Positions 1-64,000 of a DNA stretch of 64,000 nt are shown here, piece after piece. The position numbers and the translations under genes were made by a program. This stretch comes from Haliscomenobacter hydrossis DSM 1100. Its GTDB lineage: Bacteria; Bacteroidota; Bacteroidia; Chitinophagales; Saprospiraceae. Under the pieces are notes generated by a model. The model was given only the letters and a program-made list of their open reading frames with translations, was not told the origin of the DNA and made no database searches. The stretch spans positions 4,403,001 to 4,467,000 of the forward strand of contig NC_015510.1 of NCBI RefSeq assembly GCF_000212735.1. The letters run 5' to 3'. Every line of letters starts with the position of its first letter. The first letter of the stretch is position 1.

Positions 1-137
1 CCATCATTTATTTATTGGATAATTACATTCCTTTTTTTCAGCAGCAAACCCTGTTGGCCAAATTATTGACATCTGGCATCGTCTTTTTTTACAATTTCTA
101 CTTAAAAAGGCTGGTTTTTGAAGGTAAATTCATCTGA
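1..137 (+). CDS. C-terminal end of a GtrA-like membrane protein (partial)
   Basis: An open frame enters from the left edge (first full codon at base 3) and stops at TGA 135-137, giving 44 residues. The visible part is one hydrophobic segment ending in a basic, aromatic tail (AKLLTSGIVFFYNFYLKRLV, then FEGKFI). This resembles the last membrane helix of GtrA-family proteins, which carry a conserved N-F-x-x-x-R-x-x-V-F ending and are thought to move lipid-linked sugars across the membrane. The family call rests on that short motif only; the rest of the gene lies outside the window. It is followed by about 90 noncoding bases and then purN on the same strand. Confidence 0.5.
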   Translation, partial: IIYLLDNYIPFFQQQTLLAKLLTSGIVFFYNFYLKRLVFEGKFI

Positions 138-178
138 ATATCATTTTCATCTGTAACCTTCTTGGAGCTTAGACGTTA

Positions 179-210
179 TTGTTATTAACAAAAACTTTGT
201 TGTATCTTTA
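179..210 (+). promoter_or_regulatory. Possible purN promoter
   Basis: TTG at 179-181 and TATCTTTA at 203-210, separated by 21 bases, match the Bacteroidota pattern TTG / TAnnTTTG except for the last base. The site lies 17 bases before the purN start. Weak, because AT-rich spacers give such matches by chance. Confidence 0.3.
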
Positions 211-227
211 TGAAAATAAAATAGCAA

Positions 228-797
228 GTGAAAAACATTGCCATTTTTGCTTCGGGCTCGGGTTCCAATGCCCGGAAGATCATGGAGTACTTTGCGGAAC
301 GCAACGATGTGAGTGTACAAATTGTCATTTCCAATCGCGCCGACGCCGGAGTGTTAAAAATTGCTGAAAATTTTGGGGTTGATTCAATAGTTGTTCAACG
401 CCGTACGTTCTATGAGTCGGAAGATGTATTATCTGTGTTGAATAAATATGAAATCTCCCTGATCGTTTTGGCTGGATTCTTGTGGTTGGTTCCACCGTAC
501 CTAGTCGAAGCGTACCAAGGCCGAATCGTAAATATTCATCCGGCACTCCTCCCTAAATATGGAGGCAAAGGAATGCACGGAATACATGTTCACGAAGCCG
601 TTAAAAAGGCCAATGAAAAAGAAAGTGGAATCACGATTCACTTTGTAAACGACCACTACGACGAAGGTCAAATTATTTTCCAAGCCCGTTGTCAACTTTC
701 ACCCTCGGATGCTCCGGAAGACATTGCCCGGAAGGTCCTACAACTGGAACACAAACACTACCCGGAAATCATAGATCAATTGCTCCATAGGTTTTAA
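228..797 (+). CDS. purN: Phosphoribosylglycinamide formyltransferase (PurN)
   Basis: Cytosolic enzyme of purine synthesis that transfers the formyl group of 10-formyltetrahydrofolate to GAR. The 189 residues match the usual length of about 190-210. GSGSNA near residues 10-15 is the GAR-phosphate binding loop. NIHPALLP near 102-109 holds the catalytic Asn and His, and VNDHYDEG near 140-147 holds the catalytic Asp. The start is GTG at 228, because no ATG in frame would keep the N-terminal beta strand KNIAIFASGSGS. It stands alone; a small hairpin at 803-822 follows. No other pur gene is in the window. Confidence 0.95.
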   Translation: MKNIAIFASGSGSNARKIMEYFAERNDVSVQIVISNRADAGVLKIAENFGVDSIVVQRRTFYESEDVLSVLNKYEISLIVLAGFLWLVPPYLVEAYQGRIVNIHPALLPKYGGKGMHGIHVHEAVKKANEKESGITIHFVNDHYDEGQIIFQARCQLSPSDAPEDIARKVLQLEHKHYPEIIDQLLHRF

Positions 798-802
798 CAA
801 AA

Positions 803-822
803 CCCATGACTTTAGTCGTGGG
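803..822. repeat. Small hairpin between purN and the next gene
   Basis: CCCATGAC (803-810) pairs with GTCGTGGG (815-822) around a TTTA loop, using one G-T pair. No T-run follows, so it is not a clear terminator. Role unknown. Confidence 0.35.
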
Positions 823-837
823 ATAACCAGACACGCT

Positions 838-2901
838 ATGTTGAAAAAACTAGTCTTTTTGCTGCTCAACTTCAGCCTCATTTGCTCCCTTAATGCGCAA
901 ACCGCAAAAAAATTGATGAGACAAGGTGAAGATGCCTTCACCAAGGGAAATTATGTCCAGGCCGCTGATTTTTTTGAAAAATCATGGGTTAAAGGGAAAA
1001 AACCGGAAGCGGTTTTTAAAGCGGGTGAAGCTTACTATCTGCTGCGCAATTACCGCAAAGCCTCCGAAGCATACCTCAACGTGAAGGACAAAAACGATCA
1101 ATTCCCTTTGGTAGGGCTAAAGTATGCCCGCAGCCTCAAGCAGGATGGGCAATACGACAAAGCCTCGAAAGCTTTCAGCGACTTTCGCGACAACTACAAC
1201 GGTGATGGAAAAGCCGTATTGGAAGACATTGTACAATCGGAAATACAGGGTTGTGAACTCGGAAAATTATTGCCCGCTCAAGCCCAGCAAGGCATTGATG
1301 TCAATCATGCTGGTGCAGGTATAAACACCAGTGACAACGAATTTGGTCCATTGCCCATCGACAAGGGGTTGCTTTACTTTTCCTCTACCATTGGAGGTAC
1401 GGCACGTATTTACCGCTCTGGATTGGCCGACAATGCCTGGGGTAAAGGATCTACGCCAGAAAACTTCCCCGTCATCCAGAAAGGTCAATACTGCCATGGC
1501 TCGTTGACTCCTGATGGGCAACGCTTTTATTTCACCATCTGTGATGCGGCTAGTAATTTTAGCAACAGCACCACTCGCTGCGAAATTTACGTGATCCGCA
1601 AACAAGCCGCAGGTTGGTCCGCTCCGGAAATGCTTCCCGAAGCCATCAACGCGAAAGGAACGACCGCTACCCAACCCAACGTCGTACAAGCTGGAGGTAA
1701 GGAAATCCTTTACTTTGCATCCAACCGTACGGGTGGCCGGGGCGGGATGGACCTCTGGTATGCTGAGCGTCCCTTGAGTGCAACCGGGAATACTTTTTCT
1801 AGCCCCATTAACCTGGGGTCAGCCATCAATACCTTGGGTGATGAAATGACCCCTTATTTTAGCCCTGGTGAAGGCGTGCTGTATTTTGCTTCCAACGGCC
1901 AAACGTCAATTGGTGGATTTGATATTTTCAGTTCAAGAGGAGAGCTGAGTAACTGGGCACCAGCCGACAACCTGGGATTGCCTTACAACTCGCCTGCCGA
2001 CGATTATTACTACATCAAACACAGTGATGGAGAAGGGGGCTTTTTGGTGTCGAACCGTATTGTTGCAGGGGAAAAACTGACCACCAAAGACGACGATATT
2101 TTTGAAATCAAAAATAAACTGTTGGTGGCCAAATTGCAAGGGAATGTCTTTGCACAAGAAACTGGTGAGCCCATCAATAGGTATTTGTTGACCTTGTACG
2201 AAATTCGCGCTGACGAGTCGGAATCTATCCTGCTCAACCGTGAATTCAATGCCAGCACTTACGACCTTGAACTGCTGCCCAACCGCAAGTTTCGGGTAGA
2301 GATCACCGCGCAAGGTTACGCTACTGGAGCGTATACCTTTGTTACCGACAACCCGAATGGACAGGCCTATGGTCAACCTTTGATGTTGGTAAAATTGGGT
2401 GGTGGGGTAGCGACTACCAATCCGGCCAATAATAATCCGACTACCAACCCGCCAAACACCAATCCAGGGAACAATCCACCTACCGGGAATCCAAACCCCA
2501 ACTATCCACCGAATACCAATCCAGGGAACAATCCTCCACCCAACAATTATCCTGGAGCCAATCCAAGTGGAGGTACTTACACCGCCCGTGGAGCTGGCCC
2601 GGCAGATAAAGAGGAATACGCTACGGATGCGCCACGTTACGAAGGCGAGTACTATAAAATCCAGTTGGTTGCCTTGAGCAATTACCGGTCTGATGATAAG
2701 CGTTATACGCCATTGACCGAGTTGGGCAATCTACAAACTGAAACGATCCTCAGCAAAAAGATGACCCGCGTATTGGTGGCTACTTTTTATACCAAAGACG
2801 ACGCCAAGCGGGCACTCGCTGCGGTAAAGAAAAAAGGTTTTACCCTGGCCTTCATTGTGAAATACAACAATGGCGAACGTTACGGACGGGTAAATCTGTA
2901 A
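838..2901 (+). CDS. TPR / PD40 beta-propeller / SPOR envelope protein
   Basis: 687 residues with a signal peptide (first 21, ending in LNAQ). Residues about 22-120 are TPR-like (NYVQAADFFEKSWV, NYRKASEAYLNV). Residues about 150-420 carry WD40-like PD40 repeats (LLYFSSTIGGTARIYRS, ILYFASNRTGGRGGMDLWYA, VLYFASNGQTSIGGFDIF). Residues about 430-515 look like a carboxypeptidase-regulatory-type beta domain. Residues about 520-580 are a Pro/Asn/Gly-rich linker, and about 603-687 are SPOR-like. The plan recalls PorE and related T9SS periplasmic proteins, but the peptidoglycan-binding OmpA domain is replaced by SPOR. Likely periplasmic and attached to cell wall or division site; the exact role is unknown. 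Confidence 0.8.
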   Translation: MLKKLVFLLLNFSLICSLNAQTAKKLMRQGEDAFTKGNYVQAADFFEKSWVKGKKPEAVFKAGEAYYLLRNYRKASEAYLNVKDKNDQFPLVGLKYARSLKQDGQYDKASKAFSDFRDNYNGDGKAVLEDIVQSEIQGCELGKLLPAQAQQGIDVNHAGAGINTSDNEFGPLPIDKGLLYFSSTIGGTARIYRSGLADNAWGKGSTPENFPVIQKGQYCHGSLTPDGQRFYFTICDAASNFSNSTTRCEIYVIRKQAAGWSAPEMLPEAINAKGTTATQPNVVQAGGKEILYFASNRTGGRGGMDLWYAERPLSATGNTFSSPINLGSAINTLGDEMTPYFSPGEGVLYFASNGQTSIGGFDIFSSRGELSNWAPADNLGLPYNSPADDYYYIKHSDGEGGFLVSNRIVAGEKLTTKDDDIFEIKNKLLVAKLQGNVFAQETGEPINRYLLTLYEIRADESESILLNREFNASTYDLELLPNRKFRVEITAQGYATGAYTFVTDNPNGQAYGQPLMLVKLGGGVATTNPANNNPTTNPPNTNPGNNPPTGNPNPNYPPNTNPGNNPPPNNYPGANPSGGTYTARGAGPADKEEYATDAPRYEGEYYKIQLVALSNYRSDDKRYTPLTELGNLQTETILSKKMTRVLVATFYTKDDAKRALAAVKKKGFTLAFIVKYNNGERYGRVNL

Positions 2902-2940
2902 TCACCGCCAGCATTAACGATAAATTTGTTCTACTTTTGT

Positions 2941-2983
2941 CGGGGTTTGGGCACGATGGGTGTTCAAACCCCGATTTTTATTG
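2941..2983 (+). terminator. Terminator after the PD40/SPOR gene
   Basis: CGGGGTTTG and CAAACCCCG form a 9-bp stem around a loop of about 15 bases, followed by ATTTTTATT. It lies 40 bases past the stop codon. Two TAnnTTTG boxes (TAAATTTG, TACTTTTG) sit just before it and may be a promoter reading into the same hairpin. Confidence 0.65.
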
Positions 2984-3024
2984 ATGGCTTTTTCCGCCTG
3001 CGGCGGAATTATTTTATTTGAACG

Positions 3025-3099
3025 CCCGCAGATCACGCAGATCGACGCAGATTTTTTTGAATGGTTATATTATCTGCGTTAATCTGCGTGATCTGCGGG
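3025..3099. repeat. Intergenic word-hairpin, unit CGCAGAT
   Basis: The arms at 3025-3052 and 3072-3099 pair over 18 bp, then a 2-base mismatch, then 8 bp. Each arm holds three copies of CGCAGAT. It lies before the pseudouridine synthase start at 3157 and makes the longer reading of that gene from 3061 implausible. Confidence 0.85.
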
Positions 3100-3156
3100 G
3101 GATTTCATTTCATACATCCACCGCAGGTGGGTGTCAAGCTTAATTCAAGGGCTTCC

Positions 3157-3993
3157 ATGGCAAAACAAATGCGCCGTAAACCAAGTGCTAGCGGCAAACC
3201 AAAAACAGAACGCAGACCCAGTGCTTACGGCAAGACAAAAGCAGAACGTAGACCCAGTGCTCCGGAATCCACCGAGGGCATGCGCCTCAATAAATATGTT
3301 GCTCATTGTGGGGTTGCTTCCCGCCGTGAGGCCGCCGAAATTGTCAAACAAGGCCATATTACGGTCAACAGTGTAGTGGAAACGGAACCTTTTTACCAAA
3401 TCAAAACCGGGGATATTGTCAAATACAAAGGCCAGGTCATTCGCCCTGAAGTGCGCCGGGTGTATTATTTGATGAACAAACCCAAAAACGTCATCACCAC
3501 TACCTCCGATGAAAAAGGCCGCAAAACCGTACTGGACCTGGTAGCCGATCGGGTCGAAGAACGGGTATTCCCGGTAGGCCGTCTGGACCGCGATACGACT
3601 GGCCTGCTCTTGCTGACCAACGACGGAGAATTGGCGCTAAAAATGACCCACCCGAGCTACAAAATCAAAAAAATCTACCACGCCACCCTGAATAAAACGG
3701 TTTCCAAAGAGGATCTGGAGAAAATTCGGGCGGGACTGGAACTGGAAGACGGCCCCGCGCCCGTGGATGCCGCCGATTACATTATAGAGCGTCCGCACAG
3801 CGAAGTAGGCCTGACCGTCCACATTGGCCGCAACCGCATCGTGCGCCGCATTTTTGAACACTTGGGCTACGAAGTGCTCAAACTGGATCGGGTGTATTTA
3901 GGCGGATTGACGAAGAAGGATTTGCCACGGGGCTTTGTGCGCAGGTTGACGAGTCAGGAGCTGATTATGTTGAAGCATTTTACGGGGAAGTAG
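3157..3993 (+). CDS. rRNA pseudouridine synthase (RsuA/RluB family)
   Basis: Isomerises a uridine in ribosomal RNA to pseudouridine. The start is placed at ATG 3157 (MAKQMRRK), giving 278 residues, because the longer frame from 3061 runs through a palindromic repeat. Residues about 5-38 are a basic low-complexity tail with a repeated K-x-E-R-R-P-S-A unit. The S4 RNA-binding domain starts near 42 (MRLNKYVAHCGVASRREA). The catalytic motif GRLDRDTTGLLLLTNDGE begins near 141 and contains the nucleophilic Asp. GRNRIVRRIFEHLGYEV near 225 is the second family motif. Family certain; target uridine (RsuA, RluB or RluE-like) not resolved. Confidence 0.92.
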   Translation: MAKQMRRKPSASGKPKTERRPSAYGKTKAERRPSAPESTEGMRLNKYVAHCGVASRREAAEIVKQGHITVNSVVETEPFYQIKTGDIVKYKGQVIRPEVRRVYYLMNKPKNVITTTSDEKGRKTVLDLVADRVEERVFPVGRLDRDTTGLLLLTNDGELALKMTHPSYKIKKIYHATLNKTVSKEDLEKIRAGLELEDGPAPVDAADYIIERPHSEVGLTVHIGRNRIVRRIFEHLGYEVLKLDRVYLGGLTKKDLPRGFVRRLTSQELIMLKHFTGK

Positions 3994-4023
3994 GGGGGGC
4001 TGGTATTTCCTTCCAACAACGCC

Positions 4024-4053
4024 TAACTCCCATTACGCATTTTTTATCGCAGA
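4024..4053. repeat. Left terminal arm of palindromic repeat 1, cut off by the IS
   Basis: Bases 4024-4053 are the exact reverse complement of 5483-5512 at the far side of the IS110 element. Joining 4053 to 5302 restores a left terminal inverted repeat identical to the right one. The two pieces are therefore one palindromic element of about 241 bp, split by the IS insertion. Confidence 0.85.
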
Positions 4054-4077
4054 TGAACTGTGATCAAAAGCAAGGAA

Positions 4078-5070
4078 TTAAACACATTTTTTTTGAATAG
4101 TGAAATTAGGGTCATACAATCGTCCCGATTTCACAACTCCAAAAACAATACGCGCTAGTTTATGCATGACGGCAGTCAAAGCTATTTTACCGTTTTTTTC
4201 TTTAGCGATGATACGTTGGTAAAGGGCTTTACAAGTCGGGTTGTGATTCATGGCACTACGGGCACAGTTAAAGAGTAGTCCCCTAATTTTGCTGTTGCCT
4301 TTCTTGGTGATGAATCTTCGCCCTCGGACTGATTTACCGGAAGAAAACTCAGATGGAGTGAGTCCCAGGAATTTAGCAAAAGCTTTAGCACATTCAAAAG
4401 AACTAAAATCCCCAAAAAGGGTAACCAAGGCTTCGGCGGTGGTTTGACCAATACCTTTGACGGAACTGATTCGCTTAACTAAATCGCATGCTTGAGCCTC
4501 TTCGATTTGAGGTTTGATTTGAGCCTCTAAATCCGCAATAGCCAAGCGCACACTATGCAAAACCTGCTCTAAAGCACGCACAGCAACAGGATTAGGGTCT
4601 ACCAAAAATTGAAAAGCATGCAACTGGTTTTTGAGTTGGCCTTCTTGTTTTTGTAGCGAAACAAGAGCAGAAAAAGCCTCTTTTCGATTTTTTTCAATAC
4701 TGCTGGGCATGCGGTAGACTTGAGTTTTAAGGGTCTGCCCTAGTTGAGAAAGTGTCTGAGCATCCTGGTCATCTGTCTTGTTGGTTTTCATGAGTAGTTT
4801 GGCCATTGAGCGACTTTGAATCGGATTGACAACCGAAAAGGTAGCGCCGACCTTATCTAGGGCATGGATCAGTCTCTGGGAATAAGGCCCAGTATGTTCC
4901 AAAATAAAGAATTTGTCTTTTAGTTCAAGCTTGTTCAACCACTCGAAAATGTCAGCTAATTCATTGGTAATTTTGGCTTTCACCCACCCTCCTTGAGCTT
5001 GAGGATAGGCTACTACAAGTTCGTCTTTAGAGACATCCACACCAACATAAATTTGCGACAAAGTTTGCAT
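4078..5070 (-). CDS. IS110-family transposase (bridge-RNA-guided recombinase)
   Basis: 330 residues, usual for the family. The N-terminal RuvC-like DEDD domain shows Asp12 (VGVDVS), Glu58 (ILEHTG), and Asp100 and Asp103 (KTDDQDA). A helical segment spans about 120-195. The C-terminal Transposase_20 domain begins with helix-hairpin-helix SSVKGIGQTTAEAL near 202 and contains the serine motif PSEFSSGKSVRG near 239-250. Members of this family recombine a circular donor with target DNA under a bridge RNA encoded in the element; the candidate RNA lies immediately upstream at 5100-5265. All expected catalytic residues are present, so the gene is probably active. Confidence 0.96.
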   Translation of the reverse strand: MQTLSQIYVGVDVSKDELVVAYPQAQGGWVKAKITNELADIFEWLNKLELKDKFFILEHTGPYSQRLIHALDKVGATFSVVNPIQSRSMAKLLMKTNKTDDQDAQTLSQLGQTLKTQVYRMPSSIEKNRKEAFSALVSLQKQEGQLKNQLHAFQFLVDPNPVAVRALEQVLHSVRLAIADLEAQIKPQIEEAQACDLVKRISSVKGIGQTTAEALVTLFGDFSSFECAKAFAKFLGLTPSEFSSGKSVRGRRFITKKGNSKIRGLLFNCARSAMNHNPTCKALYQRIIAKEKNGKIALTAVMHKLARIVFGVVKSGRLYDPNFTIQKKCV

Positions 5071-5099
5071 AATCCGCTTATTTTTGTGTTAACGATTTC

Positions 5100-5265
5100 T
5101 TCGAAGTGCTTCATCACCGATCAGCCATCTTCGTAACGCGGGCTCACGGCCCAATGAACTGTTCAGCTTGGAGTGATGATTGGGAGTGGGATCTAACATC
5201 TGCGACGGGCTTTCAAGCCCTAGTAAAGGTCTGATTTTATCCACTCCCCACTTCTTTTCGATTAC
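5100..5265 (-). ncRNA. Predicted bridge RNA of the IS110 element
   Basis: On the minus strand there are two stem-loops in the order known for IS621. The first (5250-5181, outer stem GGGAGTGGAT with ATCCCACTCCC, inner hairpin 5220-5207) has CCTTTACT (5229-5222) on one side. These 8 bases equal the left target flank (5308-5301). On the other side is TCGCAGA (5205-5199), complementary to the right target flank (4053-4047). The second (5179-5111, outer stem TCATCAC with GTGATGA, inner hairpin 5152-5140) has ACAGTTCAT (5162-5154), equal to the element's right end (4061-4053). It also has TACGA (5135-5131), complementary to its left end (5301-5297). All four guides meet at a TC core. Ends of the RNA are approximate. 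Confidence 0.75.
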
Positions 5266-5299
5266 AAAAAAAACATTTTATTGGACATCGCAAACGTAC

Positions 5300-5512
5300 G
5301 AGTAAAGGAGTACACGCGGAGTTTCAGAGGTCTCTATTATTGAAGGTTGGGTTCTTTACCCTAATCACGGCATTGTTACTTGATTTAGGCAAGATTTTCC
5401 TAGAGCACAAACTCCAGCCACCGCAGGTGGCAAACTCCTTAAAACTAAAAAACTCTGCGGAACTCCGCGTGTACTCCTTTACTCTGCGATAAAAAATGCG
5501 TAATGGGAGTTA
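5300..5512. repeat. Palindromic repeat 1, main body
   Basis: This is the rest of the palindromic element disrupted by the IS. It shares nearly its whole length with 23818-24081. A copy-2 segment of about 36 bases, from the end of its left arm, is absent here. The right arm (about 5444-5512) is complementary to the left arm split across 4024-4053 and 5302-5325. It contains the palindrome CCACCGCAGGTGG. No open frame. The DUF262 stop codon lies 2 bases past its end. Confidence 0.85.
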
Positions 5513-5513
5513 T

Positions 5514-6875
5514 TTACTCTTTCCTTGGTCTTGATGCATTACAATATCGATGAGTTAACCTTGCGTTCTCTGGAATAGTCTGACCGCCTAGCCAATATTG
5601 TTCAATATGATCGATTGCTGCATCATCAATGTTCAATATGCGATTTTTACAAATGGTGCAAATAGGTGATGCATTGTATAACTGCTCTTTCAGTTCGTAC
5701 GAAAAACACCGGGGAAGTTTTTTTGTATCTTTGGTAATCTCTGAAAGCAGATAACGCCATTTTTCAAATCGCAGAATTACTCTCCTTTCTTGGCTTGTAC
5801 CTTTTTCAATAGCATCAATAAATTCATCATCTGTGGTTAACAATGTGATATAAGCCTCTTTAATCCGTTCTAAATTTGCGTAGGCAATATTTTTATCAAC
5901 TCTTGCAAAAGAATCCATCAATATATCATATAAAGATGTATTGAAGCGGTTTTTTTCCCAATACCCGTCAGGGTTTTTATCTGTTCCTTTATAGTATCGT
6001 TTAAAGGCTTTATCACCCAAAAGCGATTTTATTATGGATACCGCATTTTTGAAGGCACTTTTCAGTAACTCACTATCGTACTCTGAGATGTTTTGAAACC
6101 TAACCATTTCGTTATTAAAAAAAGTTTTCATTGGTGCTTTGTAGTTGATATAAGTGCTGTGATAGAAAGCGGCAAATCTTAGAACTAATTCGACATCTTT
6201 CATACGTTGATCTGATGATTTCAATCCAAGAAGAGATAAGAAATCAGGGTCTTTAGCTAGTTCTCTAATAAGGTCATTATACTTTCCTCGGTAAATACAA
6301 TTGCGTATTTCTTGAGTATTTAAGGGTACAGATCCTGTATTCAATCGTTCAAAAATTTCAAACTTTAAATTTGGATCTGATTCTTTTTTAAAAGTTATTG
6401 TTCTTATTTGACAATATCTAATCTTATCTTGTATATCCTCAGGTAGCTCTTTGAATGATTTGCCTTGATATTCCTTTAATACTTTAAGTCCGCTTAGTTT
6501 GAAATTTTTATTATCGGGGAAATACCCTTTTAAAAAAGAAAAAAAAGCAGTAAGTCTTTGCTGGCCGTCAATTACATATATTTTCCCATCTAATTCTTCG
6601 GTTAAGTAGATGACAGGCAGTGGAATATCCAGAAGTGCTGACTCAATTAGCCTACTACTTTTGATGATATCCCAAACGAAATATCGTTGAAAATCAGGTT
6701 GAACGTCAAGTTTCCCCCTTTCCCACCTATTGTACAGTCCATCAATTTCTGGATCTGATTGATCGGCATAAATTTTTGTTGAATCATTTGTCAGTAACTC
6801 TGATTCCATTTCTTCAAATTCTTCATCAAAAAAAATTTCTTTAATTACAGAGTTGATAGGTTGATTCATGCTCAT
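5514..6875 (-). CDS. DUF262 / HNH protein (GmrSD-like)
   Basis: 453 residues. The N-terminal DUF262 domain, a ParB-like fold that in GmrS hydrolyses nucleotides, shows QPDFQRYFVWD near 59-69 and VIDGQQRLTAFFSFL near 101-115 with the key D-G-Q-Q-R. The C-terminus (about 406-453) is a compact HNH-like nuclease module: C406-x2-C409, Asp422-His423, Asn436, and a final R-Y-C-N. Such fusions occur in GmrSD-type (type IV) restriction and other anti-phage systems, but also as stand-alone genes of unknown role. The gene is AT-rich compared with its neighbours and sits between an IS/repeat and a 445-base AT-rich gap, which suggests horizontal gain. A defence role is inference only. Confidence 0.85.
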   Translation of the reverse strand: MSMNQPINSVIKEIFFDEEFEEMESELLTNDSTKIYADQSDPEIDGLYNRWERGKLDVQPDFQRYFVWDIIKSSRLIESALLDIPLPVIYLTEELDGKIYVIDGQQRLTAFFSFLKGYFPDNKNFKLSGLKVLKEYQGKSFKELPEDIQDKIRYCQIRTITFKKESDPNLKFEIFERLNTGSVPLNTQEIRNCIYRGKYNDLIRELAKDPDFLSLLGLKSSDQRMKDVELVLRFAAFYHSTYINYKAPMKTFFNNEMVRFQNISEYDSELLKSAFKNAVSIIKSLLGDKAFKRYYKGTDKNPDGYWEKNRFNTSLYDILMDSFARVDKNIAYANLERIKEAYITLLTTDDEFIDAIEKGTSQERRVILRFEKWRYLLSEITKDTKKLPRCFSYELKEQLYNASPICTICKNRILNIDDAAIDHIEQYWLGGQTIPENARLTHRYCNASRPRKE

Positions 6876-7320
6876 GGCTAATTATTTGTATTTTGAAAGG
6901 CTTGATTCTTAAAAGCATGCATATTTTATACCCTTACAGTTGTTCGGTTAAAGTGAACTGTTAGCAAATTGAACTCTTCAAAATATGAGAGGGAGGTAAC
7001 AATCAACAGTATTAACAACTAAAATAAGGATGTAAAAATGATAGCCTCAATAATTATATAAAAGCTCTTTTTTAAAAGAAGTGAACATGCCAAAAATAGC
7101 ACAATTGTTTTGTTTTCAAGTTATTTATTTTGGTATGATGTCTAAAATATTTAAAATAGTCAATAATTTGACATTTTTTGCTTTTACATCAAATGTTATT
7201 TGTGTCTTGCCCCTCTCCGTCAACCTCCTAAAATCCAAAAATCCCCCACCCCAATGACATCGCTCACTTGGCATTCCCCCTAAAATCCCGTAATTTGGCG
7301 CTTAACCAAATTACTGCTCA
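6876..7320. other. AT-rich divergent gap
   Basis: 445 bases between the start of the DUF262 gene (minus strand) and methylmalonyl-CoA mutase (plus strand). It must hold both promoters, but no convincing TTG/TAnnTTTG pair was found. GTAATTTGG near 7291 is an imperfect match in front of the mutase. No open frame or hairpin of note. Confidence 0.5.
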
Positions 7321-9462
7321 ATGGCCCGCCCTGATTTTCGCAACATCCCACTCGACCTAAACCTCGGCGGAGATAACCCTCCAGCCGAGCAAGCCGAACC
7401 CTGGCTCAGCCCGGAGAAAATTCCCGTAAAACCAGTATACCATCCCGCGGATGTACAGGGCATGCAGCACTTGCGCTACGCTGCGGGCATTCCCCCATTT
7501 TTGCGCGGGCCATACGCCAGTATGTATACCATCCGACCCTGGACCATCCGGCAATACGCGGGTTTTTCCACCGCCGAAGAAAGCAATGCCTTTTACCGTC
7601 GCAACCTCGCGCAGGGTCAAAAAGGCCTTTCGGTCGCCTTTGACCTGGCTACCCACCGGGGTTATGATTCCGACCACGAGCGGGTGCAGGGTGATGTAGG
7701 CAAAGCGGGTGTCGCCATCGACAGCGTGGAGGACATGAAAATCCTCTTCGATCAAATTCCCCTCGACGAAATGTCGGTTTCCATGACCATGAACGGTGCC
7801 GTCATTCCCATCATGGCCTTTTACATCGTGGCCGCTGAAGAGCAGGGCATCAAGCCCGAGCAACTCAGTGGAACCATCCAAAACGACATCCTCAAGGAGT
7901 TCATGGTGCGCAACACCTACATTTATCCGCCGGAACAATCGATGCGCATCATCGCCGATGTGTTTGCCTATACGGCGCAGTACATGCCCAAATTCAATTC
8001 CATTTCCATCAGCGGGTACCACATGCAGGAAGCGGGCGCCCCCGCCGATCTGGAATTGGCCTACACCCTGGCCGATGGCTGGGAATACCTGCGCACAGGC
8101 GTAAAGACGGGTTTGGATATCGACAATTTTGCACCACGCCTTTCCTTCTTTTGGGCCATAGGCATGAATCATTTTATGGAAATTGCCAAAATGCGCGCCG
8201 GGCGTTTGTTGTGGTCAAAAATTGTGCAGCAGTTTGGTCCCAAAGATCCCAAGTCGATGGCACTGCGCACGCACTGCCAGACCTCCGGTTGGAGTCTCAC
8301 CGAGCAAGACCCTTTTAACAATGTAGGGCGTACGGCCATTGAAGCACTGGCGGCTACCCTGGGTGGCACCCAATCATTGCATACCAACTCGCTCGACGAG
8401 GCCATCGCGTTGCCTACCGATTTTTCGGCCAAAATTGCCCGGGATACTCAGATTTACCTGCAAAAAGAAACCGACATCTGCCGAGCTGTAGACCCCTGGG
8501 CGGGCAGCTACTACGTGGAATACCTTACCGACAAACTGGCCAAACGCGCCTGGGAACTGATCGAAGAGGTAGAAGAACTGGGTGGTATGGCGAAAGCCAT
8601 CGAAGAGGGTTTGCCCAAATTGCGCATCGAAGAAGCAGCCGCACGCAAACAAGCGCGGATCGATAGTGGAAAAGACCAAATTGTGGGCGTAAACGTGTTT
8701 CGCCAGGAGCATGAAGCGCCAATCGATATTCTGGATGTGGACAATGCCGCCGTGCGCGATGCCCAAATTCGCCGGCTGCAAACCACCAAAAGCCAACGCG
8801 ACGAAGTTGCTTGTCGGGCGGCTTTGCAAAAACTAAAACGATGCGCCCAGGGCGAAGCGGGAAACTTGCTGGCCATCGCCATCGAATGTGCCCGTTTACG
8901 GGCAACCTTGGGTGAAATTTCCTGGGCCATGGAAGAGGTGTTTGGCCGCTTCACCCCCGTAACCCGCAGTGTTTCCGGGGTATACCGCAGCGAATCGGGC
9001 AGTGACGAAAATTTCCGCGAAGCCCAGGAACTGGCCGATCAGTTTGCTGAACTGGAAGGCCGTCGCCCCCGCATCATGATTGCCAAATTGGGTCAGGACG
9101 GCCACGACCGCGGCTCCAAAGTCATCGCGACCAGCTTTGCTGATCTGGGCTTTGACGTCGACATTGGTCCTTTGTTCCAAACCCCGGCCGAAGCGGCTCG
9201 TCAGGCGGTAGAAAACGATGTACATATTTTGGGTATTTCTTCCCTGGCTGCGGGCCACAAAACACTGGTGCCACAAACCATCGCCGAGCTGGCCAAATTG
9301 GGTCGCGATGACATTATGGTTGTCGTTGGCGGGGTGATTCCGGCGCAGGATTATGATTTTTTGTACGCGCAGGGCGTAGTGGGCGTGTTTGGGCCGGGGA
9401 CGAAGATCTCGAAGGCAGCGGCGGAGTTGTTGAAGTTGCTGATTGAGATGGTGGCTTCATAA
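7321..9462 (+). CDS. scpA: Methylmalonyl-CoA mutase, large subunit
   Basis: Adenosylcobalamin-dependent enzyme interconverting succinyl-CoA and (R)-methylmalonyl-CoA in propionate metabolism; cytosolic. 713 residues, normal for the catalytic subunit. The N-terminal TIM barrel (about 50-550) contains [19 protein letters not shown] and the substrate region [13 protein letters not shown] near 153. The C-terminal B12-binding domain shows DGHDRGSK near 592, where the His replaces the lower cobalt ligand, and then VVVGGVIP near 666. No small subunit, epimerase or carboxylase gene lies in the window. A hairpin at 9470-9513 follows. The symbol follows E. coli usage; mutB is also used. Confidence 0.96.
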
Positions 9463-9469
9463 AAAAAAT

Positions 9470-9513
9470 AAGGTTGAGGTTTAACATCGCACGCGATGTT
9501 AAACCTCAACCTT
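9470..9513. terminator. Bidirectional terminator between mutase and DUF4783 gene
   Basis: A perfect 21-bp stem (9470-9490 with 9493-9513) and a 2-base loop stand between two convergent genes. Read on the minus strand it is followed by TTATTTTTTTT, a strong terminator for the DUF4783 gene. On the plus strand the T-run is weaker (TTTTATTTATT further on). Confidence 0.85.
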
Positions 9514-9534
9514 AAACCTTAAAAATGATTTTAT

Positions 9535-9912
9535 TTATTCCTTATCAAACCTCAGTTCCTGCACAAAGAACTTATCGCCTTCCACCCTTGCATAGATGTA
9601 TACGCGGAAAGTACCCGAAGCAGTGGTCAAATTGCCAATGCTGTAGTGGGCCTCTTTGCCTTTGGATTGGCCAGTGTGCATTTGACTAAAGGTTTGTGGT
9701 TTATTTTTGCCAAAGAAGTTTTTCAGAATCTGTACAGCTTCGGTTTTGCCGTAAACATTCTCTTGCTCCAGAATGGCAATTTCCACAGATTTATCCAGGT
9801 ATGGCTCTAAAGCAGTCACGTTACCGGTGCTGATGGCTTTGGTAATGCTGTCGAGTGCGAGCTGCTGATCCCATATATTTATGGCTAGCAGGAATATCAA
9901 TAGGCTTTTCAT
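9535..9912 (-). CDS. DUF4783 (NTF2-like) exported protein
   Basis: 125 residues with a short hydrophobic N-terminus (MKSLLIFLLAINIW). The body matches the DUF4783 pattern known from Bacteroidota: alternating acidic helices (ISTGNVTALEPYLDKSVEIAI), then FFGKNKPQTFSQMHTGQSKG, and a final strand (YARVEGDKFFVQELRFDK). The fold is NTF2-like, with no catalytic residues evident. Function unknown. It is a single gene, convergent with the mutase and divergent from gpmI. Confidence 0.8.
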   Translation of the reverse strand: MKSLLIFLLAINIWDQQLALDSITKAISTGNVTALEPYLDKSVEIAILEQENVYGKTEAVQILKNFFGKNKPQTFSQMHTGQSKGKEAHYSIGNLTTASGTFRVYIYARVEGDKFFVQELRFDKE

Positions 9913-10290
9913 AGTCGTCCTTTTTTAGGGTTAGGCCGACCGATTTGGTTTAACGACAACGATCGACCTTTAAAATGTACAGTTTCATCCGCATGATTAA
10001 CCTCCTTCACAGTTTGGTCACAGCATGAAGTGTTTTTAAACTCCAGGTTCGTTCCTCTTTTGGTTGCGATTCTGGTTGTTCAGCACTTTTGCTGGTTTTC
10101 TCATTTATGACGCATTCGTCGGGTGATAGTAACATTTTTTTTCTAAACACACAAATCATAAACGCCTTTTTTCTTTTTTTAATTGTTATTGTGTAAGAAA
10201 AAAGGCCTAATGGTCTTTAACTATCAGTGGCTTGTGCTAAATTCGGCGCGAAATACACTCTTATCGGTATTCATTAGATTTTAACCAAAC
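9913..10290. promoter_or_regulatory. Divergent gap before gpmI, with a hairpin
   Basis: 378 bases. A 12-bp stem GCCTTTTTTCTT (10164-10175) with AAGAAAAAAGGC (10195-10206) stands 85 bases before gpmI. TAAATTCG at 10238-10245 is a near match to TAnnTTTG and could be the gpmI -7 box. No open frame or RNA gene was recognised. Confidence 0.4.
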
Positions 10291-11823
10291 ATGAGCACAA
10301 AAAAAGTTTTACTGGTCATTATGGACGGTTGGGGATTGGGACAGGTACCCTCTTCCGATGCAATTGCCCAAGCAAACACTCCTTTTGTAGACGGTTTATA
10401 CCAGCAATACCCCCATGCGACCCTGATTACACATAGCGAACAAGTGGGTTTGCCCGATGGTCAAATGGGCAACTCTGAAGTAGGGCACCTCAACATTGGT
10501 GCCGGACGGGTCGTGTACCAGGAATTGGCCCGCATCAACAAAGCCATTCGGGATCGGGAATTGCACCAAAGCCCGGTCTTGCTCGATGCCATCAAATACG
10601 CCAAAGAAAACGATAAACCCTTGCACATTTTTGGCCTGGTATCGGATGGTGGGGTACACTCACACATCAATCACCTCAAGGCATTGATTGATATCGTGGA
10701 AGAACAGGGCTTGAAAAAAGCGTTTATCCATGCCTTTACCGATGGACGCGATTGTGATCCCAAAAGTGGACTGGGATTCATCCAGGAAATTGTAGCCTAC
10801 ACCGCAAATAAAGCGACCAAATTGGCTTCGGTTGTTGGTCGCTATTACGCCATGGACCGCGACAAGCGCTGGGAGCGGGTCAAATTGGCCTACGACGCGC
10901 TGGTGAATGGGGTAGGTGAAGCAACTACCGATGTACTCAAAACCTTCCAGGCGCGTTACGCTGCGGGGGAAACCGATGAGTTCATCAAACCCATCATTTG
11001 TTCCGATGCAAGTGGCCAGCCCTTGGCCAAAATCCAGGACGGTGACGCCTTGCTGTGTTTCAACTTCCGCACCGATCGCCCCCGGGAAATTTCTCAGGTG
11101 TTGACCCAAACCGATTTTCCCGATTTCGGTATGCACAAACTCAACTTGCGCTACGTCACCATGACGACCTATGATGAAACGTACCAAAACGTAACGGTCA
11201 TTTTTCAGAATGACAACCTGACCAATACGCTGGGCGAAGTGCTGTCCAAAGCTGGAAAAACCCAGGTGCGCATTGCTGAAACAGAAAAATACCCCCACGT
11301 TACCTTCTTTTTCAATGGGGGTAGAGAAGAACCTTATGCGGGTGAACGCCGCTTGATGGTGCCCTCAGCCAAGGTGGCCACTTATGATTTGCAGCCGGAA
11401 ATGAGCGCCACCGGAATTACCGATGCCATCGTGACGGATATCGTCGAAAACCAGCCCGATTTCATCTGCCTCAATTACGCCAATACCGATATGGTAGGCC
11501 ATACTGGAGTGTTCTCTGCAGCTATGAGGGCGGCGGAAACTGTTGACACCTGCATGAATAAGCTCATCAATACTGCCCTGGATTACGATTATGATTGCAT
11601 CATCATTGCGGATCATGGCAACTCCGATTACATGATCAATGAAGATGGTACACCAAATACTGCGCATACCAAAAATCCGGTGCCGATTATTTACGCCAGT
11701 GCTCAGGCGGCGGGTGCGAAGGTGAAGGATGGGAAATTGGGCGACATTGCTCCAACCATTCTTATGTTGATGGGCGTCCCAACGCCAACTGAAATGACGG
11801 GCACGGTATTGATTGAGCGATAG
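10291..11823 (+). CDS. gpmI: Cofactor-independent phosphoglycerate mutase (GpmI)
   Basis: Glycolytic enzyme interconverting 3- and 2-phosphoglycerate, with two Mn ions and a phosphoserine. 510 residues, the normal length. MDGWGLG near 11-17 gives the first metal Asp. GNSEVGHLNIG near 60-70 holds the catalytic Ser (about residue 62). TDGRDCDP near 150 and the C-terminal HTGVFSAAMRAAE and IIADHGNSDYM (about 410 and 440) supply the remaining metal and substrate ligands. A 43-base hairpin follows, then a lipoprotein gene. Confidence 0.97.
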   Translation: MSTKKVLLVIMDGWGLGQVPSSDAIAQANTPFVDGLYQQYPHATLITHSEQVGLPDGQMGNSEVGHLNIGAGRVVYQELARINKAIRDRELHQSPVLLDAIKYAKENDKPLHIFGLVSDGGVHSHINHLKALIDIVEEQGLKKAFIHAFTDGRDCDPKSGLGFIQEIVAYTANKATKLASVVGRYYAMDRDKRWERVKLAYDALVNGVGEATTDVLKTFQARYAAGETDEFIKPIICSDASGQPLAKIQDGDALLCFNFRTDRPREISQVLTQTDFPDFGMHKLNLRYVTMTTYDETYQNVTVIFQNDNLTNTLGEVLSKAGKTQVRIAETEKYPHVTFFFNGGREEPYAGERRLMVPSAKVATYDLQPEMSATGITDAIVTDIVENQPDFICLNYANTDMVGHTGVFSAAMRAAETVDTCMNKLINTALDYDYDCIIIADHGNSDYMINEDGTPNTAHTKNPVPIIYASAQAAGAKVKDGKLGDIAPTILMLMGVPTPTEMTGTVLIER

Positions 11824-11830
11824 TCCTTTT

Positions 11831-11873
11831 GCCACGGAGACACGAATCACCAAGAGATTCGTGTCTTCGTGGC
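11831..11873. repeat. Hairpin after gpmI
   Basis: An 18-bp stem (11831-11848 with 11856-11873), with one G-T pair, around a 7-base loop. The words GAGACACGA and TCGTGTCTTCGTGG belong to the word-hairpin type seen elsewhere here. A CCCTTTCTT tail follows, so it may terminate gpmI. Confidence 0.6.
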
Positions 11874-11931
11874 CCTTTCTTGTTGTACAACCCTGGCTTT
11901 GTTTGAGGTGTTATGTCTAAAAAAATTATCG

Positions 11932-12489
11932 ATGCAAAAATATCTTCTTGGTTTTTTTACGCTATTGGCACTCTGGAGCTGTACCCCAGGCGGTATCACT
12001 GAAAGCACTTCGGCTGAGCGCGATATCTATTTTTTTGACATCGCTGGCTTCTTTGACGCGCAGATCAAGCAACTCAAAGCGGATCAATTAAAGGCGAACA
12101 AAACCGTTAAGTACAACGCCAAAAGGGATGTTTTGCAGAATCAAAGCCTCGACTACGAAAAAGAACTGGCCGTTTTTGTCCATTCCGATATCAACAAGCT
12201 TTCCTGGCGGGAAAAATACCAGGCGGATACACTCAGCACTGCGGGAAAAATTCAGTCCATCACCTACAAAGCGCTGGATGATCAGCTCAAGACCCAAAAA
12301 ATCGCGATCACTTTTGCCAACAATCAAATAGAACGCATCGCCATTCAAAACCACCTCAAAAGCATCATGGCCAGTACCTGGCAGGAATTGGAATATCGTC
12401 CACGCAAAGGCTATCAGGTGCATGGCAAACAAACCATGCGCCTCAGCGGTGAGGACGAAATGGGCATTGAAGTAGAGTTTGTGCAGTAA
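11932..12489 (+). CDS. Lipoprotein of unknown function
   Basis: 185 residues from ATG 11932. The longer frame from 11869 is rejected because it would hide the signal peptide. MQKYLLGFFTLLALWSC gives a lipobox with Cys17. The remainder is mixed alpha/beta and charged (DIAGFFDAQIKQLKADQLKA, LSWREKYQADTL, SGEDEMGIEVEFVQ at the end) and matches no family I recognise. Probably faces the periplasm. A bidirectional terminator separates it from the convergent SusD gene. Confidence 0.8.
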   Translation: MQKYLLGFFTLLALWSCTPGGITESTSAERDIYFFDIAGFFDAQIKQLKADQLKANKTVKYNAKRDVLQNQSLDYEKELAVFVHSDINKLSWREKYQADTLSTAGKIQSITYKALDDQLKTQKIAITFANNQIERIAIQNHLKSIMASTWQELEYRPRKGYQVHGKQTMRLSGEDEMGIEVEFVQ

Positions 12490-12505
12490 AATGAAAAATT
12501 TTCTG

Positions 12506-12555
12506 CAATAAAAAAGAGCCATCCAGACCAGTACTGGATGGCCCTTTTTTATTTT
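12506..12555. terminator. Bidirectional terminator between lipoprotein and SusD genes
   Basis: GCCATCCAG (12518-12526) pairs with CTGGATGGC (12534-12542). The flanks AAAAAAGA and CCTTTTTTATTTT give a T-run in both directions. Confidence 0.85.
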
Positions 12556-12565
12556 ACCCAAAATA

Positions 12566-14278
12566 TCAATACCCCGGGTTTTGCGCCAGCGTTGGTACAC
12601 CATTGATGGCACTGTTGAGGATTTCCTGAGATGGGATGGGGAAATACTCATGCTTTCCTTTGATAAACTTGGCTCCGCGCAAATAGGAACGTTTGTTCTG
12701 CTCTACGGTCAGATAATCGTTGATGGTTTGATCAACAATCCCCCAACGTACCAGGTCGAAGAAGCGGTGGCCTTCCATCGCAAACTCCAGGCGCTGCTCA
12801 AAACGAACTGCTTGACGCGCTACAGCTTTATCCGTCCAGGCGGCAGTATATTCTTTTACCACGTAATTGCCCGCCGGATTGCCATTGGCCAGCTTCACTA
12901 CCCCGTTTGGATTGGCTGCCCGTTTGCGGATTTGGTTGACCAATTCGCGGGCTTTGTCCAAACTACCAACTTCTACTTCGCACTCTGCCAACCACAGGAT
13001 CACGTGTGACAAACGGATGATGCGGTAGTTGTTGGCATTTTGCCGTGGGTTACCCGTCCAGGTATTGGTGCCGTTTTCAGAGCGATAGGGTGAATTCTTT
13101 TTAGCCGTAAAAGGCCCGGCATAAGCCCGGTCGCGGATGTATTGTGGGTTGTGAATTCCCCAGTCCAAATAAGGCACTCCGTCACGCCCGATTGTCCAGT
13201 CGAGGCGAGGATCCAAACTCCCGGCGTAGGTCTGAGAATTGTCTCCGGGTACGTCCACCTGGTTGAAGGTACTCAGTAAGGGTAACCCGTCGGCATCCGT
13301 TTTAAAGGCATTGACCAGGTTGTGGGTGGGTTGGAAAAATCCACAACAAGTGGTCAGTGCACCACCACCATAGGGATAGTTGAGGGTAGCTCCACGGTTG
13401 CCATTGTTGGAGATTGCTGCACCATCATTTACGGAGTGCTGAATTTCAAAAATAGACTCAGCATTGTTGTTGGTGGCAGCGCGGAAGTTGTCATGGTAGG
13501 CATCAACTAATTTGTACCCACCATTGGCGATGATGTTTTCCAAAATGGGCTTGGCCTCGGCGTATTTACCTTGAAACAAATAAGCTTTAGCCAGGGTAGC
13601 ACCGGCGGCCCACTTGGTCGCACGGCCAGGTGCACCCGCCCAACGGTTGGGGAGGTTGTCGTAGGCAAACTTCAGGTCTGCTTCGATGTTTGGCCAGATT
13701 TCGGTACTGTTGGGCAGTTTGGTGCTCAAGGCATCGGCAGCATTGTAGGTTTGGTCATCAATGTAGGGTACTTTGTTGAACATCTTGCGGGCTTCAAAGT
13801 GGTAGTGCCCACGCAAGAAACGCGCTTGTGCAATGGCCAGGTTTTTGTCTACATCGCTCAAATCGCTTGCTTTGGGTACCAGTTGAATCACGTCATTGGA
13901 ACGGGCAACGCCATCGTACACGGCGCGCCATTTTCCCCGGAAGTGGGTCAAGTCTGCGGTATGGTTATAGGCTTCGATGATCGAAATCTCGGGTTGGTCG
14001 CCCGCATTACTGCCTTTGTAGGCATCGTCGGAAGCGACAGAGCCGTATACCCAATTATCGGCAGATCCCGTCCAGTCGGGGAAAGCCGAGCCTACGTTGG
14101 TTTGTACCCCATCCAGCAAAGAATAAGCACCCGTAAGTACCAGGTTCACCCCGGCGGCATTGCTCAATGTGGCTTCACTCAGCACCCCTAGTGGAGTCAC
14201 CGACAGGAATTCCTCGTTGCAGGAGGCAGCCGAAAACAGGGCCACGAATACTGCGCTGATGATTTTTATTTTTTTCAT
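12566..14278 (-). CDS. SusD/RagB-family glycan-binding lipoprotein
   Basis: Surface lipoprotein that captures a glycan or other nutrient and forms the lid of the neighbouring SusC pore. The start is placed at ATG 14278 (MKKIKIISAVFVALFSAASC) so that Cys20 sits in a lipobox; nine residues upstream are less likely. 570 residues. The N-terminal SusD-like helices carry NNAAGVNLVLTGAYSLLDGV-type sequence. The RagB part ends with FEQRLEFAMEGHRFFDLVRWG and FPIPSQEILNS, hallmarks of the family. It lies 54 bases downstream of susC in one operon. Substrate not readable, although the nearby GH106 suggests rhamnose-containing glycans. Confidence 0.95.
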   Translation of the reverse strand: MKKIKIISAVFVALFSAASCNEEFLSVTPLGVLSEATLSNAAGVNLVLTGAYSLLDGVQTNVGSAFPDWTGSADNWVYGSVASDDAYKGSNAGDQPEISIIEAYNHTADLTHFRGKWRAVYDGVARSNDVIQLVPKASDLSDVDKNLAIAQARFLRGHYHFEARKMFNKVPYIDDQTYNAADALSTKLPNSTEIWPNIEADLKFAYDNLPNRWAGAPGRATKWAAGATLAKAYLFQGKYAEAKPILENIIANGGYKLVDAYHDNFRAATNNNAESIFEIQHSVNDGAAISNNGNRGATLNYPYGGGALTTCCGFFQPTHNLVNAFKTDADGLPLLSTFNQVDVPGDNSQTYAGSLDPRLDWTIGRDGVPYLDWGIHNPQYIRDRAYAGPFTAKKNSPYRSENGTNTWTGNPRQNANNYRIIRLSHVILWLAECEVEVGSLDKARELVNQIRKRAANPNGVVKLANGNPAGNYVVKEYTAAWTDKAVARQAVRFEQRLEFAMEGHRFFDLVRWGIVDQTINDYLTVEQNKRSYLRGAKFIKGKHEYFPIPSQEILNSAINGVPTLAQNPGY

Positions 14279-14332
14279 GGTTGAAATCATTTTTTTGATT
14301 TTCAAAAGTTTTGGCTTCTGAAAATGATGGAA

Positions 14333-17300
14333 TTAGAACGTTACACCCAGCCCAAAATTGATGGAGCGGAAAGCAGGATAAGTCCCTTCATCCACCCCGA
14401 TTTGACGGTCCGATCCGGCACCATAGTTGCGCAGGTTCACTTCAGGATCGAGTCCTTCGTACTTGGTAATGGTCATTAAGTTTTGGCCTTGGGCCCATAC
14501 GCGCAAACCACCAAGCCCAATGCGGCTGATCAGGTTTTGGGGCAGGTTGTAGGTCAACTGTACGTTCTTCAAACGGAAATAAGATCCATCTTCCAGGTAA
14601 TAAGTAGAAGGATTGGAACTGATGACGTCGTTGGAACGTGGAATCGGCAACTTGGCATCGGTTTTGCCGGGACGCCAGGATAAGTCGTACATGCGCTGGG
14701 TGCGATTGCCCCCAAAAGTTGGGAAATCCGTCCAGTAACGCACATAGTTGAACAATTCATTGCCTTGTACGCCTTGTCCAAAGATGTCGAGTTGGAAACT
14801 CTTGTAATTGAAGCTCAGGTTGATCCCGTAAGTAAAGTCGGGGTGTGGGCTACCAATGATGGTGCGGTCGGCAGAGTTGATGATGTTGTCGCCATTCACA
14901 TCGCGGAAATGGAAAGCACCGGCCTTGTTCATGGCGCCACCGCCAAACTGTACGGGTGATTCAGCTGCTTCTCTGTCTGTTTGGAAAATCCCCAGAATAT
15001 CGTAGCCAAAGAAGGAAGCCAGCGGAAACCCTTGTTGGGTTACTGCAACGGTACCTGTTGGCAAACGCAAGTTGCTGAACCCAAAGTACTGGGTCTTGGG
15101 ATCACCATTGGTTTTGATGACGGTATTTTTGTAGGTAGAGAAGTTTGCGCCGATGGTGTAAGAGAATTCTCCACTTTTTCCACGGTAATTTACGCCCACT
15201 TCAACCCCGGTGTTTTGCATTTCCCCGATGTTCTGGAAAGGGTTGGTAGCGACACCTTGGGTAAGTTGAACTTCTACGGGGAATAGCATGTCGGTGGTGC
15301 GACGGTCAAACCAGTCGAAAGCGATATCGAATTTGCCACTCCACAAGGTTACATCAAAGCCTGCGTTGATGGAGCTTGTGGTTTCCCACTTGGCTTTGGC
15401 GTTGCCAAACTGTGATAACTCATAACCAGGCTGTGAAGAAGTACGTGAGCCAGAAAGGTCATAAAAAGAAGATTCTGGTGAGGTAGCAAAAGTAGAGAAG
15501 GCATTGTAGTTACCAATTTCCTGGTTGCCCGTTTGACCCCAACCCACGCGCAATTTGGCAAAAGTAACAGCCTGATTGCCACTCAAAAAATCCTCTTTTG
15601 ACAAAACCCAACCGGCACTCACTGAAGGGAAGACCGCAGTACGAAACTCCGGAGCGAAACGAGAAGAGCGGTCGCGACGAACGGTAGCATCGATCAAATA
15701 TTTATCATTGAGCGCATAGTTCAATCGACCAAACTCAGAGGCCAGGAGCCATTCCGCTGCCCCGCCGGTGTTGTTGATACCCGCCCGACCCGCGCTGAGG
15801 TAACGGTTGGGCAAATCGTCTACGGCAAAACCGTTTCTTTCACCACTGAAAAATTCGAAGTAATTTTTAATGGCTTCGGTACCAATCATGGCCGTGAAGC
15901 GGTGGTTTTCACCAATGGATTTGCTATAGGTTAAGGTATTGTACCAGGTCCAAGTCATGTCATAACTGTTGCTGGTATTCAGGTTATTGTTCCCTACTGG
16001 CTCTGGCGATTCAGGGTCGTTGGCGCGGTAACGGCGGATGTTGAACAAGCCATAATCGATCCCTAACTGGCTCCGTGCAGTTAGGTCCTTGAGGATATCG
16101 GCTTCAACGTAGGCGTTGCCAAACAAACGAATCTCTTTGCCTGCGTTATCCTTGTTGCGGTACAACTCGGCAACCGGGTTGCGGGAGTTGTCCAGTACGG
16201 TTGGAGAACCTGCAAAATAACCCTTCACATCGTAAACGGGGGTAATCGGCGGAACCCGGTAAGCAAAAGAGATCGGATTGCTTTCATTTTGATTGCCGTT
16301 GGGTTGGCCAATTTGTTCGCCGTAAGCAACTTGCATGTTTTCACCCAAACGGATGCGCTTGTTCACTTTAAATTCGGTATTGGCCCGTAAGGAATACCGC
16401 TTGTAACTCGTATGAATCATGATCCCTTGCTGATCAAAATAGTTCAGCGACATGGAATAACGCGCCTGATCGGTCGCTCCGCTTACCCCGATCTGGTGGT
16501 TTTGGATGGGTGCCGAATCAAAAATTTCATCAAACCAATCGGTTCCTTCCTTGTTGGCTTTGGTGATCAGGTTTTTGGGTGAAACGCTGTACTTGCTTTC
16601 ATCCACGGTTCCAACGGCTCCCACCGGAAAGATGTAATCGGGAATTCTTGGTGTCGCAATTGCCCCCCCAAACATCGGAATGTTGGGATACACAATTTTG
16701 GAAGGGTCTGAAATTTTTCCATCCACCAACAAGGCTGGATTTTCTGCATTGATCCGCGACTCCCACAGCAGGTTGACGTATTCCTGGGTATTCAACAAAT
16801 CCAGGAATTTAATCGGTGTTTGTTGGCCGTAATAGGCATCGTAAGTGAACTTGGGTTTGCCACTTTTACCTCGCTTAGTCGTGATGATGACTACGCCGTT
16901 GCCAGCGCGTGATCCATAAATGGAAGCAGCCGATGCATCTTTCAAAATCTGGATCGATTCTACATCACCGAGGTTCAAGGTATTGAGGTTGCCTTTGGTG
17001 GGCATCCCATCTACCACAAACAGAGGAGAGTTGTCGTTGATGGTACCAAAACCCCGGATGCGCACCATGACGCCGCCACCGGGAGCGTTTTCATTGCTAA
17101 CGTTTACGCCAGCAACGCGGCCTTGCATGGCTTGGGCAACGTTTGTAGAAGGTACGGACAACAGTTGCTTGGTGTCTACACTGGCTACTGCGCCAGTAAT
17201 GTCTCGCCGCGATTGGGTACCATATCCGGTAACCACGGCTTCTTGCAGTAAGGTAACATCGGCTTTGACTTTAAGATCAAAGCTGGTTTGAGTGCCCATT

Positions 17301-17569
17301 TCCACTTCCAGTGTAGCATAACCCGTGTAGGAAACTACCAGGATGTTGGAAACGTCGGCGGGAACTTGCAAAGCAAAAGCTCCTTCCAGATCGGTAACGG
17401 TACCTACAGTCGATCCTTTGATAAAAACGGAGGCACCGATGAGGGGAGAGCCGTCATCTTCGGCAGTTATTTTGCCGGAGATCGACCGCTGCGCGAAAGC
17501 GCTTGCGCCTGTAAAAAACAGACACAACAACAGAAACAGTCTGAGTGAATGGGTGTGAGTGTTCTTCAT
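14333..17569 (-). CDS. SusC/RagA-family TonB-linked outer-membrane transporter
   Basis: 1078 residues from ATG 17569 (MKNTHTHSLRLFLLLCLFF, signal cut near AFAQ). Residues about 28-105 form a CarboxypepD_reg-like domain (ISGKITAEDDGSPLIGASVF). The plug follows, with VVTGYGTQSRRDITGAVASV, VDGMPTKGNLNTLNLGDVES and ASIYGSRAGNGVVIITTKRG. The rest is the 22-strand barrel, ending in the aromatic INFGLGVTF. It imports the ligand bound by SusD using TonB energy. First gene of the susC-susD operon; nadB is divergent upstream. Confidence 0.97.
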   Translation of the reverse strand: MKNTHTHSLRLFLLLCLFFTGASAFAQRSISGKITAEDDGSPLIGASVFIKGSTVGTVTDLEGAFALQVPADVSNILVVSYTGYATLEVEMGTQTSFDLKVKADVTLLQEAVVTGYGTQSRRDITGAVASVDTKQLLSVPSTNVAQAMQGRVAGVNVSNENAPGGGVMVRIRGFGTINDNSPLFVVDGMPTKGNLNTLNLGDVESIQILKDASAASIYGSRAGNGVVIITTKRGKSGKPKFTYDAYYGQQTPIKFLDLLNTQEYVNLLWESRINAENPALLVDGKISDPSKIVYPNIPMFGGAIATPRIPDYIFPVGAVGTVDESKYSVSPKNLITKANKEGTDWFDEIFDSAPIQNHQIGVSGATDQARYSMSLNYFDQQGIMIHTSYKRYSLRANTEFKVNKRIRLGENMQVAYGEQIGQPNGNQNESNPISFAYRVPPITPVYDVKGYFAGSPTVLDNSRNPVAELYRNKDNAGKEIRLFGNAYVEADILKDLTARSQLGIDYGLFNIRRYRANDPESPEPVGNNNLNTSNSYDMTWTWYNTLTYSKSIGENHRFTAMIGTEAIKNYFEFFSGERNGFAVDDLPNRYLSAGRAGINNTGGAAEWLLASEFGRLNYALNDKYLIDATVRRDRSSRFAPEFRTAVFPSVSAGWVLSKEDFLSGNQAVTFAKLRVGWGQTGNQEIGNYNAFSTFATSPESSFYDLSGSRTSSQPGYELSQFGNAKAKWETTSSINAGFDVTLWSGKFDIAFDWFDRRTTDMLFPVEVQLTQGVATNPFQNIGEMQNTGVEVGVNYRGKSGEFSYTIGANFSTYKNTVIKTNGDPKTQYFGFSNLRLPTGTVAVTQQGFPLASFFGYDILGIFQTDREAAESPVQFGGGAMNKAGAFHFRDVNGDNIINSADRTIIGSPHPDFTYGINLSFNYKSFQLDIFGQGVQGNELFNYVRYWTDFPTFGGNRTQRMYDLSWRPGKTDAKLPIPRSNDVISSNPSTYYLEDGSYFRLKNVQLTYNLPQNLISRIGLGGLRVWAQGQNLMTITKYEGLDPEVNLRNYGAGSDRQIGVDEGTYPAFRSINFGLGVTF

Positions 17570-17780
17570 GATAATGAGAATTTTATTTGGTAAATATAAC
17601 AGTCCGTACAATATCGATAAAGTTTTTTTTAGTGTGTTTACTGAAAATTTTACATAGGCCTAATTTATTTTGCTTTGGCTTAACACAAGCGAGATTCTTA
17701 CTGGATTTTTTTAGATATTGGCACTCGAACGCAAACAACCGTTTCTTGTTTGCGTTAGTAGTTCACACAATTGATTCCTG

Positions 17781-19385
17781 ATGATCGAAACCGACGTCCT
17801 CATTATTGGCTCTGGCATCGGCGGGCTCAGCACCGCCATCAAAATTGCCGAAGCACGGCCCGACTTATCCATTACTGTGCTCACCAAAACCATCGAAGGC
17901 GAAAGCAATACCCGTTATGCGCAAGGTGGAGTAGCTGCGGTGTGGGATGCAGAGGTCGACTCGTATACCAAACACAGAGAAGATACCCTGGATGCCGGGG
18001 ATGGACTTTGTGATCAAAAAATTGTCGATATCGTGGTGTCCGAAGGCCCCGACCGGGTACGTGACATCATTGATTGGGGGGCGAGGTTCGACAAGAAAAA
18101 AGATACGATTGAATACGACCTGGCGCGCGAGGGTGGCCACTCCGAAAAGCGCATTCTCCACTACAAAGACCTCACCGGTTGGGAGATGCAACGGGCAGTA
18201 ATGGCCAAAACCGATGAATTGCCCAACATCACCATTTATGAGCATTATTTTGCCATCGACCTGATCACGCAGCACCATTTGGGGCACTCCGTCACCCGCT
18301 TGAGGCAGGACATACAGTGTTACGGAACCTATGCCCTGAATAAAAAAAACAACGTCATTGAAACCATCCTGGCCCGGGTAACTGTGGTGGCTACGGGCGG
18401 GGCAGGACAAGTGTATCGCGCCACGACCAATCCGGTCATTGCCTCTGGAGATGGCATTTCCATGGCCTACCGCGCCAAAGGCTGGACGGAGAACATGGAG
18501 TTTGTCCAATTTCACCCAACCTCTTTGTATCATCCGGGTGGGGACAACCCCGTTTTCCTGGTCTCGGAAGCAGTACGCGGCTTTGGCGGCATCCTCAAGA
18601 GCAAGGAAGGTGAAGAATTTATGCACAAATACGACCCCCGCAAGTCACTGGCGCCGCGCGACATCGTGGCGCGTGCCATCGACAACGAAATGAAAGTACG
18701 TGGGGAAGACTGCATGTACCTGGATTGCCGCCACCTCAACCATGAAGACTTTGTGGGCCACTTTCCCACCATCTACGACAAGTGCAAAAGCATCGGCATC
18801 GACCCCATGAAGGACATGATCCCCGTGGCACCGGCCTGTCATTACATGTGTGGGGGCATCAAAGTGGATGATTTGGGGCAAACCACTATTCAGCGCATGT
18901 ACGCAGTAGGGGAGTGTACTTCTACGGGTTTGCACGGGGCCAATCGTCTGGCCTCTAACTCACTGCTCGAAGCAATGGTATTTGCGCACCGGATTGCCGC
19001 CGATATTTTGCCCAAAGTTGATGCCTGGAGCATCCAAAAGGGGATTCCCGACTGGAACGCAGGCGGAACGACCGATCCCAAAGAAATGGTACTCATCACC
19101 CAAAGCATCAAAGAGCTGAAAGAAATCATGAGCAGTTACGTGGGTATCGTGCGCTCGAATGTGCGACTCAAAAGGGCGCTCGATCGCCTGGAGTTGCTGT
19201 ACCACGAAACGGAAGAGATTTACAATACGACTACCATCAGTCCACAATTGTGCGAATTGCGCAACTTGATTACGATTGCGTATTTGATCACCCGTTCAGC
19301 GCGCTTGCGCAAGGAGAGTCGGGGGCTGCATTATACGACGGATTACCCGGATCGGGCTCCGTTTGTGCAGACGAATGTAATCTGA
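17781..19385 (+). CDS. nadB: L-aspartate oxidase (NadB)
   Basis: FAD enzyme oxidising L-aspartate to iminoaspartate, the first step of de novo NAD synthesis. 534 residues. The dinucleotide-binding motif GSGIGGLSTAIKIAEA lies near 10-25. RYAQGGVAAVW near 44-54, EFVQFHPTSLYHPG near 238 and the active-site region HYMCGGIKVDDLGQTT near 354 are typical. A C-terminal helical domain spans about 430-534. nadA and nadC are not in the window. It stands alone on the plus strand between two minus-strand glycan-use blocks. Confidence 0.96.
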   Translation: MIETDVLIIGSGIGGLSTAIKIAEARPDLSITVLTKTIEGESNTRYAQGGVAAVWDAEVDSYTKHREDTLDAGDGLCDQKIVDIVVSEGPDRVRDIIDWGARFDKKKDTIEYDLAREGGHSEKRILHYKDLTGWEMQRAVMAKTDELPNITIYEHYFAIDLITQHHLGHSVTRLRQDIQCYGTYALNKKNNVIETILARVTVVATGGAGQVYRATTNPVIASGDGISMAYRAKGWTENMEFVQFHPTSLYHPGGDNPVFLVSEAVRGFGGILKSKEGEEFMHKYDPRKSLAPRDIVARAIDNEMKVRGEDCMYLDCRHLNHEDFVGHFPTIYDKCKSIGIDPMKDMIPVAPACHYMCGGIKVDDLGQTTIQRMYAVGECTSTGLHGANRLASNSLLEAMVFAHRIAADILPKVDAWSIQKGIPDWNAGGTTDPKEMVLITQSIKELKEIMSSYVGIVRSNVRLKRALDRLELLYHETEEIYNTTTISPQLCELRNLITIAYLITRSARLRKESRGLHYTTDYPDRAPFVQTNVI

Positions 19386-19424
19386 TAAAATGCTGATTTT
19401 CTTTTTTTTCGCGCAGGTTCTACA

Positions 19425-19481
19425 CAGATTTTTCCGCAGATTTCACGCAGAAAATCCGTGTGAAATCTGCGGAAAAATCTG
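19425..19481. repeat. Word-hairpin between nadB and GH106 gene
   Basis: A perfect 22-bp stem (19425-19446 with 19460-19481) stands between two convergent genes. The arms are made of CAGATTT and CCGCAGAT words, like the hairpin at 3025-3099. A further unit extends to 19499. It probably acts as a terminator for both genes. Confidence 0.8.
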
Positions 19482-19507
19482 CGCGAAATCTGTGTGAAAT
19501 AAAAATT

Positions 19508-22375
19508 TTATTCCCCCCGCATCACCCGCACTGGTCCCAACAAACCCGACTCCAACAAGGGCCATTCTGGCTTAATCGTGACGTTTGTTTTGGTGATGCG
19601 TTCATTTTGCGGTTTGCCTCGATCACCTACCAGACGGTTGCGCCAGGAGTTGACCACGGCGACTTCCAGTTCATTCCCACTCGGTTTCAATAAGCCAGTA
19701 ATGGGCACCCGAAAAGGTGGGCACCACAAAATGCCCAAGTCTTTGCCATTGAGTTTTACCCGGGCGATACCGACGTCTTTGACAGTACCCAAATCCAAAA
19801 ACAGCTTCCCGGTAAGATCAGTGGCATCAAAAGTCGTGCGGTACACTGCTGTTCCCGAGAAATATTTGATGCCCTCCTCTGGTCGATCGGTCCAACTGAT
19901 CAGGGAATCCAGTCGCAGTTCCTGGTGGCCGTATTCGGGATCAAAAAGTACCCGCCAGGGCGATTTTAGGGTTTCGACGGTACGGTAATTCAGGTAATTG
20001 GGGGCTTTGCTGGCCGAGGCTTTGGTCTCAGCACTCAAGGTTTTTCGGAATACTACAAAGATGGAACCATTGGGGCCAAAGTCGAGTGGCACGAAGGTTT
20101 TGCCTTCTTTTTGGTAAAAAGTAGTGGCGTCGCGGACTTCCCCGGTAACGGCGTCCCACAATTCTGGTTGTTTGCCTTGCATGCGAAAGGCAACGGTGAC
20201 TTGAGTTGCTACCGGATTTTGACTGCTGAGAAAATAGATGTCTGCTGATCCCACTTGGCGGTGGATGTAATCGTATATTTTTCCCTCCGGTTTTTGTACA
20301 AAAGCACAATCGGGTACCAAACTTGCCAGCAATACCTCACGGGCCGTTTTGCCCCAAATCACCCGTCCCTTACCTACTGTACGCGCACCCACGGCTCCGG
20401 GAGCATTGCCCCATAAGGCTTGTACGAGCTGAGCGCGTTCTTTTTCCGCGTTGGCGCCACCCACCAAGCTGGCCGTACTCAATGCCGGGGTTCCAATCAC
20501 CGTTGCACCGGCATTGACCAGCGCCTGTATTTTTTTCAAAGCCGCCAAGGACAAAACCTGGTGATTGGGCAAAACCAGCACCCGGTAACTCACCCCGTGC
20601 GGCAGGATAATTTTGCCATTTTTCACAGCCAGAACCAGCAGTTTATCTTCGTTGATGAGATCATAATCGTAATCAGGCAAAGCACCTGCCGGGTCGTCCT
20701 CCTTGTAGCGCCCGAGGTTGGGAATGTGATCGCCATAATAATACAGCACATCGGCCACCGAGCGCCCCTGTTGCAAGAGCATTTGGCAGCGACTCAGGTA
20801 TTCGATGAAGGGAACGGAATAATGCCACCAGGTGACGTTGGGGTTGAAGTGGGTACCCGCAAAATACTCTTGCCCGGGCAGCCCCATTTCGCGGGGCGAG
20901 CAGGTGAAGGTGTGCAGGTAAACCAGGTTCAGCCCGGCGCAGTATTCATGGTCGGCACTGGGTTTCATATCGGCCCAAATCACGTCGTTCCAGTGTGGCC
21001 CGATGGTGGTAAAAGACTCGGCTCCGACCAGTTTTTTATCAAAAATTTTGGCCGCACTGGCCGCTTGTTTCACAAAAAAACGATCGATGTGTTTGGAGCG
21101 GTGGGGCGAAGGTGACCAAAACTCGCTCATCATGATCTCGGAATGGCCGTAGTTTTTGAGCCCATCAAAAGGCCCGGCGTGCGGTCCCGCCGATTCGGGT
21201 TGGATGCCGATGCCGTATTTTTTGGCCCGCTCCGCAAAAACGCGGTAGTGGTTGTCGGAAATGCAGTCGCTCAGGGTTTTGCGCAAATCGTTCAAAAAAC
21301 GGTTGCTGGTTTCGCGGTCGCCGATGATTTTTCCCGCCAAAATGGGCAAATAAGGCAACGGATCGTAACCCCGGCGTTTTTTAAATTCCGCTTCAAAGCC
21401 GTCCGTCCAATTCATGCCGCCCGCTTCGAAACTATCGGTTTGCAGGTATTTGAGGGTTTTGCCCGCCCGGTCGCCAATCATACTCAGGAGCGGTTCCACG
21501 TGGGTATCCCAATAGCGGTTGAAATGTTTGGCGCTCATGTAATCGATCACGCGCCCTTGCCATTTGCCACTGGAGGTCGACACGTGGGCATCGGTGGGGG
21601 AATAACCCATCCGAATGACCAGCCACTCACCAGCCGGGGCCACCCAATCCAGCTGTCCGTGCTGAAAGTAGGGACTGAGGTTCAAGACTTGACTGAGCGC
21701 AGCATCTTCTTCTCCGGGAGTGGCCGGTATATCGCTCAGCAAAGGCCGGGTTTCGGGTACCGACCAGCCGACCTCGCGGGTAGCCGCTTTGTTAGCAAAA
21801 TCGCGGATGGGCTTCCGCCCCTGGTTGTCTTTGTACGGAATGGCCAACACCGCAATGTCCTGGTAATAATCGTAGCGGCTGGGGGGCTGTACCAGTGCTT
21901 GTTGCACCCGGGTGCCACCCTGGATTTTTGTTTCGGAAAAAACCACCTGCTTGGCGGCTTCGGCGGGCGTAATGTCCGGGCCTCCCAGGTTCCAGCCACT
22001 CTGGATGCTGAGCGACATGACCAGGCCGTGTTTTTCGGCTTCGTTGATGGCGTGCAGGTACAAGTCGCGCCATTCCGGCGAGCCAAACATCGGTCCTTCG
22101 GGCACCTGAGCATTGCCGCGCTGCTCGGCACCTCCGGCGTCAAAGATGCAGGCACCGCTGAAGCCTTTGGCTTTCATCTCGGCCAGGTCGCGGGAAATGG
22201 CGGCTTTGGTCACGTTGCCGTTGAGCCACCACCACCAGCAGCGGATGCCGTAGCGTTGGGGGGGATTGAGGAAGTCGGTGTTGGAGAGAACGCTCGGAGG
22301 GGTTTGAGCGAAGGTTGCTGCTGGGATTACCAGCGTCAAGAGGAGGAGGAGTGAAAATTGATTGATAGCCCGCAT
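19508..22375 (-). CDS. GH106-type alpha-L-rhamnosidase
   Basis: 955 residues with a signal peptide (MRAINQFSLLLLLTLVIPAA, cut near FAQ). The N-terminal part RYGIRCWWWWLNGNVTKAAI, followed by DLAEMKAKGFSGACIFDAGG, is typical of family GH106, whose known members remove terminal alpha-L-rhamnose. The middle region includes LVGAESFTTIGPHWNDVIWA and NLVYLHTFTCSPREMGLPGQ. The C-terminus (about 830-950) is a galactose-binding-like beta-sandwich (VKLNGKDLGILWCPPFRVPI, ELEVAVVNSWRNRLVGD). Likely periplasmic or surface, forming a block with the BNR and TIM-barrel genes upstream. Activity on rhamnose is family inference. Confidence 0.88.
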   Translation of the reverse strand: MRAINQFSLLLLLTLVIPAATFAQTPPSVLSNTDFLNPPQRYGIRCWWWWLNGNVTKAAISRDLAEMKAKGFSGACIFDAGGAEQRGNAQVPEGPMFGSPEWRDLYLHAINEAEKHGLVMSLSIQSGWNLGGPDITPAEAAKQVVFSETKIQGGTRVQQALVQPPSRYDYYQDIAVLAIPYKDNQGRKPIRDFANKAATREVGWSVPETRPLLSDIPATPGEEDAALSQVLNLSPYFQHGQLDWVAPAGEWLVIRMGYSPTDAHVSTSSGKWQGRVIDYMSAKHFNRYWDTHVEPLLSMIGDRAGKTLKYLQTDSFEAGGMNWTDGFEAEFKKRRGYDPLPYLPILAGKIIGDRETSNRFLNDLRKTLSDCISDNHYRVFAERAKKYGIGIQPESAGPHAGPFDGLKNYGHSEIMMSEFWSPSPHRSKHIDRFFVKQAASAAKIFDKKLVGAESFTTIGPHWNDVIWADMKPSADHEYCAGLNLVYLHTFTCSPREMGLPGQEYFAGTHFNPNVTWWHYSVPFIEYLSRCQMLLQQGRSVADVLYYYGDHIPNLGRYKEDDPAGALPDYDYDLINEDKLLVLAVKNGKIILPHGVSYRVLVLPNHQVLSLAALKKIQALVNAGATVIGTPALSTASLVGGANAEKERAQLVQALWGNAPGAVGARTVGKGRVIWGKTAREVLLASLVPDCAFVQKPEGKIYDYIHRQVGSADIYFLSSQNPVATQVTVAFRMQGKQPELWDAVTGEVRDATTFYQKEGKTFVPLDFGPNGSIFVVFRKTLSAETKASASKAPNYLNYRTVETLKSPWRVLFDPEYGHQELRLDSLISWTDRPEEGIKYFSGTAVYRTTFDATDLTGKLFLDLGTVKDVGIARVKLNGKDLGILWCPPFRVPITGLLKPSGNELEVAVVNSWRNRLVGDRGKPQNERITKTNVTIKPEWPLLESGLLGPVRVMRGE

Positions 22376-22412
22376 AAAAGTTGGAATATGTTAGACTTGT
22401 TGTTTAACGAAA

Positions 22413-23789
22413 TTACCACACCCTCCTCGGTTTCGCAAATTCTTTCTGCATCTCAAAAGGTAAGCCCCAAACTTTGTCCGCTTTCTGGTTCGTAAAATAA
22501 AGTTTCGAGACTGAAAATTTATCCGCGTCACCATCTGCCCAAAAGGCGTAAAAATCTGCATTTGCGTTCACTGGACGGCGGGCATAGGCATGATTTCGAG
22601 GACTTTTTTTGGTCAGGTTCCGAATTTTCGTCCAGGTTTTCCCTTCATCGCTGGATTCCCAGAGCACCATTTCGCCACCTGTTCCGTATTGCTGAGGGCC
22701 TGTGGCCGTTGGCCCGATGATGCGCCACAGCTTGGGTTCGACGTAGATCGAGCCCATGTCGTAGTTGTGGGTAGATTCGCATACTTTATGAAATTCCCAG
22801 TGGGCACCCTTCCAGTGAATGACCACCCATTCTCGTGGACCGTGGATAGGCCCGGGCTTGGCACTTTTTCCGATTACGGCCAAAACAATTGGATTTCCTG
22901 CCTGGTCGAAATTCAGGTCGTTCAAATACACGAGTTTTGCTTCGGCGGCGTAGTCTTTTACCAGTGCAGGACCATAAGGATGGGTAAGCGGAGTTTGCAG
23001 GATTTCCCCACCCATGGTTTGCCAGGTTTTGCCCCCGTCAGCTGTTTTTATGACATAGAGGTTGGTTCGCTTGTCAACATCTCCTCCGGGGTGATAATTG
23101 AAAGCAGTTACCAGTGTATTGCCGCGCATGTTGGTAATTTGGTAATGGCCACCCATGCCAGCAAGTTTTTGATCGGGTGCCCAGGTTTTGCCATCAGGAC
23201 TGGTAGACCAATACAGTTCACGGCCATTGGTGTATTTGGTAAACATGGAGAGGAAACCATTTGCTTCGCTTGCCCAGGGTTGGGGGTAGGTTATTTCAGC
23301 TTCATGGATTTTTTCAAAAGCATCAATGTTGTAGGGTTGACGGCTTTTGAAAATCAAGCCGGGTCTTATTTTTCCACGTCCGCTGACAAAAACCCACAGG
23401 TACCCATTCTGGTCAATGGAAAGTGAGGCGTTGTCGTGTGGGTCATCTACCCCCATTTTATCACAAACAATCACTGGTTTTGGCACCCTCTTTTTGCGAT
23501 GATCGAAGTAGGAAATCATGATCAACAAATGCCTTTTGTCACGATGTGTAGTGCCGCCGTAGACAAAAAAGGTCTTTTGTACCTTAGCTGCATAAATCGC
23601 TACGGGCAAGTGATTGGCCGTATACGTTCCCAGGCCACCGGAATATTTATCGCCAAATTCTGAAAACTGACCGAGGGTAAACCAAATCCCTTTGTAGCCG
23701 TCCACCTTCAGGTTTTGTGCATTCGTGCTTTGGGTACAGCAAAGAAAAACCGCACAAAAACAGAGTAAGCAATACGTTTTGTGGAGCAT
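22413..23789 (-). CDS. BNR_4-type beta-propeller protein (exported)
   Basis: 458 residues with a signal peptide (MLHKTYCLLCFCAVFLCC; the Cys-rich end could also be a lipobox). The mature part begins with VDGYKGIWFTLGQFSEFGDK, then DPHDNASLSIDQNGYLWVFV. Asp-box-like motifs recur (STSPDGKTW, KTADGGKTW, ESSDEGKTW), as expected for a BNR seven-bladed propeller. Related propellers include lyases of ulvan and other rhamnose-rich glycans, so a role in the same pathway as the GH106 is plausible but unproven. 37 bases separate it from the GH106 start, so they are probably one transcript. Confidence 0.82.
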   Translation of the reverse strand: MLHKTYCLLCFCAVFLCCTQSTNAQNLKVDGYKGIWFTLGQFSEFGDKYSGGLGTYTANHLPVAIYAAKVQKTFFVYGGTTHRDKRHLLIMISYFDHRKKRVPKPVIVCDKMGVDDPHDNASLSIDQNGYLWVFVSGRGKIRPGLIFKSRQPYNIDAFEKIHEAEITYPQPWASEANGFLSMFTKYTNGRELYWSTSPDGKTWAPDQKLAGMGGHYQITNMRGNTLVTAFNYHPGGDVDKRTNLYVIKTADGGKTWQTMGGEILQTPLTHPYGPALVKDYAAEAKLVYLNDLNFDQAGNPIVLAVIGKSAKPGPIHGPREWVVIHWKGAHWEFHKVCESTHNYDMGSIYVEPKLWRIIGPTATGPQQYGTGGEMVLWESSDEGKTWTKIRNLTKKSPRNHAYARRPVNANADFYAFWADGDADKFSVSKLYFTNQKADKVWGLPFEMQKEFAKPRRVW

Positions 23790-23817
23790 ACATTTGATTT
23801 TAATTTACCTAGAGTTC

Positions 23818-24081
23818 TTTTTACCGCAGAGTAAAAGGAGTACACGCGGAGTTCCGCGGAGTTTTTTAGGGGCACCTGCGGTGCAGAGAGGCCTCAGAGG
23901 TCGCCATTGTTGAAGGTTGGTTCATTACCCTTTATCAACGGCATTATACTTGATTTCAGGCAAGATCTTCCTGGAGCCCAAACTCCGCCACCGCAGGTGG
24001 CAAACTCTTTAAAACTAAAAAACTCTGTGAAACTCCGCGTATCCTCCTTTGACTCTGCGGTAAAAAATGCGTAATATGAGT
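23818..24081. repeat. Palindromic repeat 2 (same family as the IS target)
   Basis: About 250 bases. The left arm (23824-23868) and right arm (24015-24059) match as a 45-bp inverted repeat with few differences. Inner arms around GGGGCACCTGCGGTG and CCACCGCAGGTGG extend it. It shares its middle with repeat 1 at 5300-5512, and shares ATGCGTAAT past its right end. Relative to the IS target, its left arm has one extra T and a G-for-A change, so it is a near but unoccupied site. It lies between two minus-strand genes. Confidence 0.85.
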
Positions 24082-24129
24082 GAATAACCATCGATAGCTT
24101 AGGACTTTTCAGCAACAGGCCAGCCGCTC

Positions 24130-25041
24130 CTAGAAGTACCCCTTCACGGCCTGCGCATAATGCGGAATCGCCACCTCTGGCTCCGCAATCTCCGGATGCC
24201 ACATTTTTTCCCATTCAAAACTGTAATAGCCGGCAAATTTGTCTTTGGTCAGCGCCCGAATGGCCTCCGTGAGGGGAGCTTCCCCTTCGCCAAGCAGGAC
24301 GTATTCGTGTTTGTCCACGACCTGCCGGGCGTCTTTGAGGTGGACGTGGCAAATGTATTTTTTCAGTTTTTGATGCACCATTTTGGGCGCTTCTTTGGTG
24401 ACCGACCACATGTTGTATACATCCCAAATCAGGCCCACTTGTGGGTGTTCGGCAGCGCGCATGATGCTCAACAGCCGATCCGTACTGACGACTTTGCCGT
24501 GCGATTCCAACAAAATTTTGACCCCGCTGCCCTTGGCGTGATTGCCCAATTCGAGCAAGCCCTGGGCGATGAGGTCTAGGGTCATTTTTTCATCCTGATC
24601 TTTGGGCAAATCATCGGGAAAGACGCGCACGTTGGGGCAATTGAGTTGCTGCGCCAAATCGATGAAGCGGCGGGCATCGTCCAGTTGTTTTTTGCGTTTG
24701 CTGGGGTCGGCGTGGTGCATTTGGGCGGAGGCACCCAGGTCGACAATGCGGAGTTGGTTCGATTCCACCAATTGTTTGCTGGCTGCCAAGCGTGCCGGGG
24801 TGCTGAATTCGGGACAAAGTGGCAAGTCCAATTGCCCCTGGATGCCCCGGATTTCGATGCCCTGGTAGCCGTTGTCGACTGCACATTTGACGATGGTTTC
24901 AAAGGACCATTTGGGGCAACCCAAGGTGGAGAAGGCCAGTTTGGGTTGGTATTTTTTGGCCGAAAAAGAAAAATCACCCAAGGCCAGGCCCAAGAGGGCG
25001 GGCGTGGTGTGGAGGAATGCGCGGCGGGTAAATTTTTTCAT
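24130..25041 (-). CDS. Tat-exported sugar phosphate isomerase/epimerase-like protein
   Basis: 303 residues from ATG 25041. A TTG-started form two codons longer is less likely. The N-terminus MKKFTRRAFLHTTPALLGLA carries twin Arg residues 6-7 before a hydrophobic stretch, a Tat signal. The body is a xylose-isomerase-like TIM barrel: KLAFSTLGCPKWSFETIVKC, GYQGIEIRG, RVFPDDLP, ILLESHGK, VGLIWDVYNMW, HVHLKD and GYYSFEWEKMWHPE contain the usual metal-site Glu, Asp and His. Substrate unknown. It follows the glycan-use genes, separated by repeat 2. Confidence 0.88.
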   Translation of the reverse strand: MKKFTRRAFLHTTPALLGLALGDFSFSAKKYQPKLAFSTLGCPKWSFETIVKCAVDNGYQGIEIRGIQGQLDLPLCPEFSTPARLAASKQLVESNQLRIVDLGASAQMHHADPSKRKKQLDDARRFIDLAQQLNCPNVRVFPDDLPKDQDEKMTLDLIAQGLLELGNHAKGSGVKILLESHGKVVSTDRLLSIMRAAEHPQVGLIWDVYNMWSVTKEAPKMVHQKLKKYICHVHLKDARQVVDKHEYVLLGEGEAPLTEAIRALTKDKFAGYYSFEWEKMWHPEIAEPEVAIPHYAQAVKGYF

Positions 25042-25119
25042 GTTCAATTGGTCTGCTTTGAGCTAAAAATACAAGGTTTTACAAACTCCTGAGAGCATAT
25101 CTAAAGCAATTGTGCTTTT

Positions 25120-26556
25120 CTACTTTCCGGCAATCAATTTTAAGACAAATTCCATTTCAAGGTCTTTTTTATTGATCCAATCTGCTACGCTGGGGTGTAG
25201 AATGTAATGGGGGATGGTTCCACGACCGACGTTTGTTTTTGGATCAACCGCATTGGTGTATTTTTGCAAGGGAACAGTGACGGATAGGCCCGTGGGAATG
25301 CTGGTTTTGGGCATCATTCCACTGGTATTGCCCTGGTATCCGCCACCACTTTCCTGGCCTACGACCAGGGCTTTTTTGTTGTGGGCGAGTATGGCGATGA
25401 AGTCGCTGCAAGAAGACATACACAAACCATTGGTCAAAAGATAGGTTTGGCCTTTAAAGTTGTGTCTGGCTGGTTTTTGTACTTGATAGTAGTCGAATTC
25501 ATGGGTTAACCAGGATTTTTTCCACAAATAAGTCGAATCCTTTTGCACGGGCTTGCGGAAAAAAAGCCGGTACATGCCCTTAATTTCCACGGCAATGGCC
25601 TCGGTCACTTCAATTTTTTCCCAATACCGGAATGGTTTGTCAAAAAAGTAGGACGCCAGCAAAGCTGCATTTCCATCGGTTCCGCCGCTGTTGTAGCGAA
25701 GGTCGATGACCAAATTTTCAACATGTTGGTCTTCTAACCTTTTAAAGGTGGTCTTGAGGAATTTTTCGAACTGCTGCCCATTCTTTTTGATCGCCGTTTT
25801 TGCAAAGGAATGAATAGTGAGGATGCCCGTATTGCCTACAATGTCAACAGCCAACTGTTTGACGTTGGCTGATTCCAGGGTTTCCAGCTTGGGAAACACG
25901 GCTTTGTTTACCCCTTTGGCTGCATACGTTTCTACTTTTTCCTGAAACCGGATCTCCACTGTAAAATGTTCATTCACTTCGATCATGGTTTGGTACCAAA
26001 ATGCAAAGCGGTGGTTCAAGAGTAAGATTTTTTCGGTTTCATTGTACCCATCTGCGGGAATGGCTTTGAGCAAGGTTTTGAGAATGTCAGCAATGGGCTG
26101 ATCATTGATGGAAAGGATTTCACCCGTTGTGGGAATGGATGGATTATCGGAGTAGTTTTTTGTAACAAAAACTCGCCTTTCCTGATCAATAAATACCTCC
26201 AAGGGGAGCAGGGTCGAGGTCGTATTGAGGAAATCGTTGTAAGATTCAGAAAGGCTTACCCCGGTGTGTAAACAACCAATTTGGGCAAACAATGGCTTTA
26301 TTTTGCGGTAAAAATTCAATTCATTCAAGGAGTCTTTGATGCTCTGGGTTGTGGAGTCAATCAGGAAATCAAAGCGCTCCTTGGTGGTGTAACGGTAAAA
26401 TCCGGGATGTTTTTTACCCAGCTCGGTCATGATGCTGGCCGTCCAGCGTTTTAAACTGTCGGGGTGGTAATTTTTGTGCGGATCATAACTTGCCTGCTCT
26501 TGGGCCGACAGTTTGCTGAGCAGGATCAGAAGCAATACCAAAAATCTTAATTTCAT
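25120..26556 (-). CDS. S41-family peptidase
   Basis: 478 residues with a signal peptide (MKLRFLVLLLILLSKLSAQ). An N-terminal helical part (about 30-110) precedes a PDZ-like region (TTGEILSINDQPIADILKTL near 140). The C-terminal peptidase domain holds VIDLRYNSGGTDGNAALLAS near 285 and LTNGLCMSSCSDFIAILAHN near 375 with the likely catalytic Ser, followed by VVGQESGGGYQGNT. Exported and probably periplasmic; S41 enzymes clip C-termini of proteins. A single gene on the minus strand. Confidence 0.88.
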   Translation of the reverse strand: MKLRFLVLLLILLSKLSAQEQASYDPHKNYHPDSLKRWTASIMTELGKKHPGFYRYTTKERFDFLIDSTTQSIKDSLNELNFYRKIKPLFAQIGCLHTGVSLSESYNDFLNTTSTLLPLEVFIDQERRVFVTKNYSDNPSIPTTGEILSINDQPIADILKTLLKAIPADGYNETEKILLLNHRFAFWYQTMIEVNEHFTVEIRFQEKVETYAAKGVNKAVFPKLETLESANVKQLAVDIVGNTGILTIHSFAKTAIKKNGQQFEKFLKTTFKRLEDQHVENLVIDLRYNSGGTDGNAALLASYFFDKPFRYWEKIEVTEAIAVEIKGMYRLFFRKPVQKDSTYLWKKSWLTHEFDYYQVQKPARHNFKGQTYLLTNGLCMSSCSDFIAILAHNKKALVVGQESGGGYQGNTSGMMPKTSIPTGLSVTVPLQKYTNAVDPKTNVGRGTIPHYILHPSVADWINKKDLEMEFVLKLIAGK

Positions 26557-26670
26557 GTGCGAATGGATTTCTCTGTGGTTAGGAAGTCGGATGAACTTTA
26601 AACAGAGAAAAAAATTCGCTGATTGGTTGTGTTGTCGAAAATAGCGCAGACGTTTTGTACCAACAAGCCT

Positions 26671-27396
26671 TTAGATCCAGTTCAGTTTTTTCAACAAAGC
26701 TTCGCGGTGGCGTTTGCTCAGGGGAATCTGGTGGTTTTTCAACACAACGAAGCTGTCCTGTAGGTCAATCGAGAGGATTTTATTGGCATTGACCAGGTAA
26801 CCCCGGTGGGTTTGCATAAAAACCGCTGGGGGCAACATATCGATCAATTCCTGTAAGGTCAGGCGTACCAAAAACTTCTTTTCTTCGGTATATATCTGGC
26901 AGTAGCGCCCATCTGCTTCGGCATAGAGGATGTCGTTGATGGCTACTTTTTCCAACTTTTGGCGCACTTTGATGAACAGGTGGTCTTTGAACAAAAGGTC
27001 AGTTTCCCATTCCGGTTCTTCCACTGATTGATCGGGCAAATTGCGCACACACAACTCAATGCTGCGTTGCAACTGGAGCTCATTAAAGGGTTTGGTGATG
27101 AACTGTTTGGGCCGGGTTCGGGCTGCTCGATTGAAGGTCAGGTCGTCTTGCAGCGAAGTGATAAACACAATGGGGATGTCGAATTCTTTGTTGATCAAGT
27201 CCGCCAATTCGATGCCATCATGGGCACCTTGAATGTGGATGTCCATCAAAATGAGGTCAGGTGGGGTCTTTCGAATCAGTTGCAGCGCTGCGCTGCTGTT
27301 GTCAACGGTTCCCAGGTGGGTATACTCCAATTTTTCAATAAGCATTTCGAGCTTATCGGCATACAGTTCTTCATCTTCAACGATAAGTATTTTCAT
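26671..27396 (-). CDS. LytTR-type response regulator
   Basis: 241 residues. The receiver domain (1-120) has acidic Asp8 and Glu9, phosphoacceptor Asp52 (DLILMDIH), the Thr/Ser switch (VFITS) and Lys (FITKPFN). The LytTR DNA-binding domain (about 140-241) shows NDILYAEADGRYCQIYT, MQTHRGYLVNANKI and VLKNHQIPLSKRHREALL. It lies 36 bases after the histidine kinase gene, clearly its partner. Targets are unknown. Confidence 0.95.
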   Translation of the reverse strand: MKILIVEDEELYADKLEMLIEKLEYTHLGTVDNSSAALQLIRKTPPDLILMDIHIQGAHDGIELADLINKEFDIPIVFITSLQDDLTFNRAARTRPKQFITKPFNELQLQRSIELCVRNLPDQSVEEPEWETDLLFKDHLFIKVRQKLEKVAINDILYAEADGRYCQIYTEEKKFLVRLTLQELIDMLPPAVFMQTHRGYLVNANKILSIDLQDSFVVLKNHQIPLSKRHREALLKKLNWI

Positions 27397-27432
27397 ACGT
27401 GTGGTCGGTTAAAGCTGCCAAATTCACATCGT

Positions 27433-29820
27433 TTATGCTGCCTTGGGCAAAGAAACAATAAATTGGGAACCTTCGTTGATTTTACTTTCCACTTGCACTT
27501 TCCCTTTGTTGAGTTCTACAAATTCTTTGACGAGCATCAAGCCGAGGCCAGTTCCTCGCTCACCGGCCGTTCCTTTTTCGCTGCTTTTGTCAATCAAAAA
27601 CAGCTTTTCCAGTTTTTCGGCGGAAATGCCCGTACCTGTATCATTGACCTTGATAAAAACCTTGTCTTCGTTCACTTCGGTGCTGATGGACACCGTTCCT
27701 CCGGGGGGCGTAAACTTGATGGCATTGCTCAACAAGTTGCGCAGAATGGCGTGCAGGGTGCTTTCATCGGCGTATACTTCCAGGGTTTCGGGAACCTGGC
27801 TTTCCAGCTGGATATTTTTTGCCTGGGCATTGGTTTGGAACATTGTCAACACTTCACTGCTCACGTGATGAATATTCAGGGGCGTGGGGCGATAGGGGAT
27901 GACTCCTTGTTGGAGCAAAGCCCAATTGAGCAAATTATCCAAAAGTGCGGTGAGTTGTTTGGCGGTTTTGTCTACCCGCTCAGCAAGCAAGACCAACTTT
28001 TCGGGGCGCTGTTTTTCCAGATAAAAAGCCATTTGCTCACCTACTCCGTCGAGGGCGATGATTGGACTGCGGATGTCGTGGGCAATGATGCCAAAAAATT
28101 TGTCTTTGGTAGCATTGAGTTGCTGCAATTTCTGGTTTTGTGCCCGGAGCTCTTTTTGGGTTTTTCGCAATTGTAAAAACAGATAACCCCCAATCAGGAT
28201 AATGCCCAACAGGGCTAAAGCCAAGGCCAGGTAAAGGCGGTTGCGGGTGCTGAGCAAGGCGGTTTCTCGTTCGGCCTGTTCTTTGGCTTGTTGATAATCG
28301 GCAACATTCTGGCCTACTTGTTCTTGTTTTAGTTTTTCCTGGGCTTGATTGGTAAAGATGCTGTCGTGTAACTTGAAATAGTTTTGGTGGTAAACCAGGG
28401 CTTGCTGATATTCTCCGGCTTGGGCGCTGATCTGGCTCAAGAGCTGCTGCACCAGTTTTTGTTGCTCCAAAGATCCATACTGCCCCGCAAAATCAAGTGC
28501 CAATAAGCCGTAATGTTTTGCCGAATCCACTTGAGTAAGCGTAGCATAAACCCTGGCGATCTCGATATAGTTGTTCAGGGTGGCGTTATGGAGAGAAAAA
28601 CGTTGGTTGAGTGCCAAAGCACTTTGAAAATAACCCAGCGCCTTTTGCTGCTTATTTTGCTGCTGCCAGACCCGGCCAATATCCGTTAGCACAAACGACA
28701 AACGGGTCGAATCTTTCAAAATGCCGTTCAACCGCGCTGCCTGGTTATAAAATTGTAAGGCACTTTGCGCACGATTTTGTGACAAAGCGACCTGCCCCAA
28801 ACGGCTATAGTTTTGAATCATGCCGAGTGTATCCAGAATTAATGTATTGATTTTTAAAGCTTTTCGATAATAGGTTTCGGCCACTTCCCAGTCTTTCATG
28901 CGATAAAAAATGGAGCCCAGTTCCTGGACGTCTACGGCAAGAAACCGCAGCGAATTGTTTTTTTTATGTATTTGAATGGCTTTTTGATACTGCTCAATCG
29001 CCTGATCGTATTTCCCCAGAGCCATGTAGTTTACTGCCAGCTCTTCATATGCCCATACTAGTTGGGTTTCAACCTCGTTTTTTTGAGCAAGGCCCAAGGC
29101 AGTTTGAGCCAATTCCAGGGCTTTGGGTAGATTGGCCCGATTGAAATAGACCCTGGACAAAAAGAGGAGTACCTGGATTTTGTTCAACTCGCCCCCATCG
29201 GCATCCATGGCGCTGGGTCGCCCCAATTTTGGATCAACAAAAGGATGTGTTTTGACCCGTTCAAAATGATACAGGGCTTTTTGGAAGTGATCGAATGTAT
29301 TGGCTTCATCGCCAGCAGTCATATAAGCCAGTGCGGTAACTTTGTGTATGTTGCCAAGGTGTTTATCGGGTACGGTTTTGTCTGCTCTTTGCAGTGCGCT
29401 GCTCAATATCTTTAAAGCCTCTTTGTAATTGTTTTTATCGTACAGGTAGTATTCGGCTAAATGATAGGAGGCAAAAGCTTCAAGGGGGTTTGAGTGAATA
29501 TTGCGGGCAATTTTCAAGGCCTTTGCTATCTCTGGAGGGTTACTGCTGTAGGTTTGAATTTTAAAAATCAAGGCCATCGCAACACCTGCCTGGTCCTTGT
29601 TTTTGTGTGCTAGTTGTAATGCCTGGTCGGCGTAGGGGTACCCGGCAGATGGTCCACCAACAAAAAGCGAAGCTCTGGTTAAGCCTAAAAGCACATCTAC
29701 TTTTTGGATGGGATGCTGGGTATTGGGAAGTATTTCATGAAGACTATCGACCAGCCATTTTTGACCGTAAATATTGAAAAAAAAAGCAGTGAATAGGCTT
29801 GTTAAAATTATGCTTTTCAT
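27433..29820 (-). CDS. TPR-domain sensor histidine kinase
   Basis: 795 residues with a signal peptide (MKSIILTSLFTAFFFNIYGQ). A long periplasmic TPR array (about 50-490) includes LVWAYEELAVNYMALGKYDQ, AIEQYQKAIQIHKKNNSLRF and ALGYFQSALALNQRFSLHNA. One membrane helix near 527-548 is followed by a coiled coil. The HisKA motif FFGIIAHDIRSPIIALDG has the phosphorylated His near 581. The HATPase_c domain ends with N (ILRNLLSNAIKFTPPGG), G1 (KVNDTGTGIS) and G2 (GERGTGLGLMLVKEF). First gene of the two-gene signalling operon; the TPRs suggest a protein or peptide partner as signal. Confidence 0.95.
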   Translation of the reverse strand: MKSIILTSLFTAFFFNIYGQKWLVDSLHEILPNTQHPIQKVDVLLGLTRASLFVGGPSAGYPYADQALQLAHKNKDQAGVAMALIFKIQTYSSNPPEIAKALKIARNIHSNPLEAFASYHLAEYYLYDKNNYKEALKILSSALQRADKTVPDKHLGNIHKVTALAYMTAGDEANTFDHFQKALYHFERVKTHPFVDPKLGRPSAMDADGGELNKIQVLLFLSRVYFNRANLPKALELAQTALGLAQKNEVETQLVWAYEELAVNYMALGKYDQAIEQYQKAIQIHKKNNSLRFLAVDVQELGSIFYRMKDWEVAETYYRKALKINTLILDTLGMIQNYSRLGQVALSQNRAQSALQFYNQAARLNGILKDSTRLSFVLTDIGRVWQQQNKQQKALGYFQSALALNQRFSLHNATLNNYIEIARVYATLTQVDSAKHYGLLALDFAGQYGSLEQQKLVQQLLSQISAQAGEYQQALVYHQNYFKLHDSIFTNQAQEKLKQEQVGQNVADYQQAKEQAERETALLSTRNRLYLALALALLGIILIGGYLFLQLRKTQKELRAQNQKLQQLNATKDKFFGIIAHDIRSPIIALDGVGEQMAFYLEKQRPEKLVLLAERVDKTAKQLTALLDNLLNWALLQQGVIPYRPTPLNIHHVSSEVLTMFQTNAQAKNIQLESQVPETLEVYADESTLHAILRNLLSNAIKFTPPGGTVSISTEVNEDKVFIKVNDTGTGISAEKLEKLFLIDKSSEKGTAGERGTGLGLMLVKEFVELNKGKVQVESKINEGSQFIVSLPKAA

Positions 29821-30017
29821 ATAGATAGGAATGAATGGGCATGCAAGAATCTGAACTTAAAGATAAGGATAAATCTAGGATAATGGCCACATACAGTCCA
29901 TGACCAAAATATTCCCATTCATAACCACAATGAACGCTATTCGTATCCAATTTCATTTTTGCAAGGACAATTCAGGGCAATTTTATTTCCGGAAGCCTAG
30001 ATTTGGTTTTCAACAAT

Positions 30018-31562
30018 ATGCTTAATCACCATTACAACTCAAAAACCATGCTGCTCATCACCAAAACCTGTCGACACAATTTACTCAGTACCAATTCCAC
30101 CTCAAACCTAATCAATTGGGTGTTAACCATTGGTTTATTTACCCTGACTTTTCAGCTCTCTGCCCAGGGAAATATCGAGCTGTACAATCGCTATCAAAAA
30201 GGTTCCCTTCAGTTTGAAAACGGAAAACCTGTGTTAAAGCCCCAGGGAAACAATGCCATCTGGATGATTGAAACCATTGCGAACAGTACCGATGTGCGCA
30301 TCAAACACGTGCCAACTGGCGGATACTTACATGCAGAAACAGACGCCCAGTTTCCAGGCATCGGCCCCATTCAACCCGGTTGGTGGAGCGCGATGTGGAG
30401 TATAGAATTTACGGAAGAAGGCTACTACCGCATCAAAAACAAGTGGAGGAATAGTTACCTGCGCAATGAAACCGGGGTAGTGGAACTGGGCGAATCGCAA
30501 CCCGGTTGGTGGGGCGGTCAATGGCTTTATGTATCACCAGGAGTAGCCAATGGCAGGGCAACGGCAAGCCCTCCTACTGGAAGATTAAAAATCCGGGGAG
30601 TGTACATTGTGCCTTCCGATCAACAAGCAAAGCCGAGGGCAAAAGAGGCCATAGCAGCGGGTCTGGCCATCATGCAAGCGCATTTTTTGAAACAAATCGG
30701 GGTTACCTTTGAGTATGAACCAGAAGTAGCCGTTATTTACTCCAATCATGATGCCAAAGCTACCGCCTCTATGGAAATCGCGCTGGAACTGTGTAAAAAA
30801 ACGCTGGGTACAGAATATGAATCCAACAAGAATATCATGTTTACCGTGGTGGAAGGCTGCCCGGGTGGTACAGCTTATGGCTCACCTGGCGTCACCAGAA
30901 TTCAACAGGGTTTCTGGGGCAATGTTTACAGTACCTTCATCAATAACCCCTCAGCACTGGCCAGCACTTTGCCCGCCTGGTCACATGAATTGGGGCATGC
31001 TTTTGGGTTGAATCACACCGGTGAACTTACCAAGGATTGCATGTTGAAAAATTGCCAGGTGGACATGGGTACACTACCCCCCTTGTTGATGCAACAAAGC
31101 AAGTCTTTTCCAACCGTTTACGAATACCCTTTCCACAAGGATGAAATCAAGATGTTGCTGGATTCAACTTACTGCCAAACCTGCTTGATCGCCAGAGGTA
31201 CCCGGCCAGCAGCGGTGCGTTACTTGCGTGCTACCACAGCACAGGCAAACAATTCAGGAGGAAATACTGCCTCGAACAACAACTGTGGATGTGGACCCCA
31301 AACCTTCCGCAGTGTCAGTGACCATACCTGGGTGGAGTTCAGGCTGCCACAGGGAACCAGCAACCAAACGATCAACATTCCCGCTGGTGCGCACAACAAA
31401 TACGTATTCCCCAAATGCAATCGGGTGTGGTGGGACAACCTGACATTCAAATGCAACGCCAGTACCTGCCAGTGGGAACGCAGCGCAGGCAAATGGGATG
31501 CCGATGCCTGGTGTACGGGCTCTCCAGGCAATAGTCCTTATGTGTTTGTGGGAGAAAAATGA
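30018..31562 (+). CDS. Secreted metzincin-like zinc protease with lectin-like N-domain
   Basis: 514 residues if started at ATG 30018; ATG 30048 and TTG 30003 are alternatives. The hydrophobic segment NWVLTIGLFTLTFQLSAQ gives a signal peptide after an unusually long N-terminal stretch. Residues about 50-175 hold two related blocks with QPGWWSAMWSIE and QPGWWGGQWLYV, resembling a ricin-type or fascin-like beta-trefoil. The zinc motif HELGHAFGLNH is at about 323-333, the metzincin form HExxHxxGxxH. A Cys-rich C-terminus (about 425-514) with CNASTCQWERSAGKWDADAW is probably a beta domain. No T9SS tail was seen. Confidence 0.8.
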   Translation: MLNHHYNSKTMLLITKTCRHNLLSTNSTSNLINWVLTIGLFTLTFQLSAQGNIELYNRYQKGSLQFENGKPVLKPQGNNAIWMIETIANSTDVRIKHVPTGGYLHAETDAQFPGIGPIQPGWWSAMWSIEFTEEGYYRIKNKWRNSYLRNETGVVELGESQPGWWGGQWLYVSPGVANGRATASPPTGRLKIRGVYIVPSDQQAKPRAKEAIAAGLAIMQAHFLKQIGVTFEYEPEVAVIYSNHDAKATASMEIALELCKKTLGTEYESNKNIMFTVVEGCPGGTAYGSPGVTRIQQGFWGNVYSTFINNPSALASTLPAWSHELGHAFGLNHTGELTKDCMLKNCQVDMGTLPPLLMQQSKSFPTVYEYPFHKDEIKMLLDSTYCQTCLIARGTRPAAVRYLRATTAQANNSGGNTASNNNCGCGPQTFRSVSDHTWVEFRLPQGTSNQTINIPAGAHNKYVFPKCNRVWWDNLTFKCNASTCQWERSAGKWDADAWCTGSPGNSPYVFVGEK

Positions 31563-31582
31563 ATAACATGAGTCGTCATCCC

Positions 31583-31750
31583 GAATTTTTTTAAAACCAC
31601 TAAAGCGGCATTTTTAAACACAAAGGACACAAAGGCAGCACAAAGGACACAAAGCAACGCGTCGTCAACGCCTAATCTTTGTGCCCTTTGTGCTTTTCTT
31701 TGTGTCCCTTGTGCTACTTTTTTGAATCGCTTTGGTCTTTTTAAAAATTC
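31583..31750. repeat. Large word-hairpin, unit CACAAAGGA
   Basis: Between two convergent genes. The inner arms 31619-31654 and 31677-31713 pair nearly end to end and each holds four CACAAAG-type words. The outer arms (31583-31607 and 31728-31750) also pair: GAATTTTTTTAAAACC with the complement of GGTCTTTTTAAAAATTC. It probably stops transcription from both sides. Confidence 0.85.
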
Positions 31751-31799
31751 GGTACAAAACTCATGTTTTTTGCAAAGCAGAAATAAAGAACAAATTATT

Positions 31800-32501
31800 C
31801 TAACGCGTCAGTGCATAATTCAACCCTACATTCAACCCAATGAATTTGGACCGTGGATGACCGTAATTCACCCCGAAAACCAAGCCACTGCTCAGGGAAG
31901 TTTGTTTGTTCAACTTGTAAAAGGCGCCCGTTGTGATTTGCCAATCGATATCGCTCAAGTGGCCCAAGTCCAGCTTGTCCCGGATTGAATAGTTGACACT
32001 GTAACTCAGACTGTCACCATATTGACTACGCTCCCCTTGCCGCCAGCTAAGTACATTAAAGCGCACATTGGCATCAAATCCCAATGGCTTCTTTTTACGA
32101 AAAAAGCGGTATCCTATCTCCAGGGGAATCGCAGTCTTTTGGTAGTGGCCCAATAGTATCCCTTCTCTTGCCGATGGATCGATACGGTAATCTCCAATGC
32201 TTTTTTCAACTACTTCAAGCATTCTTGGGCTTGCCCTTTGAAACCGCAATTTATTGGTATGCGCATGGATCATTTCTTTTTGAACACCCACGCCTGCATA
32301 AAAGTATTTTTGTACGATCACCCTTAAAAAGGCCCCGTTTTTGTAATGCACTTGATAAGGATTGGTATAGGTAGAGGCATACCTGTTCCACCACCGATTG
32401 GGTAGATGGATACTGGGGGTCGATTCAATGCGCAATACCACTTGCCCGGCTAGCGATTGACCGAGGCTTAGACTCAAAAAAAGGTACAATAATTTTTTCA
32501 T
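31800..32501 (-). CDS. Outer-membrane beta-barrel-like protein
   Basis: 233 residues from ATG 32501 (MKKLLYLFLSLSLGQSLAGQ, signal peptide). The frame extends to 32579 but the extra residues precede the signal. The rest alternates polar and apolar residues (PLEIGYRFFRKKKPLGFDAN, QTSLSSGLVFGVNYGHPRSK) and ends LNVGLNYALTR, consistent with a small barrel of about ten strands. No specific family recognised. Divergent from the TMEM220-like gene. Confidence 0.75.
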   Translation of the reverse strand: MKKLLYLFLSLSLGQSLAGQVVLRIESTPSIHLPNRWWNRYASTYTNPYQVHYKNGAFLRVIVQKYFYAGVGVQKEMIHAHTNKLRFQRASPRMLEVVEKSIGDYRIDPSAREGILLGHYQKTAIPLEIGYRFFRKKKPLGFDANVRFNVLSWRQGERSQYGDSLSYSVNYSIRDKLDLGHLSDIDWQITTGAFYKLNKQTSLSSGLVFGVNYGHPRSKFIGLNVGLNYALTR

Positions 32502-32593
32502 GCAGTTATCACGAAAAAGCCACGTGTGTATTATGGGAGGGTGAGAAATTAACTTAGCTTGTTTACATTGCAGGGTCAAAAAACCTTTCCATT

Positions 32594-32950
32594 ATGAAAG
32601 TCCTCAACCTCGTCCTCTCCATTCTTTTTGTACTCTTCGCCGTCGTTCAATACAACGACCCCGATCCCTGGGCCTGGGCCGCTTTGTATTTGTTGGTAGC
32701 CGTAGCCTGTGGGATGGCCGCTTTTGGCAAATCCAATAAATTTGTGGTCATTTTGGGGCTGGGAGTGAGCATCATTTGGATGTTGACGCTGCTGCCCGAT
32801 TTTATCCATTGGGTGCAAATGGGTATGCCCACCATCGTAGCTACCATGAAAGCCGAGGCGCCACACGTTGAACTGACTCGCGAATTTCTGGGCTTATTGG
32901 TGTGTACTTTGGTTTTTGGCTGGCAATTGTACCGCTTGAGAAAGCGGTAA
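32594..32950 (+). CDS. TMEM220-like membrane protein
   Basis: 118 residues with four predicted membrane helices: 3-19 (VLNLVLSILFVLFAVVQY), about 24-44, 48-66 and 97-113. The conserved Q-Y-N-D-P-D-P after helix 1 (residues 19-25) and LPDFIHWVQMGMP (near 67) fit the transmembrane-220 family found in Bacteroidota and animals. Function unknown. A terminator hairpin overlaps its end. Confidence 0.85.
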   Translation: MKVLNLVLSILFVLFAVVQYNDPDPWAWAALYLLVAVACGMAAFGKSNKFVVILGLGVSIIWMLTLLPDFIHWVQMGMPTIVATMKAEAPHVELTREFLGLLVCTLVFGWQLYRLRKR

Positions 32951-32983
32951 AAAGCCTGGATTACACTTGTTGTCCGGCTTTTT
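32949..32983 (+). terminator. Terminator after the TMEM220-like gene
   Basis: AAAAAGCCTGGA (32949-32960) pairs with TCCGGCTTTTT (32973-32983) with one bulged base, giving a GC-rich stem ending in a T-run. Confidence 0.65.
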
Positions 32984-33012
32984 ACGCAGTACAGCAGCTT
33001 TTGTTATCTTTG
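32983..33012 (+). promoter_or_regulatory. rsmG promoter
   Basis: TATCTTTG at 33005-33012 is a perfect Bacteroidota TAnnTTTG box, with a TTT about 22 bases upstream inside the preceding T-run. Transcription would start near 33019, exactly where palindromic element A begins, so that element would form the 5' untranslated region of rsmG. Confidence 0.5.
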
Positions 33013-33019
33013 CGCCGTA

Positions 33020-33185
33020 TAAGAGCAGGTCTAATTTTTTTGTTTTGCTGCAAATGGCCCGATTTAGGGTGAATTTCGTTCCGAAAATGCTCATGTAGCG
33101 CTGCTACACTCCGCTTTTCGTGCCTCATTCACCCTAAATCGGCCTCATTTTCGCTTAAAACAAAAATATTTAGACATGCTCTAAA
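33020..33185. repeat. Palindromic element A (about 165 bp)
   Basis: The ends TAAGAGCAGGTCTAA and TTAGACATGCTCTA are inverted repeats, and the arms continue inward through GATTTAGGGTGAAT and ATTCACCCTAAATC. It is the reverse complement of element B at 60656-60840 with few changes, lacking about 20 bases near the centre. No open frame. It lies between the rsmG promoter and its start codon. Confidence 0.88.
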
Positions 33186-33199
33186 AGACAAGCCAATTA

Positions 33200-33826
33200 A
33201 TGCAGGTCATCCTCGACTATTTTCCCAACCTAAGCGCCCAGCAACAAGCGCAGTTTGCGCAACTGGATGCGCTCTACCGGGAGTGGAACGCCAAGATCAA
33301 CGTCGTATCGCGCAAGGACATCGACTCCCTTTATGCGCACCATATCCTCCATTCCTTGGGTATTGCCAAAGTTATCAACTTCAAACCTGGAGCTGAAATC
33401 CTCGATATTGGTACGGGTGGAGGTTTGCCAGGAATTCCATTGGCCATAGTTTTTCCTGAAACCCAATTTACGCTGGTGGATGGTACGGGTAAAAAAATTC
33501 TGGTGGTCAAAGAGATTGTGCAAGCCCTGGGCTTGAGCAATGTGGACGCCCATCACGCCCGGGCGGAAGAGCTGAAGCGGCAATTCGATTTTACGGTCTG
33601 TCGTGCCGTAACGACCCTGGACAAACTCTGCGCCTGGAGTTGGCCCCTGATCAAACGCAAACAGCAACACGCCTTGCCGAATGGCTTAATCACCTTAAAA
33701 GGAGGAGATTTGAAGGAAGAAATTGCCACACTTCCCAAGGGAACCTATGTAGATAAAATTCCTCTGAGTCGATTTTTTAAAGATCCTTTTTATGAGGAAA
33801 AGTACGCCGTGTACGTTCAAGCTTAA
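33200..33826 (+). CDS. rsmG: 16S rRNA (guanine-N7) methyltransferase RsmG
   Basis: SAM-dependent enzyme that methylates N7 of G527 (E. coli numbering) in 16S rRNA. 208 residues, the usual size. EWNAKINVVSRKDID near 30-44 is the family N-terminal motif. The SAM loop ILDIGTGGGLPGIPLAIVFP is near 68-87, followed by FTLVDGTGKK. VCRAVTTLDKLCAWS near 133 and GLITLKGGDLKEE near 160 are typical of RsmG. Its 5' region carries palindromic element A. Confidence 0.95.
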   Translation: MQVILDYFPNLSAQQQAQFAQLDALYREWNAKINVVSRKDIDSLYAHHILHSLGIAKVINFKPGAEILDIGTGGGLPGIPLAIVFPETQFTLVDGTGKKILVVKEIVQALGLSNVDAHHARAEELKRQFDFTVCRAVTTLDKLCAWSWPLIKRKQQHALPNGLITLKGGDLKEEIATLPKGTYVDKIPLSRFFKDPFYEEKYAVYVQA

Positions 33827-33872
33827 ATCAACGTACCAAACACCCGTTTTGCCTTACGTCTAACTACTGCTT

Positions 33873-34955
33873 ATGCAACGTTTTATCGTCAATTTTTTGA
33901 AATTCTTGTTGTTTTTAGGAATTGGGGTACTGATCTTGTTTCTCTTGTACCGCCACCAAAACGCCGCTTTTCAAGCCGAATGCGCCCTGAAAGGTATTCC
34001 CAATGAGGAGTGCAATTTGATGGACAAAGTGCTGTATGATTTCAGCACGGTCAAAATCAGTTGGCTGTTTTTGGTACTGTGCGCCTTCATCACCAGCAAC
34101 GTATCCAGGGCCATCCGCTGGAACATGCTGATTCGCCCCCTGGGCTATACGCCGCGACTCATCAACTCGTTTTTTTGCATCATGATCGGATATTTTGCCA
34201 ACCTGGGTTTGCCCCGTTTGGGTGAAGTGTTGCGGGCAGGGACGATGGCACAATACGAAAAAATCCCGGTAGAAAAAGTCATGGGCACCGTGGTGGTTGA
34301 CCGGATCATCGATGTGATCAGCATCCTGCTGGTTACGGCTCTGGCCATTGCTTTGGAGTACGACACCATTCTGGCTTTTGCCAAACAGCATGTATCGGTT
34401 GCCGATAAAATTGCGCTTTTGCAAAAAATGATCCTTTGGGGCATTCCCGTAATGCTGTTGGGACTAGGGGTATTGTGGTATTTCCGCAAACCGCTTCTGG
34501 CTACCCGCATTGGTGTGAGAATCATGGGTTTGGCGCAAGGTTTTTGGCAGGGCATTCAAACCGTAAGACAATTGGAACGCCCCTGGTTGTTCCTGTTTCA
34601 TAGCTTTTTGATTTGGTTCATGTACTATTCCATGACCTACCTCAATTTTCACGCCTTTGCCCCTACGGCTCACCTTTCACTGGTTGCGGCGCTGATTACC
34701 TTTGTATTTGGCGGCTGGGGCATTGTGATTCCGTCTCCGGGCGGAATGGGGACGTACCACTTTTTGGCACAAACCGCCCTGGCGATGTATGGCATCAGCG
34801 GGGAGGACGGCTTCTCCTGGGCGAACATTTCTTTTTTTACGATTCAATTGGGTGGAAACGTAGCCATCGGACTCAGTTCCTGGCTGCTACTCCCCATCGT
34901 CAACCGGGGTTATCAGCCTAAATCTATCGGGTATGAGCGCATTGGTACAAATTGA
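33873..34955 (+). CDS. Flippase-like / LPG synthase TM-domain protein
   Basis: 360 residues with about eight membrane helices and a UPF0104 (lysylphosphatidylglycerol synthase TM region) signature: SNVSRAIRWNMLIRPLGYTP near 73, SFFCIMIGYFANLGLPRLGE near 97-116 followed by VLRAGTMAQYE, then VDRIIDVISILLV, and GGWGIVIPSPGGMGTYHFLA near 284. Members without the synthase domain are thought to move lipids or lipid-linked sugars. Its end overlaps rfaE2 by 23 bases, pointing to translational coupling with an envelope-sugar enzyme. Confidence 0.88.
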   Translation: MQRFIVNFLKFLLFLGIGVLILFLLYRHQNAAFQAECALKGIPNEECNLMDKVLYDFSTVKISWLFLVLCAFITSNVSRAIRWNMLIRPLGYTPRLINSFFCIMIGYFANLGLPRLGEVLRAGTMAQYEKIPVEKVMGTVVVDRIIDVISILLVTALAIALEYDTILAFAKQHVSVADKIALLQKMILWGIPVMLLGLGVLWYFRKPLLATRIGVRIMGLAQGFWQGIQTVRQLERPWLFLFHSFLIWFMYYSMTYLNFHAFAPTAHLSLVAALITFVFGGWGIVIPSPGGMGTYHFLAQTALAMYGISGEDGFSWANISFFTIQLGGNVAIGLSSWLLLPIVNRGYQPKSIGYERIGTN

Positions 34956-35427
34956 GGCAAAAATCCACAGTTGGGAATCGGCTCAAGCCATCGTGCAGCA
35001 ATGGCAAAAACAGGGCGAAACGGTGGTGTTCACCAATGGCTGTTTCGACCTCCTGCATTATGGCCATTTGCACTACCTCGCGCAAGCCCGTGATTTGGGG
35101 CAACGGCTGGTGCTGGGTCTCAATTCTGCTGGCTCGGTCTGCCGCCTGAAAGGCCCACACCGCCCCATCAATGATGAACGAACCCGCAGCTGGCAGATGG
35201 CCTCACTGGCTTTTATTGATGCTGTGGTGGTTTTTGAAGAAGATACGCCCTGGGAATTGCTCCAGGTGTTGCAGCCCGATATTCTGGTCAAAGGAGGAGA
35301 TTATGCACCGGAAACCATCGTTGGTGCCGAAATTGTGCTGGCCCGCGGCGGAAAAGTGCTGACTTTGCCGTTTATAGAAGGATATTCGACGACTGCCATT
35401 GAGCAGAAAATTAAAAATAGTTTGTAG
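34933..35427 (+). CDS. rfaE2: Heptose-1-phosphate adenylyltransferase (RfaE2/HldE C-terminal type)
   Basis: 164 residues of the cytidylyltransferase fold. It attaches AMP to D-glycero-beta-D-manno-heptose 1-phosphate to make ADP-heptose for lipopolysaccharide. The nucleotide motif FTNGCFDLLHYGHLHYLAQA lies near 34-53 with the H-x-G-H signature. RLKGPHRPINDERTRSWQMA and LVKGGDYAPETIVGAE with a final GYSTTAIEQKIK are diagnostic. It is the stand-alone form without the kinase half. It starts inside the end of the flippase-like gene. Confidence 0.93.
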   Translation: MSALVQIEAKIHSWESAQAIVQQWQKQGETVVFTNGCFDLLHYGHLHYLAQARDLGQRLVLGLNSAGSVCRLKGPHRPINDERTRSWQMASLAFIDAVVVFEEDTPWELLQVLQPDILVKGGDYAPETIVGAEIVLARGGKVLTLPFIEGYSTTAIEQKIKNSL

Positions 35428-35566
35428 TTGAGAAAGGTTGAGGAGTTGAGAAGGTTGAGGCTACCGCAAGCGACATTGAGCGCCTGATTTATTAAGCCGC
35501 TTTGGCTTGCCGCTTGCGGTAGCCTCAACCTCCTCAACTTCCTCAACTCCTCAACCCCTCAACTTT
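35428..35566. repeat. Word-hairpin before the Wzi/RemB-like gene, unit GTTGAGGA
   Basis: An exact 19-bp stem (35454-35472 with 35511-35529) is extended outward by period-8 GTTGAGGA-type repeats, about four units on the left and five on the right. The right arm ends 5 bases before the ATG at 35572. Confidence 0.85.
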
Positions 35567-35571
35567 TCCCA

Positions 35572-37344
35572 ATGAGAAAACAACTCCTGCTATTGATCAC
35601 AATGCTCTCTGCGAGTATGGCTTTTGCCCAGGGTAGTCCCATTCCACGGGGCAATTACGCCTACCCAGTACTGGATCGATTGGAAATTCTGAGTGGAATA
35701 GAGGCGCCCTACCATTCTTCACTGCGCTATTATCAACGAGGGCGGGCAGCACAGTTTGCCCAACAACTCGATACGCTGCACAGCATCCAATTGAGCCCAC
35801 TCGATCGGGATGATCTGGAGTACATCTTCCTCGACAACAACGAATGGCTGGGCCAAGCCGCACTGCCCAATACCATCGGCGGGCCGAAATACCGCCCTGC
35901 CGGAGATTCAGCGATGAGCTTAATCGAGGCCAGTCTGCGCGATCCCCGTTACCAACGTAGCAAACGGCAATTGTTCAAATGGTTGTACCCTACGCCGGCC
36001 AACATGTTGGAGGTCAATACCCCTGCTTTTCATTTTCGACTCAATCCTGCGCTGAATATGCAATTGGGCAGATCTGGTGAAGGTGAGCAGCCCTTCTTCC
36101 AATATTCCCGAGGGGTTGAACTACGTGCGGGCATTGATGACCGGGTATTTGTGTACATGAATTTGTTCGAAAACCAGGCCCAATACCCCCAATACGTTAG
36201 GGATTGGTACGATGAATTCTACGCTTTGCCCGGAGCGAACCTGGTCAAAAACTACAACAGCAAGTTTTTAAACATCAACAAGGGGTACGATTTTTTGCTG
36301 AGTGATGGATTTGTGGGTTTCAACTTGACCCCGCACATTGGTGCGCAATTTGGGTATGGGCGCAATTTTATCGGCAATGGTTACCGCTCTTTGTTGCTGT
36401 CCGATTTTTCACCCAATTCCATTTACCTCAAGCTCAATTGGCAAATCTGGAAGTTTCATTTTCAAAACATCTTTGCGGAAATGGTGTCTTCTTCGCCCAA
36501 CCTCAATGGCAACAACATCATTGAAAAGAAAAAATACATGGCCACGCACCACCTGAGCATCAACCTGGGGCCTAAATTCAATGTGGGGCTGTTTGAAACC
36601 GTGATGTTTTCCCGCGAAAATCATTTTGAGTTCCATTACCTCAACCCCGTGATTTTGTACCGTGCCGTAGAGCAGGGCTTGGGTAGCCCCGACAACGTGA
36701 TCCTCGGTTTTGATGGCAAATGGAATTTGTTCAAAAAAGTGCAGTTGTACGGCCAATTGGTCATCGACGAGTTTTTGTTCAAACGCCTCATCTCCGACAA
36801 CCAGGGCTACTGGGCCAATAAATTTGCCATTCAGGCGGGCATCAAGTACGTCAATGCCCTGGGCATCGATCACCTAGATCTGCAACTGGAGTACAATCTG
36901 GCCCGGCCCTATACATATGCTCACTTTGATACGGCCTCTTCCTACACCCAATTGCACCAACCACTGGCGCATCCCCTAGGGGCTAATTTTAAGGAGTTGG
37001 TCTTGATGTTGCGTTACCAACCAATCAAAAGACTGGTTCTCGATGCGCGCTTCATTCGTGCCAATTTTGGCGAAGACGGTCCTGGCGACAACTGGGGTGC
37101 CAACATCCTGAAAAACAACTATCAATTTCAGCGCGAATACGGCAATTTTATCGGCCAGGGCATTGCTGCACAAACTTCTTTACTCGGTTTTGACCTGAGT
37201 TATCGTTTGGCGCATAATGTTTTCATTGATCTTCAGTATTTTTACCGCCGAAAAGACAGCGCAGAAGACGCGCGCGATCAAAAATCCCGATTCATCAGCG
37301 CCGGAATGCGGGTGAATATGGGGAAAATGAGAATGGATTTTTAA
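35572..37344 (+). CDS. Wzi/RemB-like outer-membrane protein
   Basis: 590 residues with a signal peptide (MRKQLLLLITMLSASMAFAQ). An N-terminal helical part (about 25-135) is followed by a large beta-barrel region (FHFRLNPALNMQLGRSGEGE, IGAQFGYGRNFIGNGYRSLL, NVFIDLQYFYRRKD) that ends in FISAGMRVNMGKMRMDF. The layout agrees with capsule-assembly Wzi proteins and the Flavobacterium gliding-associated RemB. Which of the two roles applies cannot be told. The neighbouring heptose and lipid-flipping genes support an envelope polysaccharide role. Confidence 0.75.
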   Translation: MRKQLLLLITMLSASMAFAQGSPIPRGNYAYPVLDRLEILSGIEAPYHSSLRYYQRGRAAQFAQQLDTLHSIQLSPLDRDDLEYIFLDNNEWLGQAALPNTIGGPKYRPAGDSAMSLIEASLRDPRYQRSKRQLFKWLYPTPANMLEVNTPAFHFRLNPALNMQLGRSGEGEQPFFQYSRGVELRAGIDDRVFVYMNLFENQAQYPQYVRDWYDEFYALPGANLVKNYNSKFLNINKGYDFLLSDGFVGFNLTPHIGAQFGYGRNFIGNGYRSLLLSDFSPNSIYLKLNWQIWKFHFQNIFAEMVSSSPNLNGNNIIEKKKYMATHHLSINLGPKFNVGLFETVMFSRENHFEFHYLNPVILYRAVEQGLGSPDNVILGFDGKWNLFKKVQLYGQLVIDEFLFKRLISDNQGYWANKFAIQAGIKYVNALGIDHLDLQLEYNLARPYTYAHFDTASSYTQLHQPLAHPLGANFKELVLMLRYQPIKRLVLDARFIRANFGEDGPGDNWGANILKNNYQFQREYGNFIGQGIAAQTSLLGFDLSYRLAHNVFIDLQYFYRRKDSAEDARDQKSRFISAGMRVNMGKMRMDF

Positions 37345-37503
37345 CGTAGGGTTCGGGGTTCGAGGGTTCGAGGGTTCGGAGGTTCGAGAGTTCGGAGGTT
37401 CGGGAGTTTGGGTAGTACAAAATGCCTAGTATTCTCTTCAACCCTCGAACCTCCGAACCCTCGAACCCTCGAACCCTCGAACCCCCGAACCCCCGAACCC
37501 ACA
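37345..37503. repeat. Word-hairpin before glgP, unit GGTTCGAG
   Basis: The left arm (37349-37412) is a period-8 array of GGTTCGAG/GGTTCGGA. The right arm (37440-37500) is the complementary array of CTCGAACC units. The right arm ends 5-9 bases before the glgP ATG at 37509. An apparent in-frame extension of glgP into it (repeated N-P-R-T-S-E-P) is an artefact of the repeat. Confidence 0.88.
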
Positions 37504-37508
37504 ACCTT

Positions 37509-39128
37509 ATGTCAACCCAAACAAATCCTTCGGTAGCCTACTTCTGTATGGAGTATGGCTTGGACCAATCCTTCAAAGCTTACGCGGGTGGCCTGGGCAT
37601 CCTGGCTGGCGATTACATGAAAGGCGCCAAAGACCACAATTACCCCATCGTAGGCCTGGGCATCAAATGGAAACAAGGCTATACCGATCAGCGGATCGAC
37701 CCGATGGGCAAGCCTTATGATACTTACCACAATTACGACTACGATTTTATGGAAGACACCGGGGTAAGTGTCACCGTAGAAATCCGTGGCCTGGAAGTAG
37801 AGTGTAAGGTATGGAAGCTGGAAGCCTTTGGCAATGCTCCCTTGTACCTCCTGGACACGGACATCCCTGGCAACAACGACAACTGGGTAACCGGGCAGTT
37901 GTACGGCTGGTTTGGGGAGGAACGCATCGCCCAGGAAATTGTGCTGGGCATCGGCGGTGTACGCGCCCTGCGCAAACTGGGCATCGCCGTAGATGTGTAC
38001 CACTTCAATGAAGGTCACGCTCTTTTTGCGGGCTTTGAGTTGCTGCGCGAAAAAATGGAAGAAGAAGAAATGACTTTTGAAGAGGCCGTAGACGCTGTCA
38101 AAAGTGAAATCGTATTTACGACGCATACCCCCATCGTACAAGGCAACGAGTCGCACCCGATCGAGCGCATTATCTACATGGGGGCCAACATGCACCTGAG
38201 CTGGGAAGAATTGGAAGAACTGGGCGGCAGTCCTTTCAACATGACCGTAGGGGCTTTGCGTTTGTCCAAAAAATCGAACGCTGTTGCACAATTGCACGGC
38301 GAAACTTCCAATAAAATGTGGGCAGAGATCGAAGACCGCTCCGAGATCATCGCCATCACCAACGCCATCCACAAGCCCACCTGGGTAGATCCGGCCATGA
38401 TTGCTGCCGCTGAAAATGATGGCGACCTGTGGGCGACCCACTTGCAAAACAAACGTTCGATGATCGATTTCATCGAAGCCAAAACGGGCCATCGCCTGGA
38501 TGAAAACAATCTGATCATTGGGTTCTCCCGCCGCGCGGCTCCTTACAAGCGCTCGGATTTGATCTTTACCGACCCCAAAATCATCGCGCCACTGTTGGAA
38601 ACGCGCAAAGTACAGATCGTTTTCTCGGGAAAAGCGCACCCACTCGACGATACGGGCAAAGGCATCGTGGCCAATTTGGTCAAAATGGCCCGCCAATACC
38701 CCAAGGCGGTTATTTTCCTCGAAAACTACGATATGGCCATTGGGCGCATGCTTACGCGTGGCTCCGACATTTGGCTCAATAACCCGCGTCGCCCACTCGA
38801 AGCAAGTGGTACTTCGGGCATGAAAGCTGCGATGAACGGTGTACTCAACTTTTCCATCCTGGATGGTTGGTGGCCCGAAGCCTGCGAGCACGGCGTAAAC
38901 GGCTGGCAGTTTGGCGATGCCTACGAAAATGAAGAAGATGTAGAAAAGCATGACGCTCACGACCTCAAAGCGATGTACAATGTGCTGCTGAAAGAAGTGA
39001 TTCCAACCTATTACGACAACCGTGAAAAATGGGTGGCCATGATGAAGGCCAGTATCCTAAGTACCAAAGACCAGTTTGCCGTGAAACGGATGCTGGAAGA
39101 GTATTTTGAGTTGTTGTATAAGGCGTAG
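37509..39128 (+). CDS. glgP: Alpha-glucan (glycogen) phosphorylase, short form
   Basis: Releases glucose 1-phosphate from glycogen-like alpha-1,4-glucan using pyridoxal phosphate. 539 residues from ATG 37509, typical of the short GT35 family found in Bacteroidota and archaea. AYFCMEYGLDQSFKAYAGGL, then GILAGDYMKGAKD at the N-terminus, and VYHFNEGHALFAGFELLR near 164 are family motifs. IIGFSRRAAPYKRSDLIF near 336 binds phosphate. RRPLEASGTSGMKAAMNGVL near 427 contains the PLP-binding Lys. No glycogen synthase or branching enzyme is nearby. A strong terminator follows. Confidence 0.94.
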   Translation: MSTQTNPSVAYFCMEYGLDQSFKAYAGGLGILAGDYMKGAKDHNYPIVGLGIKWKQGYTDQRIDPMGKPYDTYHNYDYDFMEDTGVSVTVEIRGLEVECKVWKLEAFGNAPLYLLDTDIPGNNDNWVTGQLYGWFGEERIAQEIVLGIGGVRALRKLGIAVDVYHFNEGHALFAGFELLREKMEEEEMTFEEAVDAVKSEIVFTTHTPIVQGNESHPIERIIYMGANMHLSWEELEELGGSPFNMTVGALRLSKKSNAVAQLHGETSNKMWAEIEDRSEIIAITNAIHKPTWVDPAMIAAAENDGDLWATHLQNKRSMIDFIEAKTGHRLDENNLIIGFSRRAAPYKRSDLIFTDPKIIAPLLETRKVQIVFSGKAHPLDDTGKGIVANLVKMARQYPKAVIFLENYDMAIGRMLTRGSDIWLNNPRRPLEASGTSGMKAAMNGVLNFSILDGWWPEACEHGVNGWQFGDAYENEEDVEKHDAHDLKAMYNVLLKEVIPTYYDNREKWVAMMKASILSTKDQFAVKRMLEEYFELLYKA

Positions 39129-39141
39129 GAGGTTACTGATT

Positions 39142-39190
39142 ATAAGCCTGCAAGTATTAGTTTTAATATTTGCAGGCTTATTTTTAAATT
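39142..39190 (+). terminator. glgP terminator
   Basis: ATAAGCCTGCAAGTATTA (39142-39159) pairs with TAATATTTGCAGGCTTAT (39164-39181), with a single mismatch, around a 4-base loop, and is followed by TTTTAAATTT. Confidence 0.88.
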
Positions 39191-39205
39191 TAAAAAAAAC
39201 AATAA

Positions 39206-40429
39206 ATGAAAAAAATATCAGTATTTTTAATGTTTTTATGTATGGCTTGTCAGCATAAAACGTTAGAGGAAAAAATGAAAGAAGCAGCTAATAAGCTAAT
39301 AGAGGAAATAAAAACAGAAAGAGACGCTCAAATTAAAGACATTGAAAAATCTTTTCATTTTTCCGATGAAGTAATGGAGCTTATAAAATGGGATATATCA
39401 GATGAAATACGCTGTCTCGGCTATTTCGCTAAAGCTAAAAACCTTCAACAAGTAAATACATTTCAAGATTTAAAAAAACTATCGGAAAAGAAAGCTAAAG
39501 TTGTTGATGGGCTAATTGTTAATATACCCCGAACCCAGTGGGGAATATTTATAGAAAGTAAAGTGCTTTCTAAGTTTACCAACTTAAAATACCTAAAAAT
39601 TGGGAATATTGACCATTTGCCGCTTGATATTTTAGAAATAAAAAAATTAGAAGTACTTGAACTAGAATGTATGATTGATTTTCAAGAGATTCCTGATGAA
39701 ATTGACAGATTGAGGGGGTTACAACATTTAACTATGACTGAGATAAATAATATAAAAAAAATCCCTGAAGGAATATATCGATTGAAAAAATTAAAATCTC
39801 TAACACTCACTAAAACTCGAGGTAACCTCAATATTGATGATCGTGTTGCTGATTTAAAAGATTTAGAATTTTTCTCAGTTGACTGTCTGATATCACCTGA
39901 AATTGGGAAACTGAAAAAACTGAAATGCCTCAAACTGCTAGGATATTTAAATGATGATGTTTATGGTGCAATATTTGAGTTGCCAGAGGTGAAAACTTTA
40001 AGTCTACGGGTTCAGAAAAAAGACCAATACAAAGGAATCAATAAGTTAAAAAAACTCCGGGTTTTGGATCTATATGCAAAGGAATTAAGTGGTGAAATTG
40101 GCGACTTGGATAGCCTAAAGGCCCTAATTATAGGTGGGTACACCAAAACAGAATACCCCAATGAACTTAATAGATTAAAAAAATTGGAGGGTATCGAGAT
40201 CAGTTATAACTATAAACTTAAAATTGCACCTGCATTTATTCCTGAATTGCCAAAACTGGTTTATTTGAATATAGAATTATGTGATAGCTTGCAAGAATTT
40301 CCTGATAAATATAGGGAAATGAAAAACCTAAAATTAGCAGAACTTAACCATAATAAATTGATAAGAACAGTACCTAAAACAATTGAACCAATTAAAGGCG
40401 TGATTAGGATACAACACTTTGAATTTTGA
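39206..40429 (+). CDS. Leucine-rich-repeat lipoprotein
   Basis: 407 residues. MKKISVFLMFLCMAC gives a lipobox with Cys15. A charged, probably coiled-coil stretch (KTLEEKMKEAANKLIEEIKT) is followed by about ten leucine-rich repeats of 23-24 residues: FTNLKYLKIGNIDHLPLDIL, IKKLEVLELECMIDFQEIPD, LKKLKSLTLTK, LPKLVYLNIELCDSLQEFPD. Likely surface-exposed and binding a protein or glycan. Base composition is strikingly AT-rich with poly-A and poly-T Lys/Ile/Leu codons, unlike glgP and mutY on either side, which suggests acquisition from another genome. Confidence 0.82.
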   Translation: MKKISVFLMFLCMACQHKTLEEKMKEAANKLIEEIKTERDAQIKDIEKSFHFSDEVMELIKWDISDEIRCLGYFAKAKNLQQVNTFQDLKKLSEKKAKVVDGLIVNIPRTQWGIFIESKVLSKFTNLKYLKIGNIDHLPLDILEIKKLEVLELECMIDFQEIPDEIDRLRGLQHLTMTEINNIKKIPEGIYRLKKLKSLTLTKTRGNLNIDDRVADLKDLEFFSVDCLISPEIGKLKKLKCLKLLGYLNDDVYGAIFELPEVKTLSLRVQKKDQYKGINKLKKLRVLDLYAKELSGEIGDLDSLKALIIGGYTKTEYPNELNRLKKLEGIEISYNYKLKIAPAFIPELPKLVYLNIELCDSLQEFPDKYREMKNLKLAELNHNKLIRTVPKTIEPIKGVIRIQHFEF

Positions 40430-40452
40430 CTTTAAACTAATTTTAAAATATA

Positions 40453-40521
40453 ACTGGACATCTTGATTTCCAGAAGCGAAGGACGTGAATTACCTATGCT
40501 TCACGAATCAAAAAGTCCAGT
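40453..40521. repeat. Imperfect hairpin between LRR and mutY genes
   Basis: ACTGGAC (40453-40459) pairs with GTCCAGT (40515-40521), and inside it TTGATT pairs with AATCAA and GAAGC pairs with GCTTC. It lies between convergent genes and may terminate either transcript. Confidence 0.5.
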
Positions 40522-40572
40522 GTATATTATAACTCATTGCTATGATCATTTTCTACATCCTGTCTCTGTTAC

Positions 40573-41658
40573 CTACCCCAACTCCAGATACAATCCCTTA
40601 TCCTGCAAATAGCGGTCAATAACCTTTGGGAAAGCATACTTACTCAATGCCGTACGAGGGATCAACTGCCAATCCGTGGGTACACCCGCTGGAAGCACGG
40701 GCAAATCTATCTCCCAAAAACGCGCATTGATCACTTGATGGGTCAACAGTTGCTGAAAACTTTTGGAACCCGGCCGAGGCACAATCTCTGCTTGTTCTTC
40801 TATCCAGCCTTTATCCACCAGGGCCTGTTTTAGTGCCCCCCAATCCAGGTCCAAACGCGCGGCCTCCACTACTGGAAATTGGTACAAATGGAGCCAAATG
40901 TCTTTTTCTTCGCGCTTTTGAATAAATACCTTACCCTCGTAATTGAAGATCAAATAGTGAAAAAAACGCTCGGTCTTGATCAGCTTTTTGGACTTGACAG
41001 GCAATTCTGTGATGCGCTTATCGCGCAAGGCTACACATTCCGTGCGCAAGGGGCATTGGCCGCACTTGGGGTTGCGCGGCAAACAAACCGTGGCCCCAAA
41101 ATCCATGATGGCCTGGTTGTACAAAGCGGGTTGATCGCGCTGGAGGAGGGATTCCGCCAGTTGGGTAAACTCTTTTTTACCCGCTGTGCTATCCTGAGGG
41201 GTGCTGATGCCAAAAAAACGCGCCAGAACCCGGAATACATTGCCGTCTACAACCGCATGAGGCAAATTAAAAGCGAAAGAGGCAATGGCCGCAGCGGTAT
41301 AAGCGCCCACTCCTTTGAGGGCCAGAATACCCGTGTAGGTAGTGGGAAATACGCCGCCGAGTTCAGTGGTCACATATCGAGCCGCTGCCAGGAGATTGCG
41401 TGCCCGGGAATAATACCCCAAACCCTCCCATAGTTTCATCACCTCATCATCGGGGGCCGCCGCCAAATCACGAATGCTGGGGTAGGCTTCCACAAAACGT
41501 AGGTAATAGTTCATCCCTTGTTCCACCCGGGTCTGTTGCAAAATAATCTCTGAAAGCCAAATGTGGTAGGGGTCTTGAATGCCCTTCCAGGGTAAAGGAC
41601 GATCTTCGGGCTGGTACCAGGCGATTAAACCACGTTGAAAAAAATGCTGCTGATCCAT
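40573..41658 (-). CDS. mutY: Adenine DNA glycosylase MutY
   Basis: Removes adenine mispaired with 8-oxoguanine. 361 residues, usual length. Catalytic Glu37 lies in WLSEIILQQTRVEQG. The helix-hairpin-helix is LALKGVGAYTAAAIASFAF near 112-130, with catalytic Asp138 in HAVVDGNVFRVLARFFG. The iron-sulphur cluster ligands are Cys192, Cys199, Cys202 and Cys208 (C-x6-C-x2-C-x5-C). The C-terminal NUDIX-like domain (about 230-355) recognises 8-oxoG. Stands alone. Confidence 0.97.
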   Translation of the reverse strand: MDQQHFFQRGLIAWYQPEDRPLPWKGIQDPYHIWLSEIILQQTRVEQGMNYYLRFVEAYPSIRDLAAAPDDEVMKLWEGLGYYSRARNLLAAARYVTTELGGVFPTTYTGILALKGVGAYTAAAIASFAFNLPHAVVDGNVFRVLARFFGISTPQDSTAGKKEFTQLAESLLQRDQPALYNQAIMDFGATVCLPRNPKCGQCPLRTECVALRDKRITELPVKSKKLIKTERFFHYLIFNYEGKVFIQKREEKDIWLHLYQFPVVEAARLDLDWGALKQALVDKGWIEEQAEIVPRPGSKSFQQLLTHQVINARFWEIDLPVLPAGVPTDWQLIPRTALSKYAFPKVIDRYLQDKGLYLELG

Positions 41659-41672
41659 GGAACAAGGCTAAA

Positions 41673-41706
41673 AAAAATTAGGCGATGAAGATAACACTCC
41701 ATCGCC
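41673..41706 (-). terminator. Terminator of the ECF sigma gene
   Basis: GGCGATG (41681-41687) pairs with CATCGCC (41700-41706). On the minus strand the stem is followed by TAATTTTTTTT. It lies about 110 bases past the sigma gene's stop. Confidence 0.65.
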
Positions 41707-41813
41707 AAAACTAGATATCTAGGAAAAACAAAAGGCTAAATTGGGTGATTTCAAGGTAGTAGTATGGCTATTCTACCAAAGCTTACTCAGCAAAAAATGT
41801 CTTTGCAATTGTC

Positions 41814-42344
41814 CTAGTCCAGATCCAATGCCATATCGGTATAGCGCTTGCCGATCAGGTCTTTGAGTTCTTTTCTGGCAAAAAAGATGCGGCTTTTGAC
41901 GGTGCCCAAAGGCAAATCCAGGTAATCCGCAATCTCCTGGTATTTATATCCCTGATAATGCATTAAAAAAGGGACCCTGATGCTGTCATCCAACTTCTCG
42001 ATCAGGGTAACGAGCTCTTTCATCATCATGCTGGATTCTGCGCGATTGGCGATTGCATCCACCGTGGAGTTGATGTAGTACAGATTGTCTGTGGAATCAA
42101 CGATGGTGTTCGCCTTCGCTTTTTTGCGGTAGTTATTGATGAAGATGTTTTTCATAATGGTGAACAACCAAGCTTTGAAGTTGGTCCCTGGACGAAATTT
42201 GTCCATGTTGGTGATGGCACGATAAGCCGTTTCCTGATACAGGTCTTTTGCATCTTCGGTATTTTTGGTGAGGTTGAATGCAAAAGAGTGCAGTAGAACC
42301 GACATGCTATTGAGTTGGGTATGAAAATCTGTTGGCTGAGACAT
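41814..42344 (-). CDS. ECF-type RNA polymerase sigma factor
   Basis: 176 residues with region 2 (about 10-80: FAFNLTKNTEDAKDLYQETA, KFRPGTNFKAWLFTIMKNIF) and region 4 (about 115-168: IRVPFLMHYQGYKYQEIADY, LDLPLGTVKSRIFFARKELK). No anti-sigma gene is next to it. A matching promoter lies at 42394-42424 and a terminator at 41673-41706, so it is a single-gene unit. Its regulon is unknown. Confidence 0.93.
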   Translation of the reverse strand: MSQPTDFHTQLNSMSVLLHSFAFNLTKNTEDAKDLYQETAYRAITNMDKFRPGTNFKAWLFTIMKNIFINNYRKKAKANTIVDSTDNLYYINSTVDAIANRAESSMMMKELVTLIEKLDDSIRVPFLMHYQGYKYQEIADYLDLPLGTVKSRIFFARKELKDLIGKRYTDMALDLD

Positions 42345-42393
42345 GGTTGCTGATTTTGTTTAACCTTGGTAGCAATTTCATTTTTCGTTGAAT

Positions 42394-42424
42394 CAAAAGT
42401 AGGCATTAGTTAAACAAAATGCAA
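42394..42424 (-). promoter_or_regulatory. Promoter of the ECF sigma gene
   Basis: On the minus strand, TTG (42424-42422), 20 bases, then TACTTTTG (42401-42394) is a full match to the Bacteroidota promoter. The start of transcription would be about 45 bases before the ATG. Confidence 0.6.
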
Positions 42425-42567
42425 GAATGCAGACTTTTTTTTACACAAAACAAGCGATTAAATTTACAATACAATTATAAATATTCATTAATAATTGTTA
42501 ATCAATGAAAAAATAAAACAAGCTAAACCGTTCTGTGGGATTATATTTTCAGAAAAAAATGAAAGAA

Positions 42568-42601
42568 AAGTCTGAAATTCGGAATTCAAGATTTCAGACT
42601 T
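42568..42601 (-). terminator. Second hairpin downstream of the LptF/G gene
   Basis: AAGTCTGAAAT (42568-42578) pairs with ATTTCAGACTT (42591-42601), an 11-bp stem. On the minus strand TTTCTTTCATTTTTTTC follows. It backs up the stronger hairpin at 42625-42662. Confidence 0.6.
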
Positions 42602-42624
42602 TCCAAAATCTAAGTACTAATACG

Positions 42625-42662
42625 ACAAAAGGCCATCTCCGGATTTGGAAATGGCCTTTTGT
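42625..42662 (-). terminator. Terminator of the LptF/G gene
   Basis: ACAAAAGGCCAT (42625-42636) and ATGGCCTTTTGT (42651-42662) form a perfect 12-bp stem, 29 bases past the stop codon of the permease gene. Confidence 0.8.
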
Positions 42663-42690
42663 TTAACTTTATCTTCAACAAAACAAGGTT

Positions 42691-43788
42691 TTACTTTTGA
42701 GCGGTCTGAATGAGCCGCAGGGCGACAAACGCAAAAACCAGGTTGGGGAGCCAGGCACCAAGCCAGACGGGGATGGTTTGGCCCAACGCAAATACATTCG
42801 TAAATTTTGACAAAAAGACAAAAATGGCCCCAACACCAATCCCCAGCGCCAGGTGAAATCCAAAACCTCCCCTAACCTTACGGGAAGCAATGGCCATACC
42901 AATAAAGGTCAGGATAAAAATAGTGACGGGATCGGCTGTGCGGCGGTACAATTCAAACAGGTATTTGCGGGTATTGCTGGCGCCTCGCTCATTTTGTTGA
43001 CGGATGTACTTCATCAAACGAGGAGTAGTCATCATGCTTTGTTGGCTGGAATAGTCCACAAAATCTTCGGGATACAGGCTCAGTGTGGTATCTTTTGATT
43101 CGGCCAAATGCATCTTCAGGTCTTCTTTTAGGCCATTGAAACTGTGGGAACTGTAGTCCCAAAGTCGCCATTTGCGGGTTTCCGGAAGATATTCTGCCCG
43201 ATCTGCTTTGGTATAACTGACCAATTGCTGATTTTTGAAGTGTTCAATCCGGAAATCGCGGGCAGTACTGTCGTCTTTGCGGTAAAAGCCGATAAACACC
43301 TTGGTGTTTGGCGCTACAAATAAGTGGATATTGGTCGTTTTGCCTTTGTCATCGCTCTTATCGATGTATTTATGGACAATGTCTTGACGGTATTTTTCAC
43401 CAACCGGCATGATGTAGTGGGTACACAAGAGGTAAAGCAACGTTAAAAATGCTGCACCAAAAAAATAGGAGCGCATAAGCCGGTTGAAACTCACCCCGGC
43501 ATTAAAAATGGACATGATCTCGGAACTGTAAGCCATGCGGGAAGTAAAAAAAATAACGGCGATCAGGGTACACACCGACCACAACTGCCCACCAATCCAA
43601 AGCATAAAACTGGGGTAATACTGCAAAACGATTTCGCGGGTGGTGATGGGTTCCTCGATAAATTTTTCCACCTTTTCACTAAAATCCAGAATGACTGCAA
43701 TCATCAAAAAAATCAACACCGTAAAAAAGAAGGTGGACAGAAATTTTTTAATGATGTACCAGTCGAGGATTTTTACGTAATTGTTCAT
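42691..43788 (-). CDS. LptF/LptG-family permease
   Basis: 365 residues. Membrane helices lie near 15-33 (FLSTFFFTVLIFLMIAVILD), 50-75 and 95-125. A periplasmic beta-jellyroll-like domain (about 125-270) follows, then three C-terminal helices (VTIFILTFIGMAIASRKVRG, FGFHLALGIGVGAIFVFLSK). This is the YjgP/YjgQ fold of the inner-membrane lipopolysaccharide exporter that works with LptB. The partner permease is not in the window. Its promoter at 43806-43835 gives an almost leaderless message. Confidence 0.92.
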   Translation of the reverse strand: MNNYVKILDWYIIKKFLSTFFFTVLIFLMIAVILDFSEKVEKFIEEPITTREIVLQYYPSFMLWIGGQLWSVCTLIAVIFFTSRMAYSSEIMSIFNAGVSFNRLMRSYFFGAAFLTLLYLLCTHYIMPVGEKYRQDIVHKYIDKSDDKGKTTNIHLFVAPNTKVFIGFYRKDDSTARDFRIEHFKNQQLVSYTKADRAEYLPETRKWRLWDYSSHSFNGLKEDLKMHLAESKDTTLSLYPEDFVDYSSQQSMMTTPRLMKYIRQQNERGASNTRKYLFELYRRTADPVTIFILTFIGMAIASRKVRGGFGFHLALGIGVGAIFVFLSKFTNVFALGQTIPVWLGAWLPNLVFAFVALRLIQTAQK

Positions 43789-43805
43789 GCTTTACAATTA
43801 AAGTG

Positions 43806-43835
43806 CAAAGGTAGTTTTTTTAAAGGAGTACTCAA
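43806..43835 (-). promoter_or_regulatory. Promoter of the LptF/G gene
   Basis: On the minus strand TTG (43835-43833), 19 bases, then TACCTTTG (43813-43806) is a perfect Bacteroidota promoter. Transcription would begin about 10 bases before the ATG at 43788. Confidence 0.65.
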
Positions 43836-43913
43836 GACTTCAAGATGTGCTTTGTTTTTTTGGAAAAAACCATAAAAAAGCTGTAAACTCGTTCCTTAGT
43901 TAAACGCTTCCTG

Positions 43914-45239
43914 GTGAAATCAACCTTTTTATCCTCTCGTTTCTTTTTGGCCTGTGGCGCAATCATCCTCGTATTGGCTTTGGGCTTTGCGATACCGGTA
44001 CTTTTTCCCATTGGCCAATTTTTATTGTTTTTGTTCATTGCCCTGGTCTTGGCCGATTGGATGTTGTTGTTTCAACCCTCCCTGGTATTAAGTGGTACCC
44101 GGCGCTTGCCAAGGATGTTGAGCTTGGGCGATGAAAATCCCATCTACCTCGATTTGGTCAATTCATCCAATTTGTCTTTACGGGTAAGCATCATCGATGA
44201 ACTTCCCGAGCAATTGCAAGTGCGCGATTTTAAACAAAAAATCAGCTTGCGTGGAGGCGAGTTTTTATCCATTCGCTACGACTTGCGTCCACTGGAGCGA
44301 GGAGAATACAGCTTTGGGGCGACAAACTGTTTTGTGTCTGCTCTTTTTGGCCTGGTGGAAAGGAGAATCCAGCTCAATGAAAAACCAATGCGGGTAGCGG
44401 TTTATCCTTCAATTATTCAAATGAAGCAGTTGGAGATGCGGGCTTTGGATCGCATCACTACGCGTGAAGGCATCAAAAAGATTCGGCGTATTGGGCACAG
44501 TTATGAGTTTGAACAAATCAAAAACTACGTTGCTGGAGATGATTTCAGAAGCATCAACTGGAAGGCAAGCAGTCGCAAAGAGGGCCTGATGGTCAACCAG
44601 TTTGAAGATGAGCGTGCGCAACAAGTGTACTGCATCATCGACAAAAGTCGAGTCATGCGCATGCCTTTTAAAGGTTTGAGCTTAATGGATTATGCCATTA
44701 ATGCGACCTTGGCCATCTCGAATATCATCATCAAAAAATACGATAAGGCTGGATTGATCACGTATTCGGATAAAATAGGGACGACGATTAAAGCGGACAA
44801 TCGGCCTACTCAACTGAATTTTATCCTCAACGCCTTGTACAAAGAGAAGGAACGCCCCCTAGAGGCCAATTACGAACTTCTCTTTCACATCAGCAGTAAA
44901 CTCATCAATGGCCGGAGCCTGATTTTGTTGTTTACCAATTTTGAAAGCGCATTTGCGCTGGATCGGGCTTTGCCCATTTTGCGGCGCATCAACCGCAGGC
45001 ATTTATTGGTCGTGGTGTTTTTTGACAATACGGAAATCCGGGAATTCGCCGAACAAGACGCAGTCGACCTGGAAAGCATTTACCAACAAACCATGGCCCG
45101 CAAATACTTGAGCGAAAAAGCCCAAATGGTGCTTACTTTAAGACAATACGGAATCCAGGCGGTGCTCACCCGCCCCGAAGACCTTTCGATCAATACGATC
45201 AATAAATACCTGGAACTAAAAGCAAGAGGACTGATTTAG
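43914..45239 (+). CDS. DUF58 protein with two N-terminal membrane helices
   Basis: 441 residues. Two hydrophobic helices (about 8-52) are followed by a beta-rich domain (about 60-180) and the DUF58 core with NYVAGDDFRSINWKASSRKE near 202-221. The vWA-like domain continues with IIDKSRVMRMPFKGLSLMDY and LLFTNFESAFALDRALPILR. DUF58 proteins usually sit with MoxR ATPases and vWA genes in envelope-stress or folding clusters; here those partners are absent. The stop codon touches a word-hairpin. Confidence 0.88.
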   Translation: MKSTFLSSRFFLACGAIILVLALGFAIPVLFPIGQFLLFLFIALVLADWMLLFQPSLVLSGTRRLPRMLSLGDENPIYLDLVNSSNLSLRVSIIDELPEQLQVRDFKQKISLRGGEFLSIRYDLRPLERGEYSFGATNCFVSALFGLVERRIQLNEKPMRVAVYPSIIQMKQLEMRALDRITTREGIKKIRRIGHSYEFEQIKNYVAGDDFRSINWKASSRKEGLMVNQFEDERAQQVYCIIDKSRVMRMPFKGLSLMDYAINATLAISNIIIKKYDKAGLITYSDKIGTTIKADNRPTQLNFILNALYKEKERPLEANYELLFHISSKLINGRSLILLFTNFESAFALDRALPILRRINRRHLLVVVFFDNTEIREFAEQDAVDLESIYQQTMARKYLSEKAQMVLTLRQYGIQAVLTRPEDLSINTINKYLELKARGLI

Positions 45240-45313
45240 AGTGAAAAGTGAAAAGCTAAAAGTGAAAAATATTTAATTGCGTTTTTCACTTTTCACTTTT
45301 CACTTTTAGCTTA
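45240..45313. repeat. Word-hairpin after the DUF58 gene, unit GTGAAAA
   Basis: The left arm 45240-45269 is a period-7 array of GTGAAAA with one GCTAAAA. The right arm 45282-45313 is the complementary TTTTCAC array ending in AGCTT. It starts directly after the stop codon and overlaps the end of the small minus-strand frame at 45306-45404. Confidence 0.88.
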
Positions 45314-45404
45314 AAAAAATGGTGCCCCCGATCAATGCGAGAGACAGGATTGCCAGCCAAAGCCGTAAATCCCGTGCATAGTAGTTTTGCTTTTGGTTCC
45401 CCAC
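45306..45404 (-). CDS. Possible 32-residue membrane protein
   Basis: On the minus strand, GTG at 45404 opens a frame of 32 codons with a polar N-terminus (GNQKQNYYARD) and one apolar helix (LRLWLAILSLALIGGTIFLS). The composition is that of a real single-pass protein. The GTG start has no ATG alternative and its last codons lie in the right arm of the word-hairpin. It could be a chance frame; no homolog is known to me. Confidence 0.3.
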   Translation of the reverse strand: MGNQKQNYYARDLRLWLAILSLALIGGTIFLS

Positions 45405-45551
45405 ATTCGTTTTTGGTTTTATGCAAGAATTTTAATGTCTTGATGAATAAACCAAAAAGGGTGCCAGAACAACAATTTAAGAAAAAATAATTGTATTTTT
45501 ATAAAGCAAAGTTATAAATCATTCATTATTAATTTTTTAATAAAAATTGAT

Positions 45552-46961
45552 TTACAAATCTATTTCTTCCCCCAGCGCTGGAATTTCAACATCCGCAAAA
45601 CCCACACTGAGTAAAAGCCCCCGAAAAGATTTTTGTACCTCGTAATCCCCATGGGTCAAAAAGATTTTTTTGACACTTTCCCGCTGGTTGCGCAGAAACT
45701 CCACCAATTCGAGTTTATCGGCATGCGCTGAAAACGAATCCATTATTTCTACATCTGCACGAACCGCTATGAACTCACCGAAAAGTTTGATTTCTTTTGC
45801 CCCAATTCGCAGTTGGCCCGCTGGTGTATACGGCGCGGCATATCCTACGATCAGCACAGTATTGTTGGGGTCGTTGATGCCATGGTACAAATGGTGCTTG
45901 ATGCGCCCAGCGTTGGCCATACCAGATGAAGCGATGATGATGCAGGCTTCTTTGGAGTAATTGAGTTTTTTGGAATCTTCGGTTTTGCGCACGTAGCGCA
46001 GCCCATTGAATCCAAAAGGGTTTTCATCGATGGCCATGTAGTCAGAAAGCTCTTCGTCAAAACACTCCGGATGAGAACCATAAATGGTGGTGGCATTGAC
46101 TGCCAAGGGGCTATCAACGTACACTGGAATACGAGGAAGAAGGTCCTCGTTGGCCATTTTATCCAGGATGTACACAATTTCCTGGGTACGCCCCACACTA
46201 AAGGCAGGGATCAACAACTTACCTCCTTTTTCGATACAAGTTTGTTTAATGATCCTTAGAAAGTGATCCGTTTCGGCAGGGGCATCTTCGTGGGTGCGGT
46301 CGCCATAGGTTGATTCACAAATCAGGTAATCCATTTCCGGCATCGGCAGCGGATCCCGTAAGATCGGGCGATGGGGGCGACCAACGTCTCCGCTGAATCC
46401 AAAGTTGATGACTTTACCGTTTTCTTCAATTTTTAAACTTACACTGGCACTACCCAAAATATGGCCAGCATCCCGAAACATCACTTTAACTTTGGGGTGT
46501 ACATCGAACCATTTTTCATACGGATAGGAGATAAACAGCTCCATGGTCGCATGTACGTCCTTACTCGTGTAAATGGGTTCATCGTAGGCGATATCGTCAA
46601 AATTGTGGTTTTTACTGCGTCGTTTGTTTTTGTACTCCACTTCGCGCTCCTGAATCATCGCACTGTCCAGTAGCATTAAACTACTCAGGCTGCGGGTAGC
46701 ATGGGTAGCGTGAATGGCACCACGAAAGCCATCCTTGACCAGTTTAGGAATGCGTCCAGCATGGTCAATGTGGGCATGGGAAAGAACCAGGCAGTCGATT
46801 TCAGCCGGGTCAAATAACCATCGGCTGTTAAAATCTTCCAGGTTTTTATCCGAACCCTGGTACAAACCACAATCCAATAAAATTTTATAGCCGTCTTCCA
46901 GGGTGATCAAATGGCAGCTTCCGGTTACTTCCCGGGCGGCACCGCAGAATTTTATCTTCAT
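45552..46961 (-). CDS. Beta-CASP metallo-beta-lactamase-fold RNase-like hydrolase
   Basis: 469 residues. The metal motif SHAHIDHAGRIPKL (HxHxDH) lies near 61-74, with GDVGRPHRPILRDPLP near 196 and a later His. The beta-CASP region includes STYGDRTHEDAP, IPAFSVGRTQEIVYILDKMA and IIASSGMANAGRIKHHLYHG. The C-terminal RNA-specificity motif DSFSAHADKLELVEFLRN and FLTHGDYEVQKSFRGLLL complete the family pattern. Related to CPSF73/YSH1-type ribonucleases; probably acts on RNA in the cytosol. Preceded by a 204-base gap with no clear promoter. Confidence 0.92.
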   Translation of the reverse strand: MKIKFCGAAREVTGSCHLITLEDGYKILLDCGLYQGSDKNLEDFNSRWLFDPAEIDCLVLSHAHIDHAGRIPKLVKDGFRGAIHATHATRSLSSLMLLDSAMIQEREVEYKNKRRSKNHNFDDIAYDEPIYTSKDVHATMELFISYPYEKWFDVHPKVKVMFRDAGHILGSASVSLKIEENGKVINFGFSGDVGRPHRPILRDPLPMPEMDYLICESTYGDRTHEDAPAETDHFLRIIKQTCIEKGGKLLIPAFSVGRTQEIVYILDKMANEDLLPRIPVYVDSPLAVNATTIYGSHPECFDEELSDYMAIDENPFGFNGLRYVRKTEDSKKLNYSKEACIIIASSGMANAGRIKHHLYHGINDPNNTVLIVGYAAPYTPAGQLRIGAKEIKLFGEFIAVRADVEIMDSFSAHADKLELVEFLRNQRESVKKIFLTHGDYEVQKSFRGLLLSVGFADVEIPALGEEIDL

Positions 46962-47090
46962 TAGTCCTGATTTCGTTTAATGTTTTCTATTCCCGGCCTA
47001 ATGTAAAATAAAAATGCCATTCCAGCAGAACTTACGTTTGCTAAAATGGCGGATGTGGAAATATAGATCAGTAAAATTGGAAACAACTTT

Positions 47091-47167
47091 AAATGAAAAA
47101 CGAAAAATGAAAAATGAAAAACTATAATCTGCTCAATTTTTCGTTTTTCATTTTTCGTTTTTCATTT
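47091..47167. repeat. Word-hairpin at the 3' end of the adhesin-like gene, unit ATGAAAA
   Basis: The arms 47091-47121 and 47137-47167 are period-7 arrays of ATGAAAA/ACGAAAA, complementary over 31 bases with one G-T pair. The right arm runs into the stop codon (47166-47168) of the minus-strand gene, so it lies in that gene's 3' end and probably terminates it. Confidence 0.88.
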
Positions 47168-48293
47168 AATTCCCCAACACTTTGATCCCCCCGTAATTCA
47201 CACTGGCTTTGATGATGGGTGCATCACTTTTGCCAACATGTCCTTTCACGACGTGGGAAGTGGGTTTTTGTACTTCGTAGGTAACGTTCATCGCTTGGGG
47301 GTAACGCACTCCGGCATAATTTGCGGCAGCGTCCAATTGATAGCAGCAAAGGTCGGGGAGTACTTTCATGGTTACGTCCGTGTAGTTTGCTTTGATGGTC
47401 GCATTGGTCAGGCCTTTCGAAAAAGACACATTGCAACTGCCATAATTGAGGTCCAGATCCAAACTTTTGGAAATTTCGCTCATGGCTACCGAATTGTATT
47501 GCCCGCTGATGTTGACAGCTCCGGCATTAGTGGCCGAAAATTTGCTGTACATCCCTGTTGCTTTAAGGCTTTTGATGGTACCCAAAGTGTAGTTGTCGTA
47601 CTTGGCGGTGGTGGTCAACGAATTGAGCTTGGATGCATTTAAGCCTGAATAAGCGCTATTCATGCTCAGGTCATTGGCTTCGTTGATGGTCAATTTGGAA
47701 TAACTCAAGCCAACATAGGCATTTTCTGCGTGGTCGATGGAACCATTGCCATAAGCCAACTCGAAGTTTGAGCCATCCCCTACCGATTCGGTTTTGAAGT
47801 TGCCGTATTTAACGGTGAGTTTGGTTTTCCCGCTTACCGAAGCCAGGTAAACATCGCCATAGCGTTGATCTACCTGAAGGTTGATGGTAGTGGGTACATA
47901 CACTTCGTAGTTGATTTTGTAATCGGCCTTGCCGTCGTCCCAAATCCAGGAACGCCGAATTTGCTCAATTGCGGTTTCGGCTTTCACGTAATCGGCACCG
48001 TTCGAAAAATTAACGCTGATGGCGTTGAAGACTTTTTGGGCATCTTCTTCCGAGCCTTCCTTCACCACAATGGTGACGGCTATTTTTACCCGATTTTTGT
48101 CCCAAGTTTTCACTTCAATTTTTCCATACTTGTTGCTCAAATAAGTGGTGCCGTTGGCGGAAATGTCAAACTCTCTTTTGATGGTTTTGGTAAATTCACC
48201 AGCCATTGTAAAACTGCACAAAGAACAGGCAATCATGGTGAACACCGACATCACTAAAAGAGGTTTTTTCAAATCATAAACTGACTTCCTCAT
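47166..48293 (-). CDS. Adhesin-like beta-helical protein (DUF4097-like)
   Basis: 375 residues from ATG 48293. The hydrophobic segment LLVMSVFTMIACSLCSFTMA gives a signal peptide. The mature part has many short repeated strands (IEVKTWDKNRVKIAVTIVVK, GKTKLTVKYGNFKTESVGDG, GLSYSKLTINEANDLSMNSA, YDNYTLGTIKSL) typical of a right-handed helix in putative adhesins of the DUF4097/DUF2807 kind. It overlaps the anti-sigma gene by 20 bases. As third gene of a sigma/anti-sigma operon it may be the envelope component whose state is monitored. Confidence 0.75.
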   Translation of the reverse strand: MRKSVYDLKKPLLVMSVFTMIACSLCSFTMAGEFTKTIKREFDISANGTTYLSNKYGKIEVKTWDKNRVKIAVTIVVKEGSEEDAQKVFNAISVNFSNGADYVKAETAIEQIRRSWIWDDGKADYKINYEVYVPTTINLQVDQRYGDVYLASVSGKTKLTVKYGNFKTESVGDGSNFELAYGNGSIDHAENAYVGLSYSKLTINEANDLSMNSAYSGLNASKLNSLTTTAKYDNYTLGTIKSLKATGMYSKFSATNAGAVNISGQYNSVAMSEISKSLDLDLNYGSCNVSFSKGLTNATIKANYTDVTMKVLPDLCCYQLDAAANYAGVRYPQAMNVTYEVQKPTSHVVKGHVGKSDAPIIKASVNYGGIKVLGN

Positions 48294-48828
48294 TGCTCGT
48301 GGTTTTTTTGGGTTGCGGTTTGGACGTCCGCATCTGCTCAAGAACGCGCTCCAGAATAGCGACTTTAGTTTGGTAGGTCTGGATCATGGTTGCAATGATT
48401 TCCTCTTCCTGGCCTTTCGGGGCCACGCAGAGTTCTTCCTTCAGCTCGGCCATCACCTGGTCCATCTTTTTCATGTCGGACATGAAACTTCCGTTCGGCT
48501 CATAACGAGCCAATTGCTGAACCTTGGTACTGATTTGCTGACGGTAATATTGCTCCAATTCCAGGTATTCGGGGTTTACCTGTTCGATGATGGCCACTGG
48601 ATTGGCTTGTTGCCACCGGGTAAACATGCTGCCACCAAAACCGCCTACTACCAAAATAGCGGCTACTGCTGCTGCTACTTTAAAAAACCGCTGGAAAGTG
48701 AGGGGTTTGCTAACCGAGCGCTTGCTCAGCTCACGGTCAATATCTGCCCACACCTTTAGACTTGGAATCGCGTCATCAAAAGCTTCGCGGTTGTCCAAAA
48801 CAAAGTTTTCTAATTCATCTCGTTGCAT
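48274..48828 (-). CDS. Probable anti-sigma factor
   Basis: 184 residues from ATG 48828 (MQRDELENFVLDNREAFDDA). The cytosolic N-terminus (1-48) is followed by one membrane helix (about 50-67, FKVAAAVAAILVVGGFGGSM) and a charged, helical periplasmic part (about 75-184) with SDMKKMDQVMAELKEELCVA and TMIQTYQTKVAILERVLEQM, probably coiled coil. No zinc-binding HxxxCxxC is present. The anti-sigma role is inferred from topology and position right after the ECF sigma gene. Confidence 0.7.
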   Translation of the reverse strand: MQRDELENFVLDNREAFDDAIPSLKVWADIDRELSKRSVSKPLTFQRFFKVAAAVAAILVVGGFGGSMFTRWQQANPVAIIEQVNPEYLELEQYYRQQISTKVQQLARYEPNGSFMSDMKKMDQVMAELKEELCVAPKGQEEEIIATMIQTYQTKVAILERVLEQMRTSKPQPKKTTSNEEVSL

Positions 48829-48870
48829 GATCAAAAAAATTCAAAACGTTCAAAAATCTGGGGGAGTTAA

Positions 48871-48942
48871 GGTTCGATGTTCGGGGTTCGAAGGTTCAGG
48901 CGATAAACCTTCGAACCGTCTAACTCACGAACCCCCGAACCC
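48871..48942. repeat. Word-hairpin overlapping the end of the sigma gene, unit GGTTCGA
   Basis: The inner arms TTCGAAGGTT and AACCTTCGAA, and the outer arms GTTCGGGGTTCG and CGAACCCCCGAAC, form a nested hairpin between the sigma and anti-sigma genes. The outer right arm encodes the last residues of the sigma factor (FGFGGS). It uses the same word as the hairpin before glgP. Confidence 0.75.
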
Positions 48943-49533
48943 AAACTTAGGTTTCTGCTGGGTTAAAATATCCCTTAATCTTTGTTTCGCCCGACTGTAC
49001 TGGGATTTGGAGGTTGCCTCGCTAATGCCGAGGATTTCTCCAATCTCTTGATGATCGTAACCTTCTAACATGTAGAGGGAAAAAACCACCCGGTAGCCGT
49101 CAGGCAATTCAAAGAGTGCTTTTTTTATAGTTTCAACGCTTAGCCCTTCGGCTGAAGCATCGTGGGAACCATCGTCCCGAATATTGCCGTGTTTGTCTTC
49201 AAGCTCACTAAACTGCAAGCGCCTTTTTTTGAGCGCATTGATGCAGTTGTTGATCACAATTCGTTTGATCCAGGCACCGACTGCCGATTCAAACTTAAAG
49301 GTATTCAACTTGGTGAACACATCGAGAAACGCATTTTGCAACACATCTTCCGCCTCCAATTCGTCCTTCACCATCCGCAAACAAACGTTGTACATCGACT
49401 TGGAATACAGCCGATACAACTCGAACTGCGATTGTCGGTCGCCTCGTTTACACTTTTCTACCAGGTCGCGGTGTGTGTTAACGTAATCCAATTTTACGAT
49501 CTTATAGGTTTCTCGAGCTAGGTTTCCTCTCAT
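48925..49533 (-). CDS. ECF-type RNA polymerase sigma factor
   Basis: 202 residues from ATG 49533. The frame continues to 49698 but the extra part is not sigma-like. Region 2 (about 20-95) has LYRLYSKSMYNVCLRMVKDE, LEAEDVLQNAFLDVFTKLNT and ESAVGAWIKRIVINNCINAL. Region 4 (about 130-190) has LPDGYRVVFSLYMLEGYDHQ, EIGEILGISEATSKSQYSRA. The last residues FGFGGS come from the palindromic repeat. First gene of the sigma, anti-sigma, adhesin-like operon. Confidence 0.92.
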   Translation of the reverse strand: MRGNLARETYKIVKLDYVNTHRDLVEKCKRGDRQSQFELYRLYSKSMYNVCLRMVKDELEAEDVLQNAFLDVFTKLNTFKFESAVGAWIKRIVINNCINALKKRRLQFSELEDKHGNIRDDGSHDASAEGLSVETIKKALFELPDGYRVVFSLYMLEGYDHQEIGEILGISEATSKSQYSRAKQRLRDILTQQKPKFGFGGS

Positions 49534-49902
49534 CGCTGCTGGTTCTACCTCGGTTTCGCTCGTGGAGCGCTTTGGTGCCAGCTTCCTAATCCTTGTTTCC
49601 ACGGCATCTTGAGTTTGTGCGCAGACTTGTTGAGCCGGGATGTTTTCTGATCTATGGGTTTCCCTCCCTACAGGTCTATTTACAAGGAAGGACAGCAAGT
49701 GTTAAAAAGGGTTGCACGTAAAATAAAAAAAGTTTGAGCAGAATGATTTTTTTCGTTCAAACTTTTCCACTGCAATCCGTTGAACAAGTCTATGTAGAAT
49801 GGCACAAGGTCTAAAATCCAATGACGACTATCGACAAGAACGCTATTTTTATGGGTAGAAGTTCATTAAACTTTCCTTTCATCAAAATCCAAACAACAAC
49901 GT

Positions 49903-50697
49903 ATGAGTGCGCATGAAATTGATTACCACATTCACGGTGAAGAAATGCAGTTTGTGGAAATTGAACTCGACCCCATGGAAACCGTCATCGCCGAGGCAGG
50001 CAGTTTTATGATGATGGACGATGGCATTGAAATGGCCACCCTTTTCGGCGATGGCAGCCAATCGGATAACGGCGGCCTTTGGGGTAAATTGCTCTCGGCG
50101 GGCAAACGCCTGATCACGGGTGAAAGCCTGTTTATGACCGCTTATACCCACGCATCTGATGGCAAAAAACGGGTTTCTTTTGCATCACCTTATCCCGGCA
50201 AAATCATTCCACTGGACCTGAGCAAATTGGACGGTAAAATTATTTGTCAAAAAGACGCCTTCCTGTGTGCCGCCAAAGGCGTGTCGGTGGGCATTGAGTT
50301 TTCGCAAAAACTGGGCCGTGGTTTTTTTGGTGGAGAAGGCTTCATCATGCAGAAACTGGAAGGCGACGGCATGGCTTTTGTCCACGCCGGCGGCAGCATC
50401 ATCGAAAAGAAGCTGGAACTGGGCGAAGTGCTCAAAATCGATACGGGGTGCCTGGTGGCTTTTACCCGTGACGTAGACTACGACATTGAAATGGTACGCG
50501 GCGTGCGCAACATGCTCTTTGGTGGCGAAGGTATTTTCTTGGCGCGTTTGGAAGGTCCGGGCACGGTCTGGATTCAGTCACTGCCCTTTAGCCGCATGGC
50601 CGATCGGGTACTACAAGCTTCCCGCCATTACGGCAAAGGGGGTAAGGATGAGGGTAGCATTTTGGGGAGCCTGGGGAATTTGCTGGACGGAAATTGA
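49903..50697 (+). CDS. AIM24 / TIGR00266-family protein
   Basis: 264 residues. The beta-sandwich AIM24 fold shows [20 protein letters not shown] near 28, [20 protein letters not shown] near 93, [20 protein letters not shown] near 140 and [16 protein letters not shown] near 225. These glycine-rich double blocks are typical. Bacterial members have no firm function; the eukaryotic namesake is mitochondrial. Single gene, divergent from the sigma operon and followed by a word-hairpin. Confidence 0.9.
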
Positions 50698-50721
50698 GCT
50701 CAAAAGCGACAATTTTTTTAA

Positions 50722-50788
50722 CACAAAGGACATCAAGAAAAGCACAAGGACACCATGTGACGCTCATCTTTTCTTGATGTCCTTTGTG
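50722..50788. repeat. Word-hairpin after the AIM24-like gene, CACAAAGGA type
   Basis: A perfect 21-bp stem (50722-50742 with 50768-50788) lies between convergent genes, flanked by AATTTTTTTAA and CTAATTTTTG. It shares the CACAAAGGA word with the hairpin at 31583-31750. Likely a bidirectional terminator. Confidence 0.85.
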
Positions 50789-50824
50789 CTAATTTTTGAA
50801 AAGAGTGGTATATCTACCCTCAAA

Positions 50825-51949
50825 TCATTGCTTCACCAGCCGCACACTTCCGTACCTGGAGCGAAGCACATAAAGGCCCGGTTCGAGCATCCTTACATCC
50901 AGTATTTTGCCCTTGCCACGGTATACGATTTGCCCCAAAGCGTTGTACAACTGGTAAAATTCGCCAGTAGGCAATCCACGCAGCTGGGCCTGGTCGCCTG
51001 CTGGATTGGGCCAAATTTCCAATGGCGCTGTACTGATTTGAGGCGAATTCACGGCCACTGTCGGTTGATTGAGGCAATTTTTGGGGTAATTTTTCACTGT
51101 TTCCCAGGCGATGCTTTGCATTTTGGCCGCCAAAGTGGGTGATGGTGCAGTAAAGTTTCCGCCCCACCATACCTGAAGCTGGTGTCCCAAACCTTCGGGG
51201 CTTTTGCGGTGAATGGCCGCGTAATGCACACAGGCAATGAAATATTTCCCCACGTCATTCAAATGGATGCGGTCGCTAAACAGGTCTTCTATCTTGCTGA
51301 TTCCCGGCAAAGCACCACCGGAAATCAAATCGTACAAACGAGCCAAACCTTGTGCCGCCGGAATCATACAAACGGGCTTGCGGGGTTTGTATTTATTGTT
51401 CAAATAACTCACTACACTTTCCCACATCGGCAGGTCATCGCTGAGGCGCTGCCGCCATTTTGCTGCATTAACATCGTAGTCACAGCCCGTAGGTGTGCCA
51501 CTGTCCAGGCAATGCCAATCCTCGTACAAATACACCTGAATGTTGGGATTGAAGCGGGTAGCGTACACATAAAAACTGTCGGCATACTGGTAGGTCTCAT
51601 CAATGATTCTTTGGTACCTGGGCACACTTTCGGTCAGCACCAGTACATCAAATTTGCCCGTGGACAATCCAAACGCGTTGTCATAAAAGCCGTAATAATG
51701 GGGAGGAATGGGGGTGTAATCCCTGGCCGTTTTGCGTTGCCACTGCCAGCGCAATGGTGCGCCGGGAATACCCTGATAAGTCCAGTTAAACGTTCCGGGC
51801 TTAGCCTGATTGGACAAGGAAGCGACCATATCCGGAATTTGATCGGATAAGCTATGCCCAATGTAAAAAGCATTGATTTTGTCTTGGGCAAAAAGGCAGG
51901 TGCCAATCCCATAAAGCGCCAGCACGAGTAGAGTTTTTTGTGGATTCAT
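50825..51949 (-). CDS. SGNH-hydrolase-like protein with T9SS sorting domain
   Basis: 374 residues with a signal peptide (MNPQKTLLVLALYGIGTCLF, cut near FAQ). AFYIGHSLSDQIPDMVASL near 27-45 resembles block I of SGNH/GDSL esterases (G-H-S), and DRIHLNDVGKYFIACV near 237-252 resembles the catalytic D-x-x-H block. The C-terminal 70 residues (IWPNPAGDQAQLRGLPTGEF, LYNALGQIVYRGKGKILDVR, LEPGLYVLRS) are a type A T9SS sorting domain, so it is exported across the outer membrane. Substrate unknown, perhaps an acetylated glycan. Confidence 0.85.
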   Translation of the reverse strand: MNPQKTLLVLALYGIGTCLFAQDKINAFYIGHSLSDQIPDMVASLSNQAKPGTFNWTYQGIPGAPLRWQWQRKTARDYTPIPPHYYGFYDNAFGLSTGKFDVLVLTESVPRYQRIIDETYQYADSFYVYATRFNPNIQVYLYEDWHCLDSGTPTGCDYDVNAAKWRQRLSDDLPMWESVVSYLNNKYKPRKPVCMIPAAQGLARLYDLISGGALPGISKIEDLFSDRIHLNDVGKYFIACVHYAAIHRKSPEGLGHQLQVWWGGNFTAPSPTLAAKMQSIAWETVKNYPKNCLNQPTVAVNSPQISTAPLEIWPNPAGDQAQLRGLPTGEFYQLYNALGQIVYRGKGKILDVRMLEPGLYVLRSRYGSVRLVKQ

Positions 51950-51969
51950 CGCTTGAAAGTTCGTTCGGT

Positions 51970-53253
51970 TTAGATTCCAACAATCCCGTAGAGCGGGATG
52001 TTCGTCATCCAGTCTTGTGCTCGAAAACGGCTCATCGAAGTGCGGATTGCGTTCGAAGGTGTGAATTTTTCTACAAAAACCTTTAAGCTTTTCGATTTTA
52101 AATTTTCTTCAGCTTTGACTTCAATCGGAATGATTCCATTTTGTTTTTGAATCAAAAAATCTATTTCAGCTGTAGCATTAGGCGTTGCCCAATAATAGAT
52201 TTCATGGTTTATTTTGAGTTGCTGAGCTACAAATTGCTCAGTTAAAGCTCCTTTAAACTCGGTCAAAATCAGATTTTTCTCCAGAAGTATTTTCGGGTCA
52301 ATCTGTGCCATAGCGTTTAATAATCCCACGTCCAAGCTAAACAGTTTAAAGGCATCCATATTGGTGTAAGCACTCAGCGGAATGGTAGGCTTTTCCACAC
52401 AATTGACTTTTAACACTAAGCCTGCATCGGTAAGCCAACTGATTGCCAATTCAAAATCTTTGGCTCGGGAGCCTTTTTTGACTTGCCCGTAGACAAACTT
52501 CCGGTTTTCCTTGGCCAACTGGCTAATCAGGTGGCTCCAAATCAAACGGATTCTTGGTACAATTTCGATGGGCGCGTATTTTGCAAAATCGTTTTCATAA
52601 CCCAGTAGAATCTTCTCTTGGATCGCTCGAACGGAATTCAGGTCTTCAAATTGAATGTAATTCGCCACAGCTTCGGGCATCCCCCCCACGAAGTAATAAA
52701 GCCGGAGCAATTCCACCAATTTTTCGTGAAAGGGTTCAATGACCGTCCAATTTTGTGCCTCCAAATGCTCTTTGAGAAGGTTTTGTCCTATGTTTTCTAA
52801 AAATTCAGAAAAACTCATTGGATACATGCGCAAAAAATCAACCTTTCCGACAGGAAAAGAAGTGTTTTTTTGCAGTGAAACGCCCAACAATGAGCCTGCC
52901 GCTATGATGTAGTATTCAGGGGCTTGCTCATAGAAATACTTGAGGGCGGTAAGCCCTTTTTCGGCTTCTTGAATTTCATCGAAGATGAGTAGTGTTCTAT
53001 CACTTTGGATCTTGCGATTGGCCTCAATTTCGATGATGGCGATGATGCGTTTGATGTCAAAATCTGCTGCAAATAAGGCTTTTAAACGTGCACTACTTTC
53101 AAAATTGAGGTACACGACCTGATCAAATTCACGCTGGCCAAATTCTTTCATGAGCCAGGTTTTTCCTACCTGCCTCGCTCCTTGAAGGATCAAAGGCTTG
53201 CGTTTTGGCGCATTTTTCCAGTCAAGTAGGGATTGATAGAGGGATCTTTGCAT
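51970..53253 (-). CDS. AAA_14 / DUF4143 ATPase
   Basis: 427 residues. The P-loop GARQVGKT is at 25-32 and Walker B LLIFDEIQEAEKG near 88. The C-terminal DUF4143 region (about 200-400) ends with AEIDFLIQKQNGIIPIEVKA, a PD-(D/E)xK-nuclease-like motif. This family is widespread in Bacteroidota and archaea, often in many copies; its function is not established, although links to mobile or defence genes have been suggested. Stands alone. Confidence 0.93.
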   Translation of the reverse strand: MQRSLYQSLLDWKNAPKRKPLILQGARQVGKTWLMKEFGQREFDQVVYLNFESSARLKALFAADFDIKRIIAIIEIEANRKIQSDRTLLIFDEIQEAEKGLTALKYFYEQAPEYYIIAAGSLLGVSLQKNTSFPVGKVDFLRMYPMSFSEFLENIGQNLLKEHLEAQNWTVIEPFHEKLVELLRLYYFVGGMPEAVANYIQFEDLNSVRAIQEKILLGYENDFAKYAPIEIVPRIRLIWSHLISQLAKENRKFVYGQVKKGSRAKDFELAISWLTDAGLVLKVNCVEKPTIPLSAYTNMDAFKLFSLDVGLLNAMAQIDPKILLEKNLILTEFKGALTEQFVAQQLKINHEIYYWATPNATAEIDFLIQKQNGIIPIEVKAEENLKSKSLKVFVEKFTPSNAIRTSMSRFRAQDWMTNIPLYGIVGI

Positions 53254-53582
53254 TTTTTTGTACGAATTTGTGTGTGAAATTACATTTTTTCAAAGGAAAA
53301 AATGGGCTTTAATACACAAATTCGGAGGAAAGAGGGAAATTCGCTATCCAGACAAAAGGAAAAAGTGCCGCCCACCACGTTGATTCTTGCCTATGATCGA
53401 GGTAGCAAGGAACGGAAACAAAATAGCTAAGTCAACTCGTTTACTTTATTTCATTTCTGTTCCTAAGGCGGAGAGATTGGAAGAATTGTCTAAGTTGAGT
53501 GTTTGGGATGAGCGGGATGAGTAAAACTCGACTCCGCTCGGCGACCGATAACTTAAAACATAAAAATTTATTTAACTCCCTC

Positions 53583-53613
53583 TTGACTTTATGGCAAAGA
53601 GGTTTTACTTTTG
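53583..53613 (+). promoter_or_regulatory. Promoter of the TetR gene and export operon
   Basis: TTG (53583-53585), 20 bases, then TACTTTTG (53606-53613) is a full match to the Bacteroidota promoter. Transcription would start near 53620, at the edge of the operator palindrome. Confidence 0.7.
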
Positions 53614-53620
53614 CCTAAAA

Positions 53621-53636
53621 TTACCCATTTGGGTAA
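53621..53636. promoter_or_regulatory. Probable TetR operator
   Basis: TTACCCATTTGGGTAA is a perfect 16-base palindrome between the -7 box and the tetR ATG (53646). Its position over the transcription start fits direct autorepression by the TetR protein encoded next to it. No second copy was found upstream of tolC. Confidence 0.7.
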
Positions 53637-53645
53637 AATTGTGCC

Positions 53646-54257
53646 ATGAAGGAACTGAGTACCGAGGAAAAGATTGTACAAGCCGCCAAAGAAGTATTTA
53701 CCCAAAAGGGGTATGCTGCTGCCCGCACCGACGAAATTGCCGTTCGGGCGGGTGTCAACAAGGGGCTTTTGCAATACTACTTCAAGGGCAAAAGCAAGGA
53801 AAAACTCTTCAAAGCCATTTTTGAAGAAGCTTTCCTGAAAATGATTACCCGGATTAATGTCATCTTCGAAAGTGAAGATACGGTTGAACACAAAATAGAA
53901 TTGGCTTTGGATGCCTATTTTGACTTATTGCTGGAGAATCCAAATTTACCTGGGTTTATCGTCAATGAGTTGCATACCAATACCCATGCCTTTGTGGAGG
54001 AAATCATGCAAAAACCCAACCGGCCCAATCCCATGCCCTTGCTCATGCAAATCATGGAGGAGGCTGCCCAAGGTAAAATCCGGCCAATCAATCCGGTGCA
54101 TTTGATCTTGAATGTTTTGTCGATGACGGTTTTCCCTTTTATTGCCCGGCCTTTGTTCCAACGCATGGTCAATGTAAACGATGAAACCTTCATGGACATG
54201 ATGCGCCAGCGAAAAGCTGAAATTTTGGATTTCGTGAAACACGCTATAAAACCTTGA
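53646..54257 (+). CDS. TetR-family repressor
   Basis: 203 residues. The N-terminal helix-turn-helix (about 5-52) reads EEKIVQAAKEVFTQKGYAAA, then RTDEIAVRAGVNKGLLQYYF. The C-terminal ligand domain (about 60-200) resembles TetR_C regulators of efflux genes (ESEDTVEHKIELALDAYFDL). It most likely represses itself and the six export genes downstream through the palindrome at 53621-53636. The inducer is unknown. Confidence 0.93.
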   Translation: MKELSTEEKIVQAAKEVFTQKGYAAARTDEIAVRAGVNKGLLQYYFKGKSKEKLFKAIFEEAFLKMITRINVIFESEDTVEHKIELALDAYFDLLLENPNLPGFIVNELHTNTHAFVEEIMQKPNRPNPMPLLMQIMEEAAQGKIRPINPVHLILNVLSMTVFPFIARPLFQRMVNVNDETFMDMMRQRKAEILDFVKHAIKP

Positions 54258-54260
54258 ATG

Positions 54261-54365
54261 GAATGACGAATTTTTCGAATGACGAGTGACGAAATTAGAG
54301 GCAGCCCCCTATTCGTCACTCGTCATTCGGGATATTCGTCATTCGAAAAATTCGTCATTCGAAAA
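54261..54365. repeat. Word-hairpin between tetR and tolC, unit GAATGAC
   Basis: The left arm 54261-54293 pairs with 54312-54360. The right arm matches it exactly in two blocks (18 and 15 bases) separated by one inserted extra unit of 16 bases. The stem carries the words GAATGAC and GAGTGAC and ends 11 bases before the tolC ATG. It could lower expression of the pump relative to its repressor. Confidence 0.88.
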
Positions 54366-54375
54366 ACCCTGAACT

Positions 54376-55635
54376 ATGTACAGGATACTCTTAATGGGCT
54401 TGAGTGCCCTTATTTTTTACCCTGCATTTACCCAAACAGGTAAATTGTCTGTGGACAGTTGCTACGCCATGGCCAAGCGGAACTACCCGCTGCTGAAGCA
54501 ATACGCCCTGATCGAAAAATCTAGGGACTACTCGCTCGAAAATGCCGCCAAAGGAACCCTGCCACAGCTCAACCTGGCCGGACAAGGCACCTACCAGTCG
54601 GAGGTGACCAAGATTCCGATTTCCTTGCCCAATCTGGACATTCCGACCCTGAGCAAAGACCAGTACAAATTGTACGCCGAGGTGGCGCAGCCCATCACCG
54701 ACCTCTTTACGGTCAAGTACCAAAAAGAGCTGATCAAATCGAATGCCGAGGTGGAAGGCCAAAAGATCGAGGTGGAGCTGTTCAAGATCAAGGAAAGGAT
54801 CAATCAGCTTTTTTTTGGTATCATCCTGGTCGATGCCCAAATCCAACAAACGGAGTTGCTCAAAAAAGACATCCAGTTGGGGATAGACAAAACCAATGCC
54901 GCCATCGCTAACGGCACTGCCCTCAAGAGCAGCGTCAACGCCCTCAAAGCCGAACTGCTCAAGGCCAATCAGCGGATTATTGAGCTCAAAGCTGCCCGCA
55001 AAGGCTACCTGGACATGCTTTCCTTGTTCATCCATCAGCAATTGGACGACAATGTGGTACTTGAAAAACCAGCGGTACTGACGGTTTCTTCCACCATCAA
55101 TCGACCAGAATTGAAACTATACAGTGCGCAACAACGAACATTTGAGGTACAGCATAAGCTCATCACCGCCAGAAACCTGCCTCGCGCCAGTTTGTTCCTG
55201 CAAGGGGGCTACGGCAAACCTGCCCTGAATGTGCTCAACAATGCCTTCGATCTGTATTACATCGGAGGGCTGCGGCTGAATTGGAACCTTTCGGGCTATT
55301 ATACTGCCAAAAATGAACGAAAAATCCTGTCGATCAATCAAGACATCATCGGGCTACAGCAGGAAACCTTCTTGTTCAATACCAACCTTAACCTTAAACA
55401 ACAAAATGCAGAGTTGAGCAAACTGCAGGAGCTGATTGCTTCCGACAGCGAGATTATTCAATTGCGCGAAAGCATCAAGAACACCGCTAAAAACCAACTG
55501 GATTTTGGCACAGTGACCAGCAACGACTACATCACGTATTTGAATGCCGAAGACCAGGCCAAACAGGGCTTGCTGCTGCATCAAATTCAGTTGCTGCTGG
55601 CTCAGTACATCTACCAAACCACCTCTGGTAACTAA
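54376..55635 (+). CDS. TolC-family outer-membrane efflux protein
   Basis: 419 residues with a signal peptide (first 19, ending FTQ). Two outer-membrane efflux repeats have long helical hairpins: AKRNYPLLKQYALIEKSRDY, NAAIANGTALKSSVNALKAE and ELIASDSEIIQLRESIKNTA with LDFGTVTSNDYITYLNAE, the common family end motif. It forms the outer-membrane channel for the ABC exporter encoded next. Confidence 0.93.
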   Translation: MYRILLMGLSALIFYPAFTQTGKLSVDSCYAMAKRNYPLLKQYALIEKSRDYSLENAAKGTLPQLNLAGQGTYQSEVTKIPISLPNLDIPTLSKDQYKLYAEVAQPITDLFTVKYQKELIKSNAEVEGQKIEVELFKIKERINQLFFGIILVDAQIQQTELLKKDIQLGIDKTNAAIANGTALKSSVNALKAELLKANQRIIELKAARKGYLDMLSLFIHQQLDDNVVLEKPAVLTVSSTINRPELKLYSAQQRTFEVQHKLITARNLPRASLFLQGGYGKPALNVLNNAFDLYYIGGLRLNWNLSGYYTAKNERKILSINQDIIGLQQETFLFNTNLNLKQQNAELSKLQELIASDSEIIQLRESIKNTAKNQLDFGTVTSNDYITYLNAEDQAKQGLLLHQIQLLLAQYIYQTTSGN

Positions 55636-55660
55636 TACCTTAACTTTTAACCAAAAGACA

Positions 55661-56647
55661 ATGAATAATTTATCAAAGATCGGCATACTTGGATGCCTGC
55701 TCATTTCCCTTTTTGCCTGCAACAAAGACCAAAATACCTTTGACGCATCCGGTGCTTTTGAAGCTGAAGAGGTGATTGTATCTGCTGAGCAAACCGGAAA
55801 AATTTTGAGCCTGAACATCGAAGAAGGCCAACAGTTGGAAAGCAATGTGGTCATCGGGCAAATCGATGTAGCCGCGCTCAATGTGCAAAAAGAACAGACC
55901 CAGGCATCGGTTAATGCCATTGGCCAAAAAGTAAACAACTCTGCGCCCCAGGTCAATATTCTGCAAAGCCAGATCAAAACCCAAAAAGCCCAAATCCAGG
56001 TGCTGAATCAGCAGTTGGAAGTGCTAAACAAGGAAGTGGCCAGAACCCAAAACCTCGTCAAAGCCGATGCCGCCACCCCCAAACAATTGGACGATTTGAT
56101 GGGCCAAAAATCAATTCTGGAAAAACAAATCGCTGCTGCGCAAGACCAAGTTGGGGTGCTCAATGAGCAAATTGCTGCCGCCAAAGCAAACGTCAATATC
56201 CAAAACAGAGGTGTACTTAGCGAAGTGACGCCGATGCAAAAGCGGATCAGCATTCTGGACGAGCAAATTGGTCGCGGGCAAATCAAAAACATCGTAGCCG
56301 GAACGGTGCTCACCAAGTATGCCTCCGCCGGAGAATTTGCCAGCATGGGCAAGGCTTTGTACAAAATCGCCGACCTCTCTGTGCTCACCTTGCGGGCTTA
56401 CATCACCGGCAATCAGTTGCCCCTGGTCAAATTGAACCAAAAGGTAAAAGTCCTTACCGACGATGGTAAAGGCGGCTTCACAGAAACCACCGGGCAAATC
56501 ACCTGGATCAACGACAAAGCAGAATTTACCCCCAAAACCATCCAGACCAAAGATGAACGCGCCAATATGGTGTACGCCATCAAAGTGAAAGTGACCAACG
56601 ACGGCACCTACAAAATCGGAATGTATGGCGAAATCAAATTTCAATAA
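55661..56647 (+). CDS. HlyD-type membrane fusion lipoprotein (YbhG-like)
   Basis: 328 residues from ATG 55661. The frame upstream overlaps tolC and is rejected. ILGCLLISLFAC gives a lipobox with Cys20. The barrel-sandwich halves (VSAEQTGKILSLNIEEGQQL and IVAGTVLTKYASAGEFASMG) flank a long coiled coil (about 85-195, KEVARTQNLVKADAATPKQL). It bridges the inner-membrane ABC exporter to TolC. 25 bases after tolC and 2 bases before the first ATPase gene. Confidence 0.93.
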   Translation: MNNLSKIGILGCLLISLFACNKDQNTFDASGAFEAEEVIVSAEQTGKILSLNIEEGQQLESNVVIGQIDVAALNVQKEQTQASVNAIGQKVNNSAPQVNILQSQIKTQKAQIQVLNQQLEVLNKEVARTQNLVKADAATPKQLDDLMGQKSILEKQIAAAQDQVGVLNEQIAAAKANVNIQNRGVLSEVTPMQKRISILDEQIGRGQIKNIVAGTVLTKYASAGEFASMGKALYKIADLSVLTLRAYITGNQLPLVKLNQKVKVLTDDGKGGFTETTGQITWINDKAEFTPKTIQTKDERANMVYAIKVKVTNDGTYKIGMYGEIKFQ

Positions 56648-56649
56648 CC

Positions 56650-57576
56650 ATGGCCGACGTCGTATTGAACCACATCAGCAAAACCTACAACAAAGGCGAG
56701 GTCAAAGCGGTAACGGATGTCTCATTTGAAGTTGAGAAAGGCGAACTTTTTGGCCTGATCGGCCCCGATGGGGCAGGCAAAACCAGCATCTTCCGCGTGC
56801 TCACCACCTTGTTGTTGCCCGATGCGGGTTCGGCATCGGTCAATGGTCTGGATGTAGTGAAAGATTGGAAAGCCATTCGTCAGCGGGTAGGGTACATGCC
56901 GGGCAAGTTTTCCTTGTACCAGGATTTGACGGTGGAAGAAAACCTCAACTTTTTTGCTACGGTTTTTAATACCAGTGTTGCCGAAAATTACGACCTGATC
57001 AAGGACATTTATGTGCAGATCGAACCTTTCAAAGATCGGCGGGCGGGCAAACTTTCGGGAGGAATGAAGCAAAAACTGGCCTTGTGTTGTGCGCTGATTC
57101 ATCGCCCCAAGGTGTTGTTTTTGGATGAACCCACCACGGGGGTGGATACCGTTTCGCGCAAGGAATTTTGGGAAATGCTCAAGCGCCTCAAGGAACAAGG
57201 CATCACCATTTTGGTCTCTACGCCCTACATGGACGAGGCCACTTTGTGCGAGCGCATCGCCTTGATCCAGGATGGCAAAATCTTGTCGATTGATACCCCG
57301 GCTCAGGTCGTGGCGCAATTCCCCAAAAACCTCTACGCCATCAAATCCGAGCGCATGAGCCAGTTGTTGCGCGACATTCGGCACTTGGACTACATCGACA
57401 GTTGCAACTCCTTTGGCGAATACCACCACATCACCTTTCGGGACGATGATGATTACGAGATACAGAAAAAACTGATTGCCGATCTGAACGGCAAAAACCA
57501 CGCATACATCGAATTCAAGGCAACGCCCGCTACCATCGAAGATTGCTTCATCAAATTACTCGATCAGCATGAATAG
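56650..57576 (+). CDS. ABC exporter ATPase 1 (YbhF N-terminal-like)
   Basis: 308 residues. Walker A is GPDGAGKTS near 38-46, the signature LSGGMKQKLALCCALIHRPK near 139, and Walker B VLFLDEPTTGVD. The Walker A of form G-P-D-G-A-G-K-T matches the first half of E. coli YbhF. Residues 230-308 are an accessory regulatory tail. It overlaps the second ATPase gene by 8 bases, so translation is probably coupled. Confidence 0.94.
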   Translation: MADVVLNHISKTYNKGEVKAVTDVSFEVEKGELFGLIGPDGAGKTSIFRVLTTLLLPDAGSASVNGLDVVKDWKAIRQRVGYMPGKFSLYQDLTVEENLNFFATVFNTSVAENYDLIKDIYVQIEPFKDRRAGKLSGGMKQKLALCCALIHRPKVLFLDEPTTGVDTVSRKEFWEMLKRLKEQGITILVSTPYMDEATLCERIALIQDGKILSIDTPAQVVAQFPKNLYAIKSERMSQLLRDIRHLDYIDSCNSFGEYHHITFRDDDDYEIQKKLIADLNGKNHAYIEFKATPATIEDCFIKLLDQHE

Positions 57577-58315
57577 GAACATCGTCATCTCTACCGATAA
57601 ACTCACCAAACGTTTTGGCGATTTTGTAGCCACCAATGAAATCACCTTTGATGTGTACGAAGGTGAGATTTTTGGGTTCCTGGGTGCCAATGGAGCGGGC
57701 AAAACGACGGCCATGCGGATGCTGTGTGGTTTGTCCATCCCCTCATCTGGAAAAGCGACCATCGCCGGGTTTGATGTGTACAAGGAAACCGAAAAGATCA
57801 AAGCCAACATTGGCTACATGAGTCAAAAATTCTCCCTTTACGAGGACTTGACGGTGCAGGAAAACATCCGCTTTTTTGGCGGCATTTATGGCCTTTCTGA
57901 TCAAAAAATCAAGTCCAAAAGTGATGAATTGATTCAACAGCTGGGGCTGGAAAAAGAGCGGGGCAAACTGGTCGGTTCGCTGCCTCTGGGCTGGAAGCAA
58001 AAACTGGCTTTTTCCGTCGCCATTTTTCATGAGCCCAAAATTGTGTTTCTGGATGAACCCACTGGTGGCGTTGACCCCGTAACGCGGCGGCAGTTTTGGG
58101 ACCTGATTTACGATGCATCCGACCGGGGCATTACCATTTTTGTCACCACCCATTACATGGACGAAGCCGAATACTGCAACCGCATCTCAATGATGGTCGA
58201 TGGCTACATCAAAGCCCTGGATACCCCGACGAAGCTCAAACAACAGTTTTCTGCCGAAACAATGGATGCCGTATTTTTTGAACTGGCACGGGGTGCAAAA
58301 AGAAAAGCAGATTAA
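57569..58315 (+). CDS. ABC exporter ATPase 2 (YbhF C-terminal-like)
   Basis: 248 residues. Walker A is GANGAGKTTA near 38-47 and Walker B IVFLDEPTGGVDP near 161. The ABC signature is LPLGWKQKLAF instead of LSGGxxQ, a feature of the second half of YbhF-type proteins, so one of the two ATP sites may be weak. In E. coli the two ATPases are fused in one chain; here they are separate genes with an 8-base overlap. Confidence 0.93.
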   Translation: MNRNIVISTDKLTKRFGDFVATNEITFDVYEGEIFGFLGANGAGKTTAMRMLCGLSIPSSGKATIAGFDVYKETEKIKANIGYMSQKFSLYEDLTVQENIRFFGGIYGLSDQKIKSKSDELIQQLGLEKERGKLVGSLPLGWKQKLAFSVAIFHEPKIVFLDEPTGGVDPVTRRQFWDLIYDASDRGITIFVTTHYMDEAEYCNRISMMVDGYIKALDTPTKLKQQFSAETMDAVFFELARGAKRKAD

Positions 58316-58317
58316 CC

Positions 58318-59424
58318 ATGAGACAATTCTTAGCTTTCGTTATCAAGGAATTCTACCACGTTTTTCGCGACCCCAAGTCCATGCTGATGCTGTTTGGGAT
58401 GCCCATCATGCTGATTTTGCTCTTTGGCTTTGCGTTGAGCAATGAGATCAAAAACTCCAAAATTGTCATTTGTGATTTTGCCCACGACCCAGCGTCGCAG
58501 CGCATCATCGACAAGATTGAGGCCAGCAAGAATTTTGAAATCAAAAAATTCCTGTACAATCCTCGTCAAATTGAGCAAGCGTTCAAGGAGGGCAACGTCA
58601 AACTGGTGATTGTGATTCCCAACCACTTCAACGACGACTTGTTGCATCTCAACAAGGCACAAATCCAAGTCATCGCCGATGCTTCTGACCCCAATACCGC
58701 CAATACCCTGACGAATTATGTGACCAACATCGTCATGGATTACCAACAAGAAATCACACCCTCCAATGATCTGCCGCAAAAGATAAATACCGAAATCAGG
58801 ATGATTTACAACCCCGAGCTCAAGGGCACCACCAATTTTGTGCCGGGGGTAATGGCCTTGGTTCTACTGTTGGTTTGTGTGCTGATGACCTCGGTCTCGA
58901 TTGTGAAGGAGAAGGAAAAAGGGACCATGGAGGTACTGCTGGTTTCCCCTATGCACCCGCTGATGGTGGTCATTTCCAAGGCTGTGCCCTACCTGTTTTT
59001 ATCGATCGTCAACCTTTCGGTGATTTTGCTCTTGAGTATTTTTTTGCTAAAAATGCCCATCAATGGCAGCATTGGCTTGCTGTTTTTTGAAAGCTCATTG
59101 CTCATTCTCACTGCGCTTTCCCTGGGCCTGCTCATTTCCAATGGTGCGCAATCACAGCAACAGGCCATGCTCATTTCTTTGATGGGCATGTTGATTCCAG
59201 TGCTGTTGTTTACCGGGTTTATGTTTCCCTTGGAGAATATGCCCTTGCCCCTGCAAATCATTGCCAACGTAGTGCCTTCAAAGTGGTACTACATCATCGT
59301 AAAATCGATCATGATCAAAGGTTTGGGCCTTAGTGCCATTTGGAAAGAGACCCTGATTTTGTTGGGCATGACCGTGTTTTTGCTCAGCGTGAGCATCAAT
59401 AAATTCAAAATTCGCCTCGGATGA
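58318..59424 (+). CDS. ABC-2 type permease (YbhS-like)
   Basis: 368 residues. One N-terminal helix (about 22-42, LMLFGMPIMLILLFGFALSN), a large extracytoplasmic part (about 45-170) and five C-terminal helices (FVPGVMALVLLLVCVLMTSV, LFLSIVNLSVILLLSIFLLK, MLISLMGMLIPVLLFTGFMF). KEKEKGTMEVLLVSPMHPL is the ABC-2 cytosolic motif. It probably forms a heterodimer with the next gene product. Confidence 0.94.
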   Translation: MRQFLAFVIKEFYHVFRDPKSMLMLFGMPIMLILLFGFALSNEIKNSKIVICDFAHDPASQRIIDKIEASKNFEIKKFLYNPRQIEQAFKEGNVKLVIVIPNHFNDDLLHLNKAQIQVIADASDPNTANTLTNYVTNIVMDYQQEITPSNDLPQKINTEIRMIYNPELKGTTNFVPGVMALVLLLVCVLMTSVSIVKEKEKGTMEVLLVSPMHPLMVVISKAVPYLFLSIVNLSVILLLSIFLLKMPINGSIGLLFFESSLLILTALSLGLLISNGAQSQQQAMLISLMGMLIPVLLFTGFMFPLENMPLPLQIIANVVPSKWYYIIVKSIMIKGLGLSAIWKETLILLGMTVFLLSVSINKFKIRLG

Positions 59425-60542
59425 GAACTTTAAGATTTTTGTTGCAAAAAGAATTTCGCCAGATCTTTAGAAACCGGGCATTGCTGCCAGTGATCTTCAT
59501 CGCGCCGATGATTCAATTGCTAATCATGCCCCTGGCCGCCGATTACGAGATCAAAAACATCAATATATCCATCGTAGACCACGATCATTCTGCCTATTCC
59601 CGGCAATTGGTGTCCAAAATCAGCTCTTCGGGCTACTTTGTAATCAGCGACTATGGCACCTCATTCAATGCTGCATTTCAGCAATTTGAAAAGGACAAAT
59701 CCGATTTGATTCTGGAAATTCCACTTGGCTTTGAGCGCAATCTGGTCAAAGAAAATGAGCAAAAACTCTTCATCGCCGTAAATGCCATAAACGGCACCAA
59801 GGCCACGGTGGGCAGTTCCTACCTCAGCAGGATCATTGCGAGTTACAATGCGGATATTCGACTGGAAATGACTGCCAACCCGCGCATGAATCCCGTCCCC
59901 AACATTGAAGTGCCTTCCATCAATCGCTTCAATCCCTACCTGAACTATCCCTTCTTCATGGTGCCCGGCATTTTGTGTACCCTCGTGACCATGATCGGCG
60001 TGTACATGTGCGCATTGAACATTGTGAAGGAAAAAGAGGTCGGCACCATTGAGCAAATCAACGTGACGCCCATCAAAAAAATCCACTTCATCCTGGGTAA
60101 GTTGATTCCCTTTTGGGTCATTGGGGTGTTCCTTTTTTCCGTGGGTTTGTTCATCATCGCGGGTTTGGTGTACGGCATCCGGCCGCTAGGCAGTATCCCG
60201 TTGCTGTACTCTTTTTTGTTCCTTTTTCTGATCGCGGTACTCGGTATCGGGCTGCTGATCTCCACCTATTCCGAAACCCAGCAACAAGCCATGTCCATCG
60301 CCTTTTTCTTCATGATGATTTTTATGCTGATGAGCGGCTTGTTTACCCCCGTCGACAGCATGCCCAATTGGGCCATCGTAATCGCTAGACTGAATCCGGT
60401 GACACACTTCATCGAGGTGGTGCGCATGGTGGTGTTGAAGGGCAGCGGCTTCAACGACATCAAGTACCATTTTCTGATCATGACGGGATTTGCGCTATTT
60501 TTTAATGGCTGGGCGGTTTGGAATTATCGGAAGACGGCGTGA
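59421..60542 (+). CDS. ABC-2 type permease (YbhR-like)
   Basis: 373 residues with the same plan as the preceding permease: an N-terminal helix (LPVIFIAPMIQLLIMPLAAD), a large outside loop, KEKEVGTIEQINVTPIKKI and five C-terminal helices (MLMSGLFTPVDSMPNWAIVI near 300). Its ATG overlaps the previous stop by 4 bases (ATGA). Last gene of the operon. The E. coli YbhFSR counterpart is linked to drug and cation export; substrate here is unknown. Confidence 0.94.
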   Translation: MRTLRFLLQKEFRQIFRNRALLPVIFIAPMIQLLIMPLAADYEIKNINISIVDHDHSAYSRQLVSKISSSGYFVISDYGTSFNAAFQQFEKDKSDLILEIPLGFERNLVKENEQKLFIAVNAINGTKATVGSSYLSRIIASYNADIRLEMTANPRMNPVPNIEVPSINRFNPYLNYPFFMVPGILCTLVTMIGVYMCALNIVKEKEVGTIEQINVTPIKKIHFILGKLIPFWVIGVFLFSVGLFIIAGLVYGIRPLGSIPLLYSFLFLFLIAVLGIGLLISTYSETQQQAMSIAFFFMMIFMLMSGLFTPVDSMPNWAIVIARLNPVTHFIEVVRMVVLKGSGFNDIKYHFLIMTGFALFFNGWAVWNYRKTA

Positions 60543-60655
60543 GGACAAAAAGAAAAACCAACCCTTCCCCGCCTCACCCCCGTCTATGTGTTAAATCTTT
60601 AGCCTATTTTGTTAATTGCCTAGGCTCTCTAACAAAATGCACTATTTTTACCCTG
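60543..60655. other. Gap after the export operon
   Basis: 113 bases with no clear terminator of its own. The palindromic element B starts directly after and may stop transcription. Confidence 0.4.
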
Positions 60656-60840
60656 TTAGAGCATGTTTAAATATTTTTGTTTTAGGCGAAAATGCGGCCG
60701 ATTTGGGGTGAATGAGGCACGGAAAGCGGAGTGTATCCCGACAAGCCGGGACAGAACAGCGCTACATGAGCATTTTCGGAACGAAATTCACCCCAAATCG
60801 GGCCATTTGCAGCAAAACAAAAAGATTAAACATGCTCTAA
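60656..60840. repeat. Palindromic element B (185 bp)
   Basis: Perfect terminal inverted repeats TTAGAGCATGTTTAA and TTAAACATGCTCTAA continue inward through GATTTGGGGTGAAT and ATTCACCCCAAATC. It is element A (33020-33185) in the opposite orientation plus about 20 central bases forming their own small hairpin (TCCCGACAAGCCGGGA). No open frame. Confidence 0.9.
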
Positions 60841-60862
60841 GATCTGTATACAACTACTCAGG

Positions 60863-61507
60863 ATGTTGCGACGCGTTTGTTTACTGCTGCTGTTGACGAT
60901 GGTGTGGAGGGCCTTACCCGCTCAAGACACCCTGCTGTACTGGCCAAAAGTGGAATTGGGCATGAACATTACCCAAACCCTGGCGGGGTTTTTCAACGCC
61001 GGGAGTCAGGGTTTGCCTACTGATCCCTACTTGTTTAGTGTGAAGTTTCCGGGCGTACGCAATGCCATCCGGACGGGTTTCAACCTGCGCCTGAGGAACC
61101 GGGAAGAGGCCACTACGACCGGTCAACGCCTCATCAATGACCTGAATGTCAATGTACGGGCTGGCCTGGAATGGCGCAAGATGCTCAACAAACGATTCAG
61201 TTTTTTTTATGGCATCGACGCGGTCATGCGCTACCAAAAAGAAGAAGTTGATTTCAATACCGGGGGTGGAACGATTGAATTGGGAAGCAACAGCACCGGT
61301 TTTGGTGGAGGCCCCATGCTCGGCTTGATGTTTCACATTACCCCAAAAATCTTGCTGACTACGGAAAGCAGTATGTATGCAATAGCAAGTTCTGGCAGCG
61401 AAAAAGAACAGGTTGACCCCAGTATACCACCCACTGAACAGAAGATTAGGCAGTTTGAATTGCTGCCTTCGATACCGAATTCCTTGTACGTGTTTTTCCG
61501 CTTTTGA
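60863..61507 (+). CDS. Outer-membrane beta-barrel-like protein
   Basis: 214 residues with a signal peptide (MLRRVCLLLLLTMVWRALPA, cut near AQ). Alternating strands (RTGFNLRLRNREEATTTGQR, VNVRAGLEWRKMLNKRFSFF, GGGPMLGLMFHITPKILLTT) end in the aromatic LYVFFRF, as outer-membrane barrels do. Family not recognised. It appears to form a pair with the next gene, which starts 2 bases after its stop. Confidence 0.72.
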   Translation: MLRRVCLLLLLTMVWRALPAQDTLLYWPKVELGMNITQTLAGFFNAGSQGLPTDPYLFSVKFPGVRNAIRTGFNLRLRNREEATTTGQRLINDLNVNVRAGLEWRKMLNKRFSFFYGIDAVMRYQKEEVDFNTGGGTIELGSNSTGFGGGPMLGLMFHITPKILLTTESSMYAIASSGSEKEQVDPSIPPTEQKIRQFELLPSIPNSLYVFFRF

Positions 61508-61509
61508 CC

Positions 61510-62145
61510 ATGATGCGCTACCTGACCCTACTCCACGCTGCCATGCTGATCGGCTACCTGACTTGCCCAGAGCTTGAGGCTCAGAACAAGCCAGTTGACT
61601 TTCTGCCAGAGGGATCCTACAAAGTAATGGGATTCAATACGACGCCACTTTTGGTGCAGTTGATCCCTTTCAACCGATCCGATCCACGGGTAGTGGGGCC
61701 TTATTACGTCAATTGGCGCAGCTACATGCAAAATGCTCGTGGGCTCAAAGGGTTTAAAATCAGCCTGGGCATCGATTTATCGGATGCCAATGGAGAGGCA
61801 GTTCAGGCTTTTTTAAACTTCCGACTGGGCTTTGAAGGTTACCGCAAGATTAGTCCACGTTGGGGATATACCCGGGGCTTCAGTGTAATGTTTAGTGCGG
61901 GTGACTTTAATACGCCTGGGACGAAACAGGATGATAATGTTTTTTTTGGTTTTGGCCCACATTGGGGAGTCGATTTTTTCGTTTCTCCTAAAGTGAGTCT
62001 TTCTGTAGAAACGGCGCTGGTTTTTGGAACCGCTTCGCCTCAGGACTTTGGAGTGGGCGGTGGCCCCAGATTTGAATTTATTCCGCCAGTAGCGTTGAAC
62101 CTGAATTTCTGGGCACCCAAACGCGAAAGACGGATCATTAAATAG
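61510..62145 (+). CDS. Outer-membrane protein paired with the preceding gene
   Basis: 211 residues from ATG 61510 (a TTG six bases earlier is less likely). The signal peptide ends near LEAQ. Barrel-like strands include KGFKISLGIDLSDANGEAVQ, NVFFGFGPHWGVDFFVSPKV and LSVETALVFGT, and it ends NLNFWAPKRERRIIK. It resembles the preceding protein in style. Function unknown. Its 3' neighbour, a cytochrome peroxidase gene, follows after 23 bases. Confidence 0.72.
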   Translation: MMRYLTLLHAAMLIGYLTCPELEAQNKPVDFLPEGSYKVMGFNTTPLLVQLIPFNRSDPRVVGPYYVNWRSYMQNARGLKGFKISLGIDLSDANGEAVQAFLNFRLGFEGYRKISPRWGYTRGFSVMFSAGDFNTPGTKQDDNVFFGFGPHWGVDFFVSPKVSLSVETALVFGTASPQDFGVGGGPRFEFIPPVALNLNFWAPKRERRIIK

Positions 62146-62168
62146 AAACACACATAGCTCAATATCCT

Positions 62169-63398
62169 ATGAAAAAAATTACGCTACTCTCTACGCTTGT
62201 GCTCGGCCTACTGATTGGCCTTACTGCCTGTTATGAAAAAATGGAGTTTGGCGATACCCTGGCCGAACCCAAGCTGCCTGATCAGGTATTGGATTATGCT
62301 TCCATACAAATGCCGGAGCACATGAAGAATACTTTTTTGGGGTTCAGCAACAACATTTTTGGGGTCAACAATGGAAAACCTATTGATTCTTTTCCCATTA
62401 ACAATCCCTTCCCCATTGATCCCAATACTGGCATCAACAATTTTGCCAATATCGGCCCCCCCAATCCCGTGGTGACCAACTATGGTGCAACCCTCGGGCG
62501 GGTACTTTTTTACGACCCCCGTTTGTCCATCAACAACTCCATCTCTTGTGCTTCCTGCCACAAACAAGAATTGGCTTTTGCGGATAATGCTCAATTCAGC
62601 AAAGGATTTGGGGGCAAACTCACTCCACGCAACTCTATGGCCATCCTCAACTCAGGACTGAACCACAACCTGTTTTGGGACTCACGCGTACATTCCGTGA
62701 CCCAACTGGCGCTGGAACCCGTACGCAACCACATCGAAATGGGCATGGAATCGATGGAAGTGTTGGAGAAAAAACTGGGCAATACCACTTTTTATCCTGA
62801 GCTCTTTGCCAAAGCTTTTGGCAACTCGCAGGTAAGTAGTGAAAAAATTGCCAACGCCATGGCACAGTTCGTTTGTTCGATCATTTCGAGCAATTCCAAA
62901 TTTGACAAAGGAGTCTCCAAGGACTTTAGCAACTTCACCGAGTTGGAAAAAATGGGCAAAGCCTTGTTCTTCAGTGCTAAGACAAAATGTGCAGAGTGTC
63001 ATGCTGGCCAGAATTTCTCTGCTCCCGATAATCCGCATTCCAATGACCCTTATGGTATGCCCGGCATTGAGGGCACTGCCGTAATTGGCCTGGAGCTTTT
63101 TAGCAAAGACAAAGGCAAGGACAATGGAAATTTCCGCATTCCCAGCCTACGCAATATCGCCCTCACTGGCCCGTACATGCACGATGGCCGCTTCACTTCA
63201 CTTGATCAAGTGGTGGAACATTACAATAGTGGCATCCAAGCCCACCCTGAACTTGATCCAAAATTTATCGACCAGGACGGCAAACCCCTCAAGATGAATC
63301 TCAACGCCATCGAGAAAAAAGCCTTGGTGGCCTTCCTCCGGACTTTGACAGATGAGCAGATCACGAAGGATCAGCGTTATGCGAATCCGTTCAATTGA
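62169..63398 (+). CDS. Di-haem cytochrome c peroxidase (CcpA/MauG family)
   Basis: 409 residues. LVLGLLIGLTAC gives a lipobox with Cys21, so it is probably an exported lipoprotein. There are two haem-binding motifs, CASCH near 127 and CAECH near 274. ALEPVRNHIEMGM near 181 and NFRIPSLRNIALTGPYMHDG, then RFTSLDQVVEHYN near 321, are family hallmarks. It would reduce hydrogen peroxide with electrons from cytochrome c, or act in a MauG-like oxidation. A strong hairpin follows. Confidence 0.94.
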   Translation: MKKITLLSTLVLGLLIGLTACYEKMEFGDTLAEPKLPDQVLDYASIQMPEHMKNTFLGFSNNIFGVNNGKPIDSFPINNPFPIDPNTGINNFANIGPPNPVVTNYGATLGRVLFYDPRLSINNSISCASCHKQELAFADNAQFSKGFGGKLTPRNSMAILNSGLNHNLFWDSRVHSVTQLALEPVRNHIEMGMESMEVLEKKLGNTTFYPELFAKAFGNSQVSSEKIANAMAQFVCSIISSNSKFDKGVSKDFSNFTELEKMGKALFFSAKTKCAECHAGQNFSAPDNPHSNDPYGMPGIEGTAVIGLELFSKDKGKDNGNFRIPSLRNIALTGPYMHDGRFTSLDQVVEHYNSGIQAHPELDPKFIDQDGKPLKMNLNAIEKKALVAFLRTLTDEQITKDQRYANPFN

Positions 63399-63443
63399 GG
63401 TTTTCAGCCGCAGGGTGTAACTGTCTCTGCGGCTGAAAAACCT
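63398..63443 (+). terminator. Terminator of the cytochrome peroxidase gene
   Basis: AGGTTTTCAGCCGCAG (63398-63413) pairs with CTGCGGCTGAAAAACCT (63427-63443), with one bulge, directly after the stop codon. Confidence 0.8.
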
Positions 63444-63463
63444 GACAAATCGTGATTTGAACT

Positions 63464-63998
63464 TTATCGATCATCTTTTTGGTCCGGCAGTCGACTTAGC
63501 CTTTGCAGTATTTTTGGATCAGAAAGCAATTGCATTTGGTAAATGGCAACTTCATTGAGCTTCTCCAAACGTTCTTCGGGCTGAAATCCTTCTTTGATAA
63601 AATGAGCGTTTAAATTCTCCAGGTTGACCAATACCAAAAGCTAATGCAATATCCTTATGTACAAAGGTTCCACCACCATGACGGCCAGCTTTTGTCTTTA
63701 ATCCTACTGCTCCAGTTGATTCCGTCCATTTTCCAACGGATAAAGAAAAACGATTAGTTCCAGCTTCATTTTTAACCTGCTCGAATTCGAGTAGGTTAAA
63801 AATTGGATTATGCAGGATTTCCCAAGTTCCCAAGAATTCGATGGTATCTTTAAGCCTCAGCCAATTGTTTACGATAGATGCAGGATTGTCCTCATTCACC
63901 CGCTTAGCAATATCTGTCAAAGAAAAATAATCCTGTTGCTTCTCCATCAGTACAGATATATTGGTGTTTTGGACTGTAAGAATAGATTTTTTTGCCAT
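63464..63998 (-). pseudogene. KilA-N domain protein, broken by an internal deletion
   Basis: The frame from ATG 63998 reads a normal KilA-N start (SLTDIAKRVNEDNPASIVNN, TGAVGLKTKAGRHGGGTFVH, KDIALAFG). It should continue with the W-I-S-P-x-F part, but after about residue 122 it jumps to out-of-frame sequence. Read in another frame, bases from about 63625 to the TAA at 63464-63466 give the usual C-terminal end (VNLENLNAHFIKEGFQPEER, LEKLNEVAIYQMQLL). The middle, roughly 130-150 residues, is missing. KilA-N proteins are DNA-binding and often phage-derived. The gene is probably dead. Confidence 0.78.
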
Positions 63999-64000
63999 GT

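Follow-up and report, generated by a model that had tools for sequence, protein, structure and literature searches.

A Haliscomenobacter hydrossis IS110-group element with a predicted bridge RNA that matches its target site and its own ends

The window, a 64,000-nucleotide stretch of the Haliscomenobacter hydrossis genome, contains an insertion sequence of the IS110 group that almost certainly moves by bridge-RNA-guided recombination. RNA-guided systems of the bridge RNA kind were described in 2024. Bridge RNAs have been predicted for 85.7% of the IS110-group elements (PMC11208160), thus the element of the window belongs to an already known kind. What the present analysis adds is the predicted junction promoter of the clade, the register of the crossover and a case of siblings in one genome that are naturally aimed at two separate repeat families. 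A preliminary description of this DNA had proposed a natural Bacteroidota bridge-RNA system, an IS110 element whose bridge RNA can be read against its own target and ends. All of these sequence features are present and support the proposal; expression of the RNA and recombination would follow by analogy with IS621. The element offers a bridge-RNA system of a Bacteroidota lineage that can be read from its sequence. Its donor site is kept among close relatives and siblings in the same genome show natural retargeting, features that make it a useful starting point for programmable recombinases in this phylum.

The element, its transposase and its target repeat

The features of the element and its surroundings are collected in Table 1. 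The long non-coding end lies 5′ of the transposase, as expected for the IS110 group: on the minus strand about 230 bp separate the start codon from the left end, which begins with CGTACGTTTG at 5300, whereas the right end, ACAGTTCAT, finishes at 4053, only about 25 bp past the stop codon. A T (5301 and 4053) is common to both element junctions.

The site of insertion is one arm of a dispersed repeat of approximately 250 bp with inverted arms. Segment 4024-4053 is 100% complementary to 5483-5512, and 5300-5323 is 100% complementary to 5461-5484, the two partner segments sharing the two-base overlap TC. Because the flanks are perfect reverse complements of 5461-5512, this segment represents the uninterrupted target (empty site), located inside the same window. 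By this sequence comparison the junctions of the element are fixed by the partner arm, independently of the guide matches, and the boundaries given earlier (about 4054 to 5299) are borne out. The exact element occurs once in the H. hydrossis genome (four contigs with 8,771,651 bases in total, 8,371,686 of them in the first).

Table 1. Coordinates of the element, its predicted RNA and its target in the window
Feature	Position	Strand	Basis or remark
Right target flank	4024..4052	-	Second piece of the repeat arm split by the element
IS110-group insertion sequence	4053..5300	-	About 1,248 bp; sequence, blind scan, empty site in partner arm
IS110 transposase, 330 aa	4078..5070	-	ORF and profile matches
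Predicted bridge RNA	5100..5286	-	Start inferred from predicted junction promoter; 5100 is the limit given in the preliminary description; fold
3′ arm, loop 2 outer stem	5111..5118	-	Stem search, fold
Right donor guide CGT[T]ACGA	5131..5138	-	Complementary to the first left-end bases (including the T), with one extra base
Hairpin between donor guides	5140..5152	-	Covarying pairs, fold
Left donor guide ACAGTTCAT	5154..5162	-	9/9, equals right end; identical in siblings L002 and L036
5′ arm, loop 2 outer stem	5172..5179	-	Pairs with 5111-5118; fold; 19/200 shuffles as good, weaker than loop 1
3′ arm, loop 1 outer stem	5182..5189	-	Stem search, fold
Right target guide TCGCAGA	5199..5205	-	7/7 complementary to right flank
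Hairpin between target guides (GGGC...GCCC)	5207..5220	-	Covarying pairs, fold
Left target guide CCTTTACT	5222..5229	-	8/8 with left flank
5′ arm, loop 1 outer stem	5241..5248	-	Pairs with 5182-5189; stem search, fold
TACGTTTG, fits Bacteroidota -7 box TAnnTTTG	5291..5298	-	Sequence; consensus from PMC7366714 and PMC9723704
Left target flank	5301..5323	-	One piece of the repeat arm split by the element
Intact inverted partner arm, uninterrupted target sequence	5461..5512	+	Sequence comparison within the window

The transposase was correctly described as intact and of IS110 type: its reading frame is uninterrupted and it passes the profile cut-offs for IS110-family RNA-guided transposases (NF033542, 193.3 bits, cut-off 140), for the N-terminal DEDD/RuvC domain (PF01548, 55.1 bits, cut-off 29) and for the C-terminal Transposase_20 domain (PF02371, 84.9 bits, cut-off 21.3). 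The profile of the TIGR-Tas system (NF052498) scores 33.3 bits, below its cut-off of 100 bits, and this assignment was rejected. When a profile built from the window protein and four relatives was compared with proteins of solved structure, IS621 was the best match (E 1.8e-51) and ISCro4 (PDB 9t56) the second by sequence (E 3.6e-50). By eye, from the alignments, residues D12, E58, D100, D103 and S244 correspond to D11, E60, D102, D105 and S241, the catalytic residues of IS621 (PMC11208158), with which the protein thus shares the composite active site of DEDD and serine residues. The proteins of two relatives, L037 and L038, have Ala where the window protein has D103, the fourth of the acidic catalytic residues; despite this replacement their target guides still fit their own sites (13/15 and 14/15).

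The target repeat is abundant. Counting its own position, a 61-base probe from it gave at least 41 genomic matches, with 40 of the 101 first-look candidates scored, and 19 distinct two-arm copies (29 loci, L007-L035) can be aligned, with arms and interior conserved over about 250 bp. For the 14-letter target, 13 sites were found in the genome when up to one mismatch was allowed (control, 1). The sole exact site is the partner arm; 11 of the 12 others have a final G in place of the A called for by the guide. That several insertion sequences insert specifically into REP repeats has long been known (PMC1525189), and IS621 also targets a repeat, the REP element of E. coli (PMC11208160), in place of the Haliscomenobacter repeat found here.

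The predicted bridge RNA

Four guide segments had been placed in two stem-loops upstream of the transposase, with matches of 8/8, 7/7, 9/9 and 5/5. We found all four on the minus strand at these places and with these matches. Loop 1 corresponds to both target flanks and loop 2 to both ends of the element, in the order left target guide, right target guide, left donor guide, right donor guide (LTG-RTG-LDG-RDG), which is the arrangement expected of a bridge RNA. All guide letters match (29/29), 8+7 of them with the target flanks and 9+5 with the element's own ends. The segment assigned to the left end, TACGA (5131-5135), does match at all five letters, but it is longer than had been thought: it reads CGT[T]ACGA and covers seven left-end bases. 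The one extra base in this right donor guide fits the discontiguous pairing described for IS621 (PMC11208160). By eye, similar segments can be recognized in L002, L036, L037, L038 and L046.

In the published accounts of IS621 (PMC11208160, PMC11208158) the RNA is likewise encoded within the left end, ahead of the transposase, and has two loops; the order and polarity of the guides, for which a likeness to IS621 had been claimed, agree with that description (PMC11208160), as does the discontiguous right donor guide. A difference is the length of the right target guide, seven letters here and 4 bp in native IS621, although the core may have been counted differently. In ISEc21, also of IS110 type, a non-coding RNA precedes the transposase and has short stretches matching the two strands of the target, and natural redirection has been noted in a relative (PMC11187229); we compare it by description only, its RNA being described as a 70-100-nt seekRNA (PMC11187229). 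Elements of the IS1111 group share related DEDD transposases with a guide RNA, but there the RNA lies downstream of the transposase (PMC11187229, PMC11208160). Here it is predicted upstream, and membership in the IS1111 group was rejected.

Folding of 5071-5299 (minus strand), suggested earlier as a check, gave an energy only modestly better than that of shuffled sequences (z -1.50, 15/200 shuffles as good). The value for 5105-5255 was similar (z -1.90, 10/200 as good). As these energies are weak, folding energy was not used as evidence. Conservation of the stem-loops in homologues, on the other hand, was found. In an alignment of 16 sequences the inner hairpins of both loops co-vary: each of 7 predicted pairs has two-sided changes in part of the sequences, and two of the 7 are broken in 3/16 sequences. 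RNAalifold, run on the same alignment, predicted only these inner hairpins and not the outer stems. An outer stem of loop 1, with 8-13 positions and at most one mismatch, can be formed in 16/16 elements, with differing sequence; in 12 of the 16 it is equalled by at most 8/200 shuffles, and in the remaining four by 14 to 62/200. For loop 2, the fold of the window sequence shows a clear outer stem, but in the majority of the 16 elements such a stem does not reach significance. Rfam gave no match at gathering score in the window; four sub-threshold matches of snoRNA type in 5060-5330 were regarded as due to chance.

Guides and targets in related elements, and alternative readings

Relatives were collected from the own genome, from samples at the level of family, order, class and phylum, and from named genome contigs. 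With the own genome counted in each sample, matches were found in 4/199 genomes of the family (E 1e-60), 6/396 of the order (1e-45), 3/395 of the class (1e-45) and 15/395 of the phylum (1e-50). A second profile scan of the named genome contigs, with alignment, added at least 80 loci; the first scan of these contigs found no relative, and two scans of viral contigs found none. Three additional, distant IS110-type matches (L003, L004, L005) were seen in the own genome.

We screened 116 loci (L001, L002 and L036-L149, thus without L003-L005 and the repeat loci L006-L035), and recognized a transposase in 111. The threshold of 170 bits was reached by 48 loci, 22 of which were left out for missing one or both end motifs. 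From the remaining 26, four were removed: L043 (identical to L036), L045 (with the printed flanks of L037), and L047 and L048 (flank truncated where the contig stops). The final set comprised 22 elements, the window's element included. In L038, L041, L123 and L142, which have several left-end motifs, one was picked by eye.

For the comparison of guides with targets we used the window's element and 15 relatives, taking a single copy for each near-identical set. Such copies sit at various sites and match them to a similar degree: L149, the best-matching of four, matches 14 of 15 letters and represents L129, L140 and L146 (12, 13 and 12); L128 stands for L139 (13 and 12), L130 for L142 (13 each) and L136 for L143 (13 each). 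With the guides placed by hand beside the loop 1 hairpin, the targets being in view, 203/240 letters of the 16 elements matched the own target, vs a mean of 101 when targets were permuted (sd 11.2, maximum 160; 0/100,000 permutations as high). When 11 representatives and only non-core letters were counted, the score was 114/132 vs 46.5 (sd 8.7, maximum 95; 0/100,000 as high). At these fixed positions the own target ranked first in 14/16 elements, with ties with another target in L037 and L127. L036 and L040 fit the target of another element better, the own target being second, and in L044 the left guide matches 8/8 letters of the own target and the right guide 2/7. With free guide positions the own target was first in 15/19 elements, four of them tied; this version of the test is noisy because taking the maximum over positions raises the background. 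The preliminary description had held that related copies at sites unlike loop 1 would count against the reading. Most relatives fit their own guides, but the fit is poor in L036, L040 and, for the right guide, L044. Taken as a comparison of sequences, guides and targets co-vary across the relatives.

The clearest case is a sibling in the own genome, L002 (G000:C1:5888137-5889132), whose protein is 68% identical to that of the window element. The donor guides of the two are identical at 17/17 letters, the target guides at 8/15 and the remainder at 138/177; the two elements also have the same ends. The site of L002, CGCGTCAT^CCGCGC, matches its own guides at 12/15 letters, with one of the misses allowing a G-U pair, and lies in another, palindromic repeat family. 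The target motif of L002, CGCGTYATCCGCG, has 87 sites in the genome (control, 0); by eye, many of these sites face each other in pairs. A second pair of siblings in one genome, L123 and L136, differ in three letters of the target guides, and their sites differ at two corresponding positions. Both of these site differences follow the guide (right guide TTCGGGA with TCCCGAA, TCCGGGA with TCCCGGA); the third guide change has no counterpart in the sites.

Two further observations concern particular relatives. The right flank of L044 starts with TCGTACAT, which is similar to a left end of this clade. L125, L137, L144 and L147, all from one genome, are related element copies at sites like AACC(G/A)CC...GTTA; by eye these sites are in register with the guides, and the ends have a slightly different pattern.

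Could the matches of the window element be coincidences, short stretches picked by eye out of a large search space? We scanned blindly for left ends 120-380 bp ahead of the start codon and right ends within 220 bp past the stop, leaving the guide positions free but keeping the LTG-RTG-LDG-RDG order. The optimum, 29/29, fell precisely at the junctions given in the preliminary description, and the second-ranked left end scored 27. Dinucleotide shuffles of the upstream region reached 24-26/29 when the junctions were free (n=200), which shows how far a free search can go, but with the junctions fixed at their independently confirmed places the maximum of 20,000 shuffles was 24/29. The earlier judgement that the matches are very unlikely to be accidental holds, and a chance origin, refuted by the shuffles together with the guide-target co-variation, retains practically no probability. 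On four relatives the blind scan gave no result as clear as that for the window element. L002 scored 26 and L038 27 (both tied elsewhere) and L037 27, all three at most two bases off the motif-based junctions; L036 (25, tied) was not placed at its junctions.

The upstream region might instead be merely a structured 5′ leader that regulates the transposase, the matches having arisen in some other way. There is a precedent of sorts in ISPpu9, an element residing in REP sequences, which is reportedly regulated by two small RNAs and by the 5′ structure of its mRNA (PMC8450116). A leader, however, does not account for a match split into four segments in the order of IS621, two of them complementary rather than identical, nor for the co-variation of guides and targets between elements, and the chance level lies far below the observed match; we regard this explanation as very improbable. 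A rather unlikely, though more serious, alternative accepts the same mechanism but takes the present copy for a relic, which arrived by means of these guides and is now immobile. The single occurrence of the exact element, in spite of the 13 near-matching target sites, speaks for a relic; against it stand the intact reading frame with all five catalytic residues, the complete set of 29 matching guide letters and the intact parts of the predicted junction promoter.

Crossover register and the promoter at the joined ends

In the preliminary description all guides met at a TC core repeated at both junctions. This appears to be off by one. In IS621 a dinucleotide precedes the crossover; it ends in a nearly invariant T, its first base varies more, and cleavage of the top strand takes place behind the T (PMC11208158). 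By this geometry the target would be CCTTTACT^CTGCGA and the donor ACAGTTCAT^CGTACG: the T is common, as is the near-invariant T of IS621, and the C would be coincidental. The donor reads AT^C here, as opposed to CT^ in IS621. The base following the T at the right junction varies (T in 10/22, C in 8/22 and G in 4/22 elements, the window's included), which argues that the C of the window's TC is a coincidence. In 15/16 representatives this base is the one encoded by the hand-placed right target guide, L044 being the exception. The T itself was present at both junctions in 22/22 elements, but both end motifs used in the search contained T and the left one also C, so the constancy of these bases was imposed by the search. 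We had also considered a mixed core, with the donor's TC on the left and TC, TG or TT of the target on the right, whose left TC was likewise imposed by the motif. This idea was dropped after the structural account of IS621 with its cut behind the invariant T, since with such a cut the next base is simply part of either the right target or the left end.

We propose that the excised circle, as in IS621, would join the right end to the left end, and that this would assemble a Bacteroidota-type promoter across the donor site, from which the bridge RNA would then be made. Loop 1 would pair with the target CCTTTACT/CTGCGA and loop 2 with the donor ACAGTTCAT/CGTACG. The composite DEDD/serine active site would cut the top strands just after the T, and strand exchange and resolution would lead to an insertion without target duplication beyond the one common base.

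Promoters of Bacteroidota have a -7 box, TAnnTTTG, with a partner TTTG near -33 (PMC7366714). The box covers -12 to -5 (PMC9723704), which by our own reckoning puts the TTTG at -36 to -33 for a spacing of 20 bp. In the window element the -33-type partner, CTTG, sits in the right end, and is 20 bp from the -7 box of the left end only once the ends join. When the ends of the 22 elements were joined in the same way, [CT]TTG stood exactly 20 bases before the left-end TA in 22/22 (16 distinct right ends), vs 0/22 when the left flanks of the integrated elements were read. Neither [CT]TTG nor its distance was contained in the search motifs; TA..TT of the -7 box was part of the left-end motif. The full box TAnnTTTG is present in 12/22 elements and is partial in the others. 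Judged by sequence, a Bacteroidota-type promoter, [C/T]TTG-N20-TA, would arise once the two ends meet in the circular form. IS621 also has a promoter rebuilt at the junction of right and left end, in its case sigma70-like (PMC11208158, PMC11208160). In the parts of the open-access literature covered by our search, a Bacteroidota version of the IS110 junction promoter was not found.

On balance we slightly favour a broader reading, in which this Bacteroidota IS110 clade makes its guide RNA from the excised circle only, the donor site forming most of the 20-bp spacer between -33 and -7, and in which the target guides track abundant structured repeats of the host, siblings in one genome being aimed at different repeat families. 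The exactness of the 20-bp spacing suggests a coupling of guide production to excision, in a phylum whose promoters follow another code.

The spacing extends beyond the final set. Among the 26 loci outside it, 5 have no end motif, and by eye NTTG stands at the same distance in 20 of the 21 others, L132 being the misfit; four of these loci have ATTG, and two (L043 and L045) repeat members of the set.
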